This document shows positions 1-64,000 of a stretch of 64,000 nt of DNA, one piece after another. How positions within the stretch are numbered: position 1 is the stretch's first letter; each line of letters starts with the position of its first letter. The stretch spans positions 3,658,001-3,722,000 of the forward strand of contig NZ_CP113063.1 of NCBI RefSeq assembly GCF_026625785.1. Direction: 5' to 3'. The stretch is from Gordonia sp. SL306 (GTDB lineage Bacteria > Actinomycetota > Actinomycetes > Mycobacteriales > Mycobacteriaceae). The notes under the pieces were generated by a model, which had not been told where the DNA came from, searched no databases, and saw only the letters and a list, made by a program, of their open reading frames with translations. The translations under genes and the position numbers were made by a program.

Positions 1-2411
1 CCGCGACCGGCACCGTCGCCGATCGCATCGAGATCCGGTCCACGTCCGGGTCGTTCGTCGTCGATCGCGACCGGACCGCACAGGCTGCCCGCGACGCCGG
101 GGTGGCCGTGTCGGGGTCCGACCACACGCCCTTGCTCCGACTGGCGTGGGCTCTCGACGCGACGCCGGTGCCCGACCACGACACCGAGATCATCCTGCAC
201 CTGCGCGACGACGTCTCGGCCGACGCGCTGTTGGCGGCGGCCCGAGCGCAGGTCCCCGATCTGCTCCTGGAACTGGCGGGCCTGGACGAGATCGCGGTGT
301 CCGGCTCGACGACGACGATCGACCGGGGGAAGCCGGCCGCGCACGCGCGGACCCGCCGGTTGACGATCACCGGGACGGCGGCGACCGACGGTGTGGTGCG
401 GACCTGGATCGAGGCCGAGCGCGGCGGCACCCGATGGTTGATCGAGGCGGGGGAGTCGGGACCGCGACTCCTCGACAGGGAGGTGCTCAGAGCGCCGACC
501 CCGACCGACATCGAGCTCTCGTTGCCTGCGCGATGCATCACCGACCTCCCGCTCACCCCCGACCGTCGACATCTGCATCCGAACGCCGACATAGCCACGG
601 CGGCAACGGGTCACGCGGACCTGATGACGGGTGTGCCCGCGGCGTGGCGGCCGATGTTGATCCCCTCGCCGGCGCGGGCCCGCAACCGCGACGACGCGGC
701 CCTGATCGAGGCCGTGCTCGGTGAACTCCGCGACAGGGCGTGGCTGCCGGCCGCCGAAGGGGCCGACCTGGTCCCATCCCGGGCAGTCGTTCTGCCAGAC
801 CTGAGTGAGGATCTCGCCGCCGTGCTCGCCCCGGTCCTGGGGGATCTGGCCCACCCCGATATCTCCGAACGCCGCCATCTCGGCCGCCTGCGCGCGGTCG
901 GCGTCGGCGAGATCGGGCTCGCCGACATCGCGGAGAGGCTGGTCGGCGTCGAACAAGATCCGGCGTGGTGGCGTGACCTGTATGCGGCGCTGTCGCCGTT
1001 CGTGACCACCGGGATCGACGCCGACGAACTCGGCGCGCTGCCGATCCCGCGCGCCGACGGCCGGATGAACATCGGTGCACGCGGGGTGTTCGTCGCCGAC
1101 GGCATCGACATCCCGATGCGCTGGATCCCGACCGTCGCGGCGGCCGCGCGACATCCGCTGGTGGAACGACTGGGCGCCGAGCCGATCTCGGTGGAGCACG
1201 TGCTCGCAGATCCGGCGTTGGCGCAACTTGTCGACGAGGCCGACGACGACGAACTCGTCGAGGTGGCCGACGAGGTCTTCGCGCTACTCGCCGCGGACAC
1301 CGCTGCGGCAGTGCCGGATCGGCTGTCGGGGCTGCCCGTGCCCGACCAGGACGGGGAGCTGCGTGCCGCCGACGAGCTCCTGCTGCCGGACAGTCCGTTG
1401 GCATCGGTGCTCGTCGACGATGCGCCGTTCGGTCTCGTGTCCGACGAACTGGTCCGTCGCGTCGGGCCCGACGTGCTGCGGCGGCTCGGCGTGGGCTGGG
1501 GTTTTCACGTCCTGGTCGACGATCTCCCGGTGGCGCCCGATCACGACCTGCCCGACGAGGAACAATGGTGGGACACCAACGACGATCCCCCGCAGAGGCT
1601 CTCGGCCGTACGCGATCTCGACCTCGTCGACCAGAACCGATGGCGCGACGCACTCACCCTCCTCGCCACCGACGACGCTGTCACACCGCTGCTCGCCGAC
1701 CGCGCCGGGTACACCGCCTGGTGGCTGCGCCACCACGCGCTGATCGACGGACATCCGCTGGGGTGGTACCGGGCGCCGTCGGATCTCACGGTCGAGGGGG
1801 TGCGCGATCCGCTGGATCATCCGCACGCCGACCTGTTCGCCGCGGCACTGGGCACCGACGACGTGGAATCGGCCACCGATGCCGGCACCGTGCTCGCCAG
1901 TCTCGGCGATCCGGGGCGTCAGATCGCCGCTGGTGTGGCGGGTACGGTCTACGCATCGGTCGTGCGGGCGTGCCGATCCGGCCTGTTCCAGGCGACAGAA
2001 CTCGCAGTGCCGCAACGGGTTCGGGCAGTGTCGGGGGAGGCCGGAGAACAGGCCGCGGTGCTCGACCACCCGTGGCTGATCCAGACGATGGATCCCGACA
2101 CGACGGTCGTGCTCGGCGGCCGCATCGACGCCGACGACGCCGAGATCCTCGCCGACATTCTCGACCTGCCGACCACGAGTGAGGAATCGCGCGCCGTGGT
2201 GCGCGACGAAGGGGTGGCCGCCACCTGGACGTCCACGGACGCGGTGCTGTTCGCGGCGGAGTGGGGTCGCGACCTCGGCCACGGCGAGGTGCGACTCCAC
2301 GACGAACTCTGGATACGACTACAGCGCAACGGCTCCGAGTCGGATGTCGAGGTGACCTGGTGGGTGGACGATCGCGGGGTCACCCACCTCGCGCGTCGAT
2401 TCCCCCGGTGA
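1..2411 (+). CDS. Sacsin/Hsp90-like ATPase-family protein, C-terminal part (5' end outside window)
   Basis: The frame is open from base 3 with no stop, so the gene begins upstream and only about 800 codons are visible; the GTG at 102 is internal. The N-terminal GHKL-type ATP-binding domain that would define the family is therefore not seen. What is visible is an acidic soluble protein with repeated modules of the form LP(I/V)P-x-(A/Q)DG (LPIPRADGR coded near 1040, LPVPDQDGE near 1335), which I associate with the large actinobacterial proteins annotated as sacsin N-terminal ATP-binding-like or molecular chaperone Hsp90. No membrane segments. The 3' end overlaps the convergent TetR gene by 32 nt. 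Family call is moderate; function unknown. Confidence 0.55.
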   Translation, partial: ATGTVADRIEIRSTSGSFVVDRDRTAQAARDAGVAVSGSDHTPLLRLAWALDATPVPDHDTEIILHLRDDVSADALLAAARAQVPDLLLELAGLDEIAVSGSTTTIDRGKPAAHARTRRLTITGTAATDGVVRTWIEAERGGTRWLIEAGESGPRLLDREVLRAPTPTDIELSLPARCITDLPLTPDRRHLHPNADIATAATGHADLMTGVPAAWRPMLIPSPARARNRDDAALIEAVLGELRDRAWLPAAEGADLVPSRAVVLPDLSEDLAAVLAPVLGDLAHPDISERRHLGRLRAVGVGEIGLADIAERLVGVEQDPAWWRDLYAALSPFVTTGIDADELGALPIPRADGRMNIGARGVFVADGIDIPMRWIPTVAAAARHPLVERLGAEPISVEHVLADPALAQLVDEADDDELVEVADEVFALLAADTAAAVPDRLSGLPVPDQDGELRAADELLLPDSPLASVLVDDAPFGLVSDELVRRVGPDVLRRLGVGWGFHVLVDDLPVAPDHDLPDEEQWWDTNDDPPQRLSAVRDLDLVDQNRWRDALTLLATDDAVTPLLADRAGYTAWWLRHHALIDGHPLGWYRAPSDLTVEGVRDPLDHPHADLFAAALGTDDVESATDAGTVLASLGDPGRQIAAGVAGTVYASVVRACRSGLFQATELAVPQRVRAVSGEAGEQAAVLDHPWLIQTMDPDTTVVLGGRIDADDAEILADILDLPTTSEESRAVVRDEGVAATWTSTDAVLFAAEWGRDLGHGEVRLHDELWIRLQRNGSESDVEVTWWVDDRGVTHLARRFPR

Positions 2412-2967
2412 GGATGGAGGCCAGCTGCCGGTAGGCCTCCGCGTCGTCGAGGCCGGTGGTGGCCGCCACGTCGCGTCGCTGGATCCGGGTCATCATGGAT
2501 GCCGCGAGATCGGCGGCGAAGGCGGCGTTCACGTCGCGGAATGCCCCGGTCGCCACCCCTGCGGTGATCAGCTCGGTGACGCGGACGGTGGCGGCCTCGG
2601 TGTTGCGTTCGTAGAGTTCCCGGGTCGGTTCGTAGGCGTGCAGGTCGGTCATGAACGCATCCGAGGCGGGCGCGAGTGCATCCCCGACCGCGATGAGGTA
2701 CGTGATCACCTTCGCGCGCGCGTCCGTCTCCGGGGCCACCCGTGCCTCGACCTGATCTGTGGCCGTCCGGAAGAAGTGCGTCACCGTCTTGACCACCAGT
2801 TGCTCTTTGCTGGCGGCGAGCGTGTACAGCGTCGACTTCGAGCATCGCAGTGCCGAGGCCAACTCGGCCACGCCGAGGTGGGCGAATCCCTCGGAGAGCA
2901 GGAGTCGGACCAGCGCGTCGAACAGGTCGCCGCGACGTCGGGTGGCGAAGCCGGTGTTGTCACTCAC
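2380..2967 (-). CDS. TetR/AcrR family transcriptional regulator
   Basis: About 195 residues with an N-terminal helix-turn-helix: 'LSEGFAHLGVAELASAL' followed by the recognition-helix segment 'CSKSTLYTLAASKEQLV', then an all-helical ligand domain. Start chosen at GTG 2967; a longer TTG start at 2988 would put coding sequence into the candidate operator. It diverges from the acyl-CoA dehydrogenase at 3027, and the 59-bp gap holds three AGTACT copies, so autoregulation and control of the dehydrogenase are likely (inference). The ligand may be an acyl-CoA, as for many TetR proteins next to acyl-CoA dehydrogenases, but nothing in the sequence proves it. Confidence 0.85.
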   Translation of the reverse strand: MSDNTGFATRRRGDLFDALVRLLLSEGFAHLGVAELASALRCSKSTLYTLAASKEQLVVKTVTHFFRTATDQVEARVAPETDARAKVITYLIAVGDALAPASDAFMTDLHAYEPTRELYERNTEAATVRVTELITAGVATGAFRDVNAAFAADLAASMMTRIQRRDVAATTGLDDAEAYRQLASILTGGIDARGG

Positions 2968-2975
2968 GCCCTCAT

Positions 2976-3001
2976 AGTACTGTGACAAGTACTTCAGTAC
3001 T
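2976..3001. promoter_or_regulatory. Candidate TetR operator: three AGTACT palindromes
   Basis: AGTACT occurs at 2976-2981, 2988-2993 and 2996-3001 in the gap between divergent tetR and the acyl-CoA dehydrogenase. Each hexamer is its own reverse complement, so adjacent pairs also form larger dyads (GTACT-6 nt-AGTAC and AGTACT-2 nt-AGTACT). Position and symmetry fit binding of the adjacent regulator. Confidence 0.5.
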
Positions 3002-3026
3002 GTTCTGATTCCCTCGGAGGTTCGAC

Positions 3027-4169
3027 ATGCCGGTTGATCGACTGCTGCCCACGAATGAGGCGCACGACCTCATTGCCCTGACCAGGGATTTTGCCGACAA
3101 GCGGTTTGTTCCGATCGTTGACGAGTACGAGAAAGCGGAGAAGTATCCCGACGGTCTGTTCGCCGAGATGGGCGAGGCGGGTCTGCTCGGTCTGCCATAT
3201 CCGGTCGAGTGGGAGGGCGGCGGTCAGCCCTACGAGGTGTACCTGCAGGTCCTCGAGGAACTCGGGGCGCGGTGGGCGGCGGTGGCCGTCGCGGTCAGCG
3301 TGCATGGACTGGCGTGCCATCCGTTGTTCAACTTCGGTACCGAGGAGCAGAAGCAGCGGTGGCTACCGGATCTGTTGAACGGGCGACTGATCGGTGCCTA
3401 CAGCCTGTCCGAGCCTCAGGCCGGATCCGATGCGGCGGCACTGACCTGCAAGGCGGCCGCCGTCGACGGCGGGTACCGGGTGAACGGGGCCAAGGCGTGG
3501 ATCACCCACGGCGGTATCGCCGACGCCTACAACGTGTTCGTCCGCACGGGTGACGGATCGAAGGGCATCAGCTGCCTCCTCGTTCCCCGCGACACAGACG
3601 GCCTCAGCTTCGGTAGGCCCGAGGAGAAAATGGGTCTGCATGCGGTGCCCACCACGTCGGCCACCTACGACGATGCACTCGTCGCCGACGACCGTCTACT
3701 CGGTGCCGAAGGGGCGGGGCTGACCATCGCGTTCTCGGCCCTCGACTCCGGCAGGCTCGGTATCGCCGCGGTGGCCACCGGACTCGCCCAGGCCGCCCTC
3801 GACGCCGCCGTTGACTATGCCCAGGAGCGAACGACCTTCGGCCGCAAGATCATCGATCATCAGGGCCTGGCTTTCCTGCTCGCCGACATGGCCGCCGCAG
3901 TGGATTCGGCGCGGGCGACCTACCTCGACGCCGCGCGCCGGCGCGACGCCGGACGTCCGTACTCCCGGGCCGCGGCGACGGCGAAACTGGTCGCCACCGA
4001 CGCCGCCATGAAGGTCACCACCGATGCGGTCCAGGTGCTCGCTGGCTACGGCTACACTCGCGACTTCCGCGTCGAGCGCTACATGCGCGAGGCCAAGATC
4101 ACGCAGATCTTCGAGGGCACCAACCAGATCCAGCGTCTCGTGATCGGGCGGGCACTGGCCTCGCGATGA
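3027..4169 (+). CDS. Acyl-CoA dehydrogenase family protein
   Basis: 380 residues, the usual length for an FAD acyl-CoA dehydrogenase, which oxidises an acyl-CoA to the 2-enoyl-CoA and passes electrons to ETF. Visible signatures: 'YSLSEPQAGSDAAAL' and 'WITHGGIADAYNVFVRTG' (FAD/substrate region), 'ERTTFGRKIIDHQGLAFLLADM' region before the C-terminal four-helix domain, and 'FEGTNQIQR' carrying the probable catalytic Glu363. ATG start has a good ribosome site (CGGAGG, 7 nt upstream). It diverges from the TetR gene and stands alone, so substrate is not indicated by neighbours. Chain length or branched-chain preference cannot be read from the sequence. Confidence 0.9.
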   Translation: MPVDRLLPTNEAHDLIALTRDFADKRFVPIVDEYEKAEKYPDGLFAEMGEAGLLGLPYPVEWEGGGQPYEVYLQVLEELGARWAAVAVAVSVHGLACHPLFNFGTEEQKQRWLPDLLNGRLIGAYSLSEPQAGSDAAALTCKAAAVDGGYRVNGAKAWITHGGIADAYNVFVRTGDGSKGISCLLVPRDTDGLSFGRPEEKMGLHAVPTTSATYDDALVADDRLLGAEGAGLTIAFSALDSGRLGIAAVATGLAQAALDAAVDYAQERTTFGRKIIDHQGLAFLLADMAAAVDSARATYLDAARRRDAGRPYSRAAATAKLVATDAAMKVTTDAVQVLAGYGYTRDFRVERYMREAKITQIFEGTNQIQRLVIGRALASR

Positions 4170-4194
4170 TCGCCACGTCCCGGACCGCAGCATC

Positions 4195-5019
4195 TCAGAT
4201 CGCGACATCGGGGTCGTAGCGGAAGGCGCGTCGTTCACCACGCCTGAACGACCTCGATCCGAGCCGCGCGATGACCCACATCGGCCCCGGGATGCGCGGG
4301 CGCAGCTGTCGATACGCGTCCTGGTCGAGGCCTTTGACGGCCCACGGTGCGACACGGAACAGGTCGCGAAGCTTGTTGTCCTCGCCGAACCGCTTCTCCA
4401 GCGCGGCCCAGTCGTCGTCCGAGAGGTATTGCTGGATCAGGGCGAGCGCGTCGTTCTCCTCGTGCGCGAGATGGGTCGCGAGATGCTCCTGCGTGCGTCC
4501 GAGGACGTCGGTCAGGTTGTCGCGCGAATGTTCGTCGGCGCCCGCGGCCATCGTCGCGAAGCCGTCGTCGCATGCCGCGAGAAGCGGATCGATCTGGCCG
4601 TGCTCGGCCTCCATGGCGTCGAGTACGTCCTTCTCGGCGCTCGTGCACCGCGACTCGAGCAGCGGCCAGAGCCAGGCGTCCTCGCCGGCGTGATGGTGAT
4701 GCAGCGTCTCACGGAACAGCGACCACCGCTCCTGCAATGCGTGCCAGGTGGCGCGGTCGGGGACCGGCGTGTGCGATGCGCTGCGGGCGAACTCGGCCAG
4801 GTCTCGGCGGAACGCGTGGTGCATCACGTACATCATGAACGGGTCGATCGGCCCGTCGGGAGCGGCCGCCTGGCCGGGCAGCCGGACCTGGGTGACGGTC
4901 GTCCCTCCGGCCCCTGAGGTGCGAGCCTGCGTCCCTTCGTTCCCTGAGGTGCGAGCTTGCGAGCCTCGAAGGGCGGATTCGGGGGTCTCGCCGGCGGTGG
5001 TGTTCTGGGTGGTGGTCAT
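4195..5019 (-). CDS. Hemerythrin HHE domain-containing protein
   Basis: About 274 residues. A hemerythrin-like four-helix bundle with His/Glu metal-ligand pattern is visible: 'MHHAFRRDLAEF', 'ETLHHHHAGEDAWLWPLLE', 'AMEAEHGQIDPLL' and 'HLATHLAHEENDALALIQ'. Such proteins bind a di-iron centre and are tied to oxygen, NO or redox sensing; the exact role here is unknown. The frame is open to 5292 but ATG 5019 is chosen because it has GGAGACCTCC just upstream and because the region beyond is low-complexity. Residues roughly 15-40 are coded by a REP-like repeat (see 4912), giving a duplicated QARTSG motif not expected in the domain. The C-terminal 90 residues resemble tails of other actinobacterial HHE proteins ('GPMWVIARLGSR'). 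Confidence 0.88.
   Translation of the reverse strand: MTTTQNTTAGETPESALRGSQARTSGNEGTQARTSGAGGTTVTQVRLPGQAAAPDGPIDPFMMYVMHHAFRRDLAEFARSASHTPVPDRATWHALQERWSLFRETLHHHHAGEDAWLWPLLESRCTSAEKDVLDAMEAEHGQIDPLLAACDDGFATMAAGADEHSRDNLTDVLGRTQEHLATHLAHEENDALALIQQYLSDDDWAALEKRFGEDNKLRDLFRVAPWAVKGLDQDAYRQLRPRIPGPMWVIARLGSRSFRRGERRAFRYDPDVAI
4912..4973. repeat. REP-like element, two partial copies inside the hemerythrin gene
   Basis: CCCTGAGGTGCGAGCCTGCG at 4912 and CCCTGAGGTGCGAGCTTGCG at 4942 are near-identical; the second continues into GAGCCTCGAAGGG, so its ends (CCCTGAGG/CCTCGAAGGG) are roughly complementary. The pattern resembles short palindromic repeats scattered between genes in Gordonia and Rhodococcus genomes (from memory). 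Here it is read in frame as coding sequence. Confidence 0.5.
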
Positions 5020-5109
5020 CGGAGGTCTCCTTGTCGGTTGGCTGTCTCGACAAGCATCCGACGGACCGCTTGTGCCGCACTTGGAGTGCACTTGTGCCCT
5101 CATCGACAA

Positions 5110-5154
5110 AGCTGTATCCGTTCCTCCCGGCGAGCGCGAAGAACGGATACAGCT
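5110..5154 (-). terminator. Perfect 14-bp inverted repeat downstream of mmpL-type gene
   Basis: AGCTGTATCCGTTC (5110-5123) is exactly complementary to 5141-5154, with a 17-nt spacer. It begins 18 nt beyond the stop codon of the leftward MMPL gene and is followed on that strand by a short TTT, so a transcription terminator or 3' processing hairpin is the simplest reading. It also lies about 90 nt upstream of the hemerythrin start, so an operator role cannot be excluded. Confidence 0.5.
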
Positions 5155-5171
5155 CTGGTACGACGACCCGA

Positions 5172-7334
5172 TCACACGGGCGTCATCTGTGCATCCCGCT
5201 GGGCGGGCATCGGTGCCTCCGTCGAACCGGCCTCGACATCCGGCTCGAGTCCGACCTGCGGCAGTATCCGGTCGAGCCACGCGGGCAGCCACCAGTTGAC
5301 GCGCCCCAACAGCGACATGGTCGCCGGTACCAGGACCATCCGAACCAGGGTGGCGTCGAGGAAGACGGCCACCGCCATACCCAGACCCAGCATCTTCATC
5401 ACGATGTCGGTCTCCGTCGCAAAGCTGAGGAACACCGCGACCATGATCGCCGCCGCAGTGGTGATGACCCGGCCGGTCTTGGCCAGCCCGCTGATGACGC
5501 TCGCCCGCGCGTCACCGGAGGTGAGCCAGTCCTCGCGGATGCGGGAGAGCAGGAACACCTCGTAATCCATCGAGAGGCCGAACAGGATCGCGAAGATGAG
5601 TATGGGCACCCAACTCGACACCGCGACCGGGTTGTCGACGCCGAGCAACGACAGGCCCCATCCCCACTGGAACACGGCGGTGATCACCCCATAGGCGGCG
5701 GCCACCGACAGAAGGTTCATCGCCGCGGCCTTCACCGGGACCACCACCGACCGGAACAACACGGTCAGCAGGATCACCGAGGCGACCACGACGAATCCGA
5801 TCACCAACCACAGCCTGCGCTGCAGCATGTGCGAGATGTCGTCGTAGTAGGGGGTCTCGCCGGCCAGGATCGCGCCGTCGGGTAGACGCTCCCGGATATC
5901 CGAGAGCACGTCGCCGGTGGCCGCGGCCGCCGGATCGGCACCGATGGTGATCGGAGCGATCTCGATTGCGCCGTCGGGGGATTCGGTGACCGGTGCCACC
6001 GCGGTCACACCCGGGACGCGGGCGATGTCACGCAGCGCTGACATCAGCTGGTCGCGATCGGTCTCGGCCGACGGTGCGACGACCACGACGTCGGCATTGG
6101 TCCCCGGACCGAACTCGGCGGCCAGCAGGTCATGTGCGCGCCGCGTGGTCAGTTCCGTCGACTGGGCACCGGAATCCGATGGCCAGGTGCGCATCGCGGC
6201 GGCCGGCGCGGCCAACGTGACGAGCACGATCAGCGCCAGCAGGATCGCGACGACGGGCCGTTGCCCCACCCGTCCGGCCCAGCGAGCGGTCAGCGGCATG
6301 CGAGGCGCCACGCCGTCGGTTGCCGCGGGGAGGGGGCGCCTGGCCTTGCGCGGCACGATCCGGCGACCGGCCAGCCGGCACAGGGCGGGCACCACCACCA
6401 GGGTCGCGGCCAGCATCGCCACCACCGCGATCGCGGTGGCGAAACCGAACGACGAATACGTGGGCAGCCCGGCGAGCCGGAGGCCCATCAACGAGACGAG
6501 CACGGTGGTTGCGGCGAACGTCGCGGACCGGCCCGCGGTGGCGACCGACCGCGCGGCGGCCTCGACCGGATCGTGGCCGCGTCGGAGGAACTCGACGTGC
6601 CTGCTGACCACGAGCAGGGCGTAGTCGATCCCGACGCCCAACCCCACCATGCTCGCGACCATGGGCGCGGTGGGGCTCACGTTCATCACCCCGGCGAGCA
6701 GCATGACCCCGGCCGATCCCGCGATCAGCCCGGTGACCGCGGTGACGATCGGCAGACCGGCGGCGACCACCGATCCGAAGGCGAACACCATGATGAGCAG
6801 TGCGAGGGTGATCCCGATGATCTCCGCGTGTCCCTTGATCGGGGCGGCCGCGGTCTCGGGTACCGACCCGTTCATCTCGACCTGTAGGCCATCGTCGGTG
6901 GTGGGGGCGACGGCCTTCTCGAGGCCGTCGGCGTTGCCCATGATCGACCGGTCGGTGACCGGGACGTCGTACCCGACGGTGACGACCGCGGTGTCCCGAT
7001 CGGCGCTGTACCGGGCGTCGCTGACGGTGGCCACGTGGTCCGTGTCGCCGAGCCGGTCACGCAGTCCGTCGATGGCGGACGCCGGAATGATCCCGTCGTC
7101 GGAGTGGACGACGATGCGCGCGAACGCATTTCCGGCGCCGGGCACGTGTTCGCGGAGTAGGTCGATCCCGACCTGGGAGGGGGTGCCGGTGACGTCCCAG
7201 TCCTCCTGGGTGTCACCGCCGAACGTGGCCGATGCGGCCAGGAGGATGCCGAGCGCGGAGACAAAACCGATCAGTGCTCGGATCGGATGGGCAGCATTGG
7301 CGTGCCCGATCCGGTACAGCAGGGTGGTCTTCAT
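5172..7334 (-). CDS. MMPL/RND family transporter
   Basis: 720 residues with the duplicated RND layout: one membrane helix near the N-terminus (about 17-38), a large outside loop, a block of five helices, then the same again. Family motifs are clear: 'GVGIDYALLVVSRH' and 'RRGHDPVEAAARSVATAGRS' in the first half, and 'FGLSMDYEVFLLSRIRE' and 'ISGLAKTGRVITTAAAIMV' in the second. Proton-driven export of lipids or drugs is the family role; the size (720, not 900+) fits the small MMPL/YdfJ-type members rather than the large mycobacterial lipid exporters. The ATG at 7334 has AAAGGA upstream. No accessory MmpS-like gene is adjacent, so substrate is unknown. Confidence 0.9.
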   Translation of the reverse strand: MKTTLLYRIGHANAAHPIRALIGFVSALGILLAASATFGGDTQEDWDVTGTPSQVGIDLLREHVPGAGNAFARIVVHSDDGIIPASAIDGLRDRLGDTDHVATVSDARYSADRDTAVVTVGYDVPVTDRSIMGNADGLEKAVAPTTDDGLQVEMNGSVPETAAAPIKGHAEIIGITLALLIMVFAFGSVVAAGLPIVTAVTGLIAGSAGVMLLAGVMNVSPTAPMVASMVGLGVGIDYALLVVSRHVEFLRRGHDPVEAAARSVATAGRSATFAATTVLVSLMGLRLAGLPTYSSFGFATAIAVVAMLAATLVVVPALCRLAGRRIVPRKARRPLPAATDGVAPRMPLTARWAGRVGQRPVVAILLALIVLVTLAAPAAAMRTWPSDSGAQSTELTTRRAHDLLAAEFGPGTNADVVVVAPSAETDRDQLMSALRDIARVPGVTAVAPVTESPDGAIEIAPITIGADPAAAATGDVLSDIRERLPDGAILAGETPYYDDISHMLQRRLWLVIGFVVVASVILLTVLFRSVVVPVKAAAMNLLSVAAAYGVITAVFQWGWGLSLLGVDNPVAVSSWVPILIFAILFGLSMDYEVFLLSRIREDWLTSGDARASVISGLAKTGRVITTAAAIMVAVFLSFATETDIVMKMLGLGMAVAVFLDATLVRMVLVPATMSLLGRVNWWLPAWLDRILPQVGLEPDVEAGSTEAPMPAQRDAQMTPV

Positions 7335-7444
7335 CGGAGTCCTTTCGATATGGGTCTGATCGTTAGGGTGGATTCCGTGACTTGTGGATCGCTTGGATGT
7401 GACTTGAGGCCGCTGCGAACGGTGGACGCGACAGGTCTCGACCG

Positions 7445-8029
7445 GTGTTCTTGAGCCCGAACGGGGTGGATCGCACGATCACCGACGCGGTGGTCGACGT
7501 ACGCACCGACCTCCTCACCGACATCGCGCTCGTCGTCACGGCGACGGGCAACACCCTGGTGCTCACGACGGTCGTGGTGGTCGTCGTCCTCGGCCTCGTC
7601 GGCAATCATGCGTTTCCTGAGGCGATCCTGGTGGGGGCGGGTTCGTTTGCCGGCTACCTGCTGATGGTGGGTCTGAAGCATCTGTTCGCCCGACCCCGCC
7701 CACCGATCGCCGACCGCCTGCTCGACATCGACACCTACTCGTTCCCGTCTGGCCACGCGATGATGAGCACGATCGTGTTCGGACTGCTGGCCGTCGCGGC
7801 ATATCGCCTCAGTGCCTGGGTACGTGACCATCCGGTGGTACTGCTGATCGCGCCCATCTGGGCGATCGCGATCGGGGGCACGCGTGTGTACCTCGGTGTG
7901 CACTGGACCACCGACGTGCTGGCGGGGTGGCTGATCGGTGCGGTCTGGGTCGCGGCGTGCGCCTGGCTGTGTGCGCATTGGGCGGCGACGCCGCAGCGAC
8001 AACGCACGGACCGCCGCGCGGAACCCTGA
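7445..8029 (+). CDS. PAP2-family phosphatase, membrane
   Basis: 194 residues with the three PAP2 signature blocks: K78-x6-R85P86 ('KHLFARPRP'), 'PSGH' at 101-104, and 'TRVYLGVHWTTD' at 146-157 with catalytic His153. The first residue of the third motif is Thr where Ser is more usual. About five hydrophobic segments place it in the inner membrane, where PAP2 enzymes dephosphorylate lipid phosphates such as phosphatidate or undecaprenyl diphosphate. GTG 7445 is the only start codon in the open frame after a stop at 7400; no clear ribosome site is visible. It lies between the divergent MMPL gene and an acyl-CoA dehydrogenase. Confidence 0.85.
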   Translation: MFLSPNGVDRTITDAVVDVRTDLLTDIALVVTATGNTLVLTTVVVVVVLGLVGNHAFPEAILVGAGSFAGYLLMVGLKHLFARPRPPIADRLLDIDTYSFPSGHAMMSTIVFGLLAVAAYRLSAWVRDHPVVLLIAPIWAIAIGGTRVYLGVHWTTDVLAGWLIGAVWVAACAWLCAHWAATPQRQRTDRRAEP

Positions 8030-8066
8030 GACAGGGATTCCTCCGCATTCACCGTTTCCGACCGAC

Positions 8067-8072
8067 TACCGT
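8067..8072 (+). promoter_or_regulatory. -10 hexamer TACCGT, leaderless layout
   Basis: TACCGT ends 7 nt before the ATG at 8080, and no Shine-Dalgarno sequence is present, matching the leaderless pattern seen repeatedly in this window. Confidence 0.45.
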
Positions 8073-8079
8073 CGCGAGT

Positions 8080-9333
8080 ATGGATTTCGCCCTCTCCGCA
8101 CGGTCGGCCGACCTGACCGATCGTGTGCGCACGTTCATGGCCGACGAGATCATTCCCGTCGAGGCGCAGGTGCACCGCGACATCGCGCGACGGCGCGAGT
8201 CCGGCGAGGACCGGTGGACGCCGCCCCCGATCCTCACCGAACTCAAGAGCAAGGCCCGCGCTGCCGGCCTGTGGAACCTGTTCCTGCCCAAGGAACATGC
8301 CGGCCGGTACGCCGCCGACTTCGGCACAGACGGGGGCGAAGGACTGTCCAACGTCGACTACGCACCGATCGCCGAGGCGATGGGGGCCTCGATGCTCGCC
8401 CCGCTGGTGTTCAACTGCAATGCCCCCGATACCGGCAACATGGAGGTGTTGCTGCGTTACGGCACCGAGCCGCAACGCGAACGGTGGCTGGAGCCCCTGC
8501 TGAAGGGTGAGATCCGCAGCGCCTTCTGCATGACCGAACCCGACGTCGCGTCGTCGGATGCGACGAACATGGCCGCCACTGCGATCCCTGACGGCGACGA
8601 CGTGATCATCAACGGCACCAAGTGGTTCTCCACCGGCGTCGGCAATCCCGACTGCAGGATCTTGATCTTCATGGGGGTCACCGACGCGACCGCCGATCGG
8701 CATGCGCGGCACACGATGGTGCTCGTGCCGATCGACGCCCCCGGCGTCACGGTCGACCGCATGCTCACCACGATGGGCTACTTCGACGAACCGCTCGGAC
8801 ACGGCGAGGTGTCGTTCGACGACGTGCGGGTGCCTGCGTCGAACATCCTGCTGGGACCGGGAAGGGCGTTCGAGATCGCCCAGGGCCGACTGGGTCCCGG
8901 CCGCGTCCATCACTGCATGCGTGCCATCGGCCTCGCCGAACGCGCTCTCGAACTCGGTGTCCGTCGCTCGTTGGAGCGCACCGCATTCGGCCGGCCACTG
9001 GCCAAGCTGGGCGGCAACAGCGAACGTATCGCCGACGCCCGGATCGCCATCAACCGATCACGGCTCCTGGTCTTGCACGCGGCCTGGCTGCTGGATCAGG
9101 GGCTTTCGCGAGAAGCGGTCTCGGCGGTGAGCGAGATCAAGGTGGAGGTGCCCAACATGGCCCTCGACGTGATCGATCTGGCGATCCAGCTGCACGGCGG
9201 CGCGGGCCTCACCGACGATTTCCCGCTCGCGGCATCCTGGGTCGGCGCCCGAGCGCTGCGGCTGGCGGACGGACCGGACGAGGTGCACCGCGGTGTCGTC
9301 GCGCGGATCGAGCTGGGGAAGTATCGCGGATGA
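8080..9333 (+). CDS. ACAD10/11-type acyl-CoA dehydrogenase
   Basis: 417 residues. The frame extends upstream, but the domain starts at ATG 8080 (MDFALSARS) and a leaderless -10 sits in front. It has acyl-CoA dehydrogenase motifs ('FCMTEPDVASSDATN', 'WFSTGVGNPDC') and a C-terminus, 'LRLADGPDEVHRG', that closely matches what I remember of animal ACAD10/ACAD11. Those enzymes carry a kinase domain in the same chain; here the kinase is the next gene (9371), 37 nt downstream. Family knowledge: ACAD10/11 and the bacterial levulinate enzymes act on 4-hydroxyacyl-CoAs by phosphorylation followed by phosphate elimination. By analogy this enzyme may act on a phosphorylated hydroxyacyl-CoA (inference). 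Confidence 0.85.
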   Translation: MDFALSARSADLTDRVRTFMADEIIPVEAQVHRDIARRRESGEDRWTPPPILTELKSKARAAGLWNLFLPKEHAGRYAADFGTDGGEGLSNVDYAPIAEAMGASMLAPLVFNCNAPDTGNMEVLLRYGTEPQRERWLEPLLKGEIRSAFCMTEPDVASSDATNMAATAIPDGDDVIINGTKWFSTGVGNPDCRILIFMGVTDATADRHARHTMVLVPIDAPGVTVDRMLTTMGYFDEPLGHGEVSFDDVRVPASNILLGPGRAFEIAQGRLGPGRVHHCMRAIGLAERALELGVRRSLERTAFGRPLAKLGGNSERIADARIAINRSRLLVLHAAWLLDQGLSREAVSAVSEIKVEVPNMALDVIDLAIQLHGGAGLTDDFPLAASWVGARALRLADGPDEVHRGVVARIELGKYRG

Positions 9334-9370
9334 GTGGCGATGGATCGTGTCGGAGTCGGAGGGAGACAAC

Positions 9371-10444
9371 ATGAGCAGCCAGGTGGCGGGGGCCAAGGCG
9401 GTACGGGACGAGGATGCGTTCGACGTCGAGCGGGTGGCGCAGTGGTTGCGCGCGAATGCCGACGACGCAACAGGTCTCGACGGCACGCCGGAGGTCCGTC
9501 AGTTCTCCGGCGGCGCTTCGAATCTCACGTTCCAGCTGACCTATCCGGACCGGGAGGTCATTCTGCGCCGGGCGCCCAAGGGCACCAAAGCGCGGGGCGC
9601 GCACGACATGGGCCGCGAGTACCGCATCCAGTCGAAGCTCGCAGGCGTTCTGCCCTACGTGGCACCGATGGTTGCCTTCTGCGACGACGAGTCGGTGCTG
9701 GGCGCCGACTTCTATGTGATGGGCAAGATCGACGGCGTCATCCCCGGCAAGGAATGGCCCTCAGACGTCGCTCTGTCGGACGAACAGGCCCGCCAACTCT
9801 GCTTCACCTTCATCGACGTCCTCGTCGAACTCCATTCGGTCGACGTCGAGGCGGCCGGCCTCGCCGATCTCGGCAAGGGCCTCGGCTACGTCCGGCGCCA
9901 GGTCGACGGATGGTCGACCCGGTTCCGCAACGCCCGCACCGACGATGCGCCCGACTATGAATCGGTGATGGCGTGGCTTGACGAGAACCAGCCCGACGAC
10001 GTCGCGAACTGTGTCATCCACAACGACTACAAGCTCGACAACGTCGTCCTGGCGACCGAGGATGTCACCCGCGTGGTCGGCATCCTCGACTGGGAGATGG
10101 CCACATTGGGTGATCCGCTGATGGATGTCGCCGGTTCGCTCGCGTACTGGGTGCAAGCCGACGATGACGAACAGCGGCAGATGATGCGCCGGGTGCCGAC
10201 CAATCTGCCGGGCATGATCACCCGAGCCGAGTTCGTCGAATATTATTGCGAGCGAATGGGTTTCGCGATGACGCCCGATCGGTGGCGATGGTATGAGGTG
10301 TTCGGGTTCTTCCGATCCGCAGTGATCGCCCAGCAGATCTACTACCGCTATTACCACGGACAGACCACCAACGAGGCGTTCGCGATGCTCGGCGCAGCCG
10401 TTCACCTCATCGACGAGGAGATCGCGCGGCTGATGGCGCGTTGA
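9371..10444 (+). CDS. ACAD11-type phosphotransferase (APH/ChoK-like kinase)
   Basis: 357 residues with the aminoglycoside-phosphotransferase fold: 'FSGGASNLTFQLTY' (nucleotide loop), Lys/Arg-rich strand 'VILRRAPKGTKARGAHDM', Brenner motif 'CVIHNDYKLDNVVL' with catalytic Asp219 and Asn224, and metal-binding 'ILDWEMATLGDPLMD'. The last two blocks resemble the kinase half of ACAD10/11 rather than antibiotic kinases. ATG 9371 is preferred over an upstream GTG because GGAGGGAG precedes it. It follows the ACAD gene closely and ends back to back with a convergent hydrolase (TGA/TCA adjacent at 10442-10447). Likely substrate is a hydroxyacid or hydroxyacyl-CoA, not an antibiotic (inference). Confidence 0.85.
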   Translation: MSSQVAGAKAVRDEDAFDVERVAQWLRANADDATGLDGTPEVRQFSGGASNLTFQLTYPDREVILRRAPKGTKARGAHDMGREYRIQSKLAGVLPYVAPMVAFCDDESVLGADFYVMGKIDGVIPGKEWPSDVALSDEQARQLCFTFIDVLVELHSVDVEAAGLADLGKGLGYVRRQVDGWSTRFRNARTDDAPDYESVMAWLDENQPDDVANCVIHNDYKLDNVVLATEDVTRVVGILDWEMATLGDPLMDVAGSLAYWVQADDDEQRQMMRRVPTNLPGMITRAEFVEYYCERMGFAMTPDRWRWYEVFGFFRSAVIAQQIYYRYYHGQTTNEAFAMLGAAVHLIDEEIARLMAR

Positions 10445-11293
10445 TCACCGGCCGGTGGCCGGGACCCTCGCCAGGAACGTGCCGATCTCCCGGGCGACCG
10501 CCGCCGGCTGGTCCAGCATCGACAACACGTACGCATCGTGGATCTCGGCGTACCGGGCGTTGGGGATCAGATCCGCGAGCCTTCGCCCGTGTTCGGGCGG
10601 CATCACCCGATTCTCCGGCGACCACAACACCAGTGCGTCGCCGCCGAATTCGGCGAGCGCTTCGGTGTCGCGGATCAGTTCCGCATCGGCGAACGTGGTC
10701 GCGGCGTACTTCTCCAGGTCGCGACGGACACCCGCGTTCGTCAGGCACGGATCGGTCCACCGGCGGACGACGTCGTCGGGGATCGGGCGCCGCACCATCC
10801 AGCCGAACAGCAACGGCGTGCGGCGCAGCCACCCGATCCGCAGCTGCCGAGCGGCGAGGGTGATCCCACCGGGGAGTTTTGTCGCAAGCGTGGCCATCCG
10901 GCCGGGGAGGCCGGGTGGGAAGTTGTCGAATGCCTCACACGGCAGCACCACCATCGCGTTGACCCGGTCGTCACGGCCGATCGCGGTGAGGAAGAGCCCG
11001 CCTCCCCAGTCGGCATGAACGAGCGTCACGTCGTGGAGGTCGAGTGCATCGAGGAAGTCGGCGACCAGGTCGACCATCCCGGGCAGTGCGAGGTCGGCAT
11101 CCGGGTTCATCGCGACCCGGTGCCCGCCGAGCGGTAGGACCGGGCGGATGTACCGGAATCCCTTCGGGAGCAGCGGCAGCGTGGTGTCCCAGACGGTCTC
11201 GTCCATGAGCAGGCCGTGCAGCAGCACCACGGGCGGACCGTCCCCATCATCGGTGTATTCGATCGTGCCGGCGGGTAACCGAACCTGCATCAT
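10445..11293 (-). CDS. Alpha/beta-hydrolase with Asp nucleophile and no catalytic His at the usual place
   Basis: 282 residues, single alpha/beta-hydrolase domain with oxyanion motif 'LLHGLLMDETVW' and nucleophile elbow 'VHADWGG' in which Asp95 replaces Ser. Asp at this place is typical of epoxide hydrolases and haloalkane dehalogenases. The segment expected to hold the general-base His reads 'IHDAYVLSMLDQP' (251-263), with Val256 where 'GHF' normally supplies His; the nearby His252 is in a different position. The ATG at 11293 has AAGGAG upstream. Diverges from a TetR gene across three CTAG-centred palindromes. Catalytic competence and substrate are uncertain; I recall similar C-termini in other uncharacterised actinobacterial hydrolases. 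Confidence 0.8.
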   Translation of the reverse strand: MMQVRLPAGTIEYTDDGDGPPVVLLHGLLMDETVWDTTLPLLPKGFRYIRPVLPLGGHRVAMNPDADLALPGMVDLVADFLDALDLHDVTLVHADWGGGLFLTAIGRDDRVNAMVVLPCEAFDNFPPGLPGRMATLATKLPGGITLAARQLRIGWLRRTPLLFGWMVRRPIPDDVVRRWTDPCLTNAGVRRDLEKYAATTFADAELIRDTEALAEFGGDALVLWSPENRVMPPEHGRRLADLIPNARYAEIHDAYVLSMLDQPAAVAREIGTFLARVPATGR

Positions 11294-11330
11294 GATGAAC
11301 TCCTTCTCGTGGCGTCCGTCTGGAGTAGTC

Positions 11331-11366
11331 TCTCTAGAGAAATCACTCTAGAGCAAATGATCTAGG
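11331..11366. promoter_or_regulatory. Triple CTAG operator with embedded -10 (divergent hydrolase/tetR)
   Basis: TCTCTAGAGA (11331-11340) is a perfect palindrome, CTCTAGAG (11346-11353) repeats its core, and a degraded third copy GATCTAGG lies at 11359-11366. The CTAG centres are 14 bp apart each time. TAGGAT (11363-11368), 7 nt before the tetR GTG, is the probable leaderless -10 and overlaps the third copy, so bound repressor would block its own promoter. Confidence 0.6.
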
Positions 11367-11375
11367 ATGTGAACC

Positions 11376-11954
11376 GTGCAGACAGATCAGCGCATCACCG
11401 TGGCGATGGCGGAGCTCCTACGTCGGCAGGGCTACGCCGGGACCGGGATCAAGCAGGTCATCGAGGCGGCGGGTGTGCCGAACGGCTCGCTGTACCACCA
11501 CTTCCCGGGCGGCAAGAGCGAGATCGCCGGGGTGGCGCTGCGGACCATGGGCGCTGCCTACGCCGAGCTGGTCGGCGGGCTGCTCGCCGACGGCGACGAT
11601 CTGCCTGCCGCCATCGAGCGTGCCTTCGACGCCGCCGCGGACGACATCGAGAGCACGGGCTGGGTCAACATGTGCCCGGTCGGAACGATCGCCGGCGAGG
11701 TCGCCGACGCCGAGCCCGCCCTGCGTGAGGTGGCGGCCGAGATCTTCGTCTCGTGGATCGACGGCGGTACGGAACTCGTCGTGGGCCGGGGGTACGCCAC
11801 TGACGACGCCCGCGGGTTGGTGACGGCGCTCGTGGCCGCGCTCGAAGGGGCCTTTGTGATGGCTCGGACACTCCGGTCGACCGAACCGCTGCGTGGTGCC
11901 GGTCGCGCGATGGCTGCGTATGCCTCGTCGCTGCCGGTCGGTGTGCGGTCGTGA
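11376..11954 (+). CDS. TetR/AcrR family regulator (LmrA/YxaF-like)
   Basis: 192 residues. N-terminal HTH 'LLRRQGYAGTGIKQVIEAAG' plus 'VPNGSLYHHFPGGKSEIA', a spelling common in the LmrA/YxaF/QacR-like TetR branch with 'GSLYHHFPGGK'. GTG start at 11376 fits the leaderless promoter. The C-terminal domain has two Cys-free helical halves apart from 'MCPVGTIAGEVA', also typical of that branch. Divergent from the Asp-nucleophile hydrolase and sharing its CTAG operator array, so it probably represses that gene; the inducer may be the hydrolase substrate (inference). Confidence 0.87.
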   Translation: MQTDQRITVAMAELLRRQGYAGTGIKQVIEAAGVPNGSLYHHFPGGKSEIAGVALRTMGAAYAELVGGLLADGDDLPAAIERAFDAAADDIESTGWVNMCPVGTIAGEVADAEPALREVAAEIFVSWIDGGTELVVGRGYATDDARGLVTALVAALEGAFVMARTLRSTEPLRGAGRAMAAYASSLPVGVRS

Positions 11955-12012
11955 GCGAGCAGGCCGGCCGCGCCTTGACCTTCACGTTGGTGGAAACCCC
12001 AGCATTGTCGTC

Positions 12013-13083
12013 ATGACCAACGACGACCTCCTCACCATCAGTGTCTTCGCGCGGGCCTGCGGCCTGACCGCGAGCGCGCTGCGCTTCTACGCCGACTCCG
12101 GGTTGCTCGAGCCCGCATTCGTCGACGACGCCACCGGTTACCGCTACTACACGCAGGAACAGCTGGACGGTGCCGTGTTGGTCCGGCGCCTGCGCGAGAT
12201 GGGGATGCCGTTGTCGCGCTTACGCGATGTGATCGACAGTGGCGACCCGCGATCGGCCGCCGATCTGATCGACGATCACCTGGCGGAACTCGCGGCCAGA
12301 GTGCGCAGTGCGACGGAGATCGCCGAAGTGGCCAAAGAGTCGTTGTCGGCACCGGCGCGGGCCGCGACGGTGCATGTGGACCTCAGCGGTATCCGCCTCG
12401 CCGCGGCGCTCGAACAGGTACTGACGGCGACAATCGTCGATGCTGAGTTCCCGCTGCTGAACGGGGTGCACGTGGTGGTGGGGGCCGGTGCGATCACGCT
12501 GGTGGCGACCGATCGACTCCGGTTGACGACGCGGACGCTCGCGACGAACGGTGGAACCGGCGACACCTGGTCGGCCACCATCGACGCCGACGAACTGCGG
12601 TCGACGTTGTCGTGGGTCCGGCGACAGCATCAGGTGTCGCTCACCGATGGTGACGGGACTGTCGAGATCACCTCGGAGGCCGGAGTCCGACGGTGCCGGA
12701 CGTTGGACGTCGGGTTCCCCGATCATGAGGAGATGCTGAGGTCACTGCCGCCGAGTGTGACTCGCGCCGTGGTCTCGGCTGGCCGGTTGCTCGATGTCGT
12801 CGAGCAGTTCCGCTCGAGGTACCTGCGACTCGAGATCGGCTCGTCCGGAGACGATTTCGTGGTCTCGGGAGGAGCGGACGAGCCGGCCGTGGCGGTCGCG
12901 GCGTCGGTCAGTGGTCCGGCCATCGGTCTCGACTTCGATGTGGTGACCCTGCATCCCGCCCTCGGGGGTGCGATCGGTCCCGAGGTGATGCTCGAGTTCT
13001 CCGGGCCGGAGTACCCGATGATCGTGCGGTCCGCCGACAGTGGCGATCTGACCACCGTCGCGATGCCGGTCCGGGTGAGCTGA
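12013..13083 (+). CDS. MerR-type regulator fused to a DNA sliding-clamp (DnaN)-like domain
   Basis: 356 residues. Residues 1-75 are a MerR HTH: 'TISVFARACGLTASALRFYADSGLL' region with 'GYRYYTQEQL' and 'RRLREMGMPLSRLRDVI'. After a short helical linker, residues about 120-356 look like two DNA polymerase III beta-clamp subdomains: 'LLNGVHVVVGAGAITLVATDRLRLTTR' region (compare DnaN 'AVATDRYRLA'), 'DADELRSTL', and a C-terminus ending 'AMPVRVS', close to the 'LMPVRL' end of DnaN. Start is ATG 12013; the frame is open further upstream but begins inside tetR. A true clamp needs three subdomains per chain, so the fusion is probably a ligand- or partner-binding derivative. Function unknown. Confidence 0.8.
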   Translation: MTNDDLLTISVFARACGLTASALRFYADSGLLEPAFVDDATGYRYYTQEQLDGAVLVRRLREMGMPLSRLRDVIDSGDPRSAADLIDDHLAELAARVRSATEIAEVAKESLSAPARAATVHVDLSGIRLAAALEQVLTATIVDAEFPLLNGVHVVVGAGAITLVATDRLRLTTRTLATNGGTGDTWSATIDADELRSTLSWVRRQHQVSLTDGDGTVEITSEAGVRRCRTLDVGFPDHEEMLRSLPPSVTRAVVSAGRLLDVVEQFRSRYLRLEIGSSGDDFVVSGGADEPAVAVAASVSGPAIGLDFDVVTLHPALGGAIGPEVMLEFSGPEYPMIVRSADSGDLTTVAMPVRVS

Positions 13084-13099
13084 TCGGCGGTGCTCGTCG

Positions 13100-13810
13100 T
13101 CAGATCCGCGCGAGGTAGTCGTCGAGTCGATCCGCGACGACCAACGCGGGCAACGTGAATCGCAGTTGCGCGGCGATGTAGCTGTCCAGGGCGAACGCGG
13201 TTGATGATCGGCCGGTTCGCCTCGTTCCCGGGGCCGGTGCGAAATGCCAGTGCTTCAGGGCCCAGCCGTGGGCGAGCATCATCAGGTCGAACACCACCAG
13301 ATCGGCGTCGACCTCGTTCATCAGGCCGGCGTCCACGCCTGCGGCGATCGCATCGCGCATCGGCGCCGACGTCTCCACCTCGAGCTCTTTGATGCGCTCA
13401 CGGCCGGCGGCATCGAGGGTGCGGCTCTCTCGATACGTCAGGACGACGGCGTCGCGGTTCTCGTCGACGATGGTCGTGTACTGCCGGAAGCCGGCGACCA
13501 GCCGGATCACCGGGTCGTCGCCTGCCTCATCCATCGCCGGCTGCAGCTGGTCGCGAAAGGTCTCGAGAATGTCGACGATGGACGCCAGGAGGATGTCTTC
13601 TTTGCTGCCGAAATACTTGTAGAAGAGGCCGACGCTGACCTGCGCCTCGTCGGCGAGCGCCTGCATCGACATCTGGTGGAAGCCGGTGCGACCCATCACC
13701 GTGACGGCGGCGTCGAGAAGCTGTCGACGTCGCGACGACGCGCGAACGGCACGCACCGCCTCGGCCACGTCCACCGACGTCGTCGCTCCTGAACCCGTCA
13801 CGGCTGCCAT
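13100..13810 (-). CDS. TetR family regulator of the Bad/Ali-like cluster
   Basis: 236 residues. HTH 'MGRTGFHQMSMQALADEA' followed by 'VSVGLFYKYFGSKEDILLASI'. It starts 4 nt after the stop of the acyl-CoA dehydrogenase at 13815 and is last in the leftward operon. The C-terminal ligand domain is long, with 'DLVVFDLMMLAHGWALKHWHF', which I recall from regulators of acyl-CoA catabolism. It is the best candidate to bind the dyad at 18521 in front of the first gene, with a CoA thioester of the pathway as inducer (inference). In Rhodopseudomonas the equivalent regulators BadR and AliR are different proteins. Confidence 0.85.
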   Translation of the reverse strand: MAAVTGSGATTSVDVAEAVRAVRASSRRRQLLDAAVTVMGRTGFHQMSMQALADEAQVSVGLFYKYFGSKEDILLASIVDILETFRDQLQPAMDEAGDDPVIRLVAGFRQYTTIVDENRDAVVLTYRESRTLDAAGRERIKELEVETSAPMRDAIAAGVDAGLMNEVDADLVVFDLMMLAHGWALKHWHFAPAPGTRRTGRSSTAFALDSYIAAQLRFTLPALVVADRLDDYLARI

Positions 13811-13814
13811 CCTC

Positions 13815-14960
13815 TCAGATGCCCAGATCCTTGGCGACGATCGTTTTCATGATCTCGGTGGTGCCCCCGTAGATCGCCTGGATGCGCGCGTCGACAAAGG
13901 CGCGTGACACCGGGTACTCGCGCATGTACCCGTAGCCGCCGTGCAGCTGGAGGCAGCGATCGGCGGTCCGCACCTGCAACTCGGTGGTCCACCACTTCAG
14001 TTTCGCCGCGCGGGCCGCGGACAGCGTGCCCTCGACGTGCTCGGCGATGCAGTCGTCGAGGAAGGTACGGGCGATGTCGAGTTCGGTAGCCAGCTCGGCC
14101 AGCACGAACTGGGTGTTCTGGAATGATGCAACCGGCGAGCCGAACGCCGTGCGCTCCTTCACGTAGTCGAGCGTGCGGGCGAACGTTCCCTCGGCAGCGG
14201 CGACCGCTCCGATCGACAGCGAGAGTCGTTCCTGCGGAAGGTTGTGGACCAGCTGATAGAAGCCACGTCCCTCCTCGCCGAGACGGTTCGCGACCGGCAC
14301 GCGCATGTCGGTGAACGAGAGCTCGCTGGTGTCCTGGGCGTGCAGGCCGATCTTGTCGAGGTTGCGTCCGCGTTCGAAACCCGGTGTGCAGGCGTCGACG
14401 ACGAACAGGGTCAGTCCCTTGTGCTTCTCCGGACTCGTCCGGGCGGCGACGACGAACAGATCGCCGTTGCGCCCGTTGGAGATGAACGTCTTGGATCCGT
14501 TGACCACGTAGTGGTCGCCGTCGAGCACCGCCGATGTCCGGATGCCGGTGAGATCGCTGCCTGCGCCCGGCTCGGTCATCGCGATAGCGAGCACGGTCTC
14601 GCCGGAGACCACGCCAGGCAGCCACCGCGACTTCTGATCATCGTCGGTCATCGCCACGAGATAGGGCAGGACCACGTCGTTCTGGAGCGAGAACGCGATC
14701 GCCTCGGCTGCCGCGCCGGTCCGGGCGGTCTCCTCGATGACGATCGCGTTGTACCGGAAGTCGTCGACTCCCGGGCCGCCGAACTCCTCCGGCACCGTGA
14801 ACCCGAGCAGTCCGTTCTTGCCCGCCTCGGTGAAGAGGCTGCGGTCCCACTGGCCGGTCTGCTCCCAGGACTCGTGGGCCGGGCTGATCTGATCGGCGAC
14901 GAACTTGGCAACGGTCTCGCGAAAGTGCTTGTGCTCGATGTGGTGTGTCAGTGCGCTCAT
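13815..14960 (-). CDS. Acyl-CoA dehydrogenase, candidate cyclohexanecarboxyl-CoA dehydrogenase (AliB role)
   Basis: 381 residues. FAD/substrate motifs 'IAMTEPGAGSDLTGI' and 'FISNGRNGDLFVVAARTS'; C-terminal helix 'IYGGTTEIMKTIVAKDLG', where the SCAD/MCAD-type Glu is replaced by Gly, so a catalytic Glu elsewhere (LCAD/IVD-type, for instance in 'AAAEGTFARTLDYV') is expected. By position with BadH-like, BadI-like and CoA ligase genes it is the likely enzyme that introduces the ring double bond in cyclohexanecarboxyl-CoA (inference). Separated from the ligase by a 219-bp gap that carries a REP-like element. ATG 14960 is preceded by a weak AGGAAC. Confidence 0.85.
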   Translation of the reverse strand: MSALTHHIEHKHFRETVAKFVADQISPAHESWEQTGQWDRSLFTEAGKNGLLGFTVPEEFGGPGVDDFRYNAIVIEETARTGAAAEAIAFSLQNDVVLPYLVAMTDDDQKSRWLPGVVSGETVLAIAMTEPGAGSDLTGIRTSAVLDGDHYVVNGSKTFISNGRNGDLFVVAARTSPEKHKGLTLFVVDACTPGFERGRNLDKIGLHAQDTSELSFTDMRVPVANRLGEEGRGFYQLVHNLPQERLSLSIGAVAAAEGTFARTLDYVKERTAFGSPVASFQNTQFVLAELATELDIARTFLDDCIAEHVEGTLSAARAAKLKWWTTELQVRTADRCLQLHGGYGYMREYPVSRAFVDARIQAIYGGTTEIMKTIVAKDLGI

Positions 14961-15019
14961 GGTGTTCCTCGTCGAGGTGGTGGTTGGCGTGGTCGTGTCT
15001 GCGATGAGATCCGGTGGTC

Positions 15020-15170
15020 ACACGGGGTTTCGATACGTGGCGGACTCGGTTTCGATATGCGTCGGACTCGCTCCGCTCGCGCGTCGCTACTCAACCGGCG
15101 GGTTGGGCGAGGCGCCGGTCCTGCTGGTCGAGTAGGCACCGAGCGAAGCGAGGCGCCGTATCGAGACCAC
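15020..15170. repeat. REP-like palindromic element between ligase and dehydrogenase genes
   Basis: GGTTTCGATACG (15026-15037) pairs with CGTATCGAGACC (15157-15168), and the interior holds further complementary pieces such as GCTACTCAACC and GGTCGAGTAGGC. The reverse strand of 15115-15170 matches the element at 39000 (TCTCGATACGG, then TCGCT-CGCTCGG, then CCTACTCGA). This is the form of intergenic REP elements common in Gordonia-like genomes. Confidence 0.65.
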
Positions 15171-15179
15171 ACCCACGCT

Positions 15180-16862
15180 TCACCGCGATGGTGCGGTCTC
15201 GGGAACCGCGAACGCCCCGGCGGCCATCTCGATCGCCGCGTTCTCGGTTGCCTTGTAGTGCAGCTTCTTCCCGGTCGCCGAGACCGGCAGCGAGTCGATG
15301 AACCGATACGCCCGCGGGCGTTTGAACTGCGACAGCATCGGGTGCGCTCGGCAGTACGCGTCGAGCGCTGCCACGCTGGGCGACGCGCCGTCGGCCGGCA
15401 GGACGTACGCGACCACCAGCTGCCCCCAGCGGTCGTCCGGGACCCCGACGACGAGCGAGTCGGCGACGTCGGGATGGCCGTTGAGTGCCTCCTCCACCTG
15501 GACCGGATGGACGTTCTCACCACCGGAGATGAGCATGTCGTCCTTGCGGCCCACGATCGTCACGAACTCGTCGGCGTCCCAGGTGGCCAGATCACCGATG
15601 TGCAGCCAGCTGCCGTGGTACTTTGCCTTCTCCTGACTCGGTGAATCGTAATAGGCGGCCGCGCATTTCGGTGATCGGATGATCACCTCGCCGACTTCGG
15701 CCCCGTCGCGGGCGACCACCTCGTCGGGCCCGGCGAGACGTCCGTCGTCGTGCACCGTGACCACGCGGACGTCGTCGTCGATGCAGGCACGACCGGCGGT
15801 CCCGGCACGGTCCGGCAGGTCGGTGGGTCGCAGGAAGGTGTTCCAGAATCCCTCGGTGCTCCCGTAGCCGTTGAAGATCCGCGGGGTGAGGATCTCCTGG
15901 TAGCGCAGCGTCGCCTCACGTTCCAGCGGTGCGCCCATGGTGACGATGCCGTTGAGGCTGGACAGATCTCGTGGTTTCGCCTGCTGGGCGGTGGCGAGCA
16001 TGGCCAGATTGGTCGGCGCACCGATCAGGAAGGTCAGCCGGTACTTCTCCACCCAGTCGAGGGTCTGGTCCGGATCGAACGCCCGCATCGGCACCAGCGA
16101 CGACCCGAGATAGAAGGTCGGGTTCGGTCCCGCGCAGTAGAGGCCGCCCCGATGGAACCAGGGCGTCATGTTCAGGGTGCGGTCCTCGGGCGACAGCGGG
16201 AAAGCCATGATGACGTCATGCGCGGAGAAGATCTCGATCGCGCTGTTCATCGGTACCGCCTTGGGCATGCCCGTGGTACCCGAGGTGTACAGGCGGGTGG
16301 TCTCGTCGAAGACCGTGCGGGGGATCGTCGGCGGATTCGGCTCGATGTCGGTGAGCGCGGCGAATCGCAACGACGTCGGGGCGTCGATGAGTGCGCCGTC
16401 GCCGACCCCGATCAGGACGTCGGGTGTGTGGTCGGCGCGTGCGATCGCCTCGGCCACCATCGGGGTGAGATCTGTTTCGTAGACATAGATCCGGGGTCGG
16501 CTGATGTCGAGGATCACCGCTGTCTCGCCGGCGGCCAGTCGGAAGTTCACCGGCGAACCCACCACTCCGGTCGCCTGCGTCGCCAGATACAGCTGCGCGA
16601 ATTCCGGACCGTTGAGCAACTGGTACGCGATCACATCGCCGGGCTCCACGCCGAGGCCGGTGAGAGCGGTCGCAATGCGGTCGACCGCGTCGCCCAGCTG
16701 TGCGTAGGTCCATTCGGTATCGTTGACCGGGTCGATCATCGCGGTGGCATCGGCATAGCGGTTGACGTTGCGGCGGAAGCCGTTCAGGTAGGTGAATTCG
16801 TTCTCGAAGAAGCTCCGGTACTGATGGGCGTCGTAGACGTATTTTGAGTCGCTTGTGCTCAT
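15180..16862 (-). CDS. AMP-dependent acyl-CoA synthetase, candidate cyclohexanecarboxylate-CoA ligase (AliA role)
   Basis: 560 residues, ANL superfamily. P-loop 'TSGTTGMPK' at 193-201, 'YGSTEGFWNTF' (A5-like), 'HIGDLATWDADEF' with hinge region after it, 'SGGENVHPVQVEEAL' (A8), and A10 'SATGKKLHYK' with catalytic Lys at about 532. It would activate a carboxylic acid with ATP to the CoA thioester. Start ATG 16862 with GGAG 12 nt upstream. Lies 33 nt below the BadH-like gene in the same operon, which is the reason for the ring-acid proposal; the sequence itself does not fix the substrate. Confidence 0.88.
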   Translation of the reverse strand: MSTSDSKYVYDAHQYRSFFENEFTYLNGFRRNVNRYADATAMIDPVNDTEWTYAQLGDAVDRIATALTGLGVEPGDVIAYQLLNGPEFAQLYLATQATGVVGSPVNFRLAAGETAVILDISRPRIYVYETDLTPMVAEAIARADHTPDVLIGVGDGALIDAPTSLRFAALTDIEPNPPTIPRTVFDETTRLYTSGTTGMPKAVPMNSAIEIFSAHDVIMAFPLSPEDRTLNMTPWFHRGGLYCAGPNPTFYLGSSLVPMRAFDPDQTLDWVEKYRLTFLIGAPTNLAMLATAQQAKPRDLSSLNGIVTMGAPLEREATLRYQEILTPRIFNGYGSTEGFWNTFLRPTDLPDRAGTAGRACIDDDVRVVTVHDDGRLAGPDEVVARDGAEVGEVIIRSPKCAAAYYDSPSQEKAKYHGSWLHIGDLATWDADEFVTIVGRKDDMLISGGENVHPVQVEEALNGHPDVADSLVVGVPDDRWGQLVVAYVLPADGASPSVAALDAYCRAHPMLSQFKRPRAYRFIDSLPVSATGKKLHYKATENAAIEMAAGAFAVPETAPSR

Positions 16863-16895
16863 GGCGAGGTCTCCGGTGATCCGTTGAGTGGCCGG

Positions 16896-17645
16896 TCAAC
16901 CGGCCATGGTGAGTCCGCCGCTGACACTGATCACCTGTCCGGTGATGAACGACGCTGCGGGAGAGGCGAAGAACAGAACGGGCGCGGCGACTTCGTCGGG
17001 GCGGGCGAGGCGCCGGAACGGGATCGCCTTGATCAGGGCCGCTTTCAGCTTGTCGTCCTGGGCCTGGAAGAGCGGGGTGTCGGTGGGACCGGGGCACACC
17101 GCGTTCACCGTGATCTGGTGACGGGCCATTTCGCGGGCCAAGGACTTGGACAATGCGATCACCCCGCCCTTGGCGCCGGCATAGATGCTCTCGCCGGAGC
17201 TCCCGACCCGGCCGGCATCGGAGGCGAGGTTGATGACCCGCCCACCCTGCCAGTCGTGACGTTTCGATGCCTCGACCATCCCGGGCAGGAAGGCGCTGGC
17301 CGTGTGCACCGGACCGAGGTAGTTGATCGCGACCACCTTCTCGGCGAACTCTGTTGTCGCGTTGAGGAATTGGCCGGTGCGGTCCCAGCCTGCGGCGTTG
17401 ACCAGGATGTCGGGGACACCGACCTCCGCGTCGACTGCGTCGCGTAACGCGTCGACCGTGGCGCGGTCCGCGACGTCGACGCCCATCGGGATGATCTTCG
17501 CGTTGTGCTCGGCGGTCTGTTTCGCCGCGTCGAGATTCAGGTCCGCGGCCACCACGGTGGTGCCCCGTTCGGCGAACCCGAGGGCGACGGCCCGGCCGAT
17601 CCCGGATCCGGCGCCGGTGACGACGGCGATGCTGGTGGTGCTCAT
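16896..17645 (-). CDS. badH: SDR dehydrogenase, BadH-like (2-hydroxycyclohexanecarboxyl-CoA dehydrogenase)
   Basis: 249 residues, classical short-chain dehydrogenase: 'TGAGSGIG' at 10-17, 'NAAG' at 83-86, catalytic Ser142, Tyr155 and Lys159. Several stretches match R. palustris BadH as I remember it: 'LVNAAGWD', 'SDAGRVGSSGESIYAGAKGG', 'VCPGPTDT' and the C-terminus 'FITGQVISVSGGLTMAG'. BadH oxidises 2-hydroxy- to 2-ketocyclohexanecarboxyl-CoA with NAD. The next gene upstream is BadI-like, the enzyme that would cleave that product, which strengthens the call. An alternative is a generic 3-hydroxyacyl-CoA SDR. Confidence 0.75.
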   Translation of the reverse strand: MSTTSIAVVTGAGSGIGRAVALGFAERGTTVVAADLNLDAAKQTAEHNAKIIPMGVDVADRATVDALRDAVDAEVGVPDILVNAAGWDRTGQFLNATTEFAEKVVAINYLGPVHTASAFLPGMVEASKRHDWQGGRVINLASDAGRVGSSGESIYAGAKGGVIALSKSLAREMARHQITVNAVCPGPTDTPLFQAQDDKLKAALIKAIPFRRLARPDEVAAPVLFFASPAASFITGQVISVSGGLTMAG

Positions 17646-17682
17646 GATGGATGACTCCTGGTGGTCGAGGTGGCTTCGGCGG

Positions 17683-18474
17683 TCAGGCGCCGACGTACTT
17701 GTTGAACTCGGGTTGACGCTTGTCGGCGAACGCCTGGGCCCCCTCGAGACCTTCGGGGGAGTGGGTGAACAGGTCGAGTGCGCTCATCGCCATGTTGGAC
17801 AGGCCTGCCTGGTGATCGGTGTCGGCGTTGAAGCTCTGCTTGAGGAATCTGATGGTGGTCGGTGACTTCTCGGCGATCTCGGCGGCGACCTTCTTGGCCT
17901 CGTCGAGCAGGTCGGCGGCCGGCACGACCCAGTTGACCAGGCCCCAGCGCTCGGCGGTCTCGGCGTCGTATTGGCGGCACAGGTACCAGATCTCGCGTGC
18001 CCGCTTCTCGCCGACGATGCGCGCGAGGAAGGCGGAGCCGAAGCCCGCGTCGAAGGAACCAACCTTGGGCCCCGACTGTCCGAATCGGGCGGTGTCCGCG
18101 GCGATGGTGAGGTCGCAGAGCACGTGGAGGACGTGCCCACCACCGATGGCCAGACCGTTGACCGCGGCGATGACCGGCTTGGGGATATCGCGAATTATCT
18201 TGTGCAGGTTGCCGATCTCGAACATCCCGCTCTCCGATGGCCCGTAGTCGCCGGTCTCGGCGCGCTGCTTGACGTCGCCCCCGGTACAGAAGGCCTTCTC
18301 GCCGGCGCCGGTGAGGATCACGGTCTGGACGCCCTTGTCGGCCCACGCGCGACGGAAGGCGCTGATCATCTCCTCGACGGTCTTCGCCCGAAAGGCGTTG
18401 TACCGCTGCGGGCGATTCATCATGATGATCGCGGTCGGGCCCTCGACGGTGTACTCGATGTCGTCGTAATCCAT
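17683..18474 (-). CDS. badI: Crotonase-fold enzyme, BadI-like (2-ketocyclohexanecarboxyl-CoA hydrolase)
   Basis: 263 residues, crotonase fold. Oxyanion segments 'FCTGGD' (62-67) and 'AIGGGHVL' (109-116); 'FGQSGPKVGSFDAGFG' at 131-146 and 'GEKRAREIWYLCRQY' belong to the BadI/MenB ring-forming or ring-cleaving branch. Length (260 in BadI, 285 or more in MenB) and the 'TGDY' region before 'IRDIPKPVIA' favour BadI; MenB is the alternative. BadI hydrolyses the 2-keto ring CoA thioester to pimelyl-CoA. ATG 18474 has AAGGAG and GGGAG upstream. First gene of the operon, behind the dyad at 18521. Confidence 0.72.
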   Translation of the reverse strand: MDYDDIEYTVEGPTAIIMMNRPQRYNAFRAKTVEEMISAFRRAWADKGVQTVILTGAGEKAFCTGGDVKQRAETGDYGPSESGMFEIGNLHKIIRDIPKPVIAAVNGLAIGGGHVLHVLCDLTIAADTARFGQSGPKVGSFDAGFGSAFLARIVGEKRAREIWYLCRQYDAETAERWGLVNWVVPAADLLDEAKKVAAEIAEKSPTTIRFLKQSFNADTDHQAGLSNMAMSALDLFTHSPEGLEGAQAFADKRQPEFNKYVGA

Positions 18475-18520
18475 GTCTCCCACTCCTTCTGTCGTCGCGG
18501 TATGTGACCGCGCTTTCATA

Positions 18521-18540
18521 GTGAATGAACGTACATTCAC
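18521..18540. promoter_or_regulatory. Candidate operator upstream of the Bad/Ali-like operon
   Basis: A 20-bp dyad, arms GTGAATG (18521-18527) and CATTCAC (18534-18540) around ACGT, symmetrical at 18 of 20 positions. It lies about 47 bp before the badI-like start codon. TetR regulators of acyl-CoA pathways often bind sites of this size; the TetR encoded at the operon's end is the natural candidate. Confidence 0.55.
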
Positions 18541-18599
18541 CAATAAAGGCGTGTCAAGGGTCACACCGGGCCGAGGCCCGGCGCCGTGAGGGGGCCGAC

Positions 18600-19193
18600 T
18601 CAGAACGGTGGTGAGCTGGTGATGAGGAATCGCGCGGGTCGGTCGGCGCGGTTGTGCCAGCGGTGGCGGACGGTCGCGGCGTAATACAGAACGTCGCCGG
18701 GGGCGAGTCGATAGGTGACTGCGCCGACTTCGATCTCCAGCAGGCCGTCGAGAACGTAGACGAACTCCTCGCCGGCATGCTCGGTCGCCGACGACGCCGA
18801 AGTGCCTGGGCCGGCGGTGATCTCGTTGGCCGCCATCACCGCGCTGCGACGTGCGCACCGGCGCATGGTGGCCCCGGGGGACGCCTCGAGCAGCGGTCCG
18901 TCGGCGGCGCGCACCAGGGACACGTCGTCATCGGGAGGGCTCAGCAGCTCGTGAGCGGTCGTTCCGAGCGACCGGGCGATGGTGTGCAGATTGAGGATGC
19001 TGGGAACGGTGTGTCCGTTCTCGGACTGCGACAGAAAGGACTGGGACAACCCGGTGCGCTGGGCGAGCGCCTGGAGGGTCAGCCCGGCGTTCTTGCGGGC
19101 GGATCGGATGGCGGCGCCGAGCGTGACGGCGAGCGCAGACGCGTCCTCGTTCTGATCCCCGACATCGGGCGCCGCCTCGTGCACGCGTCTCAC
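18600..19193 (-). CDS. XRE-family regulator with C-terminal cupin
   Basis: 197 residues. Residues about 20-80 form an XRE HTH ('LGAAIRSARKNAGLTLQALAQ', 'GLSQSFLSQSENG'), and the C-terminal 80 residues a cupin barrel ('HAGEEFVYVLDGLLEI', 'YRLAPGDVLYYAATVRHRWHN'). Proteins of this build (MerR-independent, PuuR/SutR-like) sense small molecules through the cupin. GTG start. It diverges from the NCS2 permease operon (19336), 142 bp away, so it probably controls that cassette. The metal-ligand His of active cupins are partly present (HAGEE, H-R-W-H), and whether metal binds is unclear. Confidence 0.87.
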   Translation of the reverse strand: MRRVHEAAPDVGDQNEDASALAVTLGAAIRSARKNAGLTLQALAQRTGLSQSFLSQSENGHTVPSILNLHTIARSLGTTAHELLSPPDDDVSLVRAADGPLLEASPGATMRRCARRSAVMAANEITAGPGTSASSATEHAGEEFVYVLDGLLEIEVGAVTYRLAPGDVLYYAATVRHRWHNRADRPARFLITSSPPF

Positions 19194-19335
19194 GGTAATG
19201 GAGTGCAGCGGTGTATGCGCAGCGTGCGGCGCCGCGGGGGACGTTTACACGGCGGTCACAATATGGGTAGCACTGAAGAAATATTCGATCTGTTCAATAT
19301 CGACTGCCCGCTCCTCAACGCTCAACGGAGAACAC

Positions 19336-20721
19336 ATGTCGGAACACACGGTCGATGTCAGACCCCAATGGGGACGCTTGGTCGCGTTCGCCATGCAGCA
19401 CGTCCTCATCATGTATACGGGATGCATCACGGTGCCCTTGGTCTTCGGTGCCGCGGTCGGGCTCGACAGCTCTGACATCGCGTTCTTGATCAGCGCCGAC
19501 CTGCTCGTCGCCGGCATCGTGACGGCGCTGCAGAGCTTCGGATTGGGTCGCATCGTCGGCGTCAGACTCCCGATCGTGTGCGGCGCGACCTTCAGCGGGC
19601 TGACGCCGATGATCCTGATCGCGCAGAAGTACGGCCTGCAGGCCGTCTACGGCTCGATGCTCATCGGCGGCGTCGTGGGGCTGGCGCTCGCGATCCCGTT
19701 CTCGCGGGTGATCCGGTTCTTTCCCGCTCTGGTCACCGGCAGCGTGCTCACGGTCATCGGGCTGTCCCTGATCGGCGTGGCGGGTGGTCTCATCGTCGGG
19801 TCCGATTCGGCGGCACCGGATTACGCCTCCCCTCGGAACCTGCTGGTGGCCGCGGTCGTCGTGGTGGTCGCGCTGGGGCTGTTGTGCCTCGGGAGAGGGT
19901 TGTGGTCGCAGCTGGCCGTGCTCATCGCCCTCATCGCGGGCACCGCTCTCGCCGCGAGCCTGGGGATGTTCGATCTCGGTGCGCTCGGTTCCGCCTCCTG
20001 GGTGGGATTCCCCGCGCCCTTCCACTTCGGCGTCCCGCACTTCCCGATCGCCGCGGTGGTGTCGATGAGCATCGTCATGACCGTGGTGTTCGCCGAATCC
20101 ACGGCCAGCATGCTCGCCGTCTCGGAGATCACCGGCAAGAAGCTCAGCACCGGGGACCTCGCTCGGGGACTCGTCGGAGACGGGATCTCGGGTGTGCTCG
20201 GCGGCATCTTCGCCGGCTTCATCGACACCGTCTTCGGGCAGAACGTCGGCGCGGTGGCCACCAGTCGCATGCACAGCCGGTTCGTCACCGGTGCCAGCGG
20301 GTTGATCCTCATCGTGTTGGCCCTGATCCCGAAGATGGGTGCCTCGGTCGCGGCGCTCCCCGGCCCGGTTGTCGGCGGCGTCGGGCTCGTGTTGTTCGGC
20401 ACGGTCACGATGATCGGCATCCGGACGCTCGCCCAGATCGACCTCAACGATCATGTCAACGTGGCGATCGCCGCGACGTCGATCGGGATCGGATTGCTGC
20501 CCGAATACGTCCCGGACATGCTCGAACGGCTTCCCGATGCCATGCAGATCATCTTCGGCAGCGGTATCACCCTCACGGCGATCGTGGCTTTCACGCTCAA
20601 TCTCGTGTTCCGCCACTCACCCTTGCGCAGGCGTGTCGCCGCGGAGCCGGTGACGAACGAGACCACCGACATCGTGGTCGTCCCCGCAGAACAGCCGGCC
20701 ACCGTGAAAGGCAGCGCATAG
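19336..20721 (+). CDS. NCS2-family nucleobase:cation symporter (uracil/xanthine permease type)
   Basis: 461 residues, about 12-14 hydrophobic segments. The nucleobase-ascorbate transporter pattern is clear: 'MQHVLIMYTGCITVPLVFG' at the start, 'TVVFAESTASMLAVSEITGKK' region and 'FGQNVGAVATSRMHSRFVTGASG' region, equivalent to the QN/SRxV motifs of UapA and UraA. ATG 19336 with ACGGAG upstream; the frame runs further up but would include a weak extension. The stop TAG abuts the ATG of the next gene (oxygenase), so the two are co-transcribed. Substrate may be a purine, uracil or urate-like ring; context with an oxygenase suggests uptake of something to be oxidised. Confidence 0.87.
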   Translation: MSEHTVDVRPQWGRLVAFAMQHVLIMYTGCITVPLVFGAAVGLDSSDIAFLISADLLVAGIVTALQSFGLGRIVGVRLPIVCGATFSGLTPMILIAQKYGLQAVYGSMLIGGVVGLALAIPFSRVIRFFPALVTGSVLTVIGLSLIGVAGGLIVGSDSAAPDYASPRNLLVAAVVVVVALGLLCLGRGLWSQLAVLIALIAGTALAASLGMFDLGALGSASWVGFPAPFHFGVPHFPIAAVVSMSIVMTVVFAESTASMLAVSEITGKKLSTGDLARGLVGDGISGVLGGIFAGFIDTVFGQNVGAVATSRMHSRFVTGASGLILIVLALIPKMGASVAALPGPVVGGVGLVLFGTVTMIGIRTLAQIDLNDHVNVAIAATSIGIGLLPEYVPDMLERLPDAMQIIFGSGITLTAIVAFTLNLVFRHSPLRRRVAAEPVTNETTDIVVVPAEQPATVKGSA

Positions 20722-21783
20722 ATGAGTCAGCCCGAACCCGGCGACCCCTTCGTCGTCCCGACCGTCGACATCTCGGCCTATGTCGGTGAGGGGTCGACGA
20801 CAGCGCGCCGCGACGTGGCGCGTGCGATCGATGATGCCTGTGCCACGGTCGGTTTCATCCAGATCGTCGGCCACGGCATCCCCGATCCCGTGATCGAGGG
20901 CCTCACGTCGGCCGTCGACGACTTCTTCGGTCTCCGCCCCGAGGACAAGAAGCGGTATCGCGTGCCCGGCGCCAACCGCGGCTACACGGCACCCAAGACG
21001 GAGTCACTGAGCCTCAGTGCCGGCGTCGAGTCGGCCTCGCGGATGAACGACTTCTTCGAAGCGTTCAACGTCGGTGTGGAGGCCAGATCCTTCACCGGAC
21101 TCGATCTCGACGAAGCGGACTACGGCATCAACCTGTGGCCCGACATCGACGGGTACCGTGCGCGGATCGAGGCGTACTTCCAGGCGGCGCAACGTGTGGC
21201 CGGCACGCTCACGAGGATCTTCGCCGACGCGCTCGGAGAAGAACCCGACTTCTTCGAGCGGCTCACCGATCACTCGATCGATGTGCTGCGGATGAACAAC
21301 TACGCGCTGCCGCCGGGCACCGACGTCACGCTCGACGGCGACCTCACCGGCATGGGTGAGCACACCGATTTCGGCATCGTCACCGTGCTGTGGGCCGATC
21401 AGGTCCGAGGGCTGCAGGTACTCGCACGCGATGGATCGTGGCACGACGTGGAACCCGCCGACGGCGCGTTGCTGGTCAATCTGGGCGACCTGACGGCCCG
21501 TCTCACCAACGACCGCTGGATGTCCACACTGCACCGCGTGAGGCCGCCGGTGGTCGATGGCACCATCGAGCGTCGTCGGTCCGTGGCGTTCTTCCATGAC
21601 GGCAACGCCGACGCGGTCATCTCGACCTTGGCCAGTCACCTCGAGTACGACAACGGGCTCGCCTACGAGCCGATCACAGTGACCGATCACATCGCCGCGA
21701 AACTGGCCGGATCGCGCGGCGGGAAACTCAATTCCGCCGCGGTCCGGGAGGCCACCCGAGTGTTGCAGGCCGCCGAGAAATGA
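20722..21783 (+). CDS. Isopenicillin N synthase-like Fe(II)/2-oxoglutarate oxygenase
   Basis: 353 residues. N-terminal DIOX_N part ('FIQIVGHGIPDPVIEGL', 'DDFFGLRPEDKKRY') and C-terminal double-stranded beta-helix. Iron ligands: His214 and Asp216 in 'GEHTDFG' and His271 in 'TLHRVRPP'; 2-oxoglutarate-type Arg-x-Ser at 285-287 ('RRS'). ATG directly follows the permease stop; its own stop overlaps the hydrolase start by 4 nt (ATGA). A paralogue of roughly 65-70% identity by eye is at 37897. The permease partner makes a nucleobase-type substrate possible (thymine 7-hydroxylase of fungi belongs to this family), but the substrate is not known. Confidence 0.88.
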   Translation: MSQPEPGDPFVVPTVDISAYVGEGSTTARRDVARAIDDACATVGFIQIVGHGIPDPVIEGLTSAVDDFFGLRPEDKKRYRVPGANRGYTAPKTESLSLSAGVESASRMNDFFEAFNVGVEARSFTGLDLDEADYGINLWPDIDGYRARIEAYFQAAQRVAGTLTRIFADALGEEPDFFERLTDHSIDVLRMNNYALPPGTDVTLDGDLTGMGEHTDFGIVTVLWADQVRGLQVLARDGSWHDVEPADGALLVNLGDLTARLTNDRWMSTLHRVRPPVVDGTIERRRSVAFFHDGNADAVISTLASHLEYDNGLAYEPITVTDHIAAKLAGSRGGKLNSAAVREATRVLQAAEK

Positions 21784-22586
21784 TGACGCGCAACCCGGCC
21801 GCGGTTCTCATCCACGGCGCCTGGGCCGGCCCCTGGGTCTGGGACCTGGTGACGCCGTACCTGGCCGAGGCCGGGATCGATACGCGGTGTCCGGACCTTC
21901 CGGGGTCGGGTACCTGGGAGCCGTTCGAGGCCGTCGCACTACCGGACCTGGTGGACCATGTCGTCGGGGAGCTCGGCGACATCGAGGGGCCGATGGTCGT
22001 GATCGGCCACAGCGGCGGTGGCGTGGTGGCGACCGCCGTCGCCGAACGGCTCTGCCGGACAGGCGATACGCGGCCGGCCGGCCTCGGTGTCGTCGCGGGG
22101 ATGATGCTGCCCGCCGGGATGGATTTCGGCGAGTTGTGTGACGCCGCAGGACTGACTGCGCCGGTGGGCATCTCGGCTTTCACGGAACCGACCGCGGACG
22201 GTCGGGGAACCATCGTCGGTGCGGCGGCCGCCGCAGCGGTCTTCTTCCATGACGCCCCGCCCGCATTGTCGGTGAATGCGGCCCGCCGTCTGGTGCCGCA
22301 GCTGGAGAGCGCACGGCTGATCGCGCCGGACTGGACGCCCGACGGTGCCGGCGCGTTGCCGAGGCTCTATGTGGAGGCCACGCGGGATCGTTCGGTGCCA
22401 CTGGCCGCGCAGCGCGCGATGCAGCGATTGAGTCCGGGAGCGCGGATCGTGACACTGGAATCCGACCACGCCCCGCAGTTGTCACGGCCCGCCGAGTTGA
22501 GCCGGATCCTGGCGGAGTTCGTCCTCGACGTCCGGGATCGGGCCGAACCGTCGCGATCGCCGGTGCCCGCGGGCGCCGATCGGTGA
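21780..22586 (+). CDS. Alpha/beta-hydrolase (AB_hydrolase_6, methyl-esterase-like)
   Basis: 268 residues. 'LIHGAWAGPWVW' near the N-terminus, nucleophile elbow 'GHSGGGVVA' with Ser78, and 'ESDHAPQLSRP' with probable base His230. This arrangement ('HGAW..WVW', 'D(H)x(P)xLS.P') is that of the plant methyl-esterase/hydroxynitrile-lyase-like group, common in actinobacteria. ATG 21780 overlaps the oxygenase stop (ATGA), so translation is coupled. Third gene of the permease-oxygenase-hydrolase cassette; it may hydrolyse the oxygenase product (inference). C-terminal 15 residues are low-complexity. Confidence 0.82.
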   Translation: MMTRNPAAVLIHGAWAGPWVWDLVTPYLAEAGIDTRCPDLPGSGTWEPFEAVALPDLVDHVVGELGDIEGPMVVIGHSGGGVVATAVAERLCRTGDTRPAGLGVVAGMMLPAGMDFGELCDAAGLTAPVGISAFTEPTADGRGTIVGAAAAAAVFFHDAPPALSVNAARRLVPQLESARLIAPDWTPDGAGALPRLYVEATRDRSVPLAAQRAMQRLSPGARIVTLESDHAPQLSRPAELSRILAEFVLDVRDRAEPSRSPVPAGADR

Positions 22587-22612
22587 TGAGCCGCACGGGC
22601 TCCCGAGGCGGC

Positions 22613-22861
22613 TCAATCAAGGCCCTGCTGGGCGGTGCGGTCACCGCGGCGCACGGCGGCCCGCTGGACCAGGAAGATCGTCGTCCCCAGGACTCCGACC
22701 GCCAGTCCGACGAGGCACACCGCCAGCGTGCGGTCGCCACCCCAACCCGTCAGCCCCACCACGATCGCCGCCACGAGCCAGGCGAGCATGCCGGCGATGA
22801 TGACCGGCTCCGGGGCGCGCAAGACAGAAGGTAGTTCGGGGATGTCGGATGCGTCGGCCAT
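22613..22861 (-). CDS. DUF2530 small membrane protein
   Basis: 82 residues with two hydrophobic segments ('VIIAGMLAWLVAAIVVGLTG' and 'LAVCLVGLAVGVLGTTIFLV') and a basic C-terminus. Length, the 'EPVIIAGMLAW' opening and its place beside a MarR regulator match the mycobacterial DUF2530 protein that I remember as Rv0879c. ATG 22861 follows a leaderless -10 (TACTCT). Function unknown. Confidence 0.75.
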   Translation of the reverse strand: MADASDIPELPSVLRAPEPVIIAGMLAWLVAAIVVGLTGWGGDRTLAVCLVGLAVGVLGTTIFLVQRAAVRRGDRTAQQGLD

Positions 22862-22867
22862 GCCATC

Positions 22868-22877
22868 AGAGTAACTT
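22868..22877. promoter_or_regulatory. Overlapping divergent -10 hexamers (DUF2530 / azgA-type gene)
   Basis: On the plus strand TAACTT (22872-22877) ends 6 nt before the GTG at 22884. On the minus strand TACTCT (22873-22868) ends 6 nt before the ATG at 22861. The two hexamers share two base pairs, so both leaderless promoters cannot be occupied at once. Confidence 0.5.
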
Positions 22878-22883
22878 TCGACT

Positions 22884-24464
22884 GTGCCCACCGATCCGTC
22901 GAGCGAGCCCAGCACGTCGTCGACCGAGTCCACGGAGAAATCGACGGCGCCCTCCACCCCTCCGGTCGAATCCACCGGTTCACCGGGCGTGTCCACCGCA
23001 TCATCGGGCGAACCGGTGACGTCGCAGCCCAAGGGGCTGTTGGACCGATACTTCAAGATCGGTCAACGCGGGTCGACCGTCAGTCGTGAGATCCGCGGCG
23101 GCCTCGTCACCTTCTTCACGATGGCCTACATCGTGGTGCTGAACCCGATCGTCATCGGCGGCATCCCGGGGGAGCCGAAGAATGCCGACGTTCTCGGCAA
23201 CGTTCTGCCGCTAGCGCAGGTCGCGGCGGTCACCGCGCTCGTCGCGGGCGTGATGTCCATCATCTTCGGCCTGGTCGCCAACTATCCGTTCGCCATCGCC
23301 ACCGGTCTCGGGATCAACAGCCTCCTGGCCGTGACGATCGCGCCGCAGGTGACGTGGCCGGAGGCGATGGGGCTCGTCGTGATCGACGGCATCATCATCG
23401 TTCTGCTGGCGGTGACCGGCTTCCGCACCGCGGTGTTCAACGCGGTACCGGCCGAACTGAAGGCGGCGATCGCGGCGGGCATCGGTGCGTTCATCGCGTT
23501 CATCGGCTTCGTCGATGCGGGCTTCGTCCGGCGGGTCCCCGACGCCGCGGGCACGACCGTCCCGGTCCAACTCGGTACCGACAACTCCATCAACACCATC
23601 CCGACGCTGATCTTCTCGCTCGGCGTCCTGTTGATGGGCGTGCTGGTGGTGCGCAAGGTGCCCGGAGGCCTGCTCATCGGCATCGTCATCACGACCGTCG
23701 TGTCGATCATTCTCGAGTCGACTCTCGACCTCGGGTCCAGTGCTGACGATCCCAAGGGGTGGAGTCTGTCGATTCCTCAGATTCCCGACGGATTCGGCGG
23801 CATGCCCAATCTGAGTCTGGTCGGCGACGTCGATCTGTTCGGTGCTTTCACCCGGATCGGGGTGCTGGCGGCGTCGGTCCTCGTCTTCACATTGGTGTTG
23901 TCGAACTTCTTCGATGCCATGGGCACGATGACCGGTCTCGGCAAGGAGGCCGGGCTCAGCGATGGCAAGGGCAACCTGCCCGGGATCGGCCGCGCGCTGG
24001 TCGTGGAAGGGACCGGCGCGGTTGCCGGCGGCGTCGCGTCCTCGTCGTCGAACACCGTCTTCGTCGAGTCGGCATCGGGCATCGCCGAAGGTGCGCGGAC
24101 GGGTCTCGCGAACGTCGTGACCGGCGTGTTGTTCCTGCTCGCGATGTTTTTGACGCCGCTGTACGAGGTGGTTCCGCTGGAGGCGGTGGCACCTGCGCTG
24201 GTGGTCGTCGGCGCGATGATGATCGGCCAGGTGAAGCTCATCGACTTCACCAAGTTCTCCCATGCCCTGCCCGCATTCCTGACCATCGTGATCATGCCGT
24301 TCACCTATTCGATCGCCAACGGCATCGGGGTGGGGTTCATCAGCTGGGTGGTGATGGCGGCGGCAGCAGGCAAGGGCCGGTCGGTCCATCCGTTGCTCTG
24401 GATCATCGCCGCGGTGTTTGTAGCATATTTCGCCCGCGGACCGATCTACGACTTGGTGGGGTGA
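22884..24464 (+). CDS. NCS2-family purine permease, AzgA/PbuG type
   Basis: 526 residues. After a 50-residue Ser/Thr/Pro-rich cytoplasmic head, the AzgA pattern starts at 'LDRYFKIGQRGSTVSREI' and 'GLVTFFTMAYIVVLNP', followed by 'FAIATGLGINSLLAV', 'SNFFDAMGTMTGLGKEAGL' and 'SSSSNTVFVESASGIAEGAR'. About 12-14 membrane segments. Members import adenine, guanine or hypoxanthine with protons. GTG start fits the leaderless promoter; the head is longer than in typical AzgA (430-450 residues). It sits as an insertion between the DUF2530 and MarR genes that are adjacent in M. tuberculosis. Confidence 0.9.
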   Translation: MPTDPSSEPSTSSTESTEKSTAPSTPPVESTGSPGVSTASSGEPVTSQPKGLLDRYFKIGQRGSTVSREIRGGLVTFFTMAYIVVLNPIVIGGIPGEPKNADVLGNVLPLAQVAAVTALVAGVMSIIFGLVANYPFAIATGLGINSLLAVTIAPQVTWPEAMGLVVIDGIIIVLLAVTGFRTAVFNAVPAELKAAIAAGIGAFIAFIGFVDAGFVRRVPDAAGTTVPVQLGTDNSINTIPTLIFSLGVLLMGVLVVRKVPGGLLIGIVITTVVSIILESTLDLGSSADDPKGWSLSIPQIPDGFGGMPNLSLVGDVDLFGAFTRIGVLAASVLVFTLVLSNFFDAMGTMTGLGKEAGLSDGKGNLPGIGRALVVEGTGAVAGGVASSSSNTVFVESASGIAEGARTGLANVVTGVLFLLAMFLTPLYEVVPLEAVAPALVVVGAMMIGQVKLIDFTKFSHALPAFLTIVIMPFTYSIANGIGVGFISWVVMAAAAGKGRSVHPLLWIIAAVFVAYFARGPIYDLVG

Positions 24465-24524
24465 CCACGGCGGGTCGGAATGATCGACCTGTGTCCTCCA
24501 AAAGGACGAATCCTGCAATCGCAA

Positions 24525-24566
24525 ATCACGCTATCGCATTGCGTGATCGTAGAAGTGAATTACGCT
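24525..24566. promoter_or_regulatory. MarR-type dyad and leaderless -10
   Basis: ATCACGC (24525-24531) and GCGTGAT (24541-24547) form a perfect 7-bp inverted repeat with a 9-nt spacer. TACGCT (24561-24566) ends 7 nt before the GTG of the MarR gene at 24574. The dyad sits where a -35 region would be, which suits autorepression. Confidence 0.55.
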
Positions 24567-24573
24567 TAGCGGC

Positions 24574-25095
24574 GTGGACTCAGTGGTCTCAGATATGGCT
24601 CGCTCGGACAGGACATTCGCGGACATGACTATCTCGCACCTCGAAATGACGGATATGACCTTGCCGGACAGAACGCTGTCCGGTGAGTTGTCGCTGGCGA
24701 TCGTCCGACTCGCCAGACGGCTTCGAGGGCGCCGGGTCAGCAAGGTCGTGTCGTTGACGCAGTTGTCCGCGCTGTCGACACTCCACCACGAAGGTCCCAT
24801 GTCGCCGGGTGCGCTGGCCCTCGCCGAACGGGTGCAGCCGCCATCCATGACACGGGTGATCGCGTCGCTCTCGGACCTCGGGATGGTGCGGCGTGAACCG
24901 CATCCCACCGACGGGCGGCAGGCGATCGTCACCCTTGCCGAACGCGGCAACGAGGTGATCACCGCCGAACTCGACGCCCGCGAGGAGTGGTTGAGTGCGC
25001 GGCTGGCAGAGCTGACGCCCCACGACCGAGGTCAGCTCGCGGCCATCGTCCCGATCATCAACAAGCTCATCAACGGCGACGACGACGCACGCTGA
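24574..25095 (+). CDS. MarR family transcriptional regulator
   Basis: 173 residues. Winged HTH: 'LTQLSALSTLHHEGPMSPGAL', 'VQPPSMTRVIASLSDLGMVRRE' and wing 'PTDGRQAIVTLAERGNEVI'. The first 30 residues are odd for the family, an imperfect repeat of DMT/DRT units (DMTISHLEM, DMTLPDRTL); an internal ATG at 24625 or 24655 could be the true start, but the leaderless -10 supports GTG 24574. Position next to DUF2530 and SpoU-type genes matches Rv0880 of M. tuberculosis (from memory). A dyad in front suggests autoregulation. Confidence 0.85.
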   Translation: MDSVVSDMARSDRTFADMTISHLEMTDMTLPDRTLSGELSLAIVRLARRLRGRRVSKVVSLTQLSALSTLHHEGPMSPGALALAERVQPPSMTRVIASLSDLGMVRREPHPTDGRQAIVTLAERGNEVITAELDAREEWLSARLAELTPHDRGQLAAIVPIINKLINGDDDAR

Positions 25096-25126
25096 GTGAA
25101 CGGTCGTCCGGCGACGTGAACGGCCA

Positions 25127-26371
25127 CTAGAAGAACGTCCCGGCGAACGGTGCCCGATCGGTGGCGAAGGCGCGGTCGAGGGCCGCGAGGGTGTCCGCGC
25201 TGTCGGTCCACAGGCGCTCGGCCGCCGCGAATCTGCGCGCAGGCGTGCCGCCGAGGAAGATCGATCCGAGTACGGAGATGTCCATACGTACTGTCGGCGT
25301 CGCCGAACTGGGTGCGACGATCGCGCCGCCGTCACGGATGGACACGTCGAAAATGCCTCCGCGGCCGCGGAACTCGTCCGTCACCTCGATCACGACGTCG
25401 AGATCCGCCGCGAAGCGGCGGGAGCCGAGTGCCCGCGGGACATCGAGGATACGGAGCCACATCGTGTCGCGGACGCCGGTCACCGAGACCGCTCGATGGT
25501 TCGTGAGGGAGACGGGCAGCGGATCGTCGACGGGGATCGACGCCGTGACCGTCGGCATGAGATCGAGTCCCACGAGTACCCGCCACAGATCGGTGTGTGC
25601 CTCATCCGTGGCGGCGACCACCTCGGCGATGTCCCCGCGGGTCGGTTGCGTCGACTGATTGATCCGGTACGCCGCGTAACCGTCGGGGTGGAGCAGATAG
25701 TGCATACCACTGCTGTGGGCCGGGCGCTGCGATGCACGATCGGCCAGGATCGGGTCCCACCACGACTGTGGGCGGGCCAGGGCACCCGGGCGGGTCGCCG
25801 TCCAGCGTGCGTGGAGTTCAGGGATGTGGCGGGCCACCTCGTCACCTGTGGCGTAGTTGACCGGCGAGTGAGCGCGGTCGGCTCGGTGGCGCATCTTGGC
25901 GGCACCGAGGTCGACGGTGACGTCCTGCGCGAAACAGGTCGGGCCGAATCCGAATCGCTCGTAGATGGTGGCCTCGCTGGCGGTGAGGATCGCGAACAGC
26001 TGATCCTCGGCCTCCCACTGATCGAACAGGTCCGTGATCATCGTCCGCAGGATGCCGCGTCGGCGGTGGGTCGCGGCCACCGACACCCAGGAGAGCCCGG
26101 CCGCGGGGTGCGCCGCTCCGCCCGGCAACGTCATGGCCATGCGATAGAACATCGAGACGCCGACGAGTGGCCGGCCTGCGAGCCCGTCGGGATCGCGCAC
26201 CAGGACCACGTCGGCGTCGTCGACCTTGCCCCGCATGTCCGCCTGCTCGGCCGCCGACAGCGGGTTGGTCATCAGGAAGGCGCGCGCGTCGGTCGCGAAG
26301 ATCTCGTCCCAGTCCGCATCGGTGGCACGGGCCACGGTGAGCGCGGATGAAGCGGCCTGCAGATTACTCAC
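25127..26371 (-). CDS. eis: Eis-like GNAT N-acetyltransferase
   Basis: 414 residues, close to mycobacterial Eis (about 400). Tripartite build: N-terminal GNAT with acetyl-CoA motif 'VSVAATHRRRGILRTMI', second GNAT-like half, and C-terminal sterol-carrier-like domain ('FDVSIRDGGAIVAP', 'RMDISVLGSIFLGG'). Eis uses a Tyr and the C-terminal carboxylate; here 'TSEATIYERFGFG' supplies the Tyr and the chain ends 'PFAGTFF' with a terminal Phe, as in Eis. Eis acetylates amines including aminoglycosides and lysines. GTG start. It lies between the MarR and SpoU genes, an insertion relative to the mycobacterial order. Confidence 0.85.
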   Translation of the reverse strand: MSNLQAASSALTVARATDADWDEIFATDARAFLMTNPLSAAEQADMRGKVDDADVVLVRDPDGLAGRPLVGVSMFYRMAMTLPGGAAHPAAGLSWVSVAATHRRRGILRTMITDLFDQWEAEDQLFAILTASEATIYERFGFGPTCFAQDVTVDLGAAKMRHRADRAHSPVNYATGDEVARHIPELHARWTATRPGALARPQSWWDPILADRASQRPAHSSGMHYLLHPDGYAAYRINQSTQPTRGDIAEVVAATDEAHTDLWRVLVGLDLMPTVTASIPVDDPLPVSLTNHRAVSVTGVRDTMWLRILDVPRALGSRRFAADLDVVIEVTDEFRGRGGIFDVSIRDGGAIVAPSSATPTVRMDISVLGSIFLGGTPARRFAAAERLWTDSADTLAALDRAFATDRAPFAGTFF

Positions 26372-26419
26372 CTGTCAACCGTTTCACAGGCGGTCGGGAC
26401 CGATGCGAGCAGCCCCGCC

Positions 26420-26502
26420 ATCCCGCCGACAGAAACCCGATCCCGCCGACAGCAACCCCGATCCCGCCGACAGCAACCCCGATCGCGCCGACAGCAGCCC
26501 TG
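26420..26502. repeat. Four tandem copies of a 21-bp unit
   Basis: Unit ATCCCGCCGACAGCAACCCCG: copies at 26420-26439 (one base short), 26440-26460, 26461-26481 and 26482-26502 (three changes). The array lies between the eis-like start and the rightward SpoU gene, in a 177-bp divergent gap. No CRISPR-like spacers: units are directly joined. Confidence 0.85.
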
Positions 26503-26548
26503 CCGGACCGGTCCGGAGAGGCGAGTACCGCCTTGGCAGACTGTCGGG

Positions 26549-27403
26549 GTGGCCACCATCCGAGTCGACGTCATCGACATCGACGACCCCGCCGATCCGC
26601 GGGTCGACGACTTTCGCGATCTGAACTCCGTCGACCGACGACCCGACCTGCCCGCGTTGCCGGGTGGTCGGGTGGGCAAGGGCCTGGTGATCGCCGAGGG
26701 GGTGCTTGTCGTGCAGCGGATGATCGCCTCGCGGTTTTCGCCGCACGCATTTCTCGGGGTGGACAAGCGGCTCACCGAGCTGGCCGACGACCTCACCGCG
26801 CCGTCGCTCGACGGTGTGCCCTTCTACCGCGCATCCGCGGAGGTGATGGCCGAGGTCGTCGGTTTTCACCTGAACCGAGGGGTTCTCGGGGCGGCCCGCC
26901 GGCCCCCATCACTGTCGGTCGCGGAAGCGATCGCGGGTGCGCGGACCATCGCGGTCCTCGAGGGCGTCAACGACCACGAGAACATCGGCAGCATCTTCCG
27001 CAATGCCGCGGGACTCGAGGTGGACGCCGTGCTGTTCGGTGCCGGATGCGCGGACCCGCTGTACCGCCGCTGCGTCCGGGTGTCGATGGGTCATGCGCTG
27101 CTCGTCCCATTCGCACGCTTCGACGATTGGCCGAGAGGACTGACCACGCTGGGCGACAACGGGTTCCGGATGATCTCGCTGACTCCCGGCGACGGTGCCG
27201 TCCCGCTGTCGGGTGCGGTCGACGCGGAGAAGGTCGCGTTTCTGGTCGGCGCGGAGGGCCCCGGATTGTCCGAGACGGCGATGCGCGCCAGCCATGTCCG
27301 CGCCCGGATCCCGATGAGCCGTGGCACCGACTCGCTCAATGTCGCGACGGCCGCGGCGATCGCGTTCTACGAACGTGCCCGATCGGGCACCATGGACGGA
27401 TGA
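26549..27403 (+). CDS. TrmH/SpoU-family RNA 2'-O-methyltransferase
   Basis: 284 residues. N-terminal RNA-binding part, then the knotted SPOUT domain: motif 1 'LEGVNDHENIGSIFRNAAG' (137-155 region), motif 2 'FLVGAEGPGLSE', motif 3 'IPMSRGTDSLNVATAAAIAFYE' region. Family members methylate ribose in tRNA or rRNA using AdoMet; target unknown. GTG start; the hexamer CAGACT six bases before it is a weak match to the leaderless pattern. Ortholog of Rv0881 by position and build. Overlaps the next gene by 4 nt (ATGA). Confidence 0.9.
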   Translation: MATIRVDVIDIDDPADPRVDDFRDLNSVDRRPDLPALPGGRVGKGLVIAEGVLVVQRMIASRFSPHAFLGVDKRLTELADDLTAPSLDGVPFYRASAEVMAEVVGFHLNRGVLGAARRPPSLSVAEAIAGARTIAVLEGVNDHENIGSIFRNAAGLEVDAVLFGAGCADPLYRRCVRVSMGHALLVPFARFDDWPRGLTTLGDNGFRMISLTPGDGAVPLSGAVDAEKVAFLVGAEGPGLSETAMRASHVRARIPMSRGTDSLNVATAAAIAFYERARSGTMDG

Positions 27404-27738
27404 TCTCGACAGATCGCGACGGCCGGCGACGGATCCGTCTGTCTGTGCCAGATGCCGACCGGGTCGTCGACGAGCCGACGCCGTGGGTTCTCGGTCTGCT
27501 GGTCTCGGCGATCTGTGCCCTGTTCGCCACGTGCTTGCTCGTCGGTGTCTACGAACTCATCGGTGGCGTGCTGAGCTGGCTCGGGTTGGCGGCCGTCGTG
27601 GTGGTCACGGTCGGACTGGGGTGGACACTGTGGGATCTGCGCGAGCGACCTGTCTGGCGATGGATCGTGTGGGGCAGCATCATCGGCCTGCTGGCCGGGT
27701 TCGGCTCGACGGTGGCGCTCCTCGCGATGGGCCGATGA
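27400..27738 (+). CDS. DUF2537 membrane protein
   Basis: 112 residues with three hydrophobic segments ('PWVLGLLVSAICALFATCLL', 'GGVLSWLGLAAVVVVTVGLG', 'WIVWGSIIGLLAGFGSTVAL') and a conserved-looking 'WDLRERPVWRWIVWG'. It corresponds by position and size to mycobacterial Rv0882 (DUF2537). Start ATG overlaps the methyltransferase stop, so it is translationally coupled. Function unknown. Confidence 0.75.
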   Translation: MISTDRDGRRRIRLSVPDADRVVDEPTPWVLGLLVSAICALFATCLLVGVYELIGGVLSWLGLAAVVVVTVGLGWTLWDLRERPVWRWIVWGSIIGLLAGFGSTVALLAMGR

Positions 27739-27778
27739 CAGGTGGCGCACCGACCGCGCCGTCGGCCGTCGGACCCCG

Positions 27779-28579
27779 TCAGTTGCCGAAACCGAAATAG
27801 CGGGCGATCCGTCCCCGTTGTCGGGTGGGACGGACCGGGTCGTGGTCCGGCGGTGCGGGATTCGGGGTGTCGTCCGACGGGCGCTGCTCGACCGGCACTT
27901 GGCTGCGGCTCCGGTAGTCCCGCCAATCCGATTCTCCCGGTACGTAATCGGCAGGGTGAATCGCGAAGGCGGTGACCGGGATTCGCGACGGATCGTGATC
28001 ACCTTCGATGCGCGGGCGGGTGAACCGGAAACCCAGCCATTCCCGATTCGCCTGCTCGGCGAGGTGCTGCGGGTGAAACGGCAATGCCAGAGGTTCCGGG
28101 GCGACGCCCGGCGCATAACGGAGGGGGTGCTCGCCGGCCCAGAACTCCCGCTCGAACGGGTACGGGAGTCCGCAATCCTCGAAGATGGTGACCGGATCCG
28201 CCCCGAACGATCTGCGGAGCTCGCCGTGCTCCCACCGTGCGAAGGTTCCGGTCGCCGTCTCGGGATCCGTGTAGAGCACCGTCGCTGCGGAGCTCTGTCG
28301 GATGGACGCGATCGTCCGGGTCAGCGTCGATGGTTGGGTGGTCGCGAACAGCGAACAGGTGATGACGGCCAGTCGCCCGTACCAACCGGCGTACACGTGG
28401 GCGTCCTGCGCCGCGGCGGCGGTCGCGAGGTCGGTGTCAGCGAATGGGACCAGTACCCGGTCGCCGTAGATGGCCTCGGCCAATTTCTGCGCTGCGACAA
28501 CGTCATTGGTGGGGGAGGCGAGCTCTGCAACCGGATTGTCGCTGTCGATGAACCAGAGGGTGACCGCGCGTGCCGACAC
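27779..28579 (-). CDS. DUF6928-like hypothetical protein
   Basis: 266 residues, soluble, one domain of about 210 residues followed by a Pro/Arg-rich tail ending in 'RIARYFGFGN'. The opening 'RAVTLWFIDSDNPVAEL' and 'LYTDPETATGTFARWEHGELRRSF' resemble proteins I know as DUF6928 ('LxYADGD', 'RWxxGxLRR'). GTG start at 28579 with -10 TAGTCT on the minus strand at 28591-28586, overlapping the sepH stop codon. No catalytic motif seen. Its position just behind sepH, on the same strand, may mean read-through expression as well. Confidence 0.6.
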   Translation of the reverse strand: MSARAVTLWFIDSDNPVAELASPTNDVVAAQKLAEAIYGDRVLVPFADTDLATAAAAQDAHVYAGWYGRLAVITCSLFATTQPSTLTRTIASIRQSSAATVLYTDPETATGTFARWEHGELRRSFGADPVTIFEDCGLPYPFEREFWAGEHPLRYAPGVAPEPLALPFHPQHLAEQANREWLGFRFTRPRIEGDHDPSRIPVTAFAIHPADYVPGESDWRDYRSRSQVPVEQRPSDDTPNPAPPDHDPVRPTRQRGRIARYFGFGN

Positions 28580-28588
28580 GTCGAGAGA

Positions 28589-29590
28589 CTAGCTGTTGCC
28601 GTTGCTGCGGACGCCGAGCAGAACGTCTTCCCACGCGGGGACCGCAGGCTTGCGCGACTTGCGCCGAGGCTTCGTCGACGGGGCGGAGGCCTGGTTGTCG
28701 GTGTGCTCGCCGGAGGCCGTGGTCGCCGCAGGCGCCACGTCGTCGTCGCGTTCGGAGGCGTCCGCGGGCCGAGAATCGGGCTCTGTCCAGGTCGCATCGT
28801 CGCGACCGCCGAAATCTATGGCGACCGTGCCGTGCTCGTCGTGGCCCGGCTGCTGTGATCCACCGCGGGTGCGTTGCGCATCGATCAGACGGTCGGCGTC
28901 GACGGTGACCTCGTCATGACCGTCGGCGCTGGTTCCGGCGACCGGGTCGACCTCGGGGTGCGGCGTCAGGTCCGGGGTTGCCACCGGCGTCAGCCGCCGG
29001 CGCGGCGGAATGGCCTCGGGATGGGTCAGCTCGTCGGCCAGGTCGTCGAGCGGATCGGCCGTGCCACCGTGGGCGCCGGGCTGGAAGCGCCAGTGGGCGT
29101 GATTGTCGGTACGTCCGACGTGCCAACCCACCTGCACCACCCAGTGGCCGTCGTCGCCCTTCCAGGCGTCCCATTCCACGTCCTGTTGGCTGTGGCCCAT
29201 CGCGGTCAGGGCCTCGGCGACGACCTCACCGAGGGTCGAGACCGACGGACCGTCTTCGCGGATCGGGTGCGACATCGAGGCCAGCTCGGTGGCCCGGGCG
29301 CGCTCGAGAAGGACGGGATGGGCGAAACGCTCGATCTTGTCGACCGGAACCCCGGCCAGTGCCGCGACCTCCGGCACACTTGCACCGGCCCGGATGCGGG
29401 CCTGTATCTCTCGCGGCCTGAGTGAGCTTTCCATTTCGATCTCGATCTGCCCCAATCGTGAGATGTCACCGCGTGCGGCGGCGCGGAGGCGCTCGTCGGC
29501 CGCGATCCGGTACTTCTCACCCGACTCCGGGTCCTGGCAGATCACATGGGTGCCGTCGGCCTCGACGCCGATGACGCGTAGCTCACGCAT
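28589..29590 (-). CDS. sepH: Septation protein SepH
   Basis: 333 residues. N-terminal SepH domain: 'MRELRVIGVEADGTHVIC', 'YRIAADERLRAAARGD' and an HTH-like stretch 'LRPREIQARIRAGASVPEVAALAGVPVDKIERFAHPV' spread over residues 60-95; 'WDAWKGDDGHWVVQV' around 150; then an acidic, disordered C-terminal half with a basic tail 'PRRKSRKPAVPAWEDVL'. SepH binds FtsZ and promotes Z-ring assembly in actinobacteria. Very strong ribosome site (GGAGGAGG). Ortholog of Rv0883c. Upstream lies a 323-bp gap to serC. Confidence 0.92.
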   Translation of the reverse strand: MRELRVIGVEADGTHVICQDPESGEKYRIAADERLRAAARGDISRLGQIEIEMESSLRPREIQARIRAGASVPEVAALAGVPVDKIERFAHPVLLERARATELASMSHPIREDGPSVSTLGEVVAEALTAMGHSQQDVEWDAWKGDDGHWVVQVGWHVGRTDNHAHWRFQPGAHGGTADPLDDLADELTHPEAIPPRRRLTPVATPDLTPHPEVDPVAGTSADGHDEVTVDADRLIDAQRTRGGSQQPGHDEHGTVAIDFGGRDDATWTEPDSRPADASERDDDVAPAATTASGEHTDNQASAPSTKPRRKSRKPAVPAWEDVLLGVRSNGNS

Positions 29591-29694
29591 CTGCTCCTCC
29601 TCCAGTGACCACGAGTGCGGGCATTGGGGTCAGGTTAGACCACCGGTGGGTCGCCGAGCCGTGGGACACGCGGCAAAACCGCAGATCAGCAAGG

Positions 29695-29715
29695 CTGTGG
29701 CGCATGCTGCCACAG
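29695..29715. other. 7-bp hairpin upstream of sepH
   Basis: CTGTGGC (29695-29701) and GCCACAG (29709-29715) pair perfectly around GCATGCT. About 105 nt before the sepH start; either an operator or a leader hairpin. Confidence 0.35.
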
Positions 29716-29790
29716 GGGCAGGTGTGTCGCAAGTGACCCATGTGCCACCCTACGCTCCTGCCTCCCGCACAATCCCACCGATGCCAGACA

Positions 29791-29865
29791 CCGCAGCCGC
29801 GACGGTTTCGGTCATCCGCGACGCCCAAACGGGGGCGCGGATGCCGGAAACCGTCGCGGCTGCGG
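29791..29865 (-). terminator. 30-bp inverted repeat downstream of serC
   Basis: Arms 29791-29820 and 29836-29865 match at 28 of 30 positions, with a 15-nt loop. The core CCGCAGCCGCGACGGTTTC is perfectly repeated in inverse. It lies about 50 nt beyond the serC stop, so a strong stem-loop would form at the serC 3' end; no U-tract follows. REP-like origin is possible. Confidence 0.55.
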
Positions 29866-29913
29866 GTTGGGGTTCGTGGGGAGGAGAGGGGAGTGTGGGG
29901 TTGGGGTTGGGGG
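29866..29913 (+). other. G-rich tract abutting the serC stop codon (G-quadruplex-capable)
   Basis: Plus strand runs such as GGGGTTGGGGTTGGGGG at 29897-29913 directly touch the TAA of serC (29914-29916, minus strand). The serC mRNA therefore enters a C-rich stretch right after its stop. A similar tract follows the citrate synthase at 34502. Confidence 0.6.
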
Positions 29914-31188
<1,275 letters not shown>

Positions 31189-31197
<9 letters not shown>

Positions 31198-31854
31198 ATG
31201 CGCGCCGATGACCGCACCACCCGGGCCCGTCTGCGCGACACCGCCATCGAGGTGTTCGCCCGTGACGGGTTCTCCGCGACGGTGCGGGCCATCGCCGAGT
31301 CGGCGCACGTCAGCCCCGCTCTGGTGATCCATCACTTCGGCAGCAAGGAGAAGCTGCGGGCGGAGTGCGACGCGCATGTGCTGCGGCGCACTCGCGAGGT
31401 CAACCGGGCCACCGTCGAAACACGGCCGGGTGCAACGGCTTTCGACGGGATGCTGGCCAAGATGGACTCGATCGACGAGGACGGGCCCCGCATCGTTTAC
31501 CTCATCCGCAGCCTGCAGGCGGGCGGCGACATGGCGCGAGCGCTCCTCGACCACCTCGCCGACGACGCCGAAGAGACGTTCCGCGGCGGGGTGGCGGCCG
31601 GCACGATTCGCCCCTCACGTGACGAGCAGGCAAGGGCGCGTTACATGGTCGCCCAGTCCATGGGTGCGTTGCTGGTGGATGTGGTGATGCATCCGCCGGA
31701 CGACTGGTCGGACGCGGGCGCAATCCTGCGGTCCTACCTCGACCGCGTGGTGGTCCCCGCCACCGAGATGGCCGTCCACGGCGTCATGGCGGACGACTCC
31801 CTGCTCGACGCAGTCCTGGCATACCGAGAGGAACATGATGGCCCGACAACATGA
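31189..31854 (+). CDS. TetR regulator of ABC exporter (RaaS/Rv1219c-like)
   Basis: 221 residues. HTH 'FARDGFSATVRAIAESAH' and 'VSPALVIHHFGSKEKLRAECD', then a helical domain with 'VYLIRSLQAGGDMARALLDHL'. The gene heads an operon with ABC ATPase and permease, the same set as M. tuberculosis Rv1219c-Rv1218c-Rv1217c, whose TetR (RaaS) represses the exporter. ATG 31189 is chosen from the -10 spacing; ATG 31198 is the alternative. The operator repeats overlap the start, so tight autorepression is expected. The 3' end overlaps the ATPase start by 20 nt. Confidence 0.88.
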
Positions 31855-32749
31855 TCCGGTGATCGACGTGACCGGACTGCGCAAGCGTTTCGGTTCCTTC
31901 CAGGCCCTCGACGGTCTCGACCTGCAGGTGCGTGCCGGCGAGGTTGCCGGTTTCCTCGGTCCCAACGGTGCGGGCAAGTCGACGACGATCCGCGTCGTGC
32001 TGGGGATGTACCGGCAGGACGGTGGCCGGGTCCGGGTGTTCGGTGCCGACCCGCTCGCCGACGCGGTGTCGATCCATCGGCGCCTCGCCTACGTGCCGGG
32101 TGACGTGAACCTGTGGCCGCAACTCTCGGGCGGTGAATGTATCGACCTGCTGCTGTCGCTGCGCGACCTGCGGAGCGAATCTGCCACGCGCAAGGCCGAA
32201 CTCATCGATCGATTCGAGCTCGACCCCACCAAGAAGGCGTCGACCTACTCGAAGGGGAACCGGCAGAAGGTCGCGCTGATCGCGGCGTTGTGCGCCGACA
32301 CCGAGTTGTTGATCCTCGACGAACCGACCTCCGGACTCGACCCGCTGATGACGCGCGAGTTCGCGGACTGTGTCGCCGAACGGGCCCGGACCGGGTCGGC
32401 GGTACTCATGTCGAGTCACATTCTCGCCGAGGTCGAGGAGTTGTGCGAGACCGTCACTATCATCCGCGCGGGGAAGACTGTTCAGTCGGGCACCCTCGCC
32501 GAGCTGCGGCACCTACGTCGATCGCGCGTGACGGCGACGGTCGCCGGTGATGCGTCGGGTCTGGCCACCATGCCGGACGTGCACGATTTCGAGTCCGACG
32601 GCGACGCTGTGAGTTTCACGGTCGCCGACGGTGGTCTGGCCGCGGTCACGACAGCCCTGGCCGGACTGGACGTCCGAACCCTGGCCGTCGAACCGCCGAG
32701 CCTCGAGGAGCTGTTCCTGCATGCGTACGGGGACAAGGAGCCGGCGTGA
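31835..32749 (+). CDS. ABC exporter ATP-binding protein
   Basis: 304 residues. Walker A 'GPNGAGKST', signature 'YSKGNRQKVALIAAL' (atypical YSKGN in place of LSGGQ, as in several drug/DrrA-like exporters), Walker B 'LLILDEPTSGLDP', H-loop 'MSSHILAEVEEL'. The C-terminal 75 residues form an extra small domain, as in DrrA/NatA-type subunits. Overlaps tetR upstream; its TGA overlaps the permease start (GTGATG). With the permease it should export drugs or lipophilic compounds; similar to Rv1218c by build. Confidence 0.92.
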   Translation: MMARQHDPVIDVTGLRKRFGSFQALDGLDLQVRAGEVAGFLGPNGAGKSTTIRVVLGMYRQDGGRVRVFGADPLADAVSIHRRLAYVPGDVNLWPQLSGGECIDLLLSLRDLRSESATRKAELIDRFELDPTKKASTYSKGNRQKVALIAALCADTELLILDEPTSGLDPLMTREFADCVAERARTGSAVLMSSHILAEVEELCETVTIIRAGKTVQSGTLAELRHLRRSRVTATVAGDASGLATMPDVHDFESDGDAVSFTVADGGLAAVTTALAGLDVRTLAVEPPSLEELFLHAYGDKEPA

Positions 32750-34380
32750 TGACGACGGTCGCCCCGGCACCGACATCGACCGGGGGCGGGCGTGACCTAC
32801 TCGCGAAGTCCGGTCGGCTCATCCGGCTGATGACGCGCCGCGAGCGGTGGATCATCGTGATCACTCTGGTGGTCTTCCTGCTGATCAACCTGTCCACCGC
32901 CGCGACCATCCGTAGCTCGTATCCGACCTCGGACGAGCGGGCCGCCCTGCAGGTCGGCGCCGGGTCGAACTCGGCGTTCCGATTCCTGCTCGGCCCACTG
33001 GACCACATCGACTCCGCTGCCGCGGTGACGGTGTGGCGGGCGGGGCTGTTCATGATCGCCGCTCTTGGGGTGTGCGCCGTGATGATGGTGGTCCGGCAGA
33101 CGCGGAAGGAAGAAGAACTCGGGCGGGCGGAACTGCTGCGTGCCGGCGCCACCGGACCCCTGGCCTCCCTGTGGGCGGCGACCGTGGTGGCGACGACCTT
33201 CTGCGTGGTCGTCGCGCTGGGGATGTCGATCATGCTGTTCCCGCTCGGGGCCGGCGTCGGCGACGTGTTCGCGGTGTTCGCGCAGTACGCGACGACCGCG
33301 ATGGCGGCCGTCGGGGTGGCCTTGGTGTCCGCCCAGATCGCGAAGACGTCGCACATCGCCAACCTGACCGCGAGTTCGATCGTGCTTGCCGGCTACGTGC
33401 TGCGCGGCGTCGCCGACGTCGTCGACACGTGGTCGTGGCTACGCTGGATCACCCCGGTCGGGTGGGCCGAACTCATCGATCCGTTCGGCGCGAACAACCC
33501 CTGGCCTGCCGTCGCATCGCTTGCCGTCGCGGCCCTCGGCGTGGGTCTCGCGGCCCGGTTCGCCCTCGGTCGCGACATGGACGCGGGTCTGATCCAGCCA
33601 CGTCCCGGGCCGGCGTCATCGACGAGACTGTCGTCGGTCAGGGCCGTCGCGATGCGGTTGTCGGTCTCGTTGCTCGTTTCGTGGTCATCGGCAATCACGT
33701 TGTACGCGTTGGTCATCGGATTCCTCCAGCCGTCGGTCGACGAGCTGGCGGGCGACAACGAGCAGATGCGCCGGGTGCTGGAGCAGTCGGGTCTGCAGGG
33801 CAGTCTGAGCACACTGTTCGGCTCGACGATGATGACGTTCCTCGCCGTGGCGGCGAGTGCGTGGTCGGTCAACCTGGTGACACGGATGCGATCGGAGGAG
33901 GTGTCGTCGCGCACCGAGGTCCTGCTCGTCACACCGACGGCGCGATCGCGATACCTGGCCGTGTACGCGGTGACCGCCGCCGTCGGGGTGGTGGTGATCC
34001 TCATCGCTGCCGCACTCGGCATGACGGTGGGCAACGGCGTGGCCGGTGGGGGCTGGAGCGCGGTCGGCGACAACCTCGCGGCCGCCGGAGTCCAGATCCC
34101 GGCTGCGCTGCTCGTCACCGGTGTCGCCGTCGCCCTCTATGCGATTCGGCCGATGCTGGTCCCGATCGGCTGGCTGGTGGTGATCGCCGCCCTCTTCCTC
34201 GGCCCGCTGTCGGGGATGTTCAGCCTGCCGCAGTGGGCCCGCGACCTCTCCCCGTTCTCCCACGCGCCTGCGGTGCCGCTGGAACCGATGCAATGGCTCC
34301 CGATCGTGGTGCTGCTCGCCATCGCGGCGCTGTTCGCCGGCGCCGCCCAACTGGCCTTCCACCGTCGCGACATCGGCTGA
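32749..34380 (+). CDS. ABC exporter permease, double-length
   Basis: 543 residues with about 12 membrane segments in two similar halves (first near residues 37-270, second near 310-540), i.e. a fused pair of six-helix ABC-2 permeases. 'ARTEVLLVTPTARSRYLAVY'-like stretch in the second half ('SSRTEVLLVTPTARSR') parallels 'EELGRAELLRAGATG' in the first. Size and operon match Rv1217c, the tetronasin-type exporter family. ATG 32749 overlaps the ATPase TGA; GTG 32746 would add one residue. Stop lies at the edge of a 14-bp tandem repeat. Confidence 0.88.
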   Translation: MTTVAPAPTSTGGGRDLLAKSGRLIRLMTRRERWIIVITLVVFLLINLSTAATIRSSYPTSDERAALQVGAGSNSAFRFLLGPLDHIDSAAAVTVWRAGLFMIAALGVCAVMMVVRQTRKEEELGRAELLRAGATGPLASLWAATVVATTFCVVVALGMSIMLFPLGAGVGDVFAVFAQYATTAMAAVGVALVSAQIAKTSHIANLTASSIVLAGYVLRGVADVVDTWSWLRWITPVGWAELIDPFGANNPWPAVASLAVAALGVGLAARFALGRDMDAGLIQPRPGPASSTRLSSVRAVAMRLSVSLLVSWSSAITLYALVIGFLQPSVDELAGDNEQMRRVLEQSGLQGSLSTLFGSTMMTFLAVAASAWSVNLVTRMRSEEVSSRTEVLLVTPTARSRYLAVYAVTAAVGVVVILIAAALGMTVGNGVAGGGWSAVGDNLAAAGVQIPAALLVTGVAVALYAIRPMLVPIGWLVVIAALFLGPLSGMFSLPQWARDLSPFSHAPAVPLEPMQWLPIVVLLAIAALFAGAAQLAFHRRDIG

Positions 34381-34412
34381 CGCCGCATCGGCGACGCCGC
34401 ATCGGCGACGCC
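34379..34412. repeat. 14-bp tandem repeat at the permease stop
   Basis: GACGCCGCATCGGC at 34379-34392 and 34393-34406, followed by a partial third copy GACGCC. It begins at the last two bases of the stop codon. Confidence 0.7.
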
Positions 34413-34428
34413 GTCACCGGCCAGAGGT

Positions 34429-34476
34429 TCTGGCCGCAGTTTCGTGTTGCGGCTTCGAGCTGATCCTGCGGCCAGA
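34429..34476. terminator. 11-bp inverted repeat between convergent permease and citrate synthase
   Basis: TCTGGCCGCAG (34429-34439) and CTGCGGCCAGA (34466-34476) are exact complements, with a 26-nt loop. Its place between two convergent 3' ends fits a two-way terminator, though no U-tracts are present. Confidence 0.45.
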
Positions 34477-34501
34477 CGCCGAAGGTGCGGCCGGAACGGC
34501 A

Positions 34502-34555
34502 GACGAGGTGGGGACGAGGTGGGGACGAGGTGGGGACGAGGGGGTGGGGTGGGGG
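34502..34555 (+). repeat. G-rich 11-bp tandem repeat abutting the citrate synthase stop
   Basis: GACGAGGTGGG is repeated exactly at 34502, 34513 and 34524, then decays into G5TG4TG5 ending at 34555. The stop codon of the leftward citrate synthase is at 34556-34558. Like serC, this gene's mRNA runs into a C-rich stretch immediately after the stop; the opposite strand could form a G-quadruplex. Confidence 0.75.
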
Positions 34556-35683
34556 TCAGAGGCCGGGCTTGACCAGTTCGCCCCATCCGGCGACGTCTTC
34601 GGGTCGACGCGGCGCCGGTCCGGTGTAGATCGCGGCCGGTCGGACGAGTTTGCCCAGGCGCTTCTGCTCGAGGATGTGCGCACACCAGCCCGCGGTGCGG
34701 CCGCAGGTGAACATCGCAGGCATCATGTGCGTCGGCACCTCGGCGAAGTCGAGGATCACCGCGGCCCAGAACTCCACGTTGGTCTCGATGGCACGATCGG
34801 GGCGGCGTTCACGCAATTCGGTCAGGGCGGCCTGTTCGAGTGCCGCCGCGATCTCGTAGCGGGGCACATCGAGCTCCTGCGCGGTGCGGCGCAGTACCCG
34901 CGCCCGGGGGTCCTCGGCCCGATAGACCCGATGACCGAAGCCCATCAGCTTCTCCTTGCGGTCGAGAACGCCCCGCACCAGGCCGCGGGCGTCGCCGGTC
35001 CGCTCGACCTCTTCGATCATCGGCAGCACGCGGGCCGGGGCGCCGCCGTGGAGCGGGCCCGACATCGCGCCGATCGCTCCCGAGAGCGAGGCCGCGACGT
35101 CGGCGCCGGTGGACGCGATCACCCGGGCGGTGAAGGTGGAGGCGTTGAGACCGTGTTCGGCGGCGCTGACCCAGTAGGCATCGATCGCCCGGATGTGCTT
35201 GGGGTCCGGATCGCCCTTCCAGCGGGTCATGAAGCGGGCGGTGACCGTGTCGCAGTCGTCGATGACGTGCTGGGGGACGGCAGGTTGATGGATGCCGCGA
35301 GCCGACTGGGCGACGTAGGACAGTGCCATCACCGACGCCCGTGCCAGATTGGCGCGCGCGGTGGCGTCGTCGATGTCGAGCAGTGGCTGATATCCCCAGA
35401 TCGGTGCGAGCATCGCCAGCGCGGCCTGGACGTCGACTCGGACGTCACCGGTGTGGATCGGCAGCGGGAACGGTTCGGCCGGGGGGAGGCCGTCGCCGAA
35501 GCGCCCGTCCACGAGCAGCGCCCAGACATCGGCGAAGGTGACGTGGTTCTCGACCAGGTCTTCGATGTCGACCCCGCGATAGCGGAGATTGCCGCCGTCC
35601 TTGTCGGGTTCGGCGATGTCGGTGGTGAACGCGACCACGCCCTCCAGTCCGGGGACGAAATCGTCGGGAACACTGTTCGCCAT
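34556..35683 (-). CDS. citA: Citrate synthase 2 (CitA/Rv0889c-like)
   Basis: 375 residues. Citrate synthase signatures: 'LRYRGVDIEDLV', 'HGLNASTFTARVIASTGAD', 'GPLHGGAPARVLPMIEE', and 'KLMGFGHRVYRAEDPRA' with the catalytic His; 'FTCGRTAGWCAHILEQ' near the C-terminus. Catalyses oxaloacetate plus acetyl-CoA to citrate; members of this shorter branch may also use propionyl-CoA. ATG 35683 is preferred (AGGTGG 7 nt upstream) over GTG 35692. A second, longer citrate synthase lies at 42816. Diverges from pdxH. Confidence 0.92.
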   Translation of the reverse strand: MANSVPDDFVPGLEGVVAFTTDIAEPDKDGGNLRYRGVDIEDLVENHVTFADVWALLVDGRFGDGLPPAEPFPLPIHTGDVRVDVQAALAMLAPIWGYQPLLDIDDATARANLARASVMALSYVAQSARGIHQPAVPQHVIDDCDTVTARFMTRWKGDPDPKHIRAIDAYWVSAAEHGLNASTFTARVIASTGADVAASLSGAIGAMSGPLHGGAPARVLPMIEEVERTGDARGLVRGVLDRKEKLMGFGHRVYRAEDPRARVLRRTAQELDVPRYEIAAALEQAALTELRERRPDRAIETNVEFWAAVILDFAEVPTHMMPAMFTCGRTAGWCAHILEQKRLGKLVRPAAIYTGPAPRRPEDVAGWGELVKPGL

Positions 35684-35823
35684 GGTGACCACCTATCTCG
35701 AAACACGTCATCGTGGGCGGCGCTGTCGGTGATGTCCGGCGTACCGGACCGAGCACCCACTTGGACTGTAGGGCAGCCGCGCGCCCAGGGGTGTACTGGG
35801 GAGTAACGGGCGTGTCCAGGGAG

Positions 35824-35829
35824 TAGCCT
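35824..35829 (+). promoter_or_regulatory. -10 hexamer TAGCCT of pdxH
   Basis: TAGCCT ends 7 nt before the GTG at 35837; no ribosome site is present, the leaderless layout. Confidence 0.5.
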
Positions 35830-35836
35830 CACGCAG

Positions 35837-36562
35837 GTGCCGGATGAACCGATTGACCTGCCGAACATGCGTGTCGGCTACGGCGGTGGCATTCCGCCCA
35901 ACATCGGCGAGGGTGACCGGGCTGCGGGCGCCGACGGAATCCGCGAGAACCTGGACCCGAGCTGGCTGCGAGGAGATCCACCGTGGGTGGATCTGTTCAC
36001 CGTCTGGCTGCGCGAGGCGATCGAGGCGCGGATCCCCGAACCCAATGCCATGGTGCTCGGCACGGTCGACGCCGACGGTCACCCCGCGACCCGCACGGTG
36101 CTCTGCAAGGGTGCCGATGCGGCAGGCATCGTGTTCTTCACCGGTTACGACTCGGACAAGGGGCGCCACCTGGCCGCCAATCCGTATGCGTCGGTGACGT
36201 TCCCGTGGATCGCACTCGAGCGCCAGGTCAATGTCCGCGGCCGCATCGATCACGTAGGCATGGAGGAGACCCACGCCTACTGGTTCAACCGCCCGCGTGG
36301 TTCGCAACTCTCGGCGTACGCCTCCGAACAGTCCCGGCCGATCGGCAGCCGGACCGACCTCGAGGCCAAGGCCGCGGCGGTCGCGGAGGAGTTCGGTGGC
36401 TTCGACGACGGCGCCGAGATCCCGGTTCCGTCGGACTGGGGTGGTTTCCGCCTGGTCCCGACGGTCGTCGAGTTCTGGCAGGGACGTGCCAATCGGCTGC
36501 ACAACCGCGTGCGACTGACCTTGCTCGACGACGGCTGGCGGGCGGAAAGACTCCAGCCCTGA
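35837..36562 (+). CDS. pdxH: Pyridoxamine 5'-phosphate oxidase
   Basis: 241 residues. FMN/PNP-binding motifs of PdxH: 'RTVLCKGADAAGIVFFTGYDS' region, 'KGRHLAANPYASVTFPW', 'RQVNVRGRIDHV', 'PRGSQLSAYASEQSRPI', 'VEFWQGRANRLHNRVRL' and the terminal 'WRAERLQP'. It oxidises pyridoxine or pyridoxamine phosphate to PLP with oxygen and FMN. GTG start. Diverges from citrate synthase, an arrangement I recall from Rhodococcus and Gordonia. Overlaps the MFS gene start by 1 nt (TGATG). Confidence 0.95.
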   Translation: MPDEPIDLPNMRVGYGGGIPPNIGEGDRAAGADGIRENLDPSWLRGDPPWVDLFTVWLREAIEARIPEPNAMVLGTVDADGHPATRTVLCKGADAAGIVFFTGYDSDKGRHLAANPYASVTFPWIALERQVNVRGRIDHVGMEETHAYWFNRPRGSQLSAYASEQSRPIGSRTDLEAKAAAVAEEFGGFDDGAEIPVPSDWGGFRLVPTVVEFWQGRANRLHNRVRLTLLDDGWRAERLQP

Positions 36563-37830
36563 TGGCCAGACTCCTGGCCGACACGACGCCGCTGCGCAAC
36601 ACCTACTTCCGACGTCTGTGGCTCGCGAACATCGTCACGGTCATCGGTGCACAGCTGACCGTGGTCGCGGTGCCCGCGCAGATCTATCAGATCACCGGTA
36701 GCTCTGCATATGTCGGGCTGACCGGCATCTTCGGACTCGTCCCGCTCGTCGTGTTCGGCCTGTGGGGTGGCGCGCTTGCAGACGTGTTCGATCGCCGCAC
36801 CCTGCTGATCATCTCGACACTGGGGCTCATCGGGTGCAGCGCGCTGTTCTGGGCGCAGGCGGCGGCCGGTGTCCGGAATGTCTGGATCATACTGGCGCTC
36901 TTCGCCGTTCAGCAGGCATTCTTCGCCGTCAACCAGCCGACCCGCAGTGCGGTGCTACCGCGGCTGTTGCCGGATCGCGAACTGCCTGCGGCGTTGTCGC
37001 TGAACATGACCGTCATGCAGGCGGGCGCCATCGCGGGACCGCTCATCGGTGGTGCCCTGATCCCATGGCTCGGGTATCCACTGCTCTACCTCGTCGACAC
37101 CGTCTTCCTGGTGCCGACGCTCCTCGCGGTGATCCTGCTGCCATCGTTGCGGCCCGAGGGCGACGACCGACCCAAGACGCCGGGTCTGCGGTCGGTCATC
37201 GACGGCCTCAAATACCTGGCGGGCCACAAGATCCTGATGGCGTCGTTCCTGGTCGATCTCATCGCGATGATCTTCGGGATGCCCCGTGCGCTCTTCCCGC
37301 AGATGGCGCACGAGAACTTCGGCGGGCCGTCCGGCGGGGGCATCGCCTTCGCGCTCCTGTTCACCGCCATCTCGGCCGGTGCCGTCGTCGGCGGCATCTT
37401 CTCCGGGTGGGTCAGTCGCGTCGAGCGGCAGGGTCTGGCGGTCATCGTGTGCGTCATCGTGTGGGGACTGGCGATGGCGGGTGTCGGCGTCGCGGTGGGG
37501 TTCGCCGGCGGCACGTCGTTGCCGATGCTGCCCGTGGCGCTGGTCTTCCTCATGATCGGCGGCGCAGCCGACATGGCATCGGCGGCGTTCCGCCAGTCGA
37601 TCCTGCTCGCCGCGGCGACCGACGATGTCCGTGGTCGGCTGCAGGGCGTGTTCACCGTGGTGGTCGCCGGTGGCCCGCGGATCGCCGACGTCGTGCACGG
37701 TGCGGCAGCCGCCTCGATCGGGGTCGCGGTGACCACCACAGCGGGTGGACTCCTGGTCGTCGTGCTGACCATCGTTGCCGCTCTGGCGATCCCGGCGTTC
37801 GTGGCGTATCGGGTCGGTCAGCATGCCTGA
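36562..37830 (+). CDS. MFS exporter (MFS_3, enterobactin-exporter/Tap-like)
   Basis: 422 residues with 12 predicted membrane segments. 'NTYFRRLWLANIVTVIGAQ' start, 'GALADVFDRRTLLI' (the conserved MFS loop 2-3 motif) and 'NQPTRSAVLPRLLP' place it in the EntS/MFS_3 group of siderophore and drug exporters. The long open frame upstream is a shadow over pdxH; ATG 36562 overlaps the pdxH stop, so the two are translationally coupled, although no functional link is obvious. Substrate unknown. Confidence 0.87.
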   Translation: MARLLADTTPLRNTYFRRLWLANIVTVIGAQLTVVAVPAQIYQITGSSAYVGLTGIFGLVPLVVFGLWGGALADVFDRRTLLIISTLGLIGCSALFWAQAAAGVRNVWIILALFAVQQAFFAVNQPTRSAVLPRLLPDRELPAALSLNMTVMQAGAIAGPLIGGALIPWLGYPLLYLVDTVFLVPTLLAVILLPSLRPEGDDRPKTPGLRSVIDGLKYLAGHKILMASFLVDLIAMIFGMPRALFPQMAHENFGGPSGGGIAFALLFTAISAGAVVGGIFSGWVSRVERQGLAVIVCVIVWGLAMAGVGVAVGFAGGTSLPMLPVALVFLMIGGAADMASAAFRQSILLAAATDDVRGRLQGVFTVVVAGGPRIADVVHGAAAASIGVAVTTTAGGLLVVVLTIVAALAIPAFVAYRVGQHA

Positions 37831-37896
37831 CGCGCAGGGCGTCGGCGCAATTACGCTGATCGGCGAGGTCGGCGATTCGATGCCACTATGGGTGCC

Positions 37897-38973
37897 ATGA
37901 GCGCGGTAGTCGACAACCACGCGGGCACCTTTGCGGTCCCCATCATCGACATCACCCCGTACACCGGCAACGGAAGTGCGGCCGATCGTGCCGTCGTCGC
38001 CGACCAGATCGACAACGCCGCCAGTGCGGTGGGGTTCATCCAGATCGTCGGGCACCAGATCCCGTCGGTGGTGATCGACGAGTTCACGGCCGTGATGGAC
38101 GACTTCTTCGCGTTGCCACTGGAGCAGAAGAAGGCCTATCGCACCCCGCCGGAGATCAATCGTGGCTACGCGCCACCGAAGTCGGAGTCGTTGTCGCTGA
38201 GTCTGGGCGTCGAGCCGGCCGATCGGATGAACGACTTCTTCGAGGCGTTCAACGTCGGGGTGGAGGCGACGACCTACCCGGATCTCGAACTGCCGGAGGA
38301 TCAATACGCCGGCAACACCTGGCCGGCCGTGGATCATTTCGAGGCTGCGGTGTCGGCGTACTTCGCCGAGGCCGCACGGGTGGCGCACACGCTGACCCGG
38401 ATCTTCGCCGACGCGCTCGACCTCCCGCCGGACTTCTTCGACGGCTACACCGACCACTCACTCGACGTCTTGCGGATGAACAACTATGCCCTGCCGCCCG
38501 GCGAGGTGGAACTCGACGGCGAGCTCACCGGGATGGGGGAGCACACGGACTACGGCATCGTCACGGTGCTGTGGGCCGATCAGGTCAAGGGGCTACAGGT
38601 GCTCGATCGCGCCGGCGTCTGGCACGATGTCGAACCCGCCGACGGGGCGCTGCTGATCAACCTCGGTGACCTGATGGCGCGCTGGACCAACGAGCGATGG
38701 ATGTCCACCCTGCACCGCGTCAAGCCGCCCGTGGTGGACGGGACCATCGAGCGCAGACGATCCGCCGCGTTCTTCCACGACGGCAACATCGACGCCACCA
38801 TCTCCACGTTGCCGTCCTGCGTCGGCGCCGGGAGTCGATACTCGCCGATCACGGTGGGTGAACACATCGGCGCCAAACTGGCCGGCTCTCGTGCCGGACA
38901 ATCGAATCCGTATGCCCGGCGAGAGGCGCAGCGGGTGCGGCAGGCGATGCGCCGGGGGTTGGGGCAGCAGTAG
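37897..38973 (+). CDS. Isopenicillin N synthase-like Fe(II)/2-oxoglutarate oxygenase (second copy)
   Basis: 358 residues. Paralogue of the enzyme at 20722: shared blocks include 'MNDFFEAFNVGVEA', 'TLTRIFADAL', 'DVLRMNNYALPPG', 'GIVTVLWADQV' and 'ERRRSAAFFHDGN'. Iron ligands by this numbering: His216, Asp218, His273; Arg-x-Ser follows. ATG 37897 is chosen because CACTAT lies 7 nt upstream (a C-variant of the leaderless hexamer); ATG 37888 would add three residues. It stands alone after the MFS gene, with no permease next to it, and is followed by a REP array. Substrate unknown. Confidence 0.87.
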   Translation: MSAVVDNHAGTFAVPIIDITPYTGNGSAADRAVVADQIDNAASAVGFIQIVGHQIPSVVIDEFTAVMDDFFALPLEQKKAYRTPPEINRGYAPPKSESLSLSLGVEPADRMNDFFEAFNVGVEATTYPDLELPEDQYAGNTWPAVDHFEAAVSAYFAEAARVAHTLTRIFADALDLPPDFFDGYTDHSLDVLRMNNYALPPGEVELDGELTGMGEHTDYGIVTVLWADQVKGLQVLDRAGVWHDVEPADGALLINLGDLMARWTNERWMSTLHRVKPPVVDGTIERRRSAAFFHDGNIDATISTLPSCVGAGSRYSPITVGEHIGAKLAGSRAGQSNPYARREAQRVRQAMRRGLGQQ

Positions 38974-38998
38974 GGGCATCTTCTGGTGCAGGGCGGTG

Positions 38999-39110
38999 GA
39001 TCTCGATACGGGTCCTCGCTACGCTCGGTCCCTACTCGATCGGCGGGAGCGGGTGTCGGGTCTCGCTGGTGATTGTTTCGATCGGCGGGAGAGGGTGTCA
39101 GATCTCGCTG
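38999..39110. repeat. REP-like array with 32-bp direct repeat running into the next gene's 3' end
   Basis: 39001-39050 matches the element at 15115-15170 (reverse strand). A 32-bp unit starting CGATCGGCGGGAG occurs at 39037-39068 and 39079-39110 with four or so differences. The second copy covers the stop codon (39098-39100) and last codons of the DUF2236 gene. Confidence 0.65.
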
Positions 39111-40120
39111 ACGCGGCCCGGATAGGTGGCCCGTCGTGCGGCATGCACCGGGCAGTAGTGCATCGGGTTGTCGCGCTCGGCTTCCGGTGGGAGATTACGA
39201 GCAGGCGTCTCCACGAGGGGGGCGTCGGGAGCCACCCGCCCATCGACCCGATCCCATGCGTCGCGCGGACGTGGATGGCGCAGAAAACGTTTCGGGAGCA
39301 GGCGGTGCATCACGAGGTTGATCGTCCGGCCGAGCAGCCGGAAGCGCCGCTCGTCACGCTCGGTCCACGGCAGCCCCATCATCTCGCGGATCGGCTCGTC
39401 GTAGAAACCGGTGGTGAGCCAGGTGAAGAAGCGCTGATTTGTCTCGGCCATGTAGCGGAACCACACCGTCTCCGGAATGAACCGCAGGAACGGCGGCGGC
39501 GGCAGTTGTCCGATGTCGAGAACGGTCCGGACAGCCGGATGGTCACGAAGAACATTGCGGCACATGTGGTCCCAGTATTCGAGGAAGTCCTCGTAGGTGT
39601 CGGGCACCGGTCGCATCGAGACGCCGTACATCGCATACCACGCCTTGGACTCCTCGAAGAGCTGACGCTTCTGATCCTCGGTCAGCCACGGGCCGAAGCG
39701 TTCGCAGAGTCGTACGTTGCCGTACCAGAACGTGGCGTGCGCCCAGTAGAAGACATCCGGGTCCAGCGCGTGGTAGCGCGTGCCGTCATCCATCTGGCCC
39801 TTGATGTCCCGGTGATAGTCGCGTACTTCGCGGCCGGTCGCGGTGCCGCCGTCGAAGACCACACCGCTGATGGGGTAGAGCGAGCGCATCAGTCGCTGCC
39901 ATCGTTCACCGAAGAAATCGGAATGCTCCCAGACCGCCGCGCCCAGCTTCGGATGCATGTTCTGCATCGAGCCTGCCCACAGGCCCTGGAACATGCCGGT
40001 CCAGGTGCCCCAGATCTGCCACGTGAGCGAATCCGGTCCGAGCGGTGCGTAATCCTCGGGCCGCGGTGTCGGGTCACCGTCGGTCGTGGCGTCCGCAGAT
40101 TTCGTCAGCACCTCGGTCAT
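39098..40120 (-). CDS. DUF2236 / MpaB-Lcp family haem oxygenase-like protein
   Basis: 340 residues. The DUF2236 pattern is visible: 'WTGMFQGLWAGSMQNMHPK', 'REVRDYHRDIKGQMDDGTRYHAL' region, 'DPDVFYWAHATFWYG', 'YWDHMCRNVL' and 'MGLPWTERDERRFRLLG'. The family includes latex clearing protein (rubber oxygenase) and MpaB; the conserved Arg/His that bind haem in Lcp are plausible in 'DPDVFYWAHATF' and later helices. ATG 40120 follows a leaderless -10. The C-terminus (VSEI) is coded by a REP-like repeat unit, so its 3' end may have been rewritten. Natural substrate unknown; not clearly a rubber enzyme because no Tat signal is visible. Confidence 0.8.
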   Translation of the reverse strand: MTEVLTKSADATTDGDPTPRPEDYAPLGPDSLTWQIWGTWTGMFQGLWAGSMQNMHPKLGAAVWEHSDFFGERWQRLMRSLYPISGVVFDGGTATGREVRDYHRDIKGQMDDGTRYHALDPDVFYWAHATFWYGNVRLCERFGPWLTEDQKRQLFEESKAWYAMYGVSMRPVPDTYEDFLEYWDHMCRNVLRDHPAVRTVLDIGQLPPPPFLRFIPETVWFRYMAETNQRFFTWLTTGFYDEPIREMMGLPWTERDERRFRLLGRTINLVMHRLLPKRFLRHPRPRDAWDRVDGRVAPDAPLVETPARNLPPEAERDNPMHYCPVHAARRATYPGRVSEI

Positions 40121-40128
40121 GAGACGAA

Positions 40129-40134
40129 AGTCTA
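40129..40134 (-). promoter_or_regulatory. -10 hexamer TAGACT of the DUF2236 gene
   Basis: Minus-strand TAGACT ends 8 nt before the ATG at 40120, with no ribosome site. Confidence 0.45.
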
Positions 40135-40154
40135 GGATCGTCTCAGGCGGGGTG

Positions 40155-41027
40155 TCAACGACGGTGGAACCGGATTCGTTGTCCGGCGACGAGTTGGGCA
40201 GCGTGGTCGACTGCGGTCGGGGTGAGCACCGCGATGACCGGATAGCCTCCCGTCACCGGGTGATCGGCGAGAAAGATGACCGGTCGGCCGCTCGGCGGGA
40301 CCTGGACGGCGCCGTGCGGCACACCTTCGGAGGCGAGTTCGGGTGCAGCGGCGCGATGGACGACGAGCGGGTCGTCCGAATCGGCCGGTCGATCCAGTCG
40401 CACTCCGACGCGATTGCTGTCCGGGCTGACCTCCCAGATCCCGTGCGTGAGGTCCCCGGCCTCCTCGACCTGTTCTCGACGCGGACCGTCCGAGACCTCG
40501 AGGGCGACCACCTCGGGCTCGCCGTTGTCGACCGGCGCGGCGGAGATCACCGGCCACGGAGCGGTGGCGCGCCCGATCGGGAGTTCGACGTCGGCCGCGA
40601 GCGGTTCGGGCCCGAGCCCGGAGAGGGTGTCGGTGGAACGGGAACCCAGCACCGCGGGCACGTCGAAACCGCCGCGGACGGCGACGTAGTTGCGGCAGCC
40701 CCAGGTGGGTGTGTCGATGGTGAGCTCGGCGCCGTCGGGAAGGGGCACCGCGGCGGCATTGCCGACCGGGGACTCGTCGACGCGGACCTCCGCACGCGCA
40801 CCGGTCACGGCGATCACGAGGGTCCCGTGCGCGCGAATCCGCAACCCGCCCAGCGTGGTCTCGATCACGGCGGTGGATTCGGGATTGCCGACGAGTCGGT
40901 TCGCCAGCGTCAGCGATGATCGATCGGCGCCGCCCGAGCCCGGCACGCCGAGATGCGCATAACCGGAGCGCCCCAGATCCTGCAGGGTCGACAACGGGCC
41001 CGGGTCGATCACGGTGACGGATTTCAC
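40155..41027 (-). CDS. pxpC: 5-oxoprolinase subunit PxpC (KipA-like carboxyltransferase-fold)
   Basis: 290 residues. 'VIDPGPLSTLQDLGRSGYAHLG' region at the start, 'GVPGSGGADRSSLTLANRLVGN' and 'RNYVAVRGGFDVPAVLGSRSTD' are typical of PxpC/KipA/allophanate-hydrolase subunit 2. 'SPDSNRVGVRLDRP' and 'GVPHGAVQVPPSGRPVIFLAD HPVTGG'-like segment (a space added) follow. With PxpA and PxpB it opens 5-oxoproline with ATP. GTG 41027 overlaps the PxpB stop by 4 nt. No PxpA (LamB/YcsF) gene is in the window. Confidence 0.9.
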   Translation of the reverse strand: MKSVTVIDPGPLSTLQDLGRSGYAHLGVPGSGGADRSSLTLANRLVGNPESTAVIETTLGGLRIRAHGTLVIAVTGARAEVRVDESPVGNAAAVPLPDGAELTIDTPTWGCRNYVAVRGGFDVPAVLGSRSTDTLSGLGPEPLAADVELPIGRATAPWPVISAAPVDNGEPEVVALEVSDGPRREQVEEAGDLTHGIWEVSPDSNRVGVRLDRPADSDDPLVVHRAAAPELASEGVPHGAVQVPPSGRPVIFLADHPVTGGYPVIAVLTPTAVDHAAQLVAGQRIRFHRR

Positions 41028-41716
41028 GGCCGGGGTCCTCGCGATCCGTCGCCTGCGTCGACGAAGTGGACGAGTGAGCCGGGTTCGAGAACTGCCGGCG
41101 GAGTGTTGTCTTCGTCCCACATCGACTGATCGGTGTGTCCGATCAGGTGCCACCCACCAGGGCTGGCCCGCGGGTAGACGGCACTGTAACCGGCCGCGAT
41201 GGCGACGGCACCGGCCGGAACCCGGACCCGGGATTCGCTGCGGCGGCCGACGTCGCGGAAAGGGTGATCTGAGTTCTGTTGTGGGACAAGATAACCGAAC
41301 CCGGGGGCGAAGCCCATGAACTGGACCTGCCAGGTGGTGTCCCGATGGATCTCGGCGACCTCGTCGGTCCCGAGGTCGAGCAGATCGGCGACGTCGGCGA
41401 GATCCGGTCCGTCGTAGGAGACCGGGATACGGATCTCGGACGCGGTCGAGTCGTCGGTGTTGTCGTCGGTCGCGACGGCCCGCAGTGCGCGATGGATACC
41501 CAGCACGTCGATCCCGCAGCCACGCTCGGCCTGCACCAGCAACGTCTGCGCGGTGGGGATCACCTCGGTGGCGTGCAGGCTTCCGGCCTGTACCGCACGC
41601 CGCAGTGCCGCCGCCGCAGAGCCGACAGCGCGCAGCGGCGCTGTGTCGGTGGCGGAGTCGAGGTCGGTGGCGAAGTCGAGCAGCACCGCGTCGGGCCCGG
41701 CGGGTAACTCTCGCAT
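41024..41716 (-). CDS. pxpB: 5-oxoprolinase subunit PxpB (KipI-like)
   Basis: 230 residues. Core motifs 'IRIPVSYDGPDLADVADLL', 'VAEIHRDTTWQVQFMGFAPGFGYL' region and 'SRVRVPAGAVAIAAGYSAVYPRASPGGWHLIG' region are those of PxpB/KipI/allophanate hydrolase subunit 1. ATG 41716 is chosen; GTG 41722 would add two residues. No ribosome site is evident. Coupled to pxpC by GTGA. Function as part of 5-oxoprolinase is expected if a PxpA exists elsewhere; otherwise a KipI-like regulatory role is possible. Confidence 0.9.
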   Translation of the reverse strand: MRELPAGPDAVLLDFATDLDSATDTAPLRAVGSAAAALRRAVQAGSLHATEVIPTAQTLLVQAERGCGIDVLGIHRALRAVATDDNTDDSTASEIRIPVSYDGPDLADVADLLDLGTDEVAEIHRDTTWQVQFMGFAPGFGYLVPQQNSDHPFRDVGRRSESRVRVPAGAVAIAAGYSAVYPRASPGGWHLIGHTDQSMWDEDNTPPAVLEPGSLVHFVDAGDGSRGPRP

Positions 41717-41803
41717 GTGCACAACCTACCGTTGCGTCGACGAAAAATGCCGGTGGAGTCGGCCGTCGATGGCAGGATTGTCGGCAACTCCGGAGGTGTC
41801 CTG

Positions 41804-42805
41804 ATGCGTGAGATCGTGATCTGCGGCGAAGCCCTCGTCGACGTCGTCGCGGCCCGCGCGCCCGTCAATGCCGGCCGGCTGGCCGCGTTGCAGCCGGCGC
41901 TCGGTGGCGGACCGTTCAACGTGGCCGTGACGCTGGGCAGGCTGGGCAGTGCCGTCTCGTTGTGCACGGCGGTCTCCACCGACACCTACGGCGACGCGAT
42001 CGTCGCGGCCTTGCAGGCCAGCGGCGTCGGAACCGGGCATCTGCAACGGCGTGGCGAGCCGACCTCGCTGGCGCTCGCGACGATCGGTACCGACGGCGCC
42101 GCGCACTATTCGTTCTACGTCGAGGGGACGGCCGACCGTCTGGTCCAGGATCCAGGAGCCTTCCCGCAGACCGTCTCGGCGGTATGTTTCGGAACACTGT
42201 CGCTCGTGCTGGAACCCGGTGCGTCGGTGTACGAGTCGCTCCTCCGCCGCTGCCACGACGAGGGCCGGCTGGTGGTGATCGACCCGAACATCCGGCCGGC
42301 GGTGATCGCCGACCACGACGCGTACCGCCGTCGGTTCGCGTCCTGGATGGACGCGGTGGACATCGTCAAGCTCTCCGACGAGGATGCCGACTGGCTCTCC
42401 TCGGGCCCCTCGGGTACCGGACCGGCCGACTGGCTCGCCGCCGGTGTGACCGCGGTCATCACGACCGCCGGACCGGCCGGGATCACCGTGACCACCGCTG
42501 CGGCGGCGGTCACATCGCCAGCCCCGAAGGTGCAGGTCAGCGATACGATCGGGGCGGGGGACAGTGTCGTCGGCGGAGTGCTGCGTCACCTGGAGAATCT
42601 CGGTGCACTCTCTCCGCGCGCGGTGGCGGAACTGAGCGCCGAACAGTGGCTGGCGATCGCGGAGTACGCAGGTCAGGTGGCTGCCATCACCGTTTCACGG
42701 CCGGGCGCGGACCCTCCGTGGGCGGGCGAGCTGCGAAGCGACTACGTTGATAACCAGCAGCATCCTTACCCGGATGTGCGTAGTACAAGACTCTCACCTG
42801 AGTAA
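41804..42805 (+). CDS. PfkB-family carbohydrate kinase (fructokinase-like)
   Basis: 333 residues. PfkB signatures 1 and 2: 'LGGGPFNVAVTLGRLG' and 'VSDTIGAGDSVVGGVL' with catalytic base Asp253. 'CGEALVDVVA' at the N-terminus is the fructokinase/ribokinase opening. Phosphorylates a sugar (fructose is the commonest assignment) with ATP. ATG 41804 has CGGAGG upstream; the frame extends further up without support. The stop (42803-42805) is 10 nt before the gltA start, whose ribosome site lies in the gap, so the two may be co-transcribed. Confidence 0.88.
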   Translation: MREIVICGEALVDVVAARAPVNAGRLAALQPALGGGPFNVAVTLGRLGSAVSLCTAVSTDTYGDAIVAALQASGVGTGHLQRRGEPTSLALATIGTDGAAHYSFYVEGTADRLVQDPGAFPQTVSAVCFGTLSLVLEPGASVYESLLRRCHDEGRLVVIDPNIRPAVIADHDAYRRRFASWMDAVDIVKLSDEDADWLSSGPSGTGPADWLAAGVTAVITTAGPAGITVTTAAAAVTSPAPKVQVSDTIGAGDSVVGGVLRHLENLGALSPRAVAELSAEQWLAIAEYAGQVAAITVSRPGADPPWAGELRSDYVDNQQHPYPDVRSTRLSPE

Positions 42806-42815
42806 AGGGGTTCGT

Positions 42816-44138
42816 GTGTCCGCTGAAACAGTCCCAGCTGACCAGGCGTCCGATACGGCCTCAGCGACATTCACCTACCCCGGTGGTCAGCTGGAGCTTC
42901 CGATCCTGAAGGCCACCGAGGGTTCTGACTCGGTCGGGCTGGGCAAATTCCTCGCCGAGACCGGCCTGACCACCTTCGACGGCGGCTTCGTCAACACCGC
43001 GTCCACCAAGTCGGCGATCACCTACATCGACGGCGAAGCGGGCATCCTGCGGTATCGCGGCATCCCGATCGACCAGCTGGCCGAGAAGTCCACCTTCATC
43101 GAGGTCAGCTACCTGCTCATCTACGGTGAACTGCCGACGCCCGCGCAGCTCGAGGACTTCACCGACAAGATCCGCAGGCACACCTTGCTGCACGAGGATC
43201 TGAAGCGCTTCTTCGACGGCTTCCCGCGCAACGCGCACCCGATGCCGGTGCTCTCGAGTGCGGTGAACGCACTCTCCGCGTACTACCAGGACTCGCTCGA
43301 TCCCAAGGATCCCGAGCAGGTCGAGCTGTCCACGATCCGGCTCTTGGCAAAGCTGCCGACGATCGCTGCCTATGCGTACAAGAAGTCGGCCGGTCAGCCG
43401 TTCCTCTATCCGGACAACTCGCTGAGCCTGGTCGAGAACTTCCTGCGCATGACGTTCGGCTTCCCGGCCGAGCCCTACGAGGTCGACCCGAAGGTCGCCA
43501 AGGCCCTCGACATGCTGTTCATCTTGCATGCCGATCACGAGCAGAACTGTTCGACCTCGACGGTGCGTCTCGTGGGATCGTCGCAGGCCAACCTGTTCAC
43601 ATCGATCTCCGGTGGCATCAACGCGCTCTGGGGCCCGCTGCACGGCGGTGCCAACCAGGCGGTGCTCGAGATGCTCGAGGACATCAAGCAGTCGGGCGGC
43701 GACACCCAGGCCTTCATGAACAAGGTCAAGAACAAAGAAGACGGTGTGAAGCTCATGGGCTTCGGGCACCGCGTCTACAAGAATTACGACCCACGCGCCG
43801 CGATCGTCAAGCAGACCGCCGACCAGATCCTGGAATCGCTTGGCGTGCAAGATGATCTGCTCGACATTGCGAAGGGTCTCGAGGATGTCGCGTTGAACGA
43901 CGACTACTTCATCGAGCGCAAGCTGTACCCGAATGTCGACTTCTACACCGGCGTCATCTACCGTGCAATGGGCTTTCCGACCCGGATGTTCACCGTGCTG
44001 TTCGCACTCGGCCGGCTGCCCGGATGGATCGCGCACTGGCGTGAGATGCATGCGGATCCGTCGGGCAAGATCGGCCGCCCGCGTCAGCTGTACACGGGCT
44101 ACACCGAACGCGACTACGTGAACATGGGGCAGCGCTGA
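42816..44138 (+). CDS. gltA: Citrate synthase (GltA, hexameric type)
   Basis: 440 residues, the long type I/II form with an N-terminal beta-domain ('TFTYPGGQLELPILKATEG' region). 'AGILRYRGIPIDQLAEKSTFIEV' region, 'DHEQNCSTSTVRLVGSSQANLF' region, 'GPLHGGANQAVLEML' and 'KLMGFGHRVYKNYDPRA' contain the active-site His residues; the C-terminus 'RPRQLYTGYTERDYV' is typical. Main citrate synthase of the TCA cycle, equivalent to Rv0896 (GltA2). GTG 42816 with AAAGGGG upstream; about the expected length (431 in M. tuberculosis). Confidence 0.95.
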   Translation: MSAETVPADQASDTASATFTYPGGQLELPILKATEGSDSVGLGKFLAETGLTTFDGGFVNTASTKSAITYIDGEAGILRYRGIPIDQLAEKSTFIEVSYLLIYGELPTPAQLEDFTDKIRRHTLLHEDLKRFFDGFPRNAHPMPVLSSAVNALSAYYQDSLDPKDPEQVELSTIRLLAKLPTIAAYAYKKSAGQPFLYPDNSLSLVENFLRMTFGFPAEPYEVDPKVAKALDMLFILHADHEQNCSTSTVRLVGSSQANLFTSISGGINALWGPLHGGANQAVLEMLEDIKQSGGDTQAFMNKVKNKEDGVKLMGFGHRVYKNYDPRAAIVKQTADQILESLGVQDDLLDIAKGLEDVALNDDYFIERKLYPNVDFYTGVIYRAMGFPTRMFTVLFALGRLPGWIAHWREMHADPSGKIGRPRQLYTGYTERDYVNMGQR

Positions 44139-44218
44139 CGCGCCGGAAGGCCTGAGATCAGCGCCACGTGCGCCGATCTGACCAGAAACCTGATCCGACG
44201 ACTCAAAGGAGAGTCCCG

Positions 44219-44587
44219 TTGACCAGCACAGAGAAGCCCGTAGTCGAATTCCCGGAAGGTCCAGCTCCCGCCGAACTGCAGGTCAAGGACCTCATCGTCG
44301 GTGAAGGTGCCGAGGCGCAGAGTGGTGGCGTGGTCGACGTGCACTACGTCGGCGTCGAATACGACACCGGCGAAGAGTTCGACTCCTCCTGGGACCGCGG
44401 CCAATCGGCGAACTTTCCGCTCGACCGGCTCATCCCGGGATGGCAGGAGGGTATCCCCGGCATGAAGGTCGGAGGCCGCCGACAGCTGACCGTTCCGCCG
44501 CAGCTCGCATACGGTCCGGCAGGGGCAGGCCATCGGCTCTCGGGCAAGACGCTGGTGTTCGTCATCGATCTGCTGGGCGTGGGATAG
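44219..44587 (+). CDS. FKBP-type peptidyl-prolyl cis-trans isomerase
   Basis: 122 residues, a single cytoplasmic FKBP domain: 'GGVVDVHYVGVEYDTGEEFDSSW' region, 'FPLDRLIPGWQEGIPGMKVGGRRQL' region, 'YGPAGAGHRLSGKTLVFVIDLL' region. Aromatic pocket residues (Tyr, Phe, Trp) are conserved; it should catalyse proline isomerisation in protein folding. TTG 44219 is used as start because AAAGGAGAG lies just upstream and the length then fits one FKBP domain. Lies 80 nt after gltA and may share its transcript. Confidence 0.92.
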   Translation: MTSTEKPVVEFPEGPAPAELQVKDLIVGEGAEAQSGGVVDVHYVGVEYDTGEEFDSSWDRGQSANFPLDRLIPGWQEGIPGMKVGGRRQLTVPPQLAYGPAGAGHRLSGKTLVFVIDLLGVG

Positions 44588-44619
44588 TCGCTGCGGCAGA
44601 CGAGCGAGCGGACGGGCTG

Positions 44620-45921
44620 GTGCCGTCGGCACCGTCGGTGCTGTGGCTCAGACGCGATCTGCGTCTGAGCGATCTTCCGCCGCTCAGCGCCGCCCATGAC
44701 GGCGGCGATCAGATCCTGACCTGTTTCGTCGTGGACCCGAGGCTCGAGAAGTCCTCGGGGCCACGACGTCTCAGTTTCCTGTACGAGTCACTCCGCGAAC
44801 TCGACGACAAGCTCTCCGGCCGTCTGCTGGTGGTGCGTGGCAGACCGGAGGAGGAGATTCCGCGGCTGGTGGCCGCGGTCGATGCCGCGTCCGTCCATGT
44901 GAGCGAAGACTTCTCGCCGTTCGGGCGACGCCGCGATGCGGCCGTTGCGGAGGCGCTCGGAGACCTTCCTCTCGAGGCCACCGGTTCGCCATATCTCGTG
45001 TCACCTGGTCGGGTCACCAAACCGGACGGTGATCCGTACAAAGTGTTCACCCCGTACTTCCGGCAATGGCGCCACCACGGTTGGCGACGTCCCGCATCGT
45101 CCACGGTGGCGGTTTCGGACCTGTTGGACCCCAGTGACATTCGTCAATCTGGACGTGTCCGGGTGCCGGCCGCCCCGGCGAAACTCGAACTTCCCGCAGG
45201 CGAGGACGCTGCGCTGGCGCGCTGGGCGGAGTTCGTCGGCGACGATCTCGATGATTACGAATCAGGCCGCGACCGACCGGATCTCGATGTGAGCAGCCGG
45301 ATGTCGGCCTATCTGAAGTTCGGCAACATCCATCCCCGGACGATGGCCGCCGACCTGGGCCGGTCGAAGGGTGCTCAGGCGTATCTCCGGGAACTCGCTT
45401 TCCGGGACTTCTACGCCGCGGTGCTCTACCACTGGCCGGACAGCTTGTGGCACAACTGGAATCGTCAGTTCGACGACATAGAACTCGACACCGGCCAGGA
45501 CGCGCACCGACGTTTCGATGCGTGGAAGGAGGGTCGGACCGGATTCCCGATCGTCGATGCCGGTATGCGTCAGCTCGCCCAGACCGGCTTCATGCACAAT
45601 CGCGTCCGGATGATCGCGGCGTCATTCCTGGTCAAGGATCTACACCTGCCGTGGTGGTGGGGTGCGCGATGGTTCCTCGATCAGCTCGTCGACGGCGACA
45701 TGGCCTCTAACCAGCATGGCTGGCAGTGGGCGGCCGGCACCGGAACTGATGCGGCGCCGTACTTTCGGGTGTTCAACCCGGAGACCCAGAGACGGCGGTT
45801 CGATCCCGACGGCGAGTACGTGCGGCGGTGGGTACCGGAGGCCGACGGCGACTACCCGGAACCCATCGTCGACCACAAAGCGGAGCGGGAAGAGGCCCTT
45901 CGACGGTTTCGGCAAATCTGA
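44620..45921 (+). CDS. phr: Deoxyribodipyrimidine photolyase
   Basis: 433 residues. N-terminal antenna domain 'SVLWLRRDLRLSDLPPL' and C-terminal FAD domain: 'RPDLDVSSRMSAYLKFGNIHPR' region, 'FRDFYAAVLYHWPD', 'RTGFPIVDAGMRQLAQTGFMHNRVRM' region, 'WQWAAGTGTDAAPYFRVFNP'. It repairs cyclobutane pyrimidine dimers with light; class I CPD type by these motifs. GTG 44620 gives the family start (PSAPSVLWLRRD). It begins 33 nt after the FKBP gene. A (6-4) or cryptochrome role is less likely but cannot be ruled out. Confidence 0.9.
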   Translation: MPSAPSVLWLRRDLRLSDLPPLSAAHDGGDQILTCFVVDPRLEKSSGPRRLSFLYESLRELDDKLSGRLLVVRGRPEEEIPRLVAAVDAASVHVSEDFSPFGRRRDAAVAEALGDLPLEATGSPYLVSPGRVTKPDGDPYKVFTPYFRQWRHHGWRRPASSTVAVSDLLDPSDIRQSGRVRVPAAPAKLELPAGEDAALARWAEFVGDDLDDYESGRDRPDLDVSSRMSAYLKFGNIHPRTMAADLGRSKGAQAYLRELAFRDFYAAVLYHWPDSLWHNWNRQFDDIELDTGQDAHRRFDAWKEGRTGFPIVDAGMRQLAQTGFMHNRVRMIAASFLVKDLHLPWWWGARWFLDQLVDGDMASNQHGWQWAAGTGTDAAPYFRVFNPETQRRRFDPDGEYVRRWVPEADGDYPEPIVDHKAEREEALRRFRQI

Positions 45922-45951
45922 TGTCGATCGAACGCCGTTCCGGCTCCGCAC

Positions 45952-45957
45952 TAGGCT
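45952..45957 (+). promoter_or_regulatory. -10 hexamer TAGGCT of the crotonase gene
   Basis: TAGGCT ends 6 nt before the GTG at 45964; no ribosome site. Confidence 0.45.
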
Positions 45958-45963
45958 GACAGC

Positions 45964-46992
45964 GTGATCGCGACCCCCGACCCGTTTGTCGCCGACATCT
46001 CCGACGATGCGGCGTGGGCCGGTCTCGCCTGGTCATCGGACCGCCACGTCGAGCCCGTGCGGATCGGATTCACGTCCGGGCCGCTCCCGACAGTGGATTG
46101 GGCGGTGCTCGGCGAGCAATGCGATGTGGTCTATGCCGAGCCCGATACCGAGGGCGTGCACCGAGCGGTCGTCGGGGCCGACGAACCCGAGGTGGCCGCC
46201 CGCCGACTCGCCGACCACGTGGCCGACAATCCGCAGGCTGCGACCACCTTGGCCGCCGTGCTCCGCACCGGAACGCAGGTATCGGTCCGGCAGGCGCTCG
46301 ACATCGAGTCGTGGGCGTACTCGACCTTGCTCGGCGGAGACGAGTTCGCGGCGTGGCTCACCCGGCGAGGTCCGCGTCCGTTGCCTCCGACGCCCCGGGT
46401 TGCGCCGGTGACGGTCGACCGTGATGCCGGACGGCTGACGATCGGCCTGAACAGGCCGGAGCGCCGTAACGCCTTCGGTGCGGCCCTGCGGGATGCACTC
46501 GTCGAGGCGCTCGACGTCGCGGTGCTCGACGAGACAGTGACGGAGGTCCACCTGCGTGGCTCGGGGCCGGTCTTCTGCGCGGGCGGAGATCTCGACGAGT
46601 TCGGGACCACGCCGGATCCGGTGCTCGCCCACTTCGTCCGGACAGCCGGCGGGGCCGGCGTGCGCCTTGCGGAGATCGCCGACCGGACAACGGCATTTCT
46701 GCACGGCGCATGCGTTGGTGCGGGAATCGAGCTGCCCGGCCTGGCTGGGCGGGTGGTGGTCGATCCAGCAGTTGCGATCCGCCTGCCCGAGGTGAGCATG
46801 GGCCTGATCCCGGGCGCCGGAGGTACCGTCGGTATCCCACGACGGATCGGACGCTGGCGGACCTTTCATCTCTCGGTGACCGGCGTCGCCGTCGGAGCGG
46901 AGACCGCTCTGCGGTGGGGACTCGCCGATGAGATCGCCGACGTCGTGCCCGTCGACGTCAGCGCGCGAGGGACAGGGCCTCGGACCACTTGA
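45964..46992 (+). CDS. Enoyl-CoA hydratase/isomerase family protein with N-terminal extension
   Basis: 342 residues: an unusual 145-residue N-terminal region without recognisable motifs, then a crotonase core ('LNRPERRNAFGAAL', 'GPVFCAGGDLDEFG', 'VGAGIELPGLAG', 'LPEVSMGLIPGAGGT'). Both hydratase glutamates appear present (Glu256 and Glu276), so hydration of an enoyl-CoA is possible. The core ends early, soon after 'ALRWGLADEI', so the usual C-terminal helical trimerisation part is short. GTG start with leaderless -10. The 3' end overlaps the convergent ABC permease gene by 35 nt. Substrate unknown. Confidence 0.8.
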   Translation: MIATPDPFVADISDDAAWAGLAWSSDRHVEPVRIGFTSGPLPTVDWAVLGEQCDVVYAEPDTEGVHRAVVGADEPEVAARRLADHVADNPQAATTLAAVLRTGTQVSVRQALDIESWAYSTLLGGDEFAAWLTRRGPRPLPPTPRVAPVTVDRDAGRLTIGLNRPERRNAFGAALRDALVEALDVAVLDETVTEVHLRGSGPVFCAGGDLDEFGTTPDPVLAHFVRTAGGAGVRLAEIADRTTAFLHGACVGAGIELPGLAGRVVVDPAVAIRLPEVSMGLIPGAGGTVGIPRRIGRWRTFHLSVTGVAVGAETALRWGLADEIADVVPVDVSARGTGPRTT

Positions 46993-48163
46993 CGCGGGTG
47001 CCGGTCCGCAGGATCGACCGCTGGTAGATCCGGGATGCGAACCAGGTGGCCGAGGCGCAGGCGAGCACCATGAGTGCAAACGTGACGACGACCTGGACCG
47101 TCGAGGTGTCGCCGGTGGCGATCCGGACCGGCATCAGCGCGGCGCTGAACGGTGGTATCCAGGTGAGCACCTGGATCAAGGTGGAGTCGAGGGCCTGGAT
47201 GCCGAAGATCCCGGAGTACATCACCGCCATCGCCAGGATGGTCAGCGGCGCCGAACTGGCGTTGAGTTCCTCCTGACGGGAGACGAGCGCACCTGTCGCC
47301 GCGTAGAGCGTGGCGAAGAACAGGAAACCCAGGACGAACCAGGCGATCACGGCCGCGAACATCCCGATCGCGGCCCCCGGGATCGTCAGCAGTCCGGTCA
47401 CCCGACCCGCGATCAACGCAGTGGCGCCGAGCAGCAGGACCTGTGCCATTGCGATCGCCCCGATGCCGATGATCTTGCCCCACAACAGATGCAACGGCTT
47501 GATCGTCGCGAGCAGCAACTCGACGACCCGCGACGTCTTCTCCTCGACCACGCCGACGGCGACCATCGAGCCACCCATCATGATGGCGGTGATCAGTAGG
47601 ATGGTGCCGACGAGTGCGATCACGATGCGTTGTCCCTCGTCGGGCTTGTCGGGAGTGGTCTGTTCGACGGTGATCGTCGCGCGGGGCAGGGAAGCGGCGT
47701 CGACGCCCCGTTCGGCGAGCGAACTGGTCAGGCCGACCTGCTCCACCGACGACCGCAGGACACCGTCGAGGGTCGGACTGAGACCGCTCTCGGAGACCGC
47801 GACATACGAGTTCGGTGCGGTGCCCGGTACGAGGGCGGCGGTGAGGTCGCCGTCGGCGACCCGCGAGCGGGCCTCCTCCGCCGAGGCGACCGAGACCACA
47901 TCGACCGACGTGCCGGTCGCCGAGCCGAACTCCTCGATGGTCTGTGTGAGTGCGGCGTCCTGGCCGACCACACCGACGCGATCGGCGTCGTCACCGCCGC
48001 TGAGTGCCGACCAGACGACGGCGCCGACGATGATCACGACCATCAACAGCCCGGTGCTGATCAGGAACGACCGGGTCTTAGCACGGGTGGCGATCTCCCG
48101 TTCGGCGACCAGCCAGATCGACTGCACGGCACCGGCTCCACCTGGTGACATGGGGGAGTTCAT
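46958..48163 (-). CDS. ABC transporter permease, NatB/ABC-2 type
   Basis: 401 residues. One N-terminal helix ('SFLISTGLLMVVIIVGAVVW'), a 150-residue extracytoplasmic domain, then about five helices, the NatB-like layout. 'GVVEEKTSRVVELLLATIKPLHLLWGKIIG' region is the family's coupling-helix motif. Last gene of the XRE-membrane protein-ATPase-permease cassette; its ATG overlaps the ATPase stop (ATGA). NatAB-type systems export sodium or peptides; substrate here unknown. Confidence 0.88.
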   Translation of the reverse strand: MNSPMSPGGAGAVQSIWLVAEREIATRAKTRSFLISTGLLMVVIIVGAVVWSALSGGDDADRVGVVGQDAALTQTIEEFGSATGTSVDVVSVASAEEARSRVADGDLTAALVPGTAPNSYVAVSESGLSPTLDGVLRSSVEQVGLTSSLAERGVDAASLPRATITVEQTTPDKPDEGQRIVIALVGTILLITAIMMGGSMVAVGVVEEKTSRVVELLLATIKPLHLLWGKIIGIGAIAMAQVLLLGATALIAGRVTGLLTIPGAAIGMFAAVIAWFVLGFLFFATLYAATGALVSRQEELNASSAPLTILAMAVMYSGIFGIQALDSTLIQVLTWIPPFSAALMPVRIATGDTSTVQVVVTFALMVLACASATWFASRIYQRSILRTGTRVKWSEALSLAR

Positions 48164-49065
48164 GCGGCGACCACCTCTCGGAACAGTTCGGTCAGTGACG
48201 GGGTCGATGTCGCGAAACGGTGGACCGGGCCCACGCGAAGGGCCGCTGTGAGGATCGCCTGGTCGTCTGCGACAGCAGGGTCGAGCCGCAACATCGTCAG
48301 GTCGGTGTCGGTGTCATAGTCGGCCTGTACGACGCCGGCGATGCCCTCGGCCCACCGGGTTCGGGTGGACGGTCCGGCGATCTCCAGCATCATCCCTTCG
48401 CGTGCGCGGAGATCGTCGACCCGGCCCAGAGCACGCATCTGGCCGCGCGCCACGATGCCGACCCGATCGCACAGGCGCTGGACGAGATCGAGCTGATGGG
48501 AGGAGAAGATCACCGGGATGCCCTCGGCTGCTTTCTCTTTGAGCACATCGCTCATGACGTCGACCGCCACCGGGTCGAGTCCGGAGAACGGTTCGTCGAG
48601 CACCAGGACGCGTGGATCGTGGATGAGGGCCGCCGCGAGCTGGACGCGCTGCTGATTGCCCAGGCTCAGATCGCCGACATCGTCGTTCACCCGTTGCTCG
48701 ACCCCGAGCCGGTTGGTCCACCGTTCAACGCTCTCACGGGCTGAGGTGGAAGACATCCCGTGGAGTCGGGCGAGGAACACGAGCTGTTCGCCCACCTTCA
48801 TCTTGGGATACAGTCCGCGCTCCTCGGGCATGTACCCGATGCGTCGTCGCGTCTGCAGGTCGATCGGATGATTGCCGAGGCGCACGCTGCCCGCATCCGC
48901 GGCGAGGACACCGAGGATGATCCGCATCGTGGTGGATTTGCCCGCGCCGTTGCTCCCGACGAAGCCGAATATCTCGCCAGGTGAGACCTGAAAGGTCATG
49001 TCCTGCAGAGCGATCAGATCGCCGTATCGCTTGTGTAGTCCGTCGATGATCAGCGGACCGTTCAT
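48160..49065 (-). CDS. ABC transporter ATP-binding protein, NatA type
   Basis: 301 residues. Walker A 'GSNGAGKST', 'GYMPEERGLYPKMKVGEQLVFLARLHGM' region, signature 'LSLGNQQRVQLAAALIHDP' (LSLGN in place of LSGGQ, as in NatA), Walker B 'VLVLDEPFSGLDP', H-loop 'SSHQLDLVQRL'. C-terminal DUF4162-like domain of about 80 residues, typical of this subfamily. ATGA overlaps with both neighbours show coupled translation. Energises the NatB-like permease. Confidence 0.92.
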   Translation of the reverse strand: MNGPLIIDGLHKRYGDLIALQDMTFQVSPGEIFGFVGSNGAGKSTTMRIILGVLAADAGSVRLGNHPIDLQTRRRIGYMPEERGLYPKMKVGEQLVFLARLHGMSSTSARESVERWTNRLGVEQRVNDDVGDLSLGNQQRVQLAAALIHDPRVLVLDEPFSGLDPVAVDVMSDVLKEKAAEGIPVIFSSHQLDLVQRLCDRVGIVARGQMRALGRVDDLRAREGMMLEIAGPSTRTRWAEGIAGVVQADYDTDTDLTMLRLDPAVADDQAILTAALRVGPVHRFATSTPSLTELFREVVAA

Positions 49066-49652
49066 CCGTGGCTCCGTTCTGTCTCACTGGTGACGAGGTC
49101 TTCGGGGTCGGGATCGTTCATCCACCACGCGGTGAGCATCGTCGGGAGTACCACCGCGATCACCACGAGAGTGATGAGCAGAATGCCGGTGCCGTACACC
49201 GATTGGCCGCTCACGCTGTCGCGCGATCCCAAGACGATGAGGATGAGATAGGGAATGAACATGAGCGTGTACAACACGAAGAATCCGATCGACCGGGCAG
49301 AGTTCCGCTGCGCGAGCTGGATCTCGTCGAGGGCCGGGACGGGAGTGTCGGCGACTGAACCGGTGACGATGCGCAAAGCGTATTGCGCGGCGCAGGATCC
49401 CAGGACTCCGATGATGAACGGTATCGCGAACCACATGGTGCTGAACGCCATCACCGCGCCGGCGAGAGCCACGGTCAGTGTTGTCACCTGGGTCAAGACC
49501 AGTCGCCGGGCGCCGCGACGATTGCGCCACGAGTTCAGCGCACCCGCATGCTTCTCGTTGAATCGGAGATGACGCCCGGCCCGCCACTCGTCGTAGCGCC
49601 GCCAGAGGGCCGGGGTCGCCTCCTCCGGGATGGCCGAATTGGGGTCCCTCAT
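49062..49652 (-). CDS. Membrane protein of unknown function in XRE/ABC cassette
   Basis: 196 residues. Soluble N-terminal 45 residues ('LWRRYDEWRAGRHLRFNEKHAG'), then four hydrophobic segments in two pairs (about 52-72, 74-94, 122-142, 153-175). No enzyme motif. Its ATG overlaps the XRE stop and its stop overlaps the ATPase ATG. The layout (XRE regulator plus four-helix membrane protein) recalls small cassettes in which the membrane protein works with the HTH protein. Function unknown. Confidence 0.7.
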   Translation of the reverse strand: MRDPNSAIPEEATPALWRRYDEWRAGRHLRFNEKHAGALNSWRNRRGARRLVLTQVTTLTVALAGAVMAFSTMWFAIPFIIGVLGSCAAQYALRIVTGSVADTPVPALDEIQLAQRNSARSIGFFVLYTLMFIPYLILIVLGSRDSVSGQSVYGTGILLITLVVIAVVLPTMLTAWWMNDPDPEDLVTSETERSHG

Positions 49653-49948
49653 CGTGCTCCTCCGTGATCGGGTTGTCTGTGGTCGGCGACCCGTGGGTAC
49701 AACTCGGCCGACATGGCCCCGAACTCGCGGCGGCTGAAGACGGCCTCGACCGGCAGGTCGAAGACGGCGCAGATGCGGAACGCGAGGTCGAGGCTGGGGT
49801 AGTTGTCGCCGCGTTCGAGGGCGCCCACGGACTGGACGTTGATGCCGACCAGTTCGGCAAGGTGTGCTCGCGACATCTTTCGCTCGGCGCGTAGGACGCC
49901 GATGCGATTGAAGATCGGGAGCTTCTCACCCCTTCGAACAGGACTCAC
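49649..49948 (-). CDS. Small XRE-family HTH regulator
   Basis: 99 residues. 'NRIGVLRAERKMSRAHLAELVG' and 'NVQSVGALERGDNYPSLDLAFRICAVFDLPVEAVF' form a full XRE HTH plus the trailing helix typical of the YozG/small-regulator group often placed before membrane proteins and ABC exporters. GTG start at 49948; a GTTT-GGA-AAAC inverted repeat at 49959-49969 just upstream may be its operator. First of four genes linked by ATGA overlaps, so it probably controls the exporter. Confidence 0.85.
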   Translation of the reverse strand: MSPVRRGEKLPIFNRIGVLRAERKMSRAHLAELVGINVQSVGALERGDNYPSLDLAFRICAVFDLPVEAVFSRREFGAMSAELYPRVADHRQPDHGGAR

Positions 49949-49980
49949 CTATCCGATTGTTTGGAAAACACAACAGAATG

Positions 49981-51132
49981 TCAAGCGGTCCCGCGAACGC
50001 CGAGCAACTCCGCGACGTTGCGCGCTGCCGCGCGACCTGCCCGATTGGCTCCGATCGTGGATGCCGACGGCCCGTAGCCGAGGAGTTGGATTCGTGGTTC
50101 CGTCGCGACGGTGGTGGCCAACCGGCCGGTCATCGTGATTCCGCCGCCCGGCCCGCGCAGGTGTAGCGGGGCCAGATGGTCGAGCGCGCTGCGGAATCCG
50201 GTGTTCCAGAAGATGACGTCGACGTCCAGGGTGTCGTCGCCGCTCGTGGCGTCCACTCCACAGTCCCAGCACACGCCGGTCTCCGTGATCCGGGTGAACA
50301 TCGGGCGCCAGGCGAGGATGCCGTCGTCCTGTGCGGCCCGGATCGCCGGCGTGAGGGCCAGCCCGGTCACCGAGACGACCGACGTCGGCGGCAGCCCGGC
50401 CCGGACACGTTCTTCGACGCGGGCGACCGCCCGTCGGCCTTTGTCCGGATCGAACGGGGTCGGGTCGAACACCGGCTCGGTCCGGGAGCACCAGAACGTC
50501 TGTACCCCGGGTGCCCTGCGGGAGATCTCGATGAGCAACTGGATCGCTGAGATGCCTGCCCCGACCACGAGTACCCGTTTGCCCGCGAACTCCTCGGGCC
50601 CGACGTAGTCATGCGTGTGCAGTTGGCGGCCGCGGAAGTCGCCGATCCCGGGGACGTGCGGGATGAACGGGCGTTCCCAGGTACCGGTCGCGTTGATGAT
50701 CGCGCGGGCCGTGATCGTCCTGCGGTCGCCCAGGGTCACGGCAAAGCCGTCGTCGCCTGACTCGGCGCGGAGGCGCTCGACTGAGCGGACATCGACCGGC
50801 CGGTGCACCCGAAGGCCGAACTTCTGCTCGTATTTGCCGAAGTACTCCGGGACGGCGGTCGCGGCGGGAAACGTCTCACAGTTGCGTCCGAGGGCCTCGA
50901 CGAGCCCGTACCCGGGCAGGTCGTGGACGCGATTGGCGGCAGCGAGAGTCAGCGTCGGCCAGCGGAACTGCCATGCACCGCCGGGACCCCGGGCGTGGTC
51001 GAGGAGCTGATAACGATCGTCGAGAGAGAATCGCTGCAGGAAGTAGGCCGCCGACAACCCGGCTTGCCCGCCGCCGATGACCAGTACGTCACAGTCGTCT
51101 CGGATGTCGCTGTCGTTGTCGGGAGCACCCAC
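49981..51132 (-). CDS. FAD-dependent monooxygenase-like flavoprotein (FMO/CzcO group)
   Basis: 383 residues. Two nucleotide folds: 'VLVIGGGQAGLSAAYFLQR' (FAD, residues about 16-34) and 'VLVVGAGISAIQLLIEIS' (NADPH). Between them 'GPGGAWQFRWPTL', as in FMO/CzcO-type proteins, and 'ATGTWERPFIPHVPG'. The C-terminal 'VIFWNTGFRSAL' is the ATG-like motif of the group. The strict FMO signature FxGxxxH is not evident. GTG start with CAGACT 7 nt upstream on the minus strand. Diverges from echA6. Probable NADPH-dependent oxygenase or reductase; substrate unknown. Confidence 0.85.
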   Translation of the reverse strand: MGAPDNDSDIRDDCDVLVIGGGQAGLSAAYFLQRFSLDDRYQLLDHARGPGGAWQFRWPTLTLAAANRVHDLPGYGLVEALGRNCETFPAATAVPEYFGKYEQKFGLRVHRPVDVRSVERLRAESGDDGFAVTLGDRRTITARAIINATGTWERPFIPHVPGIGDFRGRQLHTHDYVGPEEFAGKRVLVVGAGISAIQLLIEISRRAPGVQTFWCSRTEPVFDPTPFDPDKGRRAVARVEERVRAGLPPTSVVSVTGLALTPAIRAAQDDGILAWRPMFTRITETGVCWDCGVDATSGDDTLDVDVIFWNTGFRSALDHLAPLHLRGPGGGITMTGRLATTVATEPRIQLLGYGPSASTIGANRAGRAAARNVAELLGVRGTA

Positions 51133-51139
51133 ACTGGGC

Positions 51140-51160
51140 AGTCTGTCACCTCGGTAGGCT
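51140..51160. promoter_or_regulatory. Divergent -10 hexamers (FMO-like gene / echA6)
   Basis: Minus strand: CAGACT (51145-51140) ends 7 nt before GTG 51132. Plus strand: TAGGCT (51155-51160) ends 7 nt before ATG 51168. Both genes lack ribosome sites. Confidence 0.45.
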
Positions 51161-51167
51161 TCGGCAC

Positions 51168-51899
51168 ATGATTCACTCGTCTGCAGAAGGTGCAGTGGTC
51201 AGCATCGAGCTCGACCGCCCCGACAAGCGCAACGCCCTCGACGAGACCATGGTCTCTGAGCTCTCCGAGGCATTCGTCGATGCAGTGGACGGTGGTGCGC
51301 GGGCGATCGTGCTCACCGGGAGGGGGCCGGTCTTCTGTGCCGGCGCCGATCTCTCCGGTCCGGTCTACGACCCGGCGTTCCTGGACAAGCTCGTGACGAC
51401 CCTGCAACAGATCGAGGCGACGCCGGTCCCGGTGATCGCCGCGCTGAACGGCTCGGCGCTCGGCGCGGGCCTGCAGCTCGCGATGGCGGCGGACCTGCGC
51501 GTGATGGCTCCCGATGCGATTGCCGGCATCCCGGCCGCGAAGATCGGTGTGGCGGTGGATGAATGGACGATCAAGCGGTTGTCGTCGCTGGTCGGGACCG
51601 GCCAGGCGGCCGGCATGCTGATCGGATGCGATCCGCTGTCCGCGGATCGTGCCCATGCACTCGGCTTCGCCAACCGGATCGGTGATCTGACCGACGCCCG
51701 ACACTGGGCCTCCGTGATCGCCGACCTCGCGCCGCTCACCCTCCAGCACTACAAGCTCGTCCTCAACGGTGACGGTGCGCGCGACGAACCGCCGGTCGAG
51801 CGGTCGGCCGCGATGATGCGCGCCTGGGAGAGCGACGATCTCGCGGAAGGTCGGGCCGCGCGGGCGGAAAAGCGCACCCCGAACTTCAGCGGACGCTAG
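51168..51899 (+). CDS. echA6: EchA6-like crotonase, probably non-hydratase
   Basis: 243 residues, matching M. tuberculosis EchA6 (Rv0905) in length and in blocks such as 'AIVLTGRGPVFCAGADLSG', 'GAGLQLAMAADLRVMAPDA' and 'RLSSLVGTGQAAGML'. The two glutamates that catalyse hydration in true enoyl-CoA hydratases are replaced (Gln103 and Ala123), as in EchA6, which binds acyl-CoA and feeds it to FAS-II for mycolic acid synthesis without hydratase activity (family knowledge). ATG with leaderless -10. Neighbour order to the MBL and ctpE genes also matches. Supports a mycolate-producing host. Confidence 0.87.
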   Translation: MIHSSAEGAVVSIELDRPDKRNALDETMVSELSEAFVDAVDGGARAIVLTGRGPVFCAGADLSGPVYDPAFLDKLVTTLQQIEATPVPVIAALNGSALGAGLQLAMAADLRVMAPDAIAGIPAAKIGVAVDEWTIKRLSSLVGTGQAAGMLIGCDPLSADRAHALGFANRIGDLTDARHWASVIADLAPLTLQHYKLVLNGDGARDEPPVERSAAMMRAWESDDLAEGRAARAEKRTPNFSGR

Positions 51900-51912
51900 G
51901 AGAGTCGGGCAA

Positions 51913-52042
51913 AACGGGCTCCTCACCAGGCCGGTATGGGAGTTTTCGTGTCCGAAACATTCCGGTCAAGTGATCGAAATCGCCCGTTTCTACCTTCACC
52001 CAAGGTGTCCTCCGGTCCGGAGTGCGCACGAAACCTGGTGAG
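51913..52042 (+). promoter_or_regulatory. Structured leader of the NCS1 permease (candidate cis-regulatory RNA)
   Basis: Several nested pairings: AAACGGGC (51913-51920) with GCCCGTTT (51982-51989); TTTCG/CGAAA hairpin at 51945-51958; CTCACCAGG (51923-51931) with CCTGGTGAG (52034-52042); palindrome CTCCGG-T-CCGGAG at 52010-52022. The last arm adjoins the AGGGAG ribosome site (52041-52046), so one fold could hide it. Transcription start unknown; this may also be partly the 3' end of echA6. Confidence 0.4.
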
Positions 52043-52050
52043 GGAGCGGT

Positions 52051-53775
52051 ATGTCGAATGAGTCGGTCCACGACGGGGTCGGGGAGTTCGCCGACCAAGT
52101 CGGTGATGTGGAGAAGGCCGAGGGAGGAATCATCGCCACCGGCCCGCAGGCTGCGGCCGCGCGCGAGACGCTCGAGGATTACACCCTCCGATTCGCGCCA
52201 CGCAGTTATCGCAAGTGGGGGCCGGGAGTCGTCGCCATTTCGGCGCTGGGCGGAATCGCCTACCTGGCCGACTTCGCCATCGGCGCCAACATCGGTATCG
52301 CCAACGGTACCGGCAACGCGCTCTGGGGCATCCTGTTCTTCGCGGTGGTCATCATGCTCACCGGGTACCCACTCTCGTACTACGCCGCGCGATTCAACAT
52401 CGACCTCGATCTGATCACGCGCGGAAGCGGTTTCGGCTATTACGGGTCGGTGTTGACGAACGTCATCTTCGCATCGTTCACGTTCATCTTCTTCGCGCTC
52501 GAGGGCTCGATCATGGCCCAGGGCCTCAAGCTGGGCCTGAGCATCCCGCTGTGGCTGGGCTATCTGCTGTCTTCGGTGCTGATCATCCCGCTGGTCATCT
52601 ACGGGATGAACACTCTCGCCAAGTTGCAGGTGTGGACCACGCCGCTCTGGCTGATCATGATGGTCGCGCCCTTCTTGTACCTGGTCATCAAGCACCCTGA
52701 TGCGATCGGCGACTTCCTCTCGTTCAGCGGTGGTACCGACGGCCAGGCGGGACACGGTGTCTCGTTCGCCGGCACCATGCTCGCCGCGGGTGTCTGTCTG
52801 TCCCTGATCGCGCAGATCGCCGAGCAGATCGACTATCTGCGGTTCATGCCGCCGAAGACGCCGGAGAACAGCCGCAAGTGGTGGACCGCGGTTCTCACCG
52901 CTGGACCGGGCTGGGTGATCTTCGGTGCCGTCAAGCAGGTGGTCGGCCTCTTCCTGGCCGTGTACCTGATCATGAATTTCGCCGATCAGGCTGGTGTCGC
53001 CAATGAGCCGGTTCACCAATTCCTAGCGATCTACGAGGAGTTCATGCCGCACTGGCTGGCGCTCACCCTCGCCGTCATCCTCGTGGTCATCAGTCAGGTG
53101 AAGATCAATGTCACCAATGCCTACTCGGGATCGTTGGCCTGGACCAACAGCTTCACGCGCGTCACCAAGACGTACCCAGGGCGTCTGGTGTTCCTGGTCT
53201 TCAACGTCGCCATCGCCATCGTCCTGATGGAGGCCAACATGTTCAGCTTCCTCAACGAGTTGCTGAACTTCTACGCCAACCTCGCGATCGCGTGGATCGT
53301 GACCGTTGCCTCCGACATCGCGATCAACAAGTACCTGTTGAAGATCTCGCCCAAGCAGCCCGAGTTCCGGCGCGGCATGCTCTACAACTTCAACCCGGTC
53401 GGATTCGTCTCGGTGATCGTCGCCGGTGCCGCCTCGATCATGGTGTATTTCCATGTCTTCGGCGACGCCATCCAGCCGTACTCGCCGCTCGTCGCGTTGG
53501 TGCTGGCCCTGGTACTGCCGCCGATCATCGCGCTGTCGACCAAGGGCAAGTACTACCTGCGTCGTACCGACGACGGCATCGACATTCCGATGTACGACGA
53601 GCACGGCAACCCGACCGACGAGAAGCTGATGTGTTGCGTCACCGGGATCGAGTTCGAGCGCCCGGACATGATCGCCTCCGCGGTCCCGGGACCGAACGGG
53701 GAGAAGCAGTACATCAGTTCGCTGGCGTTGTCGTGTGACAAAACCGGTGAGCACGTGCTGCCTGCGCAGGCGTAA
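52051..53775 (+). CDS. NCS1-family purine-cytosine permease-like transporter
   Basis: 574 residues with about 12 membrane segments starting near residue 55 ('GPGVVAISALGGIAYLADF'). NCS1 features: 'LDLITRGSGFGYYGSVLTN', 'MAQGLKLGLSIPLW', 'NVTNAYSGSLAWTNSFTRV'. The C-terminal 65 residues are cytoplasmic and carry Cys528, Cys529 and Cys562 in 'CCVTGIEFERPDM...SCD', resembling a small zinc-knuckle-like tail I recall from NCS1-histidine kinase fusions. ATG with AGGGAG upstream. Substrate may be a purine, cytosine or related compound. Followed by a strong hairpin and the XdhC gene. Confidence 0.87.
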   Translation: MSNESVHDGVGEFADQVGDVEKAEGGIIATGPQAAAARETLEDYTLRFAPRSYRKWGPGVVAISALGGIAYLADFAIGANIGIANGTGNALWGILFFAVVIMLTGYPLSYYAARFNIDLDLITRGSGFGYYGSVLTNVIFASFTFIFFALEGSIMAQGLKLGLSIPLWLGYLLSSVLIIPLVIYGMNTLAKLQVWTTPLWLIMMVAPFLYLVIKHPDAIGDFLSFSGGTDGQAGHGVSFAGTMLAAGVCLSLIAQIAEQIDYLRFMPPKTPENSRKWWTAVLTAGPGWVIFGAVKQVVGLFLAVYLIMNFADQAGVANEPVHQFLAIYEEFMPHWLALTLAVILVVISQVKINVTNAYSGSLAWTNSFTRVTKTYPGRLVFLVFNVAIAIVLMEANMFSFLNELLNFYANLAIAWIVTVASDIAINKYLLKISPKQPEFRRGMLYNFNPVGFVSVIVAGAASIMVYFHVFGDAIQPYSPLVALVLALVLPPIIALSTKGKYYLRRTDDGIDIPMYDEHGNPTDEKLMCCVTGIEFERPDMIASAVPGPNGEKQYISSLALSCDKTGEHVLPAQA

Positions 53776-53785
53776 CGCGTCCGCG

Positions 53786-53824
53786 GTCGACCGGGTTCGG
53801 GTGTTCGACCCGAGCCCGGTCGAC
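53786..53824 (+). terminator. 17-bp stem-loop downstream of the NCS1 permease
   Basis: 53786-53802 pairs with 53808-53824 (16 Watson-Crick pairs and one G-T) around the loop GTTCG. It starts 11 nt after the TAA stop. No U-tract follows, as is common for actinobacterial terminators. Confidence 0.75.
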
Positions 53825-53846
53825 GTCGGTCTGGGAGAATGACGAG

Positions 53847-54953
53847 ATGCGAAATCTCATCCCCGTGCTGCTGGACCGTCTCGCCGACGGTCCGGTGGCA
53901 TTGGCGCGGGTCGTCGCGACGAGTGGCCCGGCGCCTCGCCGACTCGGTGCGGCGATGGCGGTCACCGCGGCCGGTGAGGTGATCGGTTCACTGTCGGGGG
54001 GATGTGTCGACTCGGCCATCGTGCAGTCGGCGCGCGACGTACTGGACACGGGATGTGCGGTCGGTGAGCGCTTCGGTCCCGCGGACCTCGATGACGTCGT
54101 CATCGGCCTCACCTGCGGGGGAGAGATCGAGGTCTTCGTCGAACGGATCGATGCGGGTCACGTGGCCGCCCTCACCGAACTCCTCGCCGCGATCACCACC
54201 GGGCGGCCGGTCGCGGTGGCGACGACCCTGACCACGCAGCCGGTGTGGCGGGTGAACCACGATGACGCGATCGAGCGCCTGCGTGAACTCGACGAGGACA
54301 TCATCGACCTGCTCGACGCCGGGCGCAGTGGGATCGTGGGCGTCGATGACACCGAGACGCCCCTCGGTTGCGCGGCCGACCGACCGCGGACCTTCGTGCA
54401 GACCTTCGCATCGCCGCGTCGCCTGATCGCGGTCGGGGCCAACGAATTCGTCCGGGCCCTCACCTCGGCGGCGAAGAACGTCGGTTATCACGTCACCGTC
54501 GTCGACCCGCGTCCCGTGTTCACGACCGCGGCCCGGTTCCCCGATGCCGACGAAGTGATCGTGGCCTGGCCGGATCGATATCTGGACGGCGAGATCGTCT
54601 CGGGTCGAACAGATTCCGCCACCGCGGTATGCGTGATGACGCACGACGCCAAGGTCGACGTGCCGATCCTGATGTCTGCCCTGCGGTCCGATCGGGTCGG
54701 GTTCGTGGGAGCGCTCGGCTCCCGACGTACCCACACCGATCGCAACACCCGCCTGATCGAGGCCGGGCTCGCGCGAGACCAGATCGATCGGCTGCGGTCT
54801 CCGCTCGGACTCGACATCGGCGGCCACACTCCGTCAGAGGTGGCGATATCGATTCTGGCGCAATTGATCTCCGAGCGGAATGGTGGCAGTGGGCGGCCGC
54901 TGCGCGATGTCGACGGACCGATCCACCGCGGGTCGGAGAATTCCATCCGCTGA
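53847..54953 (+). CDS. XdhC/CoxI family protein
   Basis: 368 residues. N-terminal XdhC part 'LARVVATSGPAPRRLGAAMAV' with 'GSLSGGCVDSAIV' and 'GLTCGGEIEVFVE' (Cys residues that may hold molybdenum cofactor), then a Rossmann domain 'HVTVVDPRPVFTTAARFPDADEVI' region with 'GFVGALGSRRTH' and 'GLDIGGHTPSEVAISILA'. XdhC proteins sulfurate and insert Mo cofactor into xanthine dehydrogenase-type hydroxylases. No such hydroxylase genes are in the window; purine-type permeases are (22884, 52051). ATG 53847; the upstream hexamer is only a weak -10. Confidence 0.9.
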   Translation: MRNLIPVLLDRLADGPVALARVVATSGPAPRRLGAAMAVTAAGEVIGSLSGGCVDSAIVQSARDVLDTGCAVGERFGPADLDDVVIGLTCGGEIEVFVERIDAGHVAALTELLAAITTGRPVAVATTLTTQPVWRVNHDDAIERLRELDEDIIDLLDAGRSGIVGVDDTETPLGCAADRPRTFVQTFASPRRLIAVGANEFVRALTSAAKNVGYHVTVVDPRPVFTTAARFPDADEVIVAWPDRYLDGEIVSGRTDSATAVCVMTHDAKVDVPILMSALRSDRVGFVGALGSRRTHTDRNTRLIEAGLARDQIDRLRSPLGLDIGGHTPSEVAISILAQLISERNGGSGRPLRDVDGPIHRGSENSIR

Positions 54954-55036
54954 TCGAGTGGCGCGGAGCGCCATACCCCCTGAGTAGGGGTCCGCACTCA
55001 CTCCCGCGGGGGAGGCCTCGAAGTGCCTTGTACACC

Positions 55037-55042
55037 TACCTT
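55037..55042 (+). promoter_or_regulatory. -10 hexamer TACCTT of the membrane protein gene
   Basis: TACCTT ends 8 nt before ATG 55051, with no ribosome site. Confidence 0.4.
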
Positions 55043-55050
55043 TCCGAGAC

Positions 55051-56112
55051 ATGGAACTGTTTCGGACCCAGCGAATCCTGATGTGCACGGCAACCCTGAT
55101 GGCAGCGCTCGTGGTGGTCGGGCTGTGCGCCATGGCACTCGATGATCGGATGCTGCTGGGGGTCTCGGTCTGGGCCAAGCCGGTCAAATTCGGTGTGGCC
55201 TTCGCGCTCTACACCGCGACCCTCGCCTGGCTCCTCGACCATCCGCACCGCGGTCGCCGATGGACGCGGGTGCTCGCGCCCGTCTTCGCCGCGACCGCGG
55301 TGATCGACGTGGGATTCATCGTCGTGCAAGCTGCCCGGGGGACGTTCAGCCACTTCAACTCCCAAACCGATCCGGTCAACTCGATCGGACAGATCGTGTT
55401 CACCACCGGCGTGCCGGGCCTGTTCTTCGCCAACCTCCTCATCGCGTGCATCCTGCTGTGGCAGCGCATCGGCGACTCGGCCACCACCGTCGCCATCCGT
55501 GCCGGGCTCGTGATCTCGGTTGTCGGGATGGCTCTCGGTTATCTCGTCGGGTTCGCCGGCCCGCAGCTGGCGCGCACTGCGTCCGGTGAGCTGGTGACGC
55601 TCTCGGCCAAGCACACCTTCGGCGGGCCGGACGGCACGCCGGGCATGCCGATCACCGGATGGAGTCTGCAGGCCGGAGACCTGCGTATCCCGCATTTCCT
55701 CGGACTGCACGGGATGCAGATCCTCCTGCTGCTGACCTTCGTGCTCCTGGTCTCCGCGCGGCGGTTGCCACGCATGCGTGACCAACGTACGCGGGCTCGC
55801 ATCGTCGGCATCGCGGCAGGCGGCTACGCGAGTGCGGTGGCCATCACGTTGTGGCAGGCGTTGCACGGTCAGTCCCTGGTGCATCCGGACGCCGGGGTGC
55901 TGTGCGCGTGGGCGGTCGTGGTGGCCATCTGTGTGGCCGCGGCAGCGTTCGCGGTGTGGGCAGTTCCGGCGGACTCGGCCGACGACGACGGAGCGGCGGT
56001 GGTCGGCGACAAGCCGGTCGGGATCGAATCAGTCACCGGTGGAAGGGAATTCGTCGAAGGCCGGACACTCCGACCCGGGGGAGCTCGGCCTGCTCAGTCC
56101 TCGACGACGTAG
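55051..56112 (+). CDS. Hypothetical multi-pass membrane protein
   Basis: 353 residues with eight or so hydrophobic segments and a 45-residue polar C-terminal tail. 'FSHFNSQTDPVNSIGQIVFTTG' after the third helix and 'IPHFLGLHGMQILLL' later contain His residues that could bind haem or metal, but no family is recognised. ATG with leaderless -10. Its 3' end overlaps the convergent TetR gene by 19 nt; that part of the tail ('PAQSSTT') is low-complexity. Function unknown. Confidence 0.65.
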   Translation: MELFRTQRILMCTATLMAALVVVGLCAMALDDRMLLGVSVWAKPVKFGVAFALYTATLAWLLDHPHRGRRWTRVLAPVFAATAVIDVGFIVVQAARGTFSHFNSQTDPVNSIGQIVFTTGVPGLFFANLLIACILLWQRIGDSATTVAIRAGLVISVVGMALGYLVGFAGPQLARTASGELVTLSAKHTFGGPDGTPGMPITGWSLQAGDLRIPHFLGLHGMQILLLLTFVLLVSARRLPRMRDQRTRARIVGIAAGGYASAVAITLWQALHGQSLVHPDAGVLCAWAVVVAICVAAAAFAVWAVPADSADDDGAAVVGDKPVGIESVTGGREFVEGRTLRPGGARPAQSSTT

Positions 56113-56708
56113 GACATCAGCGCGGTCACCACCAGTTCGATGATCTTCGCGATCGCCACATCGTCAGAGGTGCTCAGATAGGTGAGGGTGATGGTGTTGG
56201 TGGCGGCGATGATCACCGGGCTGAGATCGGAGACCGGTTCCTTCCATCGCACGCCCGCGCGCTCGGCCGAGATCTCCAGGCCGATACCCGCCACCTCGTA
56301 CAGTCGGCCGTACATCTCCTTGCCGACCTCTTGCAGCTCCGCGTGATTGTGCGCGTAGATGCCCAGTGAGATGGTGGCCTGCATCCGGCCGGGATCGGCC
56401 TTGAGCAGGGTGTAGAAGCCCTCGAGGTGTGCCTGCGCGTTCTTGCGCATCGCCTCACGCCCGCGGCCCTCCGGATCCGCGGCCATCGGCAGGATCGCTT
56501 CCAGCATCCGGCTGATGTCGGAGGGCACGGCGGTCTCCATCACCGCGCAGAGCAATGCCGTGCGACTGTCGAACGCATAATGGAAACTGGCCAGCGGCAT
56601 GTTCGCGTGCGCGCAGATCCGACGCGTGGTCGCACCTTCGACACCGTGATCGGCGATCACGCGATATGCGGCTTCGATGAGCGCCGTTCGACGCTCCCCG
56701 ACAGACAT
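56094..56708 (-). CDS. TetR family regulator
   Basis: 204 residues. HTH 'VIADHGVEGATTRRICAHAN' and 'MPLASFHYAFDSRTALLCAVM' (SFHYAF in place of LYYHF is usual in a subset of TetR proteins). ATG 56708 is preferred over the TTG at 56717. The dyad CATGTG-5 nt-CACATG at 56739-56755, about 30 bp upstream, is a candidate operator. It diverges from the MBL hydrolase gene (56905). Ligand unknown. Confidence 0.85.
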   Translation of the reverse strand: MSVGERRTALIEAAYRVIADHGVEGATTRRICAHANMPLASFHYAFDSRTALLCAVMETAVPSDISRMLEAILPMAADPEGRGREAMRKNAQAHLEGFYTLLKADPGRMQATISLGIYAHNHAELQEVGKEMYGRLYEVAGIGLEISAERAGVRWKEPVSDLSPVIIAATNTITLTYLSTSDDVAIAKIIELVVTALMSYVVED

Positions 56709-56738
56709 TCGTGCCAACGAGGACTACCCCCAAGACCG

Positions 56739-56755
56739 CATGTGACCTGCACATG
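56739..56755. promoter_or_regulatory. Candidate operator dyad CATGTG-N5-CACATG
   Basis: Perfect 6-bp arms (56739-56744, 56750-56755), in the 196-bp gap between divergent tetR and MBL genes, nearer to tetR. Confidence 0.4.
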
Positions 56756-56891
56756 TATGGTGACGTGTTCGCCGAAGCCTATCAGTGCGAATCGGGCAAC
56801 GGACGTGAGATGGCCGGGTCCGCCGAGCGAGACGGTTCGTCGAGACGGTCAACACGTCGGCATCCCGGCCCGTCCGAGAGTCCGGCGGCAC

Positions 56892-56897
56892 TATCCT
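56892..56897 (+). promoter_or_regulatory. -10 hexamer TATCCT of the MBL gene
   Basis: TATCCT ends 7 nt before GTG 56905; no ribosome site. Confidence 0.5.
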
Positions 56898-56904
56898 GGG
56901 TCCC

Positions 56905-58086
56905 GTGACCTCGACTATCAGCCGGACCGGCGCAAATCTGGCACAGCGTGCGGCCTCAACTCTCTCGACGGTGGGGCTCACGACGGCCAACGCGGTCACG
57001 GGCGGACTTGCCAGGCGCGGACTACCCGCGGCGCGTGCCCTGGGCGCCGATGCGGAGGAGATCGGCCGGTACACGGCGGCGTCGCCGCGGCAACGCGGCG
57101 GCGTGTTCAGCAATGTCGAACAGGCCGAACTCTCGGTCGACGCCGACTTCCGCGTGATTCTCGACATGGCGCGCCGTCCCGGGCGGCCGCGACGCCCGAT
57201 CCCGGTCCTGAGCCCCGATTTCGGGGATGAGGCGCGCGCCCTGCACGCCACCTGGCTCGGACACGCCTCGGTCCTCGTCGAAATCGACGGACTACGCGTG
57301 CTGACCGATCCGGTGTTCAGTCGACGTTGTTCACCCGCCAGTGCCATCGGCCCGGCCCGCATGCATCCCGCACCCGCCCACGTCGAAGACCTGCCGCCGA
57401 TCGACGTGGTCCTGATCAGCCACGACCACTACGACCACCTCGACATGCCCACCGTGGTGGGCCTCGCCGCGCGGCAGCCGGGCGTGCGTTTCGTCGCCCC
57501 GATCGGGGTCGGCGCCCACCTCATGTCCTGGGGGGTCGCGGCTGACCGGATCGACCAGATCGACTGGTGGGACGAACACACCCTGTCCTTCGGTCGCGGC
57601 GACCTGACGTTCACCTGCACGCCCGCCCGACATTTCTCCGGGCGATCGCTGACCCGCAACCTCACGCAGTGGGCGAGCTGGGTAGTTGCCGGTGCCACCC
57701 ACAGTTTCTTCTTCTCCGGTGACACCGGGTTCTCCGAGCAGTTCGAGGAGGTCGGGATGCGGCTCGGTGGCGTCGACCTGACGCTGGTGGCCGTGGGCGC
57801 CTATGACCCCGTCTGGCCGGATGTCCATGTGAACCCCGAAGAGGCCGTCCGGGTGCATCGGATGGTTACCGGAGATCGTGTGCGCGACGCGGTGATGATC
57901 CCGATCCACTGGGGGACGTTCAATCTCGCCCGGCATTCGTGGGGCGACCCCATCGCCCGGCTGCTACCGGCCGCGGCAGACAACGCGACGACCGTGGTGG
58001 TTCCGCCACCCGGCGGCGCGATCGACCTCCTGACACGATCCGGCACCGGACTCGACGACCCGGCGTGGTGGGAGGCGTCCGCGTGA
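56905..58086 (+). CDS. MBL-fold metallo-hydrolase, NAPE-PLD-like
   Basis: 393 residues. Zinc motif '[11 protein letters not shown]' with His173, His175, Asp177, His178; further ligands in '[11 protein letters not shown]', '[12 protein letters not shown]' and 'MIPIHWGTF'. This order and the '[23 protein letters not shown]' region fit the N-acyl-phosphatidylethanolamine phospholipase D/RomA-like branch. The first 85 residues are helical and unmatched. GTG start with leaderless -10. In the M. tuberculosis order I remember Rv0906 as the equivalent. Stop overlaps the ctpE start (GTGA). Substrate may be a phospholipid or similar (inference). Confidence 0.87.
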
Positions 58087-60587
58087 CGCAGGTGAGCGCC
58101 GGTCATCCTGGTCTCACCGCAGCGGAGGTCGCCCAGCGGGTGGCCGACGGCCAGGTCAACGATCTGCCGGATCGGTCGGGACGCTCCGTCGCCGACATCA
58201 TCCGAGCCAACGTTTTCACCCGGATCAATGCGATCCTCGGGGTCCTGTTCGTGATCGTCGCCTCCACCGGCTCGCTGATCAACGGCCTGTTCGGGCTGCT
58301 CATCATCGCGAACAGCGGCATCGGCATCATCCAGGAGGTCCGTGCGAAACGGACGCTGGACAAGTTGGCGATCGTCGGTCAGACGACACCGATGGTGCGT
58401 CGAGATGGGCAGGTGGGCGCGCTGTCGCCCAACGAGATCGTCCTCGACGACATCATCGAGATCGGTGCAGGCGATCAGGTCGTCGTCGACGGGGAGATGG
58501 TCGAGGCGATGGCCCTCGATGTCGATGAATCGCTGCTCACCGGAGAGGCTGACCCGGTCGACAAGGTGCCGGGGGACCAGATCCTGTCCGGGAGCTTCGT
58601 CGTCGCGGGCTCCGGCGCTTACCGCGCCACCAGGGTCGGTGCCGAGGCCTACGCCGCGCAACTCGCGTCGGAGGCGTCCAAGTTCACCCTGGTCTCCTCG
58701 GAACTGCGGTCGGGGATCGACCAGATCCTCAAGGTGATCACCTGGCTGCTGATCCCGGCGGGCATCCTCACCATCGTCAACCAGGTGTTCATCAGCGACA
58801 ACGGGATTCGCGCGTCCCTGTTGGGGATGGTCGCCGCGCTGGTACCGATGGTGCCCGAAGGTCTGGTCCTGATGACCTCGATCGCGTTCGCGGTCGGCGT
58901 GGTGCGGCTCGGTCAGCGTCAATGTCTGGTCAACGAGCTGCCCGCGATCGAAGGTCTGGCACGCGTGAACGTGGTGTGCGCCGACAAGACGGGGACGCTC
59001 ACCGAGAACGGGATGCGGCTGTCGGAAGTGCGGCCGGTCGCCGGGCAGGCGCCGGCCGATCTCGGACCCGTCCTGGCCTCGTTGGCCGCACACGACCCGC
59101 GACCGAACGCCAGCATGCAGGCCTTGTCCGAGGCCTATCCCGAGCCGCCGTCGTGGTCGCTGGTCACGGTCGAGCCGTTCACGTCGGCCAAGAAGTGGAG
59201 CGGAATGTCGTTCCGCGACGCCGGCGGTGAGGACATGGGCAACTGGCTGGTGGGTGCGCCCGACGTGCTCCTCGATCCGGCGAGTGCCACCGCCCATCTG
59301 GCGAACGAATTGGGTTCGACGGGACTGCGGATTCTGCTGCTCGCCCAGACCGATGTGCCGGTCGACACCCCGCCTGCGCCGGGTGCCGACACCCCGGGAT
59401 CGGTCACCCCTGTCGCGCTCGTCGTGCTCGAGCAGCGGGTACGGGCCGATGCACGGGAGACTCTCGACTACTTCGCGAGTCAGAACGTCGACGTCAAGGT
59501 GATCTCCGGCGACAACGCGCGTTCGGTCGGCGCGGTCGCGGCCTCACTCGGTCTGGGCTCACCGGACACGTCGGTGGACGCACGCAGCCTGCCGACCGAC
59601 CAAGACGAACTCGCCGAGATCGTCGACCGCGGCGTCACCTTCGGCCGGGTGCGCCCCGATCAGAAGCGGTCGATGGTCAAGGCGTTGCAGTCCACGGGCG
59701 ACACCGTCGCGATGACCGGAGACGGTGTCAACGACGTGCTGGCGCTCAAGGACGCCGACATCGGGGTGGCGATGGGATCGGGAAGTTCGGCGGCGCGTTC
59801 GGTCGCGCAGATCGTGTTGCTCGACAACAGGTTTGCCACTCTGCCCTATGTCGTCGGCGAGGGTCGCCGCGTGATCGGCAACATCGAGCGGGTTTCCAAC
59901 CTGTTCCTCACCAAGACCGTGTACGCGGTGCTGCTGGCGTTGTTCGTCGGCATCGGCGGACTGGTGGATCACCTGTTCGGTGCGGGCTCCCTCAGCTACC
60001 CGTTCCAGCCGATCCACGTGACCATTTCGGCGTGGTTCACGATCGGTATCCCGGCGTTCGTACTGTCGCTGGCACCGAACAACGAACGGGCCCGTCCGGG
60101 ATTCGTCCGACGGGTGCTGTCCCAAGCGGTGCCGAACGGGATCATCGTCGGACTGGCCGCCTTCGTCACCTACGTCATCGTGAATCCAGGTGGGTCGGGC
60201 GTCGAGATCGGGAACAAGGACTCGGTCGACCTCAGCCCTCTGCAGACGCAGGCGGCAACCGCGACCCTGATGACCCTGATCGCCGTCGCCCTGTATGTCC
60301 TGGCGGTGGTCGCGCGGCCGTACAACTGGTGGAAGGCGATCCTGATCGCGGTGTCGGTCGGCGCGTACGTGGTGATCTTCCTGTGGCCGTGGACTCAGGA
60401 CCTGTTCAAGCTCGACACGTCGAATACGCAGATGATGTCGGTCGCGGCGGTGTCGGCGGCGTTGGGCATCGTGGCGGTCGAGGTGGTCTCGCGGATGGTT
60501 CCGCGAATCGTGGCGGCGCGAGATCAACGCCTGGCCGATACCGCGGGTCCCGTTGACGATGGGACTGCACCCCGACGTCCGGACTGA
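58083..60587 (+). CDS. ctpE: P-type cation-transporting ATPase CtpE
   Basis: 834 residues. Phosphorylation site 'DKTGTLT' with Asp301, actuator loop 'LLTGEADPV' (TGEA at 153-156, where many pumps have TGES), hinge 'TGDGVND' at 545-551, TM4 '[11 protein letters not shown]' as in type II calcium-like pumps, and about ten membrane segments. Mycobacterial CtpE is a calcium importer needed under low calcium (family knowledge). GTG 58083 overlaps the MBL stop; the frame extends upstream but not meaningfully. Ortholog of Rv0908. The C-terminal 25 residues are an extra polar tail. Confidence 0.92.
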
Positions 60588-60588
60588 C

Positions 60589-60594
60589 TAGACT
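60589..60594 (+). promoter_or_regulatory. -10 hexamer TAGACT of the antitoxin-family gene
   Basis: TAGACT begins 2 nt after the ctpE stop and ends 6 nt before ATG 60601, so this small gene can be transcribed apart from ctpE. Confidence 0.5.
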
Positions 60595-60600
60595 CGGAGC

Positions 60601-60849
60601 ATGGATCTCAAAGGACTGGTGGACAAGGCCAAGGCCGCGCTCAGGGGCAACCCGAGCCTGATCGAAAAGGGCGGCGACACGGTCAACAAGGTCACCGGCG
60701 GCAAATACTCCGGTCATGTCGACAAAGCGCAGGACGCAGTCAAGAAGGCGGTCGGGTCGGACACCCCGAAGCCGGAGAACCCGGCTCCCGCCCCGAACCC
60801 GGAGCCGCCGAAACCCGAAGAGCCGAAGCAGAATCCGCCTCAGGCCTAG
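60601..60849 (+). CDS. MT0933-like antitoxin-family protein (Rv0909-like)
   Basis: 82 residues. Lys/Gly-rich N-terminal half 'LKGLVDKAKAALRGNPSLIEKGGD' region with 'VTGGKYSGHVDKAQDAVKKAVG', the MT0933 antitoxin pattern, then a Pro/Glu/Lys tail. In M. tuberculosis the homologue (Rv0909) is annotated as antitoxin to the SRPBCC protein Rv0910, the next same-strand gene there. Here the partner-like gene is at 61429, with mpg placed between on the other strand. Toxin activity has weak support in general; treat as a name. Stop shares CTAG with the mpg stop. Confidence 0.8.
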   Translation: MDLKGLVDKAKAALRGNPSLIEKGGDTVNKVTGGKYSGHVDKAQDAVKKAVGSDTPKPENPAPAPNPEPPKPEEPKQNPPQA

Positions 60850-61430
60850 GGTTCGCCCCGGGTCTCGGCCCGAGCATGCCGCCGATACGACGACACGGTC
60901 GGATCGGCAGCGAACCAGAAACGCCACGGCACGTCGGCGGCACGTCGGACGCCGACCCGCGGTCCGACGCTGATCGCTGCCGACGCCACCGGTCCTGATC
61001 TGTCGATGCTGACGGGCCTGCCGTCGTCGAGGTCGCTGTCGAGGTCATCCATGGTGATGCCGAGCGCGCGGGTGAGATTTCCCGGCCCACGTGCCAACGA
61101 CACATCATCCTTGGCGGTCGGCCGCCGTGTGCGGGCCAGATCGAGCCCGTCGATGATCTCTCCGGCGCGGATCAGGACGGCCGATCCCTGTTCGGTCGGG
61201 CCGGTCACCACATTCGCGCAGAAGTGCCCGTGGATTCGGTAGACGTAGAGCCGCCCAGGCGGGCCGTACATGATCTCCGACCTGCGTGTGCGGGTGTATG
61301 CGTGCGATGCCGGATCGTCGCGACCGCCGTATGCCTCCACCTCTGTGATGCGGGCGGCGACGCCGTGCCCCACCAGAACGGTGCCCAGCAGCGCTCGCGC
61401 GTTGTCGCTGACGCTAGGCTCACTGACCAT
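60846..61430 (-). CDS. mpg: 3-methyladenine DNA glycosylase (Mpg/AAG)
   Basis: 194 residues. AAG-family blocks 'ARITEVEAYGGRDDPASHA', 'MYGPPGRLYVYRIHGHFCANVVTG' region, 'SAVLIRAGEIIDGLDLARTRR' region, 'LARGPGNLTRALGI', 'RVGVRRAADVPWRFW'. Removes alkylated purines from DNA; the Glu in 'EVEAYGG' is the likely catalytic residue. ATG 61430 (MVSEPSV) is chosen; ATG 61451 would add seven residues but overlap the neighbour more. It lies exactly between the Rv0909- and Rv0910-like genes: stop codons overlap as CTAG (60846-60849) and start codons as CATG (61428-61431). Confidence 0.92.
   Translation of the reverse strand: MVSEPSVSDNARALLGTVLVGHGVAARITEVEAYGGRDDPASHAYTRTRRSEIMYGPPGRLYVYRIHGHFCANVVTGPTEQGSAVLIRAGEIIDGLDLARTRRPTAKDDVSLARGPGNLTRALGITMDDLDSDLDDGRPVSIDRSGPVASAAISVGPRVGVRRAADVPWRFWFAADPTVSSYRRHARAETRGEP
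61415..61420 (+). promoter_or_regulatory. -10 hexamer TAGGCT of the SRPBCC gene, inside mpg
   Basis: TAGGCT ends 8 nt before ATG 61429 and lies within the first codons of mpg on the opposite strand, so the promoter of one gene is coding sequence of the other. Confidence 0.45.
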
Positions 61431-61866
61431 GGCCAAGACTAGTGACTCCATCGATGTGGACCTGTCTGTCGAAGATACCTGGGCCGCGGCATCGGATCTG
61501 ACGCGTTACACGGAGTGGCTCGTGCTGCATGACGGCTGGCGGTCGGCGGTTCCGGCGGCCGACGAACTCGGCGAAGGTGTGTCGCTGGCATCGGTGGTCA
61601 AGGTCAAGGGGACCCGCATCCGGTTCGACTGGACGATCGAGAAGTACCGTCCATTGGAGCAGGTGCGGTTGAAGGGCAACGGCAAGGGCGGCGTGAAGGC
61701 CAAGCTCGACCTGGGCATAGCGCCCACCGATTCGGGGTCGACAGTAACCTTCACTGTTGATCTCGGCGGTTTGCCACTGATCGGGCCGGCCGGCAAGGCA
61801 GCGGCCATGGCGGTATCCGGGGATCTGCGGAAGTCGTTGACGACATTCCGTGAGGTCTTCGGCTAG
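61429..61866 (+). CDS. SRPBCC family protein (Rv0910-like)
   Basis: 145 residues, one START/Bet v1-like (SRPBCC) domain: 'SIDVDLSVEDTWAAASDLTRYTEWLVLHDGW' region, 'RIRFDWTIEKYRPLEQVRLKGNG' region, 'GSTVTFTVDLGG', and C-terminal helix 'AAAMAVSGDLRKSLTTFREVF'. Opening 'MAKTSDSIDVDL' parallels M. tuberculosis Rv0910 as I remember it, supporting ATG 61429. Such proteins bind lipids or hydrophobic ligands; in M. tuberculosis it is listed as a toxin with Rv0909, for which I see no direct support here. Confidence 0.85.
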   Translation: MAKTSDSIDVDLSVEDTWAAASDLTRYTEWLVLHDGWRSAVPAADELGEGVSLASVVKVKGTRIRFDWTIEKYRPLEQVRLKGNGKGGVKAKLDLGIAPTDSGSTVTFTVDLGGLPLIGPAGKAAAMAVSGDLRKSLTTFREVFG

Positions 61867-61889
61867 ACGACAAACAGGGGGGGACGGCG

Positions 61890-63710
61890 ATGGGGCGTCA
61901 CAGTTCGGGCGGTGGTCGCCCGGAGTCGGGAGACGGTCGGGATCGGCCGGAACCGGGAGCGGGGCACGATCGACAAGGGTCGGGCGCGGAACGTGTGTCG
62001 CGCACGGGCCCGATCGACATGCCGGCGAGCGGTCCGATCGAGCGGCAGTCGGCTCGGCGGGGCTCCGACGACGATTTCGGGTTCGATCACCGGCGTGCGT
62101 CGACGGGTCGCCGGGCAGGCTGGCTCTGGGGCGGCGCCGCTCTGATCGTGGTGGCCGCACTGGTCACCGGCTTCGTGTTGTGGCGGACAGGTGCCGTGGG
62201 CTGTGCCGATCGGGAAACCATCTCGGTCGCATCGGATCCCTCCATGACCAGTGCGTTGCGCACCGTCACCCAGGACGCATCCGAGGACTCCTGCTACGAC
62301 TTCGACATCAACGGCGTGGCCGGAGCACAGGTGCCCGGTCAGTTGACCAGCGGTGACAAGGCGCCTGACCTGTGGGTCGCCGACTCGCAGATCCAGGCCC
62401 GCCGGGTCACCACTCAGGTGCGCCGCGATCTGAACATGGTGTCGCCGTCGATCGCGTCCTCGCCGACGGTGGTGGTGGGGAAGTCCGTCCCGCAGTTGAA
62501 CAGCTGGGTCGACGTGATGAAGCTGCAGGATCTGCGGACCGGCAGCCCGATCGACACCAGCACCGGTGACGCGCCGATCGTGGGTGCCCTGGCGGAGGAG
62601 AATGCCGGGAACCTGTCGGAGAAGCAGCTGACGGCGGCGATGACGGTGCTCGCCGTGCAGCAGAACAACGCGCGCCTGGCCAACGACAACGAGGGCACCC
62701 GCCTGAACCTCGCGAACACGACCGAGGTCCCGGTGGTCACCACCGAGCAGCAGTACCTGCTGTTCACGCGAACCCATCCGGGATCAGAACTGAAGGCATC
62801 GGTGCCTTCCGACGGCACAGTGATGCTCGACTATCCGATGGTCAACACGGCGAGCGCGGCTCGAAAGGACACCGCCGCCAAGGCGGGCAAGGAACTGGCC
62901 GACAGGCTCGCGTCGTCCGATGGACAGAAGACGCTCAACGAGTCCGGGTACCGCAACCCCGACGGTGCGCCCTTGCCCGACGGCGCCGGAATCGGTCAGG
63001 TCAAGAACCTCGAGCTCAAGGATCCGTCGCAGGTCGACCGGGCGATCCGGCAGTGGCAGGTGCTCGGCGTGCCGATTCGCACGCTCGTCGTCGAGGACAC
63101 CTCGGGTTCGATGGCCGCACCGGCAGGCGACCAGACGCGTGCCGATCTGCTCATCGATGCGTCGATGACCGGTCTCACCCTGTTCCCCAACAACGCGATG
63201 GTCGGCGGATGGGCGTTCGGCATCGACAAGGGCGGCCCCGATCAGGACTGGAAGTGGATGTCCCCGATCCGGCGTCTCGACGCCCAGGCCGTCGGTGGCG
63301 GAACGCATCGTCAGGAACTGGGCCGGGCGGTCCGCCGTGGTCTCGCACCGTCTCAGCTCGGCGGCGGGACGGGCCTCTACGACACGACTCTCGCGGCGTT
63401 CAAAGAGGTGCAGAACAGCTACGACCCGAACTACTCGAACTCGGTCATCATCATGACCGACGGGCAGAACGAGGATCCGAACAGCATCAGCCTCGACGAG
63501 TTGCTCTCGCAGTTGAAAGAACTCGAGGATCCGGCACGTCCGGTCCTGGTCCTGACGATCGGGATCTCCGAGGATGCGGACACCGAGGCGTTGAAGGAGA
63601 TCGCCGACGCCACCCCGGGTGGCACCACGTATGTGGCCCAGACACCCGAGGACATCAAGTCGGTGTTCGTCGATGCGATCCAGGCGCGCGTCGCCGCGGC
63701 CGGCCGCTGA
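61890..63710 (+). CDS. Membrane-anchored solute-binding/VWA domain protein
   Basis: 606 residues. Disordered N-terminus (1-75, rich in Gly, Arg, Asp), one membrane helix (about 77-100, 'LWGGAALIVVAALVTGFVLW'), then an extracellular periplasmic-binding-like domain ('ISVASDPSMTSALRTVTQD', 'PDLWVADSQI', about 115-385) and a von Willebrand A domain with MIDAS 'VVEDTSGSM' and 'GGGTGLYDTTLAAF', 'VIIMTDGQNEDPN'. Metal-dependent adhesion and a captured ligand are the expected functions. ATG with GGGGGG upstream. Similar double-domain proteins occur across actinobacteria without known role; no transporter is adjacent. Confidence 0.82.
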   Translation: MGRHSSGGGRPESGDGRDRPEPGAGHDRQGSGAERVSRTGPIDMPASGPIERQSARRGSDDDFGFDHRRASTGRRAGWLWGGAALIVVAALVTGFVLWRTGAVGCADRETISVASDPSMTSALRTVTQDASEDSCYDFDINGVAGAQVPGQLTSGDKAPDLWVADSQIQARRVTTQVRRDLNMVSPSIASSPTVVVGKSVPQLNSWVDVMKLQDLRTGSPIDTSTGDAPIVGALAEENAGNLSEKQLTAAMTVLAVQQNNARLANDNEGTRLNLANTTEVPVVTTEQQYLLFTRTHPGSELKASVPSDGTVMLDYPMVNTASAARKDTAAKAGKELADRLASSDGQKTLNESGYRNPDGAPLPDGAGIGQVKNLELKDPSQVDRAIRQWQVLGVPIRTLVVEDTSGSMAAPAGDQTRADLLIDASMTGLTLFPNNAMVGGWAFGIDKGGPDQDWKWMSPIRRLDAQAVGGGTHRQELGRAVRRGLAPSQLGGGTGLYDTTLAAFKEVQNSYDPNYSNSVIIMTDGQNEDPNSISLDELLSQLKELEDPARPVLVLTIGISEDADTEALKEIADATPGGTTYVAQTPEDIKSVFVDAIQARVAAAGR

Positions 63711-63804
63711 TCGAGCACGCCTGAAGCTGTCGTTTACCTGAGGATTACCTTGCGATCAGCTTCTCCGGCTGGTCGTTAGGTAGGCCTTATTGCAGAATCG
63801 ACGT

Positions 63805-64000
63805 ATGACCCGTAAAGACACCCTGCCCCGCGCGGCCGGAGTCGCCGCAGCGTTGGCGACCGTCGGCCTCGTCACCGGTGCGTGCGGTTCCGACGACCCA
63901 TCGGATACCGCAGCGACGAGTTCGATGGCCTCAGGCGGGGCAGCCGGCACCGCATCGGCGGCGGGTGGGACCTACCAGGACGGCGAGTATTCGGCCACCG
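63805..64000 (+). CDS. Lipoprotein, probable FMN-binding-domain type (3' end outside window)
   Basis: Starts at ATG 63805 and is open to the window edge (65 codons seen). A signal peptide 'RAAGVAAALATVGLVTGAC' ends in a lipobox-like 'VTGAC' with Cys27, followed by a Gly/Ala/Ser/Thr linker and 'GGTYQDGEYSAT', the way FMN-binding-domain lipoproteins often begin ('YxDGxYxAxG'). CAGAAT 6 nt before the ATG is a C-variant of the leaderless hexamer. Family call is tentative because the domain itself lies beyond the end. Confidence 0.55.
   Translation, partial: MTRKDTLPRAAGVAAALATVGLVTGACGSDDPSDTAATSSMASGGAAGTASAAGGTYQDGEYSAT

Follow-up and report, generated by a model that had tools for sequence, protein, structure and literature searches.

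A MerR-type regulator of Gordonia and other actinomycetes that carries two domains of the DNA sliding clamp is a candidate sensor of clamp-pocket ligands

The window analysed here, a stretch of 64,000 nucleotides from Gordonia sp. SL306, encodes a protein of 356 amino acids (12013..13083, + strand) which, as read from profile matches and an AF2 model, joins a MerR DNA-binding domain to part of the sliding clamp DnaN. The gene is preceded by a TetR-like regulator gene, recognised by eye (11376-11954, + strand), that ends 58 nt before the MerR-clamp gene and is divergent from an alpha/beta hydrolase-like gene (10445-11293, − strand), with repeated TCTAGAG motifs at about 11330-11365 between the two. 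At a greater distance, a large MmpL/RND-like membrane transporter, likewise recognised by eye, is encoded on the − strand (5172-7334); no match to the operator described below was reported there.

The winged helix-turn-helix (HTH) of the fusion spans residues 8-75 (12034..12237, + strand, as are all features of the protein) and exceeds the cut-offs of two MerR families (MerR_1, PF13411, 7.5e-14; PF00376, 1.1e-8). It is followed by a long helix (residues 79-111; 12247..12345), which in the AF2 secondary structure of the single chain occupies the position that the dimerisation coiled coil has in MerR proteins, by clamp domain II (residues 121-230; 12373..12702; PF02767, 2e-7, with support from AF2 and VIA-align) and by clamp domain III (residues 250-354; 12760..13074), which was delimited by profile, AF2, VIA-align and alignment and is devoid of the dimer-interface segment. 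The DnaN part corresponds to model positions 124-366 of TIGR00663 only, MerR replacing domain I, the first of the three domains of a complete clamp chain, and the score of the fusion against the NCBIfam dnaN equivalog (35.6 bits) is below the cut-off of 137.65. The structures closest to the clamp part are those of mycobacterial DnaN (5ah2 and 8dj6), and the source genome encodes one full DnaN besides the fusion. For the HTH, the best single-sequence PDB match is CueR, a member of the MerR family, in place of whose metal-binding loop the fusion carries a 240-residue clamp module. A sequence-only reading of this DNA had proposed a MerR domain followed by about 240 DnaN-like residues down to a terminal MPVR, and profiles, AF2 and VIA-align bear this out: the predicted fold of the C-terminal half is clamp-like in the AF2 model and in structural comparison with DnaN, and its profile matches are to DnaN (PF02767, TIGR00663), not to an ordinary MerR effector domain alone. 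The open reading frame at 12013-13083 thus encodes a MerR regulator that continues into domains II and III of an actinobacterial DnaN.

Among the candidates scored, 267 proteins match the window protein at E ≤ 1e-3, and the best 120 of these 267 are nearly all proteins with a MerR and a DnaN central domain. The genera named among the matches listed are Gordonia, Amycolatopsis, Saccharothrix, Nocardia, Rhodococcus, Streptomyces and a few other actinomycetes. Relatives are encoded in 419 genome stretches, 80 of which were kept for locus comparison; we refer to this group, with the window protein, as subfamily A. A class survey of second DnaN-like copies contained a further group of MerR fusions sharing about 30% identity with the window protein; we call this group subfamily B. 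When 296 genomes drawn evenly across the class were searched at E ≤ 1e-25, 25 genomes matched a subfamily-A query and 22 a subfamily-B query, with either query matched in 27/296. The fusion is already annotated: in databases its members are called 'MerR family transcriptional regulator' or, elsewhere, 'DNA polymerase III subunit beta family protein'. The earlier guess of an existing family lacking a described function agrees with what we found, namely a conserved family and, among the titles listed in searches of open-licence PMC papers, none on the function of a MerR-clamp fusion.

The regulator gene frequently has a companion. In 65/81 loci (80 relatives and the window) a TPR protein of about 165 residues is encoded after the regulator in the same direction, overlapping it or within about 200 nt, the TPR match being partial in L034 and L063, and in Streptomyces sp. 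LaPpAH-108 (L053, focal ORF 7968-9590) the MerR-clamp regulator and the TPR protein are fused in frame. The model of the TPR protein is all-helical, with eight helices (pLDDT 92.8), and TPR proteins are prominent among its weak structural matches, none of the PDB matches reaching E ≤ 1e-3. Pfam matches shown for single members lie below cut-off, and 21/30 members match TPR_12 at E ≤ 0.1 (best 1.3e-4). The partner is absent from both the window locus and the window genome, each of which was searched. A search of nine further genomes returned matches in two positive controls, none in six, and in the genome of L022 a remnant only (G123:C46:237802-237903), which covers residues 6-39 directly behind the regulator and represents a decayed gene. 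On the unrooted tree the TPR label needs 9-10 changes, 7-8 of them forced by supported branches, and the partner therefore reads as having been lost repeatedly. The sequence-only reading had suggested counting the fusions and what lies beside them; the count gave a conserved family in which, across the 80/81 loci that were clustered (L082 yielded no focal gene), the TPR gene is the sole general neighbour, the largest other cluster spanning 13 loci under crude gene calls that miss genes.

To compare the clamp module with DnaN, we aligned 43 family members with E. coli DnaN, the DnaN of the source genome and 28 actinobacterial DnaN sequences, and took the residues of pocket subsites I and II from the list in the consulted part of PMC11139829. 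In the window protein, the alignment places the subsite I motif TDRLRL at residues 166-171 (12508..12525; E. coli T172-L177), the pocket motif PDHEEM at residues 236-241 (12718..12735; E. coli P242-V247) and the C-terminal pocket wall VAMPVR at residues 349-354 (13057..13074; E. coli V360-R365). Using that list, subsite I is kept at L155 (43/43), T172 (42/43), R176 (41/43) and L177, P242 and M362 (43/43 each), the G174 position is R in 43/43 members, and the H175 position is Y in 40/43. The window protein has L there, where Y, F or H is usual, and the family consensus of the motif is TDRYRL; M and P of the VAMPVR end are present in all 43 members. Subsite I carries the DnaN consensus at 10/12 listed positions as against 72/227 background columns (p 2.4e-4). 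At 8/12 of its positions, as against 25/227 columns, the fusion family and DnaN are both conserved (p 2.6e-6). The test is uncorrected for burial, and pocket residues may include buried positions. The listed subsite II holds the DnaN consensus at 3/6 positions, which is not above background: within subfamily A, N320 is replaced by A, E or D, Y323 by T in 39/43 and V344 by D in 28/43 members, and R365 is kept in just 14/43, with P363 present in 43/43. A TPR protein as the sole ligand of this pocket was considered and is unlikely, because subsite I is kept in the 65 TPR-positive and the 16 TPR-negative loci alike.

What the fusion shares with DnaN is thus the fold of domains II-III, pocket subsite I and the MPVR end, whereas it has MerR for domain I, an altered subsite II in subfamily A, and has lost the ring interface and the inner basic residues. 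The ring-closing segment with I272/L273 is gapped in 43/43 members, E304 is not kept, and K198, an inner basic residue, is D in 36/43. Judging by these losses of interface and basic residues, this part of the protein does not work as a clamp. The earlier suggestion of a clamp-derived sensor gains from this pattern, in which subsite I persists and the clamp functions do not, and from the MerR type of the promoter described below.

Subfamily B largely keeps both subsites, with N/D320, Y/F323, P363 and R365 (positions as in the consulted list) in 12/12 readable sequences; E304 is gapped in all members and K198 is lost in 12/13. In 9/13 subfamily-B genomes a ribosome-binding site and ATG stand just before the clamp domain, and such an internal start is predicted to yield a clamp-only protein. 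It is not universal, since it was seen in 8/33 Micromonospora regulator genes. Among the 81 subfamily-A loci, an internal ribosome site with ATG occurs in one, elsewhere in the linker, and at the subfamily-B place in none (0/81); the linker of the window protein was found to contain no such combination. No recurrent neighbours emerged when flanks of about 8 kb on either side of 13 subfamily-B genes were compared.

Upstream of the fusion gene, a -35 element TTGACC (11975..11980, + strand), a 19-bp spacer with a dyad as the predicted MerR operator (11981..11999, + strand) and a -10 element CAGCAT (12000..12005, + strand) precede the ATG at 12013, which follows 7 nt further on. CueR promoters have the same architecture, TTGACC and a 19-bp spacer. 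We compared the promoters of all 81 loci by taking the best-scoring position in about 160 nt, a procedure run without a shuffled control: TTGACC is exact in 80/81, and 79/81 additionally have the 19-bp spacer and a -10 with A2 and T6. L080 has no promoter and L086 fits better with a 20-bp spacer. The dyad matches at ≥5/7 positions in 60/81 loci and at 3/7 in the window, where it is more diverged than in most of the family. The loci thus show the spacer of 19-20 bp and the dyad between -35 and -10 that mark a MerR promoter. A start codon lies 6-7 nt past the -10 in 75/81 loci as scored, and the regulator mRNA is therefore predicted to be mostly leaderless. The promoter is the same in 13/13 subfamily-B genomes, 12 with exact TTGACC and one with TTGACT. 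At L181/L160 (G018) and L276 (G384) the MerR-clamp genes are interrupted in the MerR part and the promoter is still there.

We next consider where else this operator occurs. In the source genome the sole site with 0 mismatches is the regulator's own promoter, and three weaker sites with 1-2 mismatches compare with one for the reversed control; as further targets, two of these three (L119 and L121) were discarded, both lying in overlapping open frames. In the window species, an autoregulated self-promoter alone is visible by this prediction. Thirty other genomes searched at ≤1 mismatch gave 26 sites in 22 genomes, as against 0 for the reversed control; 22/26 are self-promoters, and four lie in long open frames with no MerR-clamp start after them. 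Diverged operators are missed by this search, because 8/30 genomes gave no site. In the 13 subfamily-B genomes, searched at ≤2 mismatches, 20 sites were found, of which 12 are perfect and all adjoin the regulator gene, and the eight weaker ones, as against 12 for the reversed control, represent no excess that would point to second targets. Judged by these matches, the regulon in most genomes searched is the regulator itself.

The region upstream of dnaN was examined in 27 MerR-clamp genomes and contains the operator in only one, G226, a Micromonospora. None was found near dnaN in the window genome, in 25/25 MerR-clamp genomes outside Micromonospora or in the Micromonospora G095, and the 26 operator-negative upstream regions score ≤8.1, as against 33-48 for subfamily-B self-promoters. 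Thirty DnaN loci scanned alongside, among them a few from MerR-clamp genomes (G018, G101, G057), score low too. Only two of the weaker subfamily-B sites stand in promoter position, both in G226, one at the start of an MFS exporter gene and one in the dnaA-dnaN gap upstream of the canonical dnaN, and because of these two sites we extended the search across Micromonospora.

In 121 Micromonospora genomes, searched at ≤1 mismatch, operator sites were present in 95 and the reversed pattern gave 0. We classified 90 sites in 53 genomes, taken in listing order and thus part of all sites, as self (33), upstream of dnaN (19), MFS exporter (13), YunG-like (10), TPR (7, one of them a partial TPR match) and other (8). 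Because the search pattern fixed the -35 and the dyad, independent evidence for a promoter can come only from the start codon and from the -10 and its distance, and A2 and T6 of the -10 with a start codon 6-8 nt further on are found in 82/82 sites of the five named classes. None of the eight 'other' sites has a start codon 6-8 nt after the -10. Five of the sites in Micromonospora (L262, L302, L334, L340 and L342) share a similar -10 (GACAGT, GACGGT, GAGAGT) with no start at 6-8 nt, L302 and L334 preceding weak MFS matches, and possibly make up a sixth target class.

The dnaN-class sites lie about 690 nt before the dnaN start, and their -10 is 0.92 identical; the 120 nt ahead of the site are 0.42-0.51 identical and the stretch behind it 0.74-0.77. 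GTG or ATG follows 6-8 nt past the -10 in 19/19 of these sites (L265, L266, L269 and others), opening frames of varying length. The start near the -10 is not that of dnaN, and hence the transcript would have a long leader. Of the 19 genomes with a dnaN site, 10 also have a self site among the sites classified. The gene may be present even where no self site is seen, as G410 shows MFS and YunG sites only and a matching named genome nevertheless has the regulator (P0171). The regulator is present in many named Micromonospora. The YunG-like product matches PF24585 (7.8e-41), and its gene stands under the operator at L273, L278, L303, L314 and other sites; G414 has two such sites (L278 and L303), with products 99-100% identical. 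The unlinked TPR genes under a subfamily-B operator encode, in 6/7 cases, proteins about 52-57% identical to the subfamily-A partner over almost the whole length. From the identity of the operator only, we infer that the MerR-clamp regulator itself would bind these Micromonospora sites.

In our view, the fusion is a MerR regulator whose sensor is of a new type. We further propose, in a judgement that stands evenly poised, that it is a target-mimic MerR activator, which would turn on its own promoter when a ligand, plausibly an antibiotic of the griselimycin kind, occupies the clamp pocket. The fusion would be a one-component activator whose effector domain, a decommissioned piece of DnaN, mimics the drug target, and a molecule that normally occupies the peptide pocket of DnaN would bind the fused pocket. 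The likeliest ligands would be cyclic peptides of the griselimycin/mycoplanecin type, both of which bind this DnaN cleft according to the consulted part of PMC10817943. We infer the chain from ligand binding to activation: the ligand would twist the regulator dimer on its operator and so activate the promoter, yielding more regulator, which would act as a decoy. In most subfamily-A members seen, the TPR partner would be made along with the regulator; in relatives, the same operator would add dnaN, the MFS exporter and the YunG-like protein; and in some relatives the internal start would supply a free clamp-only decoy. The consulted parts of PMC8765428 and PMC5694481 describe griselimycin as binding the clamp cleft and its resistance as associated with amplification of the dnaN region, and raising dnaN would therefore be a sensible answer to the drug.

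A precedent is TipA, an autoregulated MerR protein with two starts and drug sequestration (PMC7762955, as far as consulted). Like the TipA class (TipAL/TipAS, SkgA, AlbA), the fusion is self-contained, combining a MerR HTH, a long helix and a large effector domain under its own promoter, and the internal start of some subfamily-B relatives, for a short sensor-only form, recalls TipAL/TipAS. In contrast to that class, the effector is DnaN II-III instead of TipAS, the window member has no internal start, and the Micromonospora relatives are predicted also to reach dnaN and an exporter; the TipAS domain (PF07739) was not among the five families reported for the fusion at E up to 10, a range in which HMMER filters drop most matches above about 0.1. 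A second parallel is with GriR and MypR, described in the consulted part of PMC10817943 as second DnaN copies in griselimycin and mycoplanecin producers. These too are DnaN-derived proteins tied to clamp-targeting antibiotics, but according to that source they are dnaN genes in biosynthetic clusters conferring self-resistance, whereas the protein described here is a regulator.

Several observations count against a drug sensor. Subsite II, as delimited in the consulted list, is altered in subfamily A, R365 is kept in 14/43 and the window protein has L in subsite I; the window genome has no TPR partner, no second 0-mismatch operator and no dnaN operator; and 26/27 MerR-clamp genomes, one of them the Micromonospora G095, have no dnaN operator. 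The dnaN operator of Micromonospora fits a sensor of clamp supply and a sensor of clamp inhibitors alike, and the wide occurrence of the regulator in named Micromonospora would also suit a housekeeping role. The main rival explanation is that no antibiotic is involved and that the pocket binds the cell's own clamp-binding motifs (polymerases, ImuB etc.) when clamps are scarce or repair factors abundant, and raises dnaN. The conservation of the pocket, dnaN as predicted target at 19/90 classified sites and the spread of the regulator through Micromonospora agree with it. A response to replication or repair state, as raised by the sequence-only reading, likewise stands as a rival. However, an MFS exporter under the same operator (13/90 sites) is hard to explain in this way, the genomes tested from other genera than Micromonospora revealed no clear sites but self-promoters, and subsite II, where the conserved Gln of the clamp-binding motif sits according to the consulted part of PMC11139829, is altered in subfamily A. 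We regard the clamp-supply explanation as unlikely, though to be taken seriously.

The clamp fold might instead be a mere scaffold for sensing an unrelated small molecule, with subsite I conserved for structural reasons. The possible burial of pocket residues, for which the test was uncorrected, and the divergence of subsite II in subfamily A would suit this explanation, but dnaN itself is among the predicted targets, and subfamily B, at about 30% identity, keeps both subsites and R365 (as listed in the consulted source) while losing E304 and, in 12/13, K198; we consider it improbable. Very improbable, in our view, is a role in sensing or sequestering phage proteins directed against the sliding clamp. 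The complex of the clamp with Gp168, a phage inhibitor of the clamp, is among the structural matches of the fusion (7evp), but PADLOC matched no more than the MerR helix (mad1) and, weakly, Cmr5 (0.0064), the TPR gene is the sole recurrent neighbour among the crude gene calls, and the exporter under the operator does not fit. That the fusion still works as a clamp part, forming rings with itself or DnaN on DNA, an assembly which the sequence-only reading had also entertained, is next to inconceivable, given that domain I is absent, I272/L273 are gapped in 43/43, E304 is not kept, K198 is mostly D and the source genome already has one full DnaN.

Returning to the proposed target-mimic activator, we suggest tentatively, and short of an even chance, that Actinobacteria may carry an undescribed response to sliding-clamp poisons, in which a regulator built on the target's own pocket would detect clamp-binding natural products and induce a decoy, dnaN and export. 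If this is true, these bacteria would possess an inbuilt alarm for blockers of the sliding clamp, which is a known antibiotic target. The alarm would be a one-component regulator that senses with a pared-down copy of the very protein the antibiotic hits, and dnaN, which encodes this same drug target, is among the targets predicted for it in one genus. The transcriptional control of dnaN in these bacteria would be open to direct test, and the regulator would lend itself readily as a reporter in the search for clamp inhibitors, among which is a preclinical candidate against tuberculosis. The distribution of the family would show where natural clamp inhibitors are met, and it would follow from its spread that soils contain clamp inhibitors of the griselimycin kind far more commonly than the few known examples suggest.
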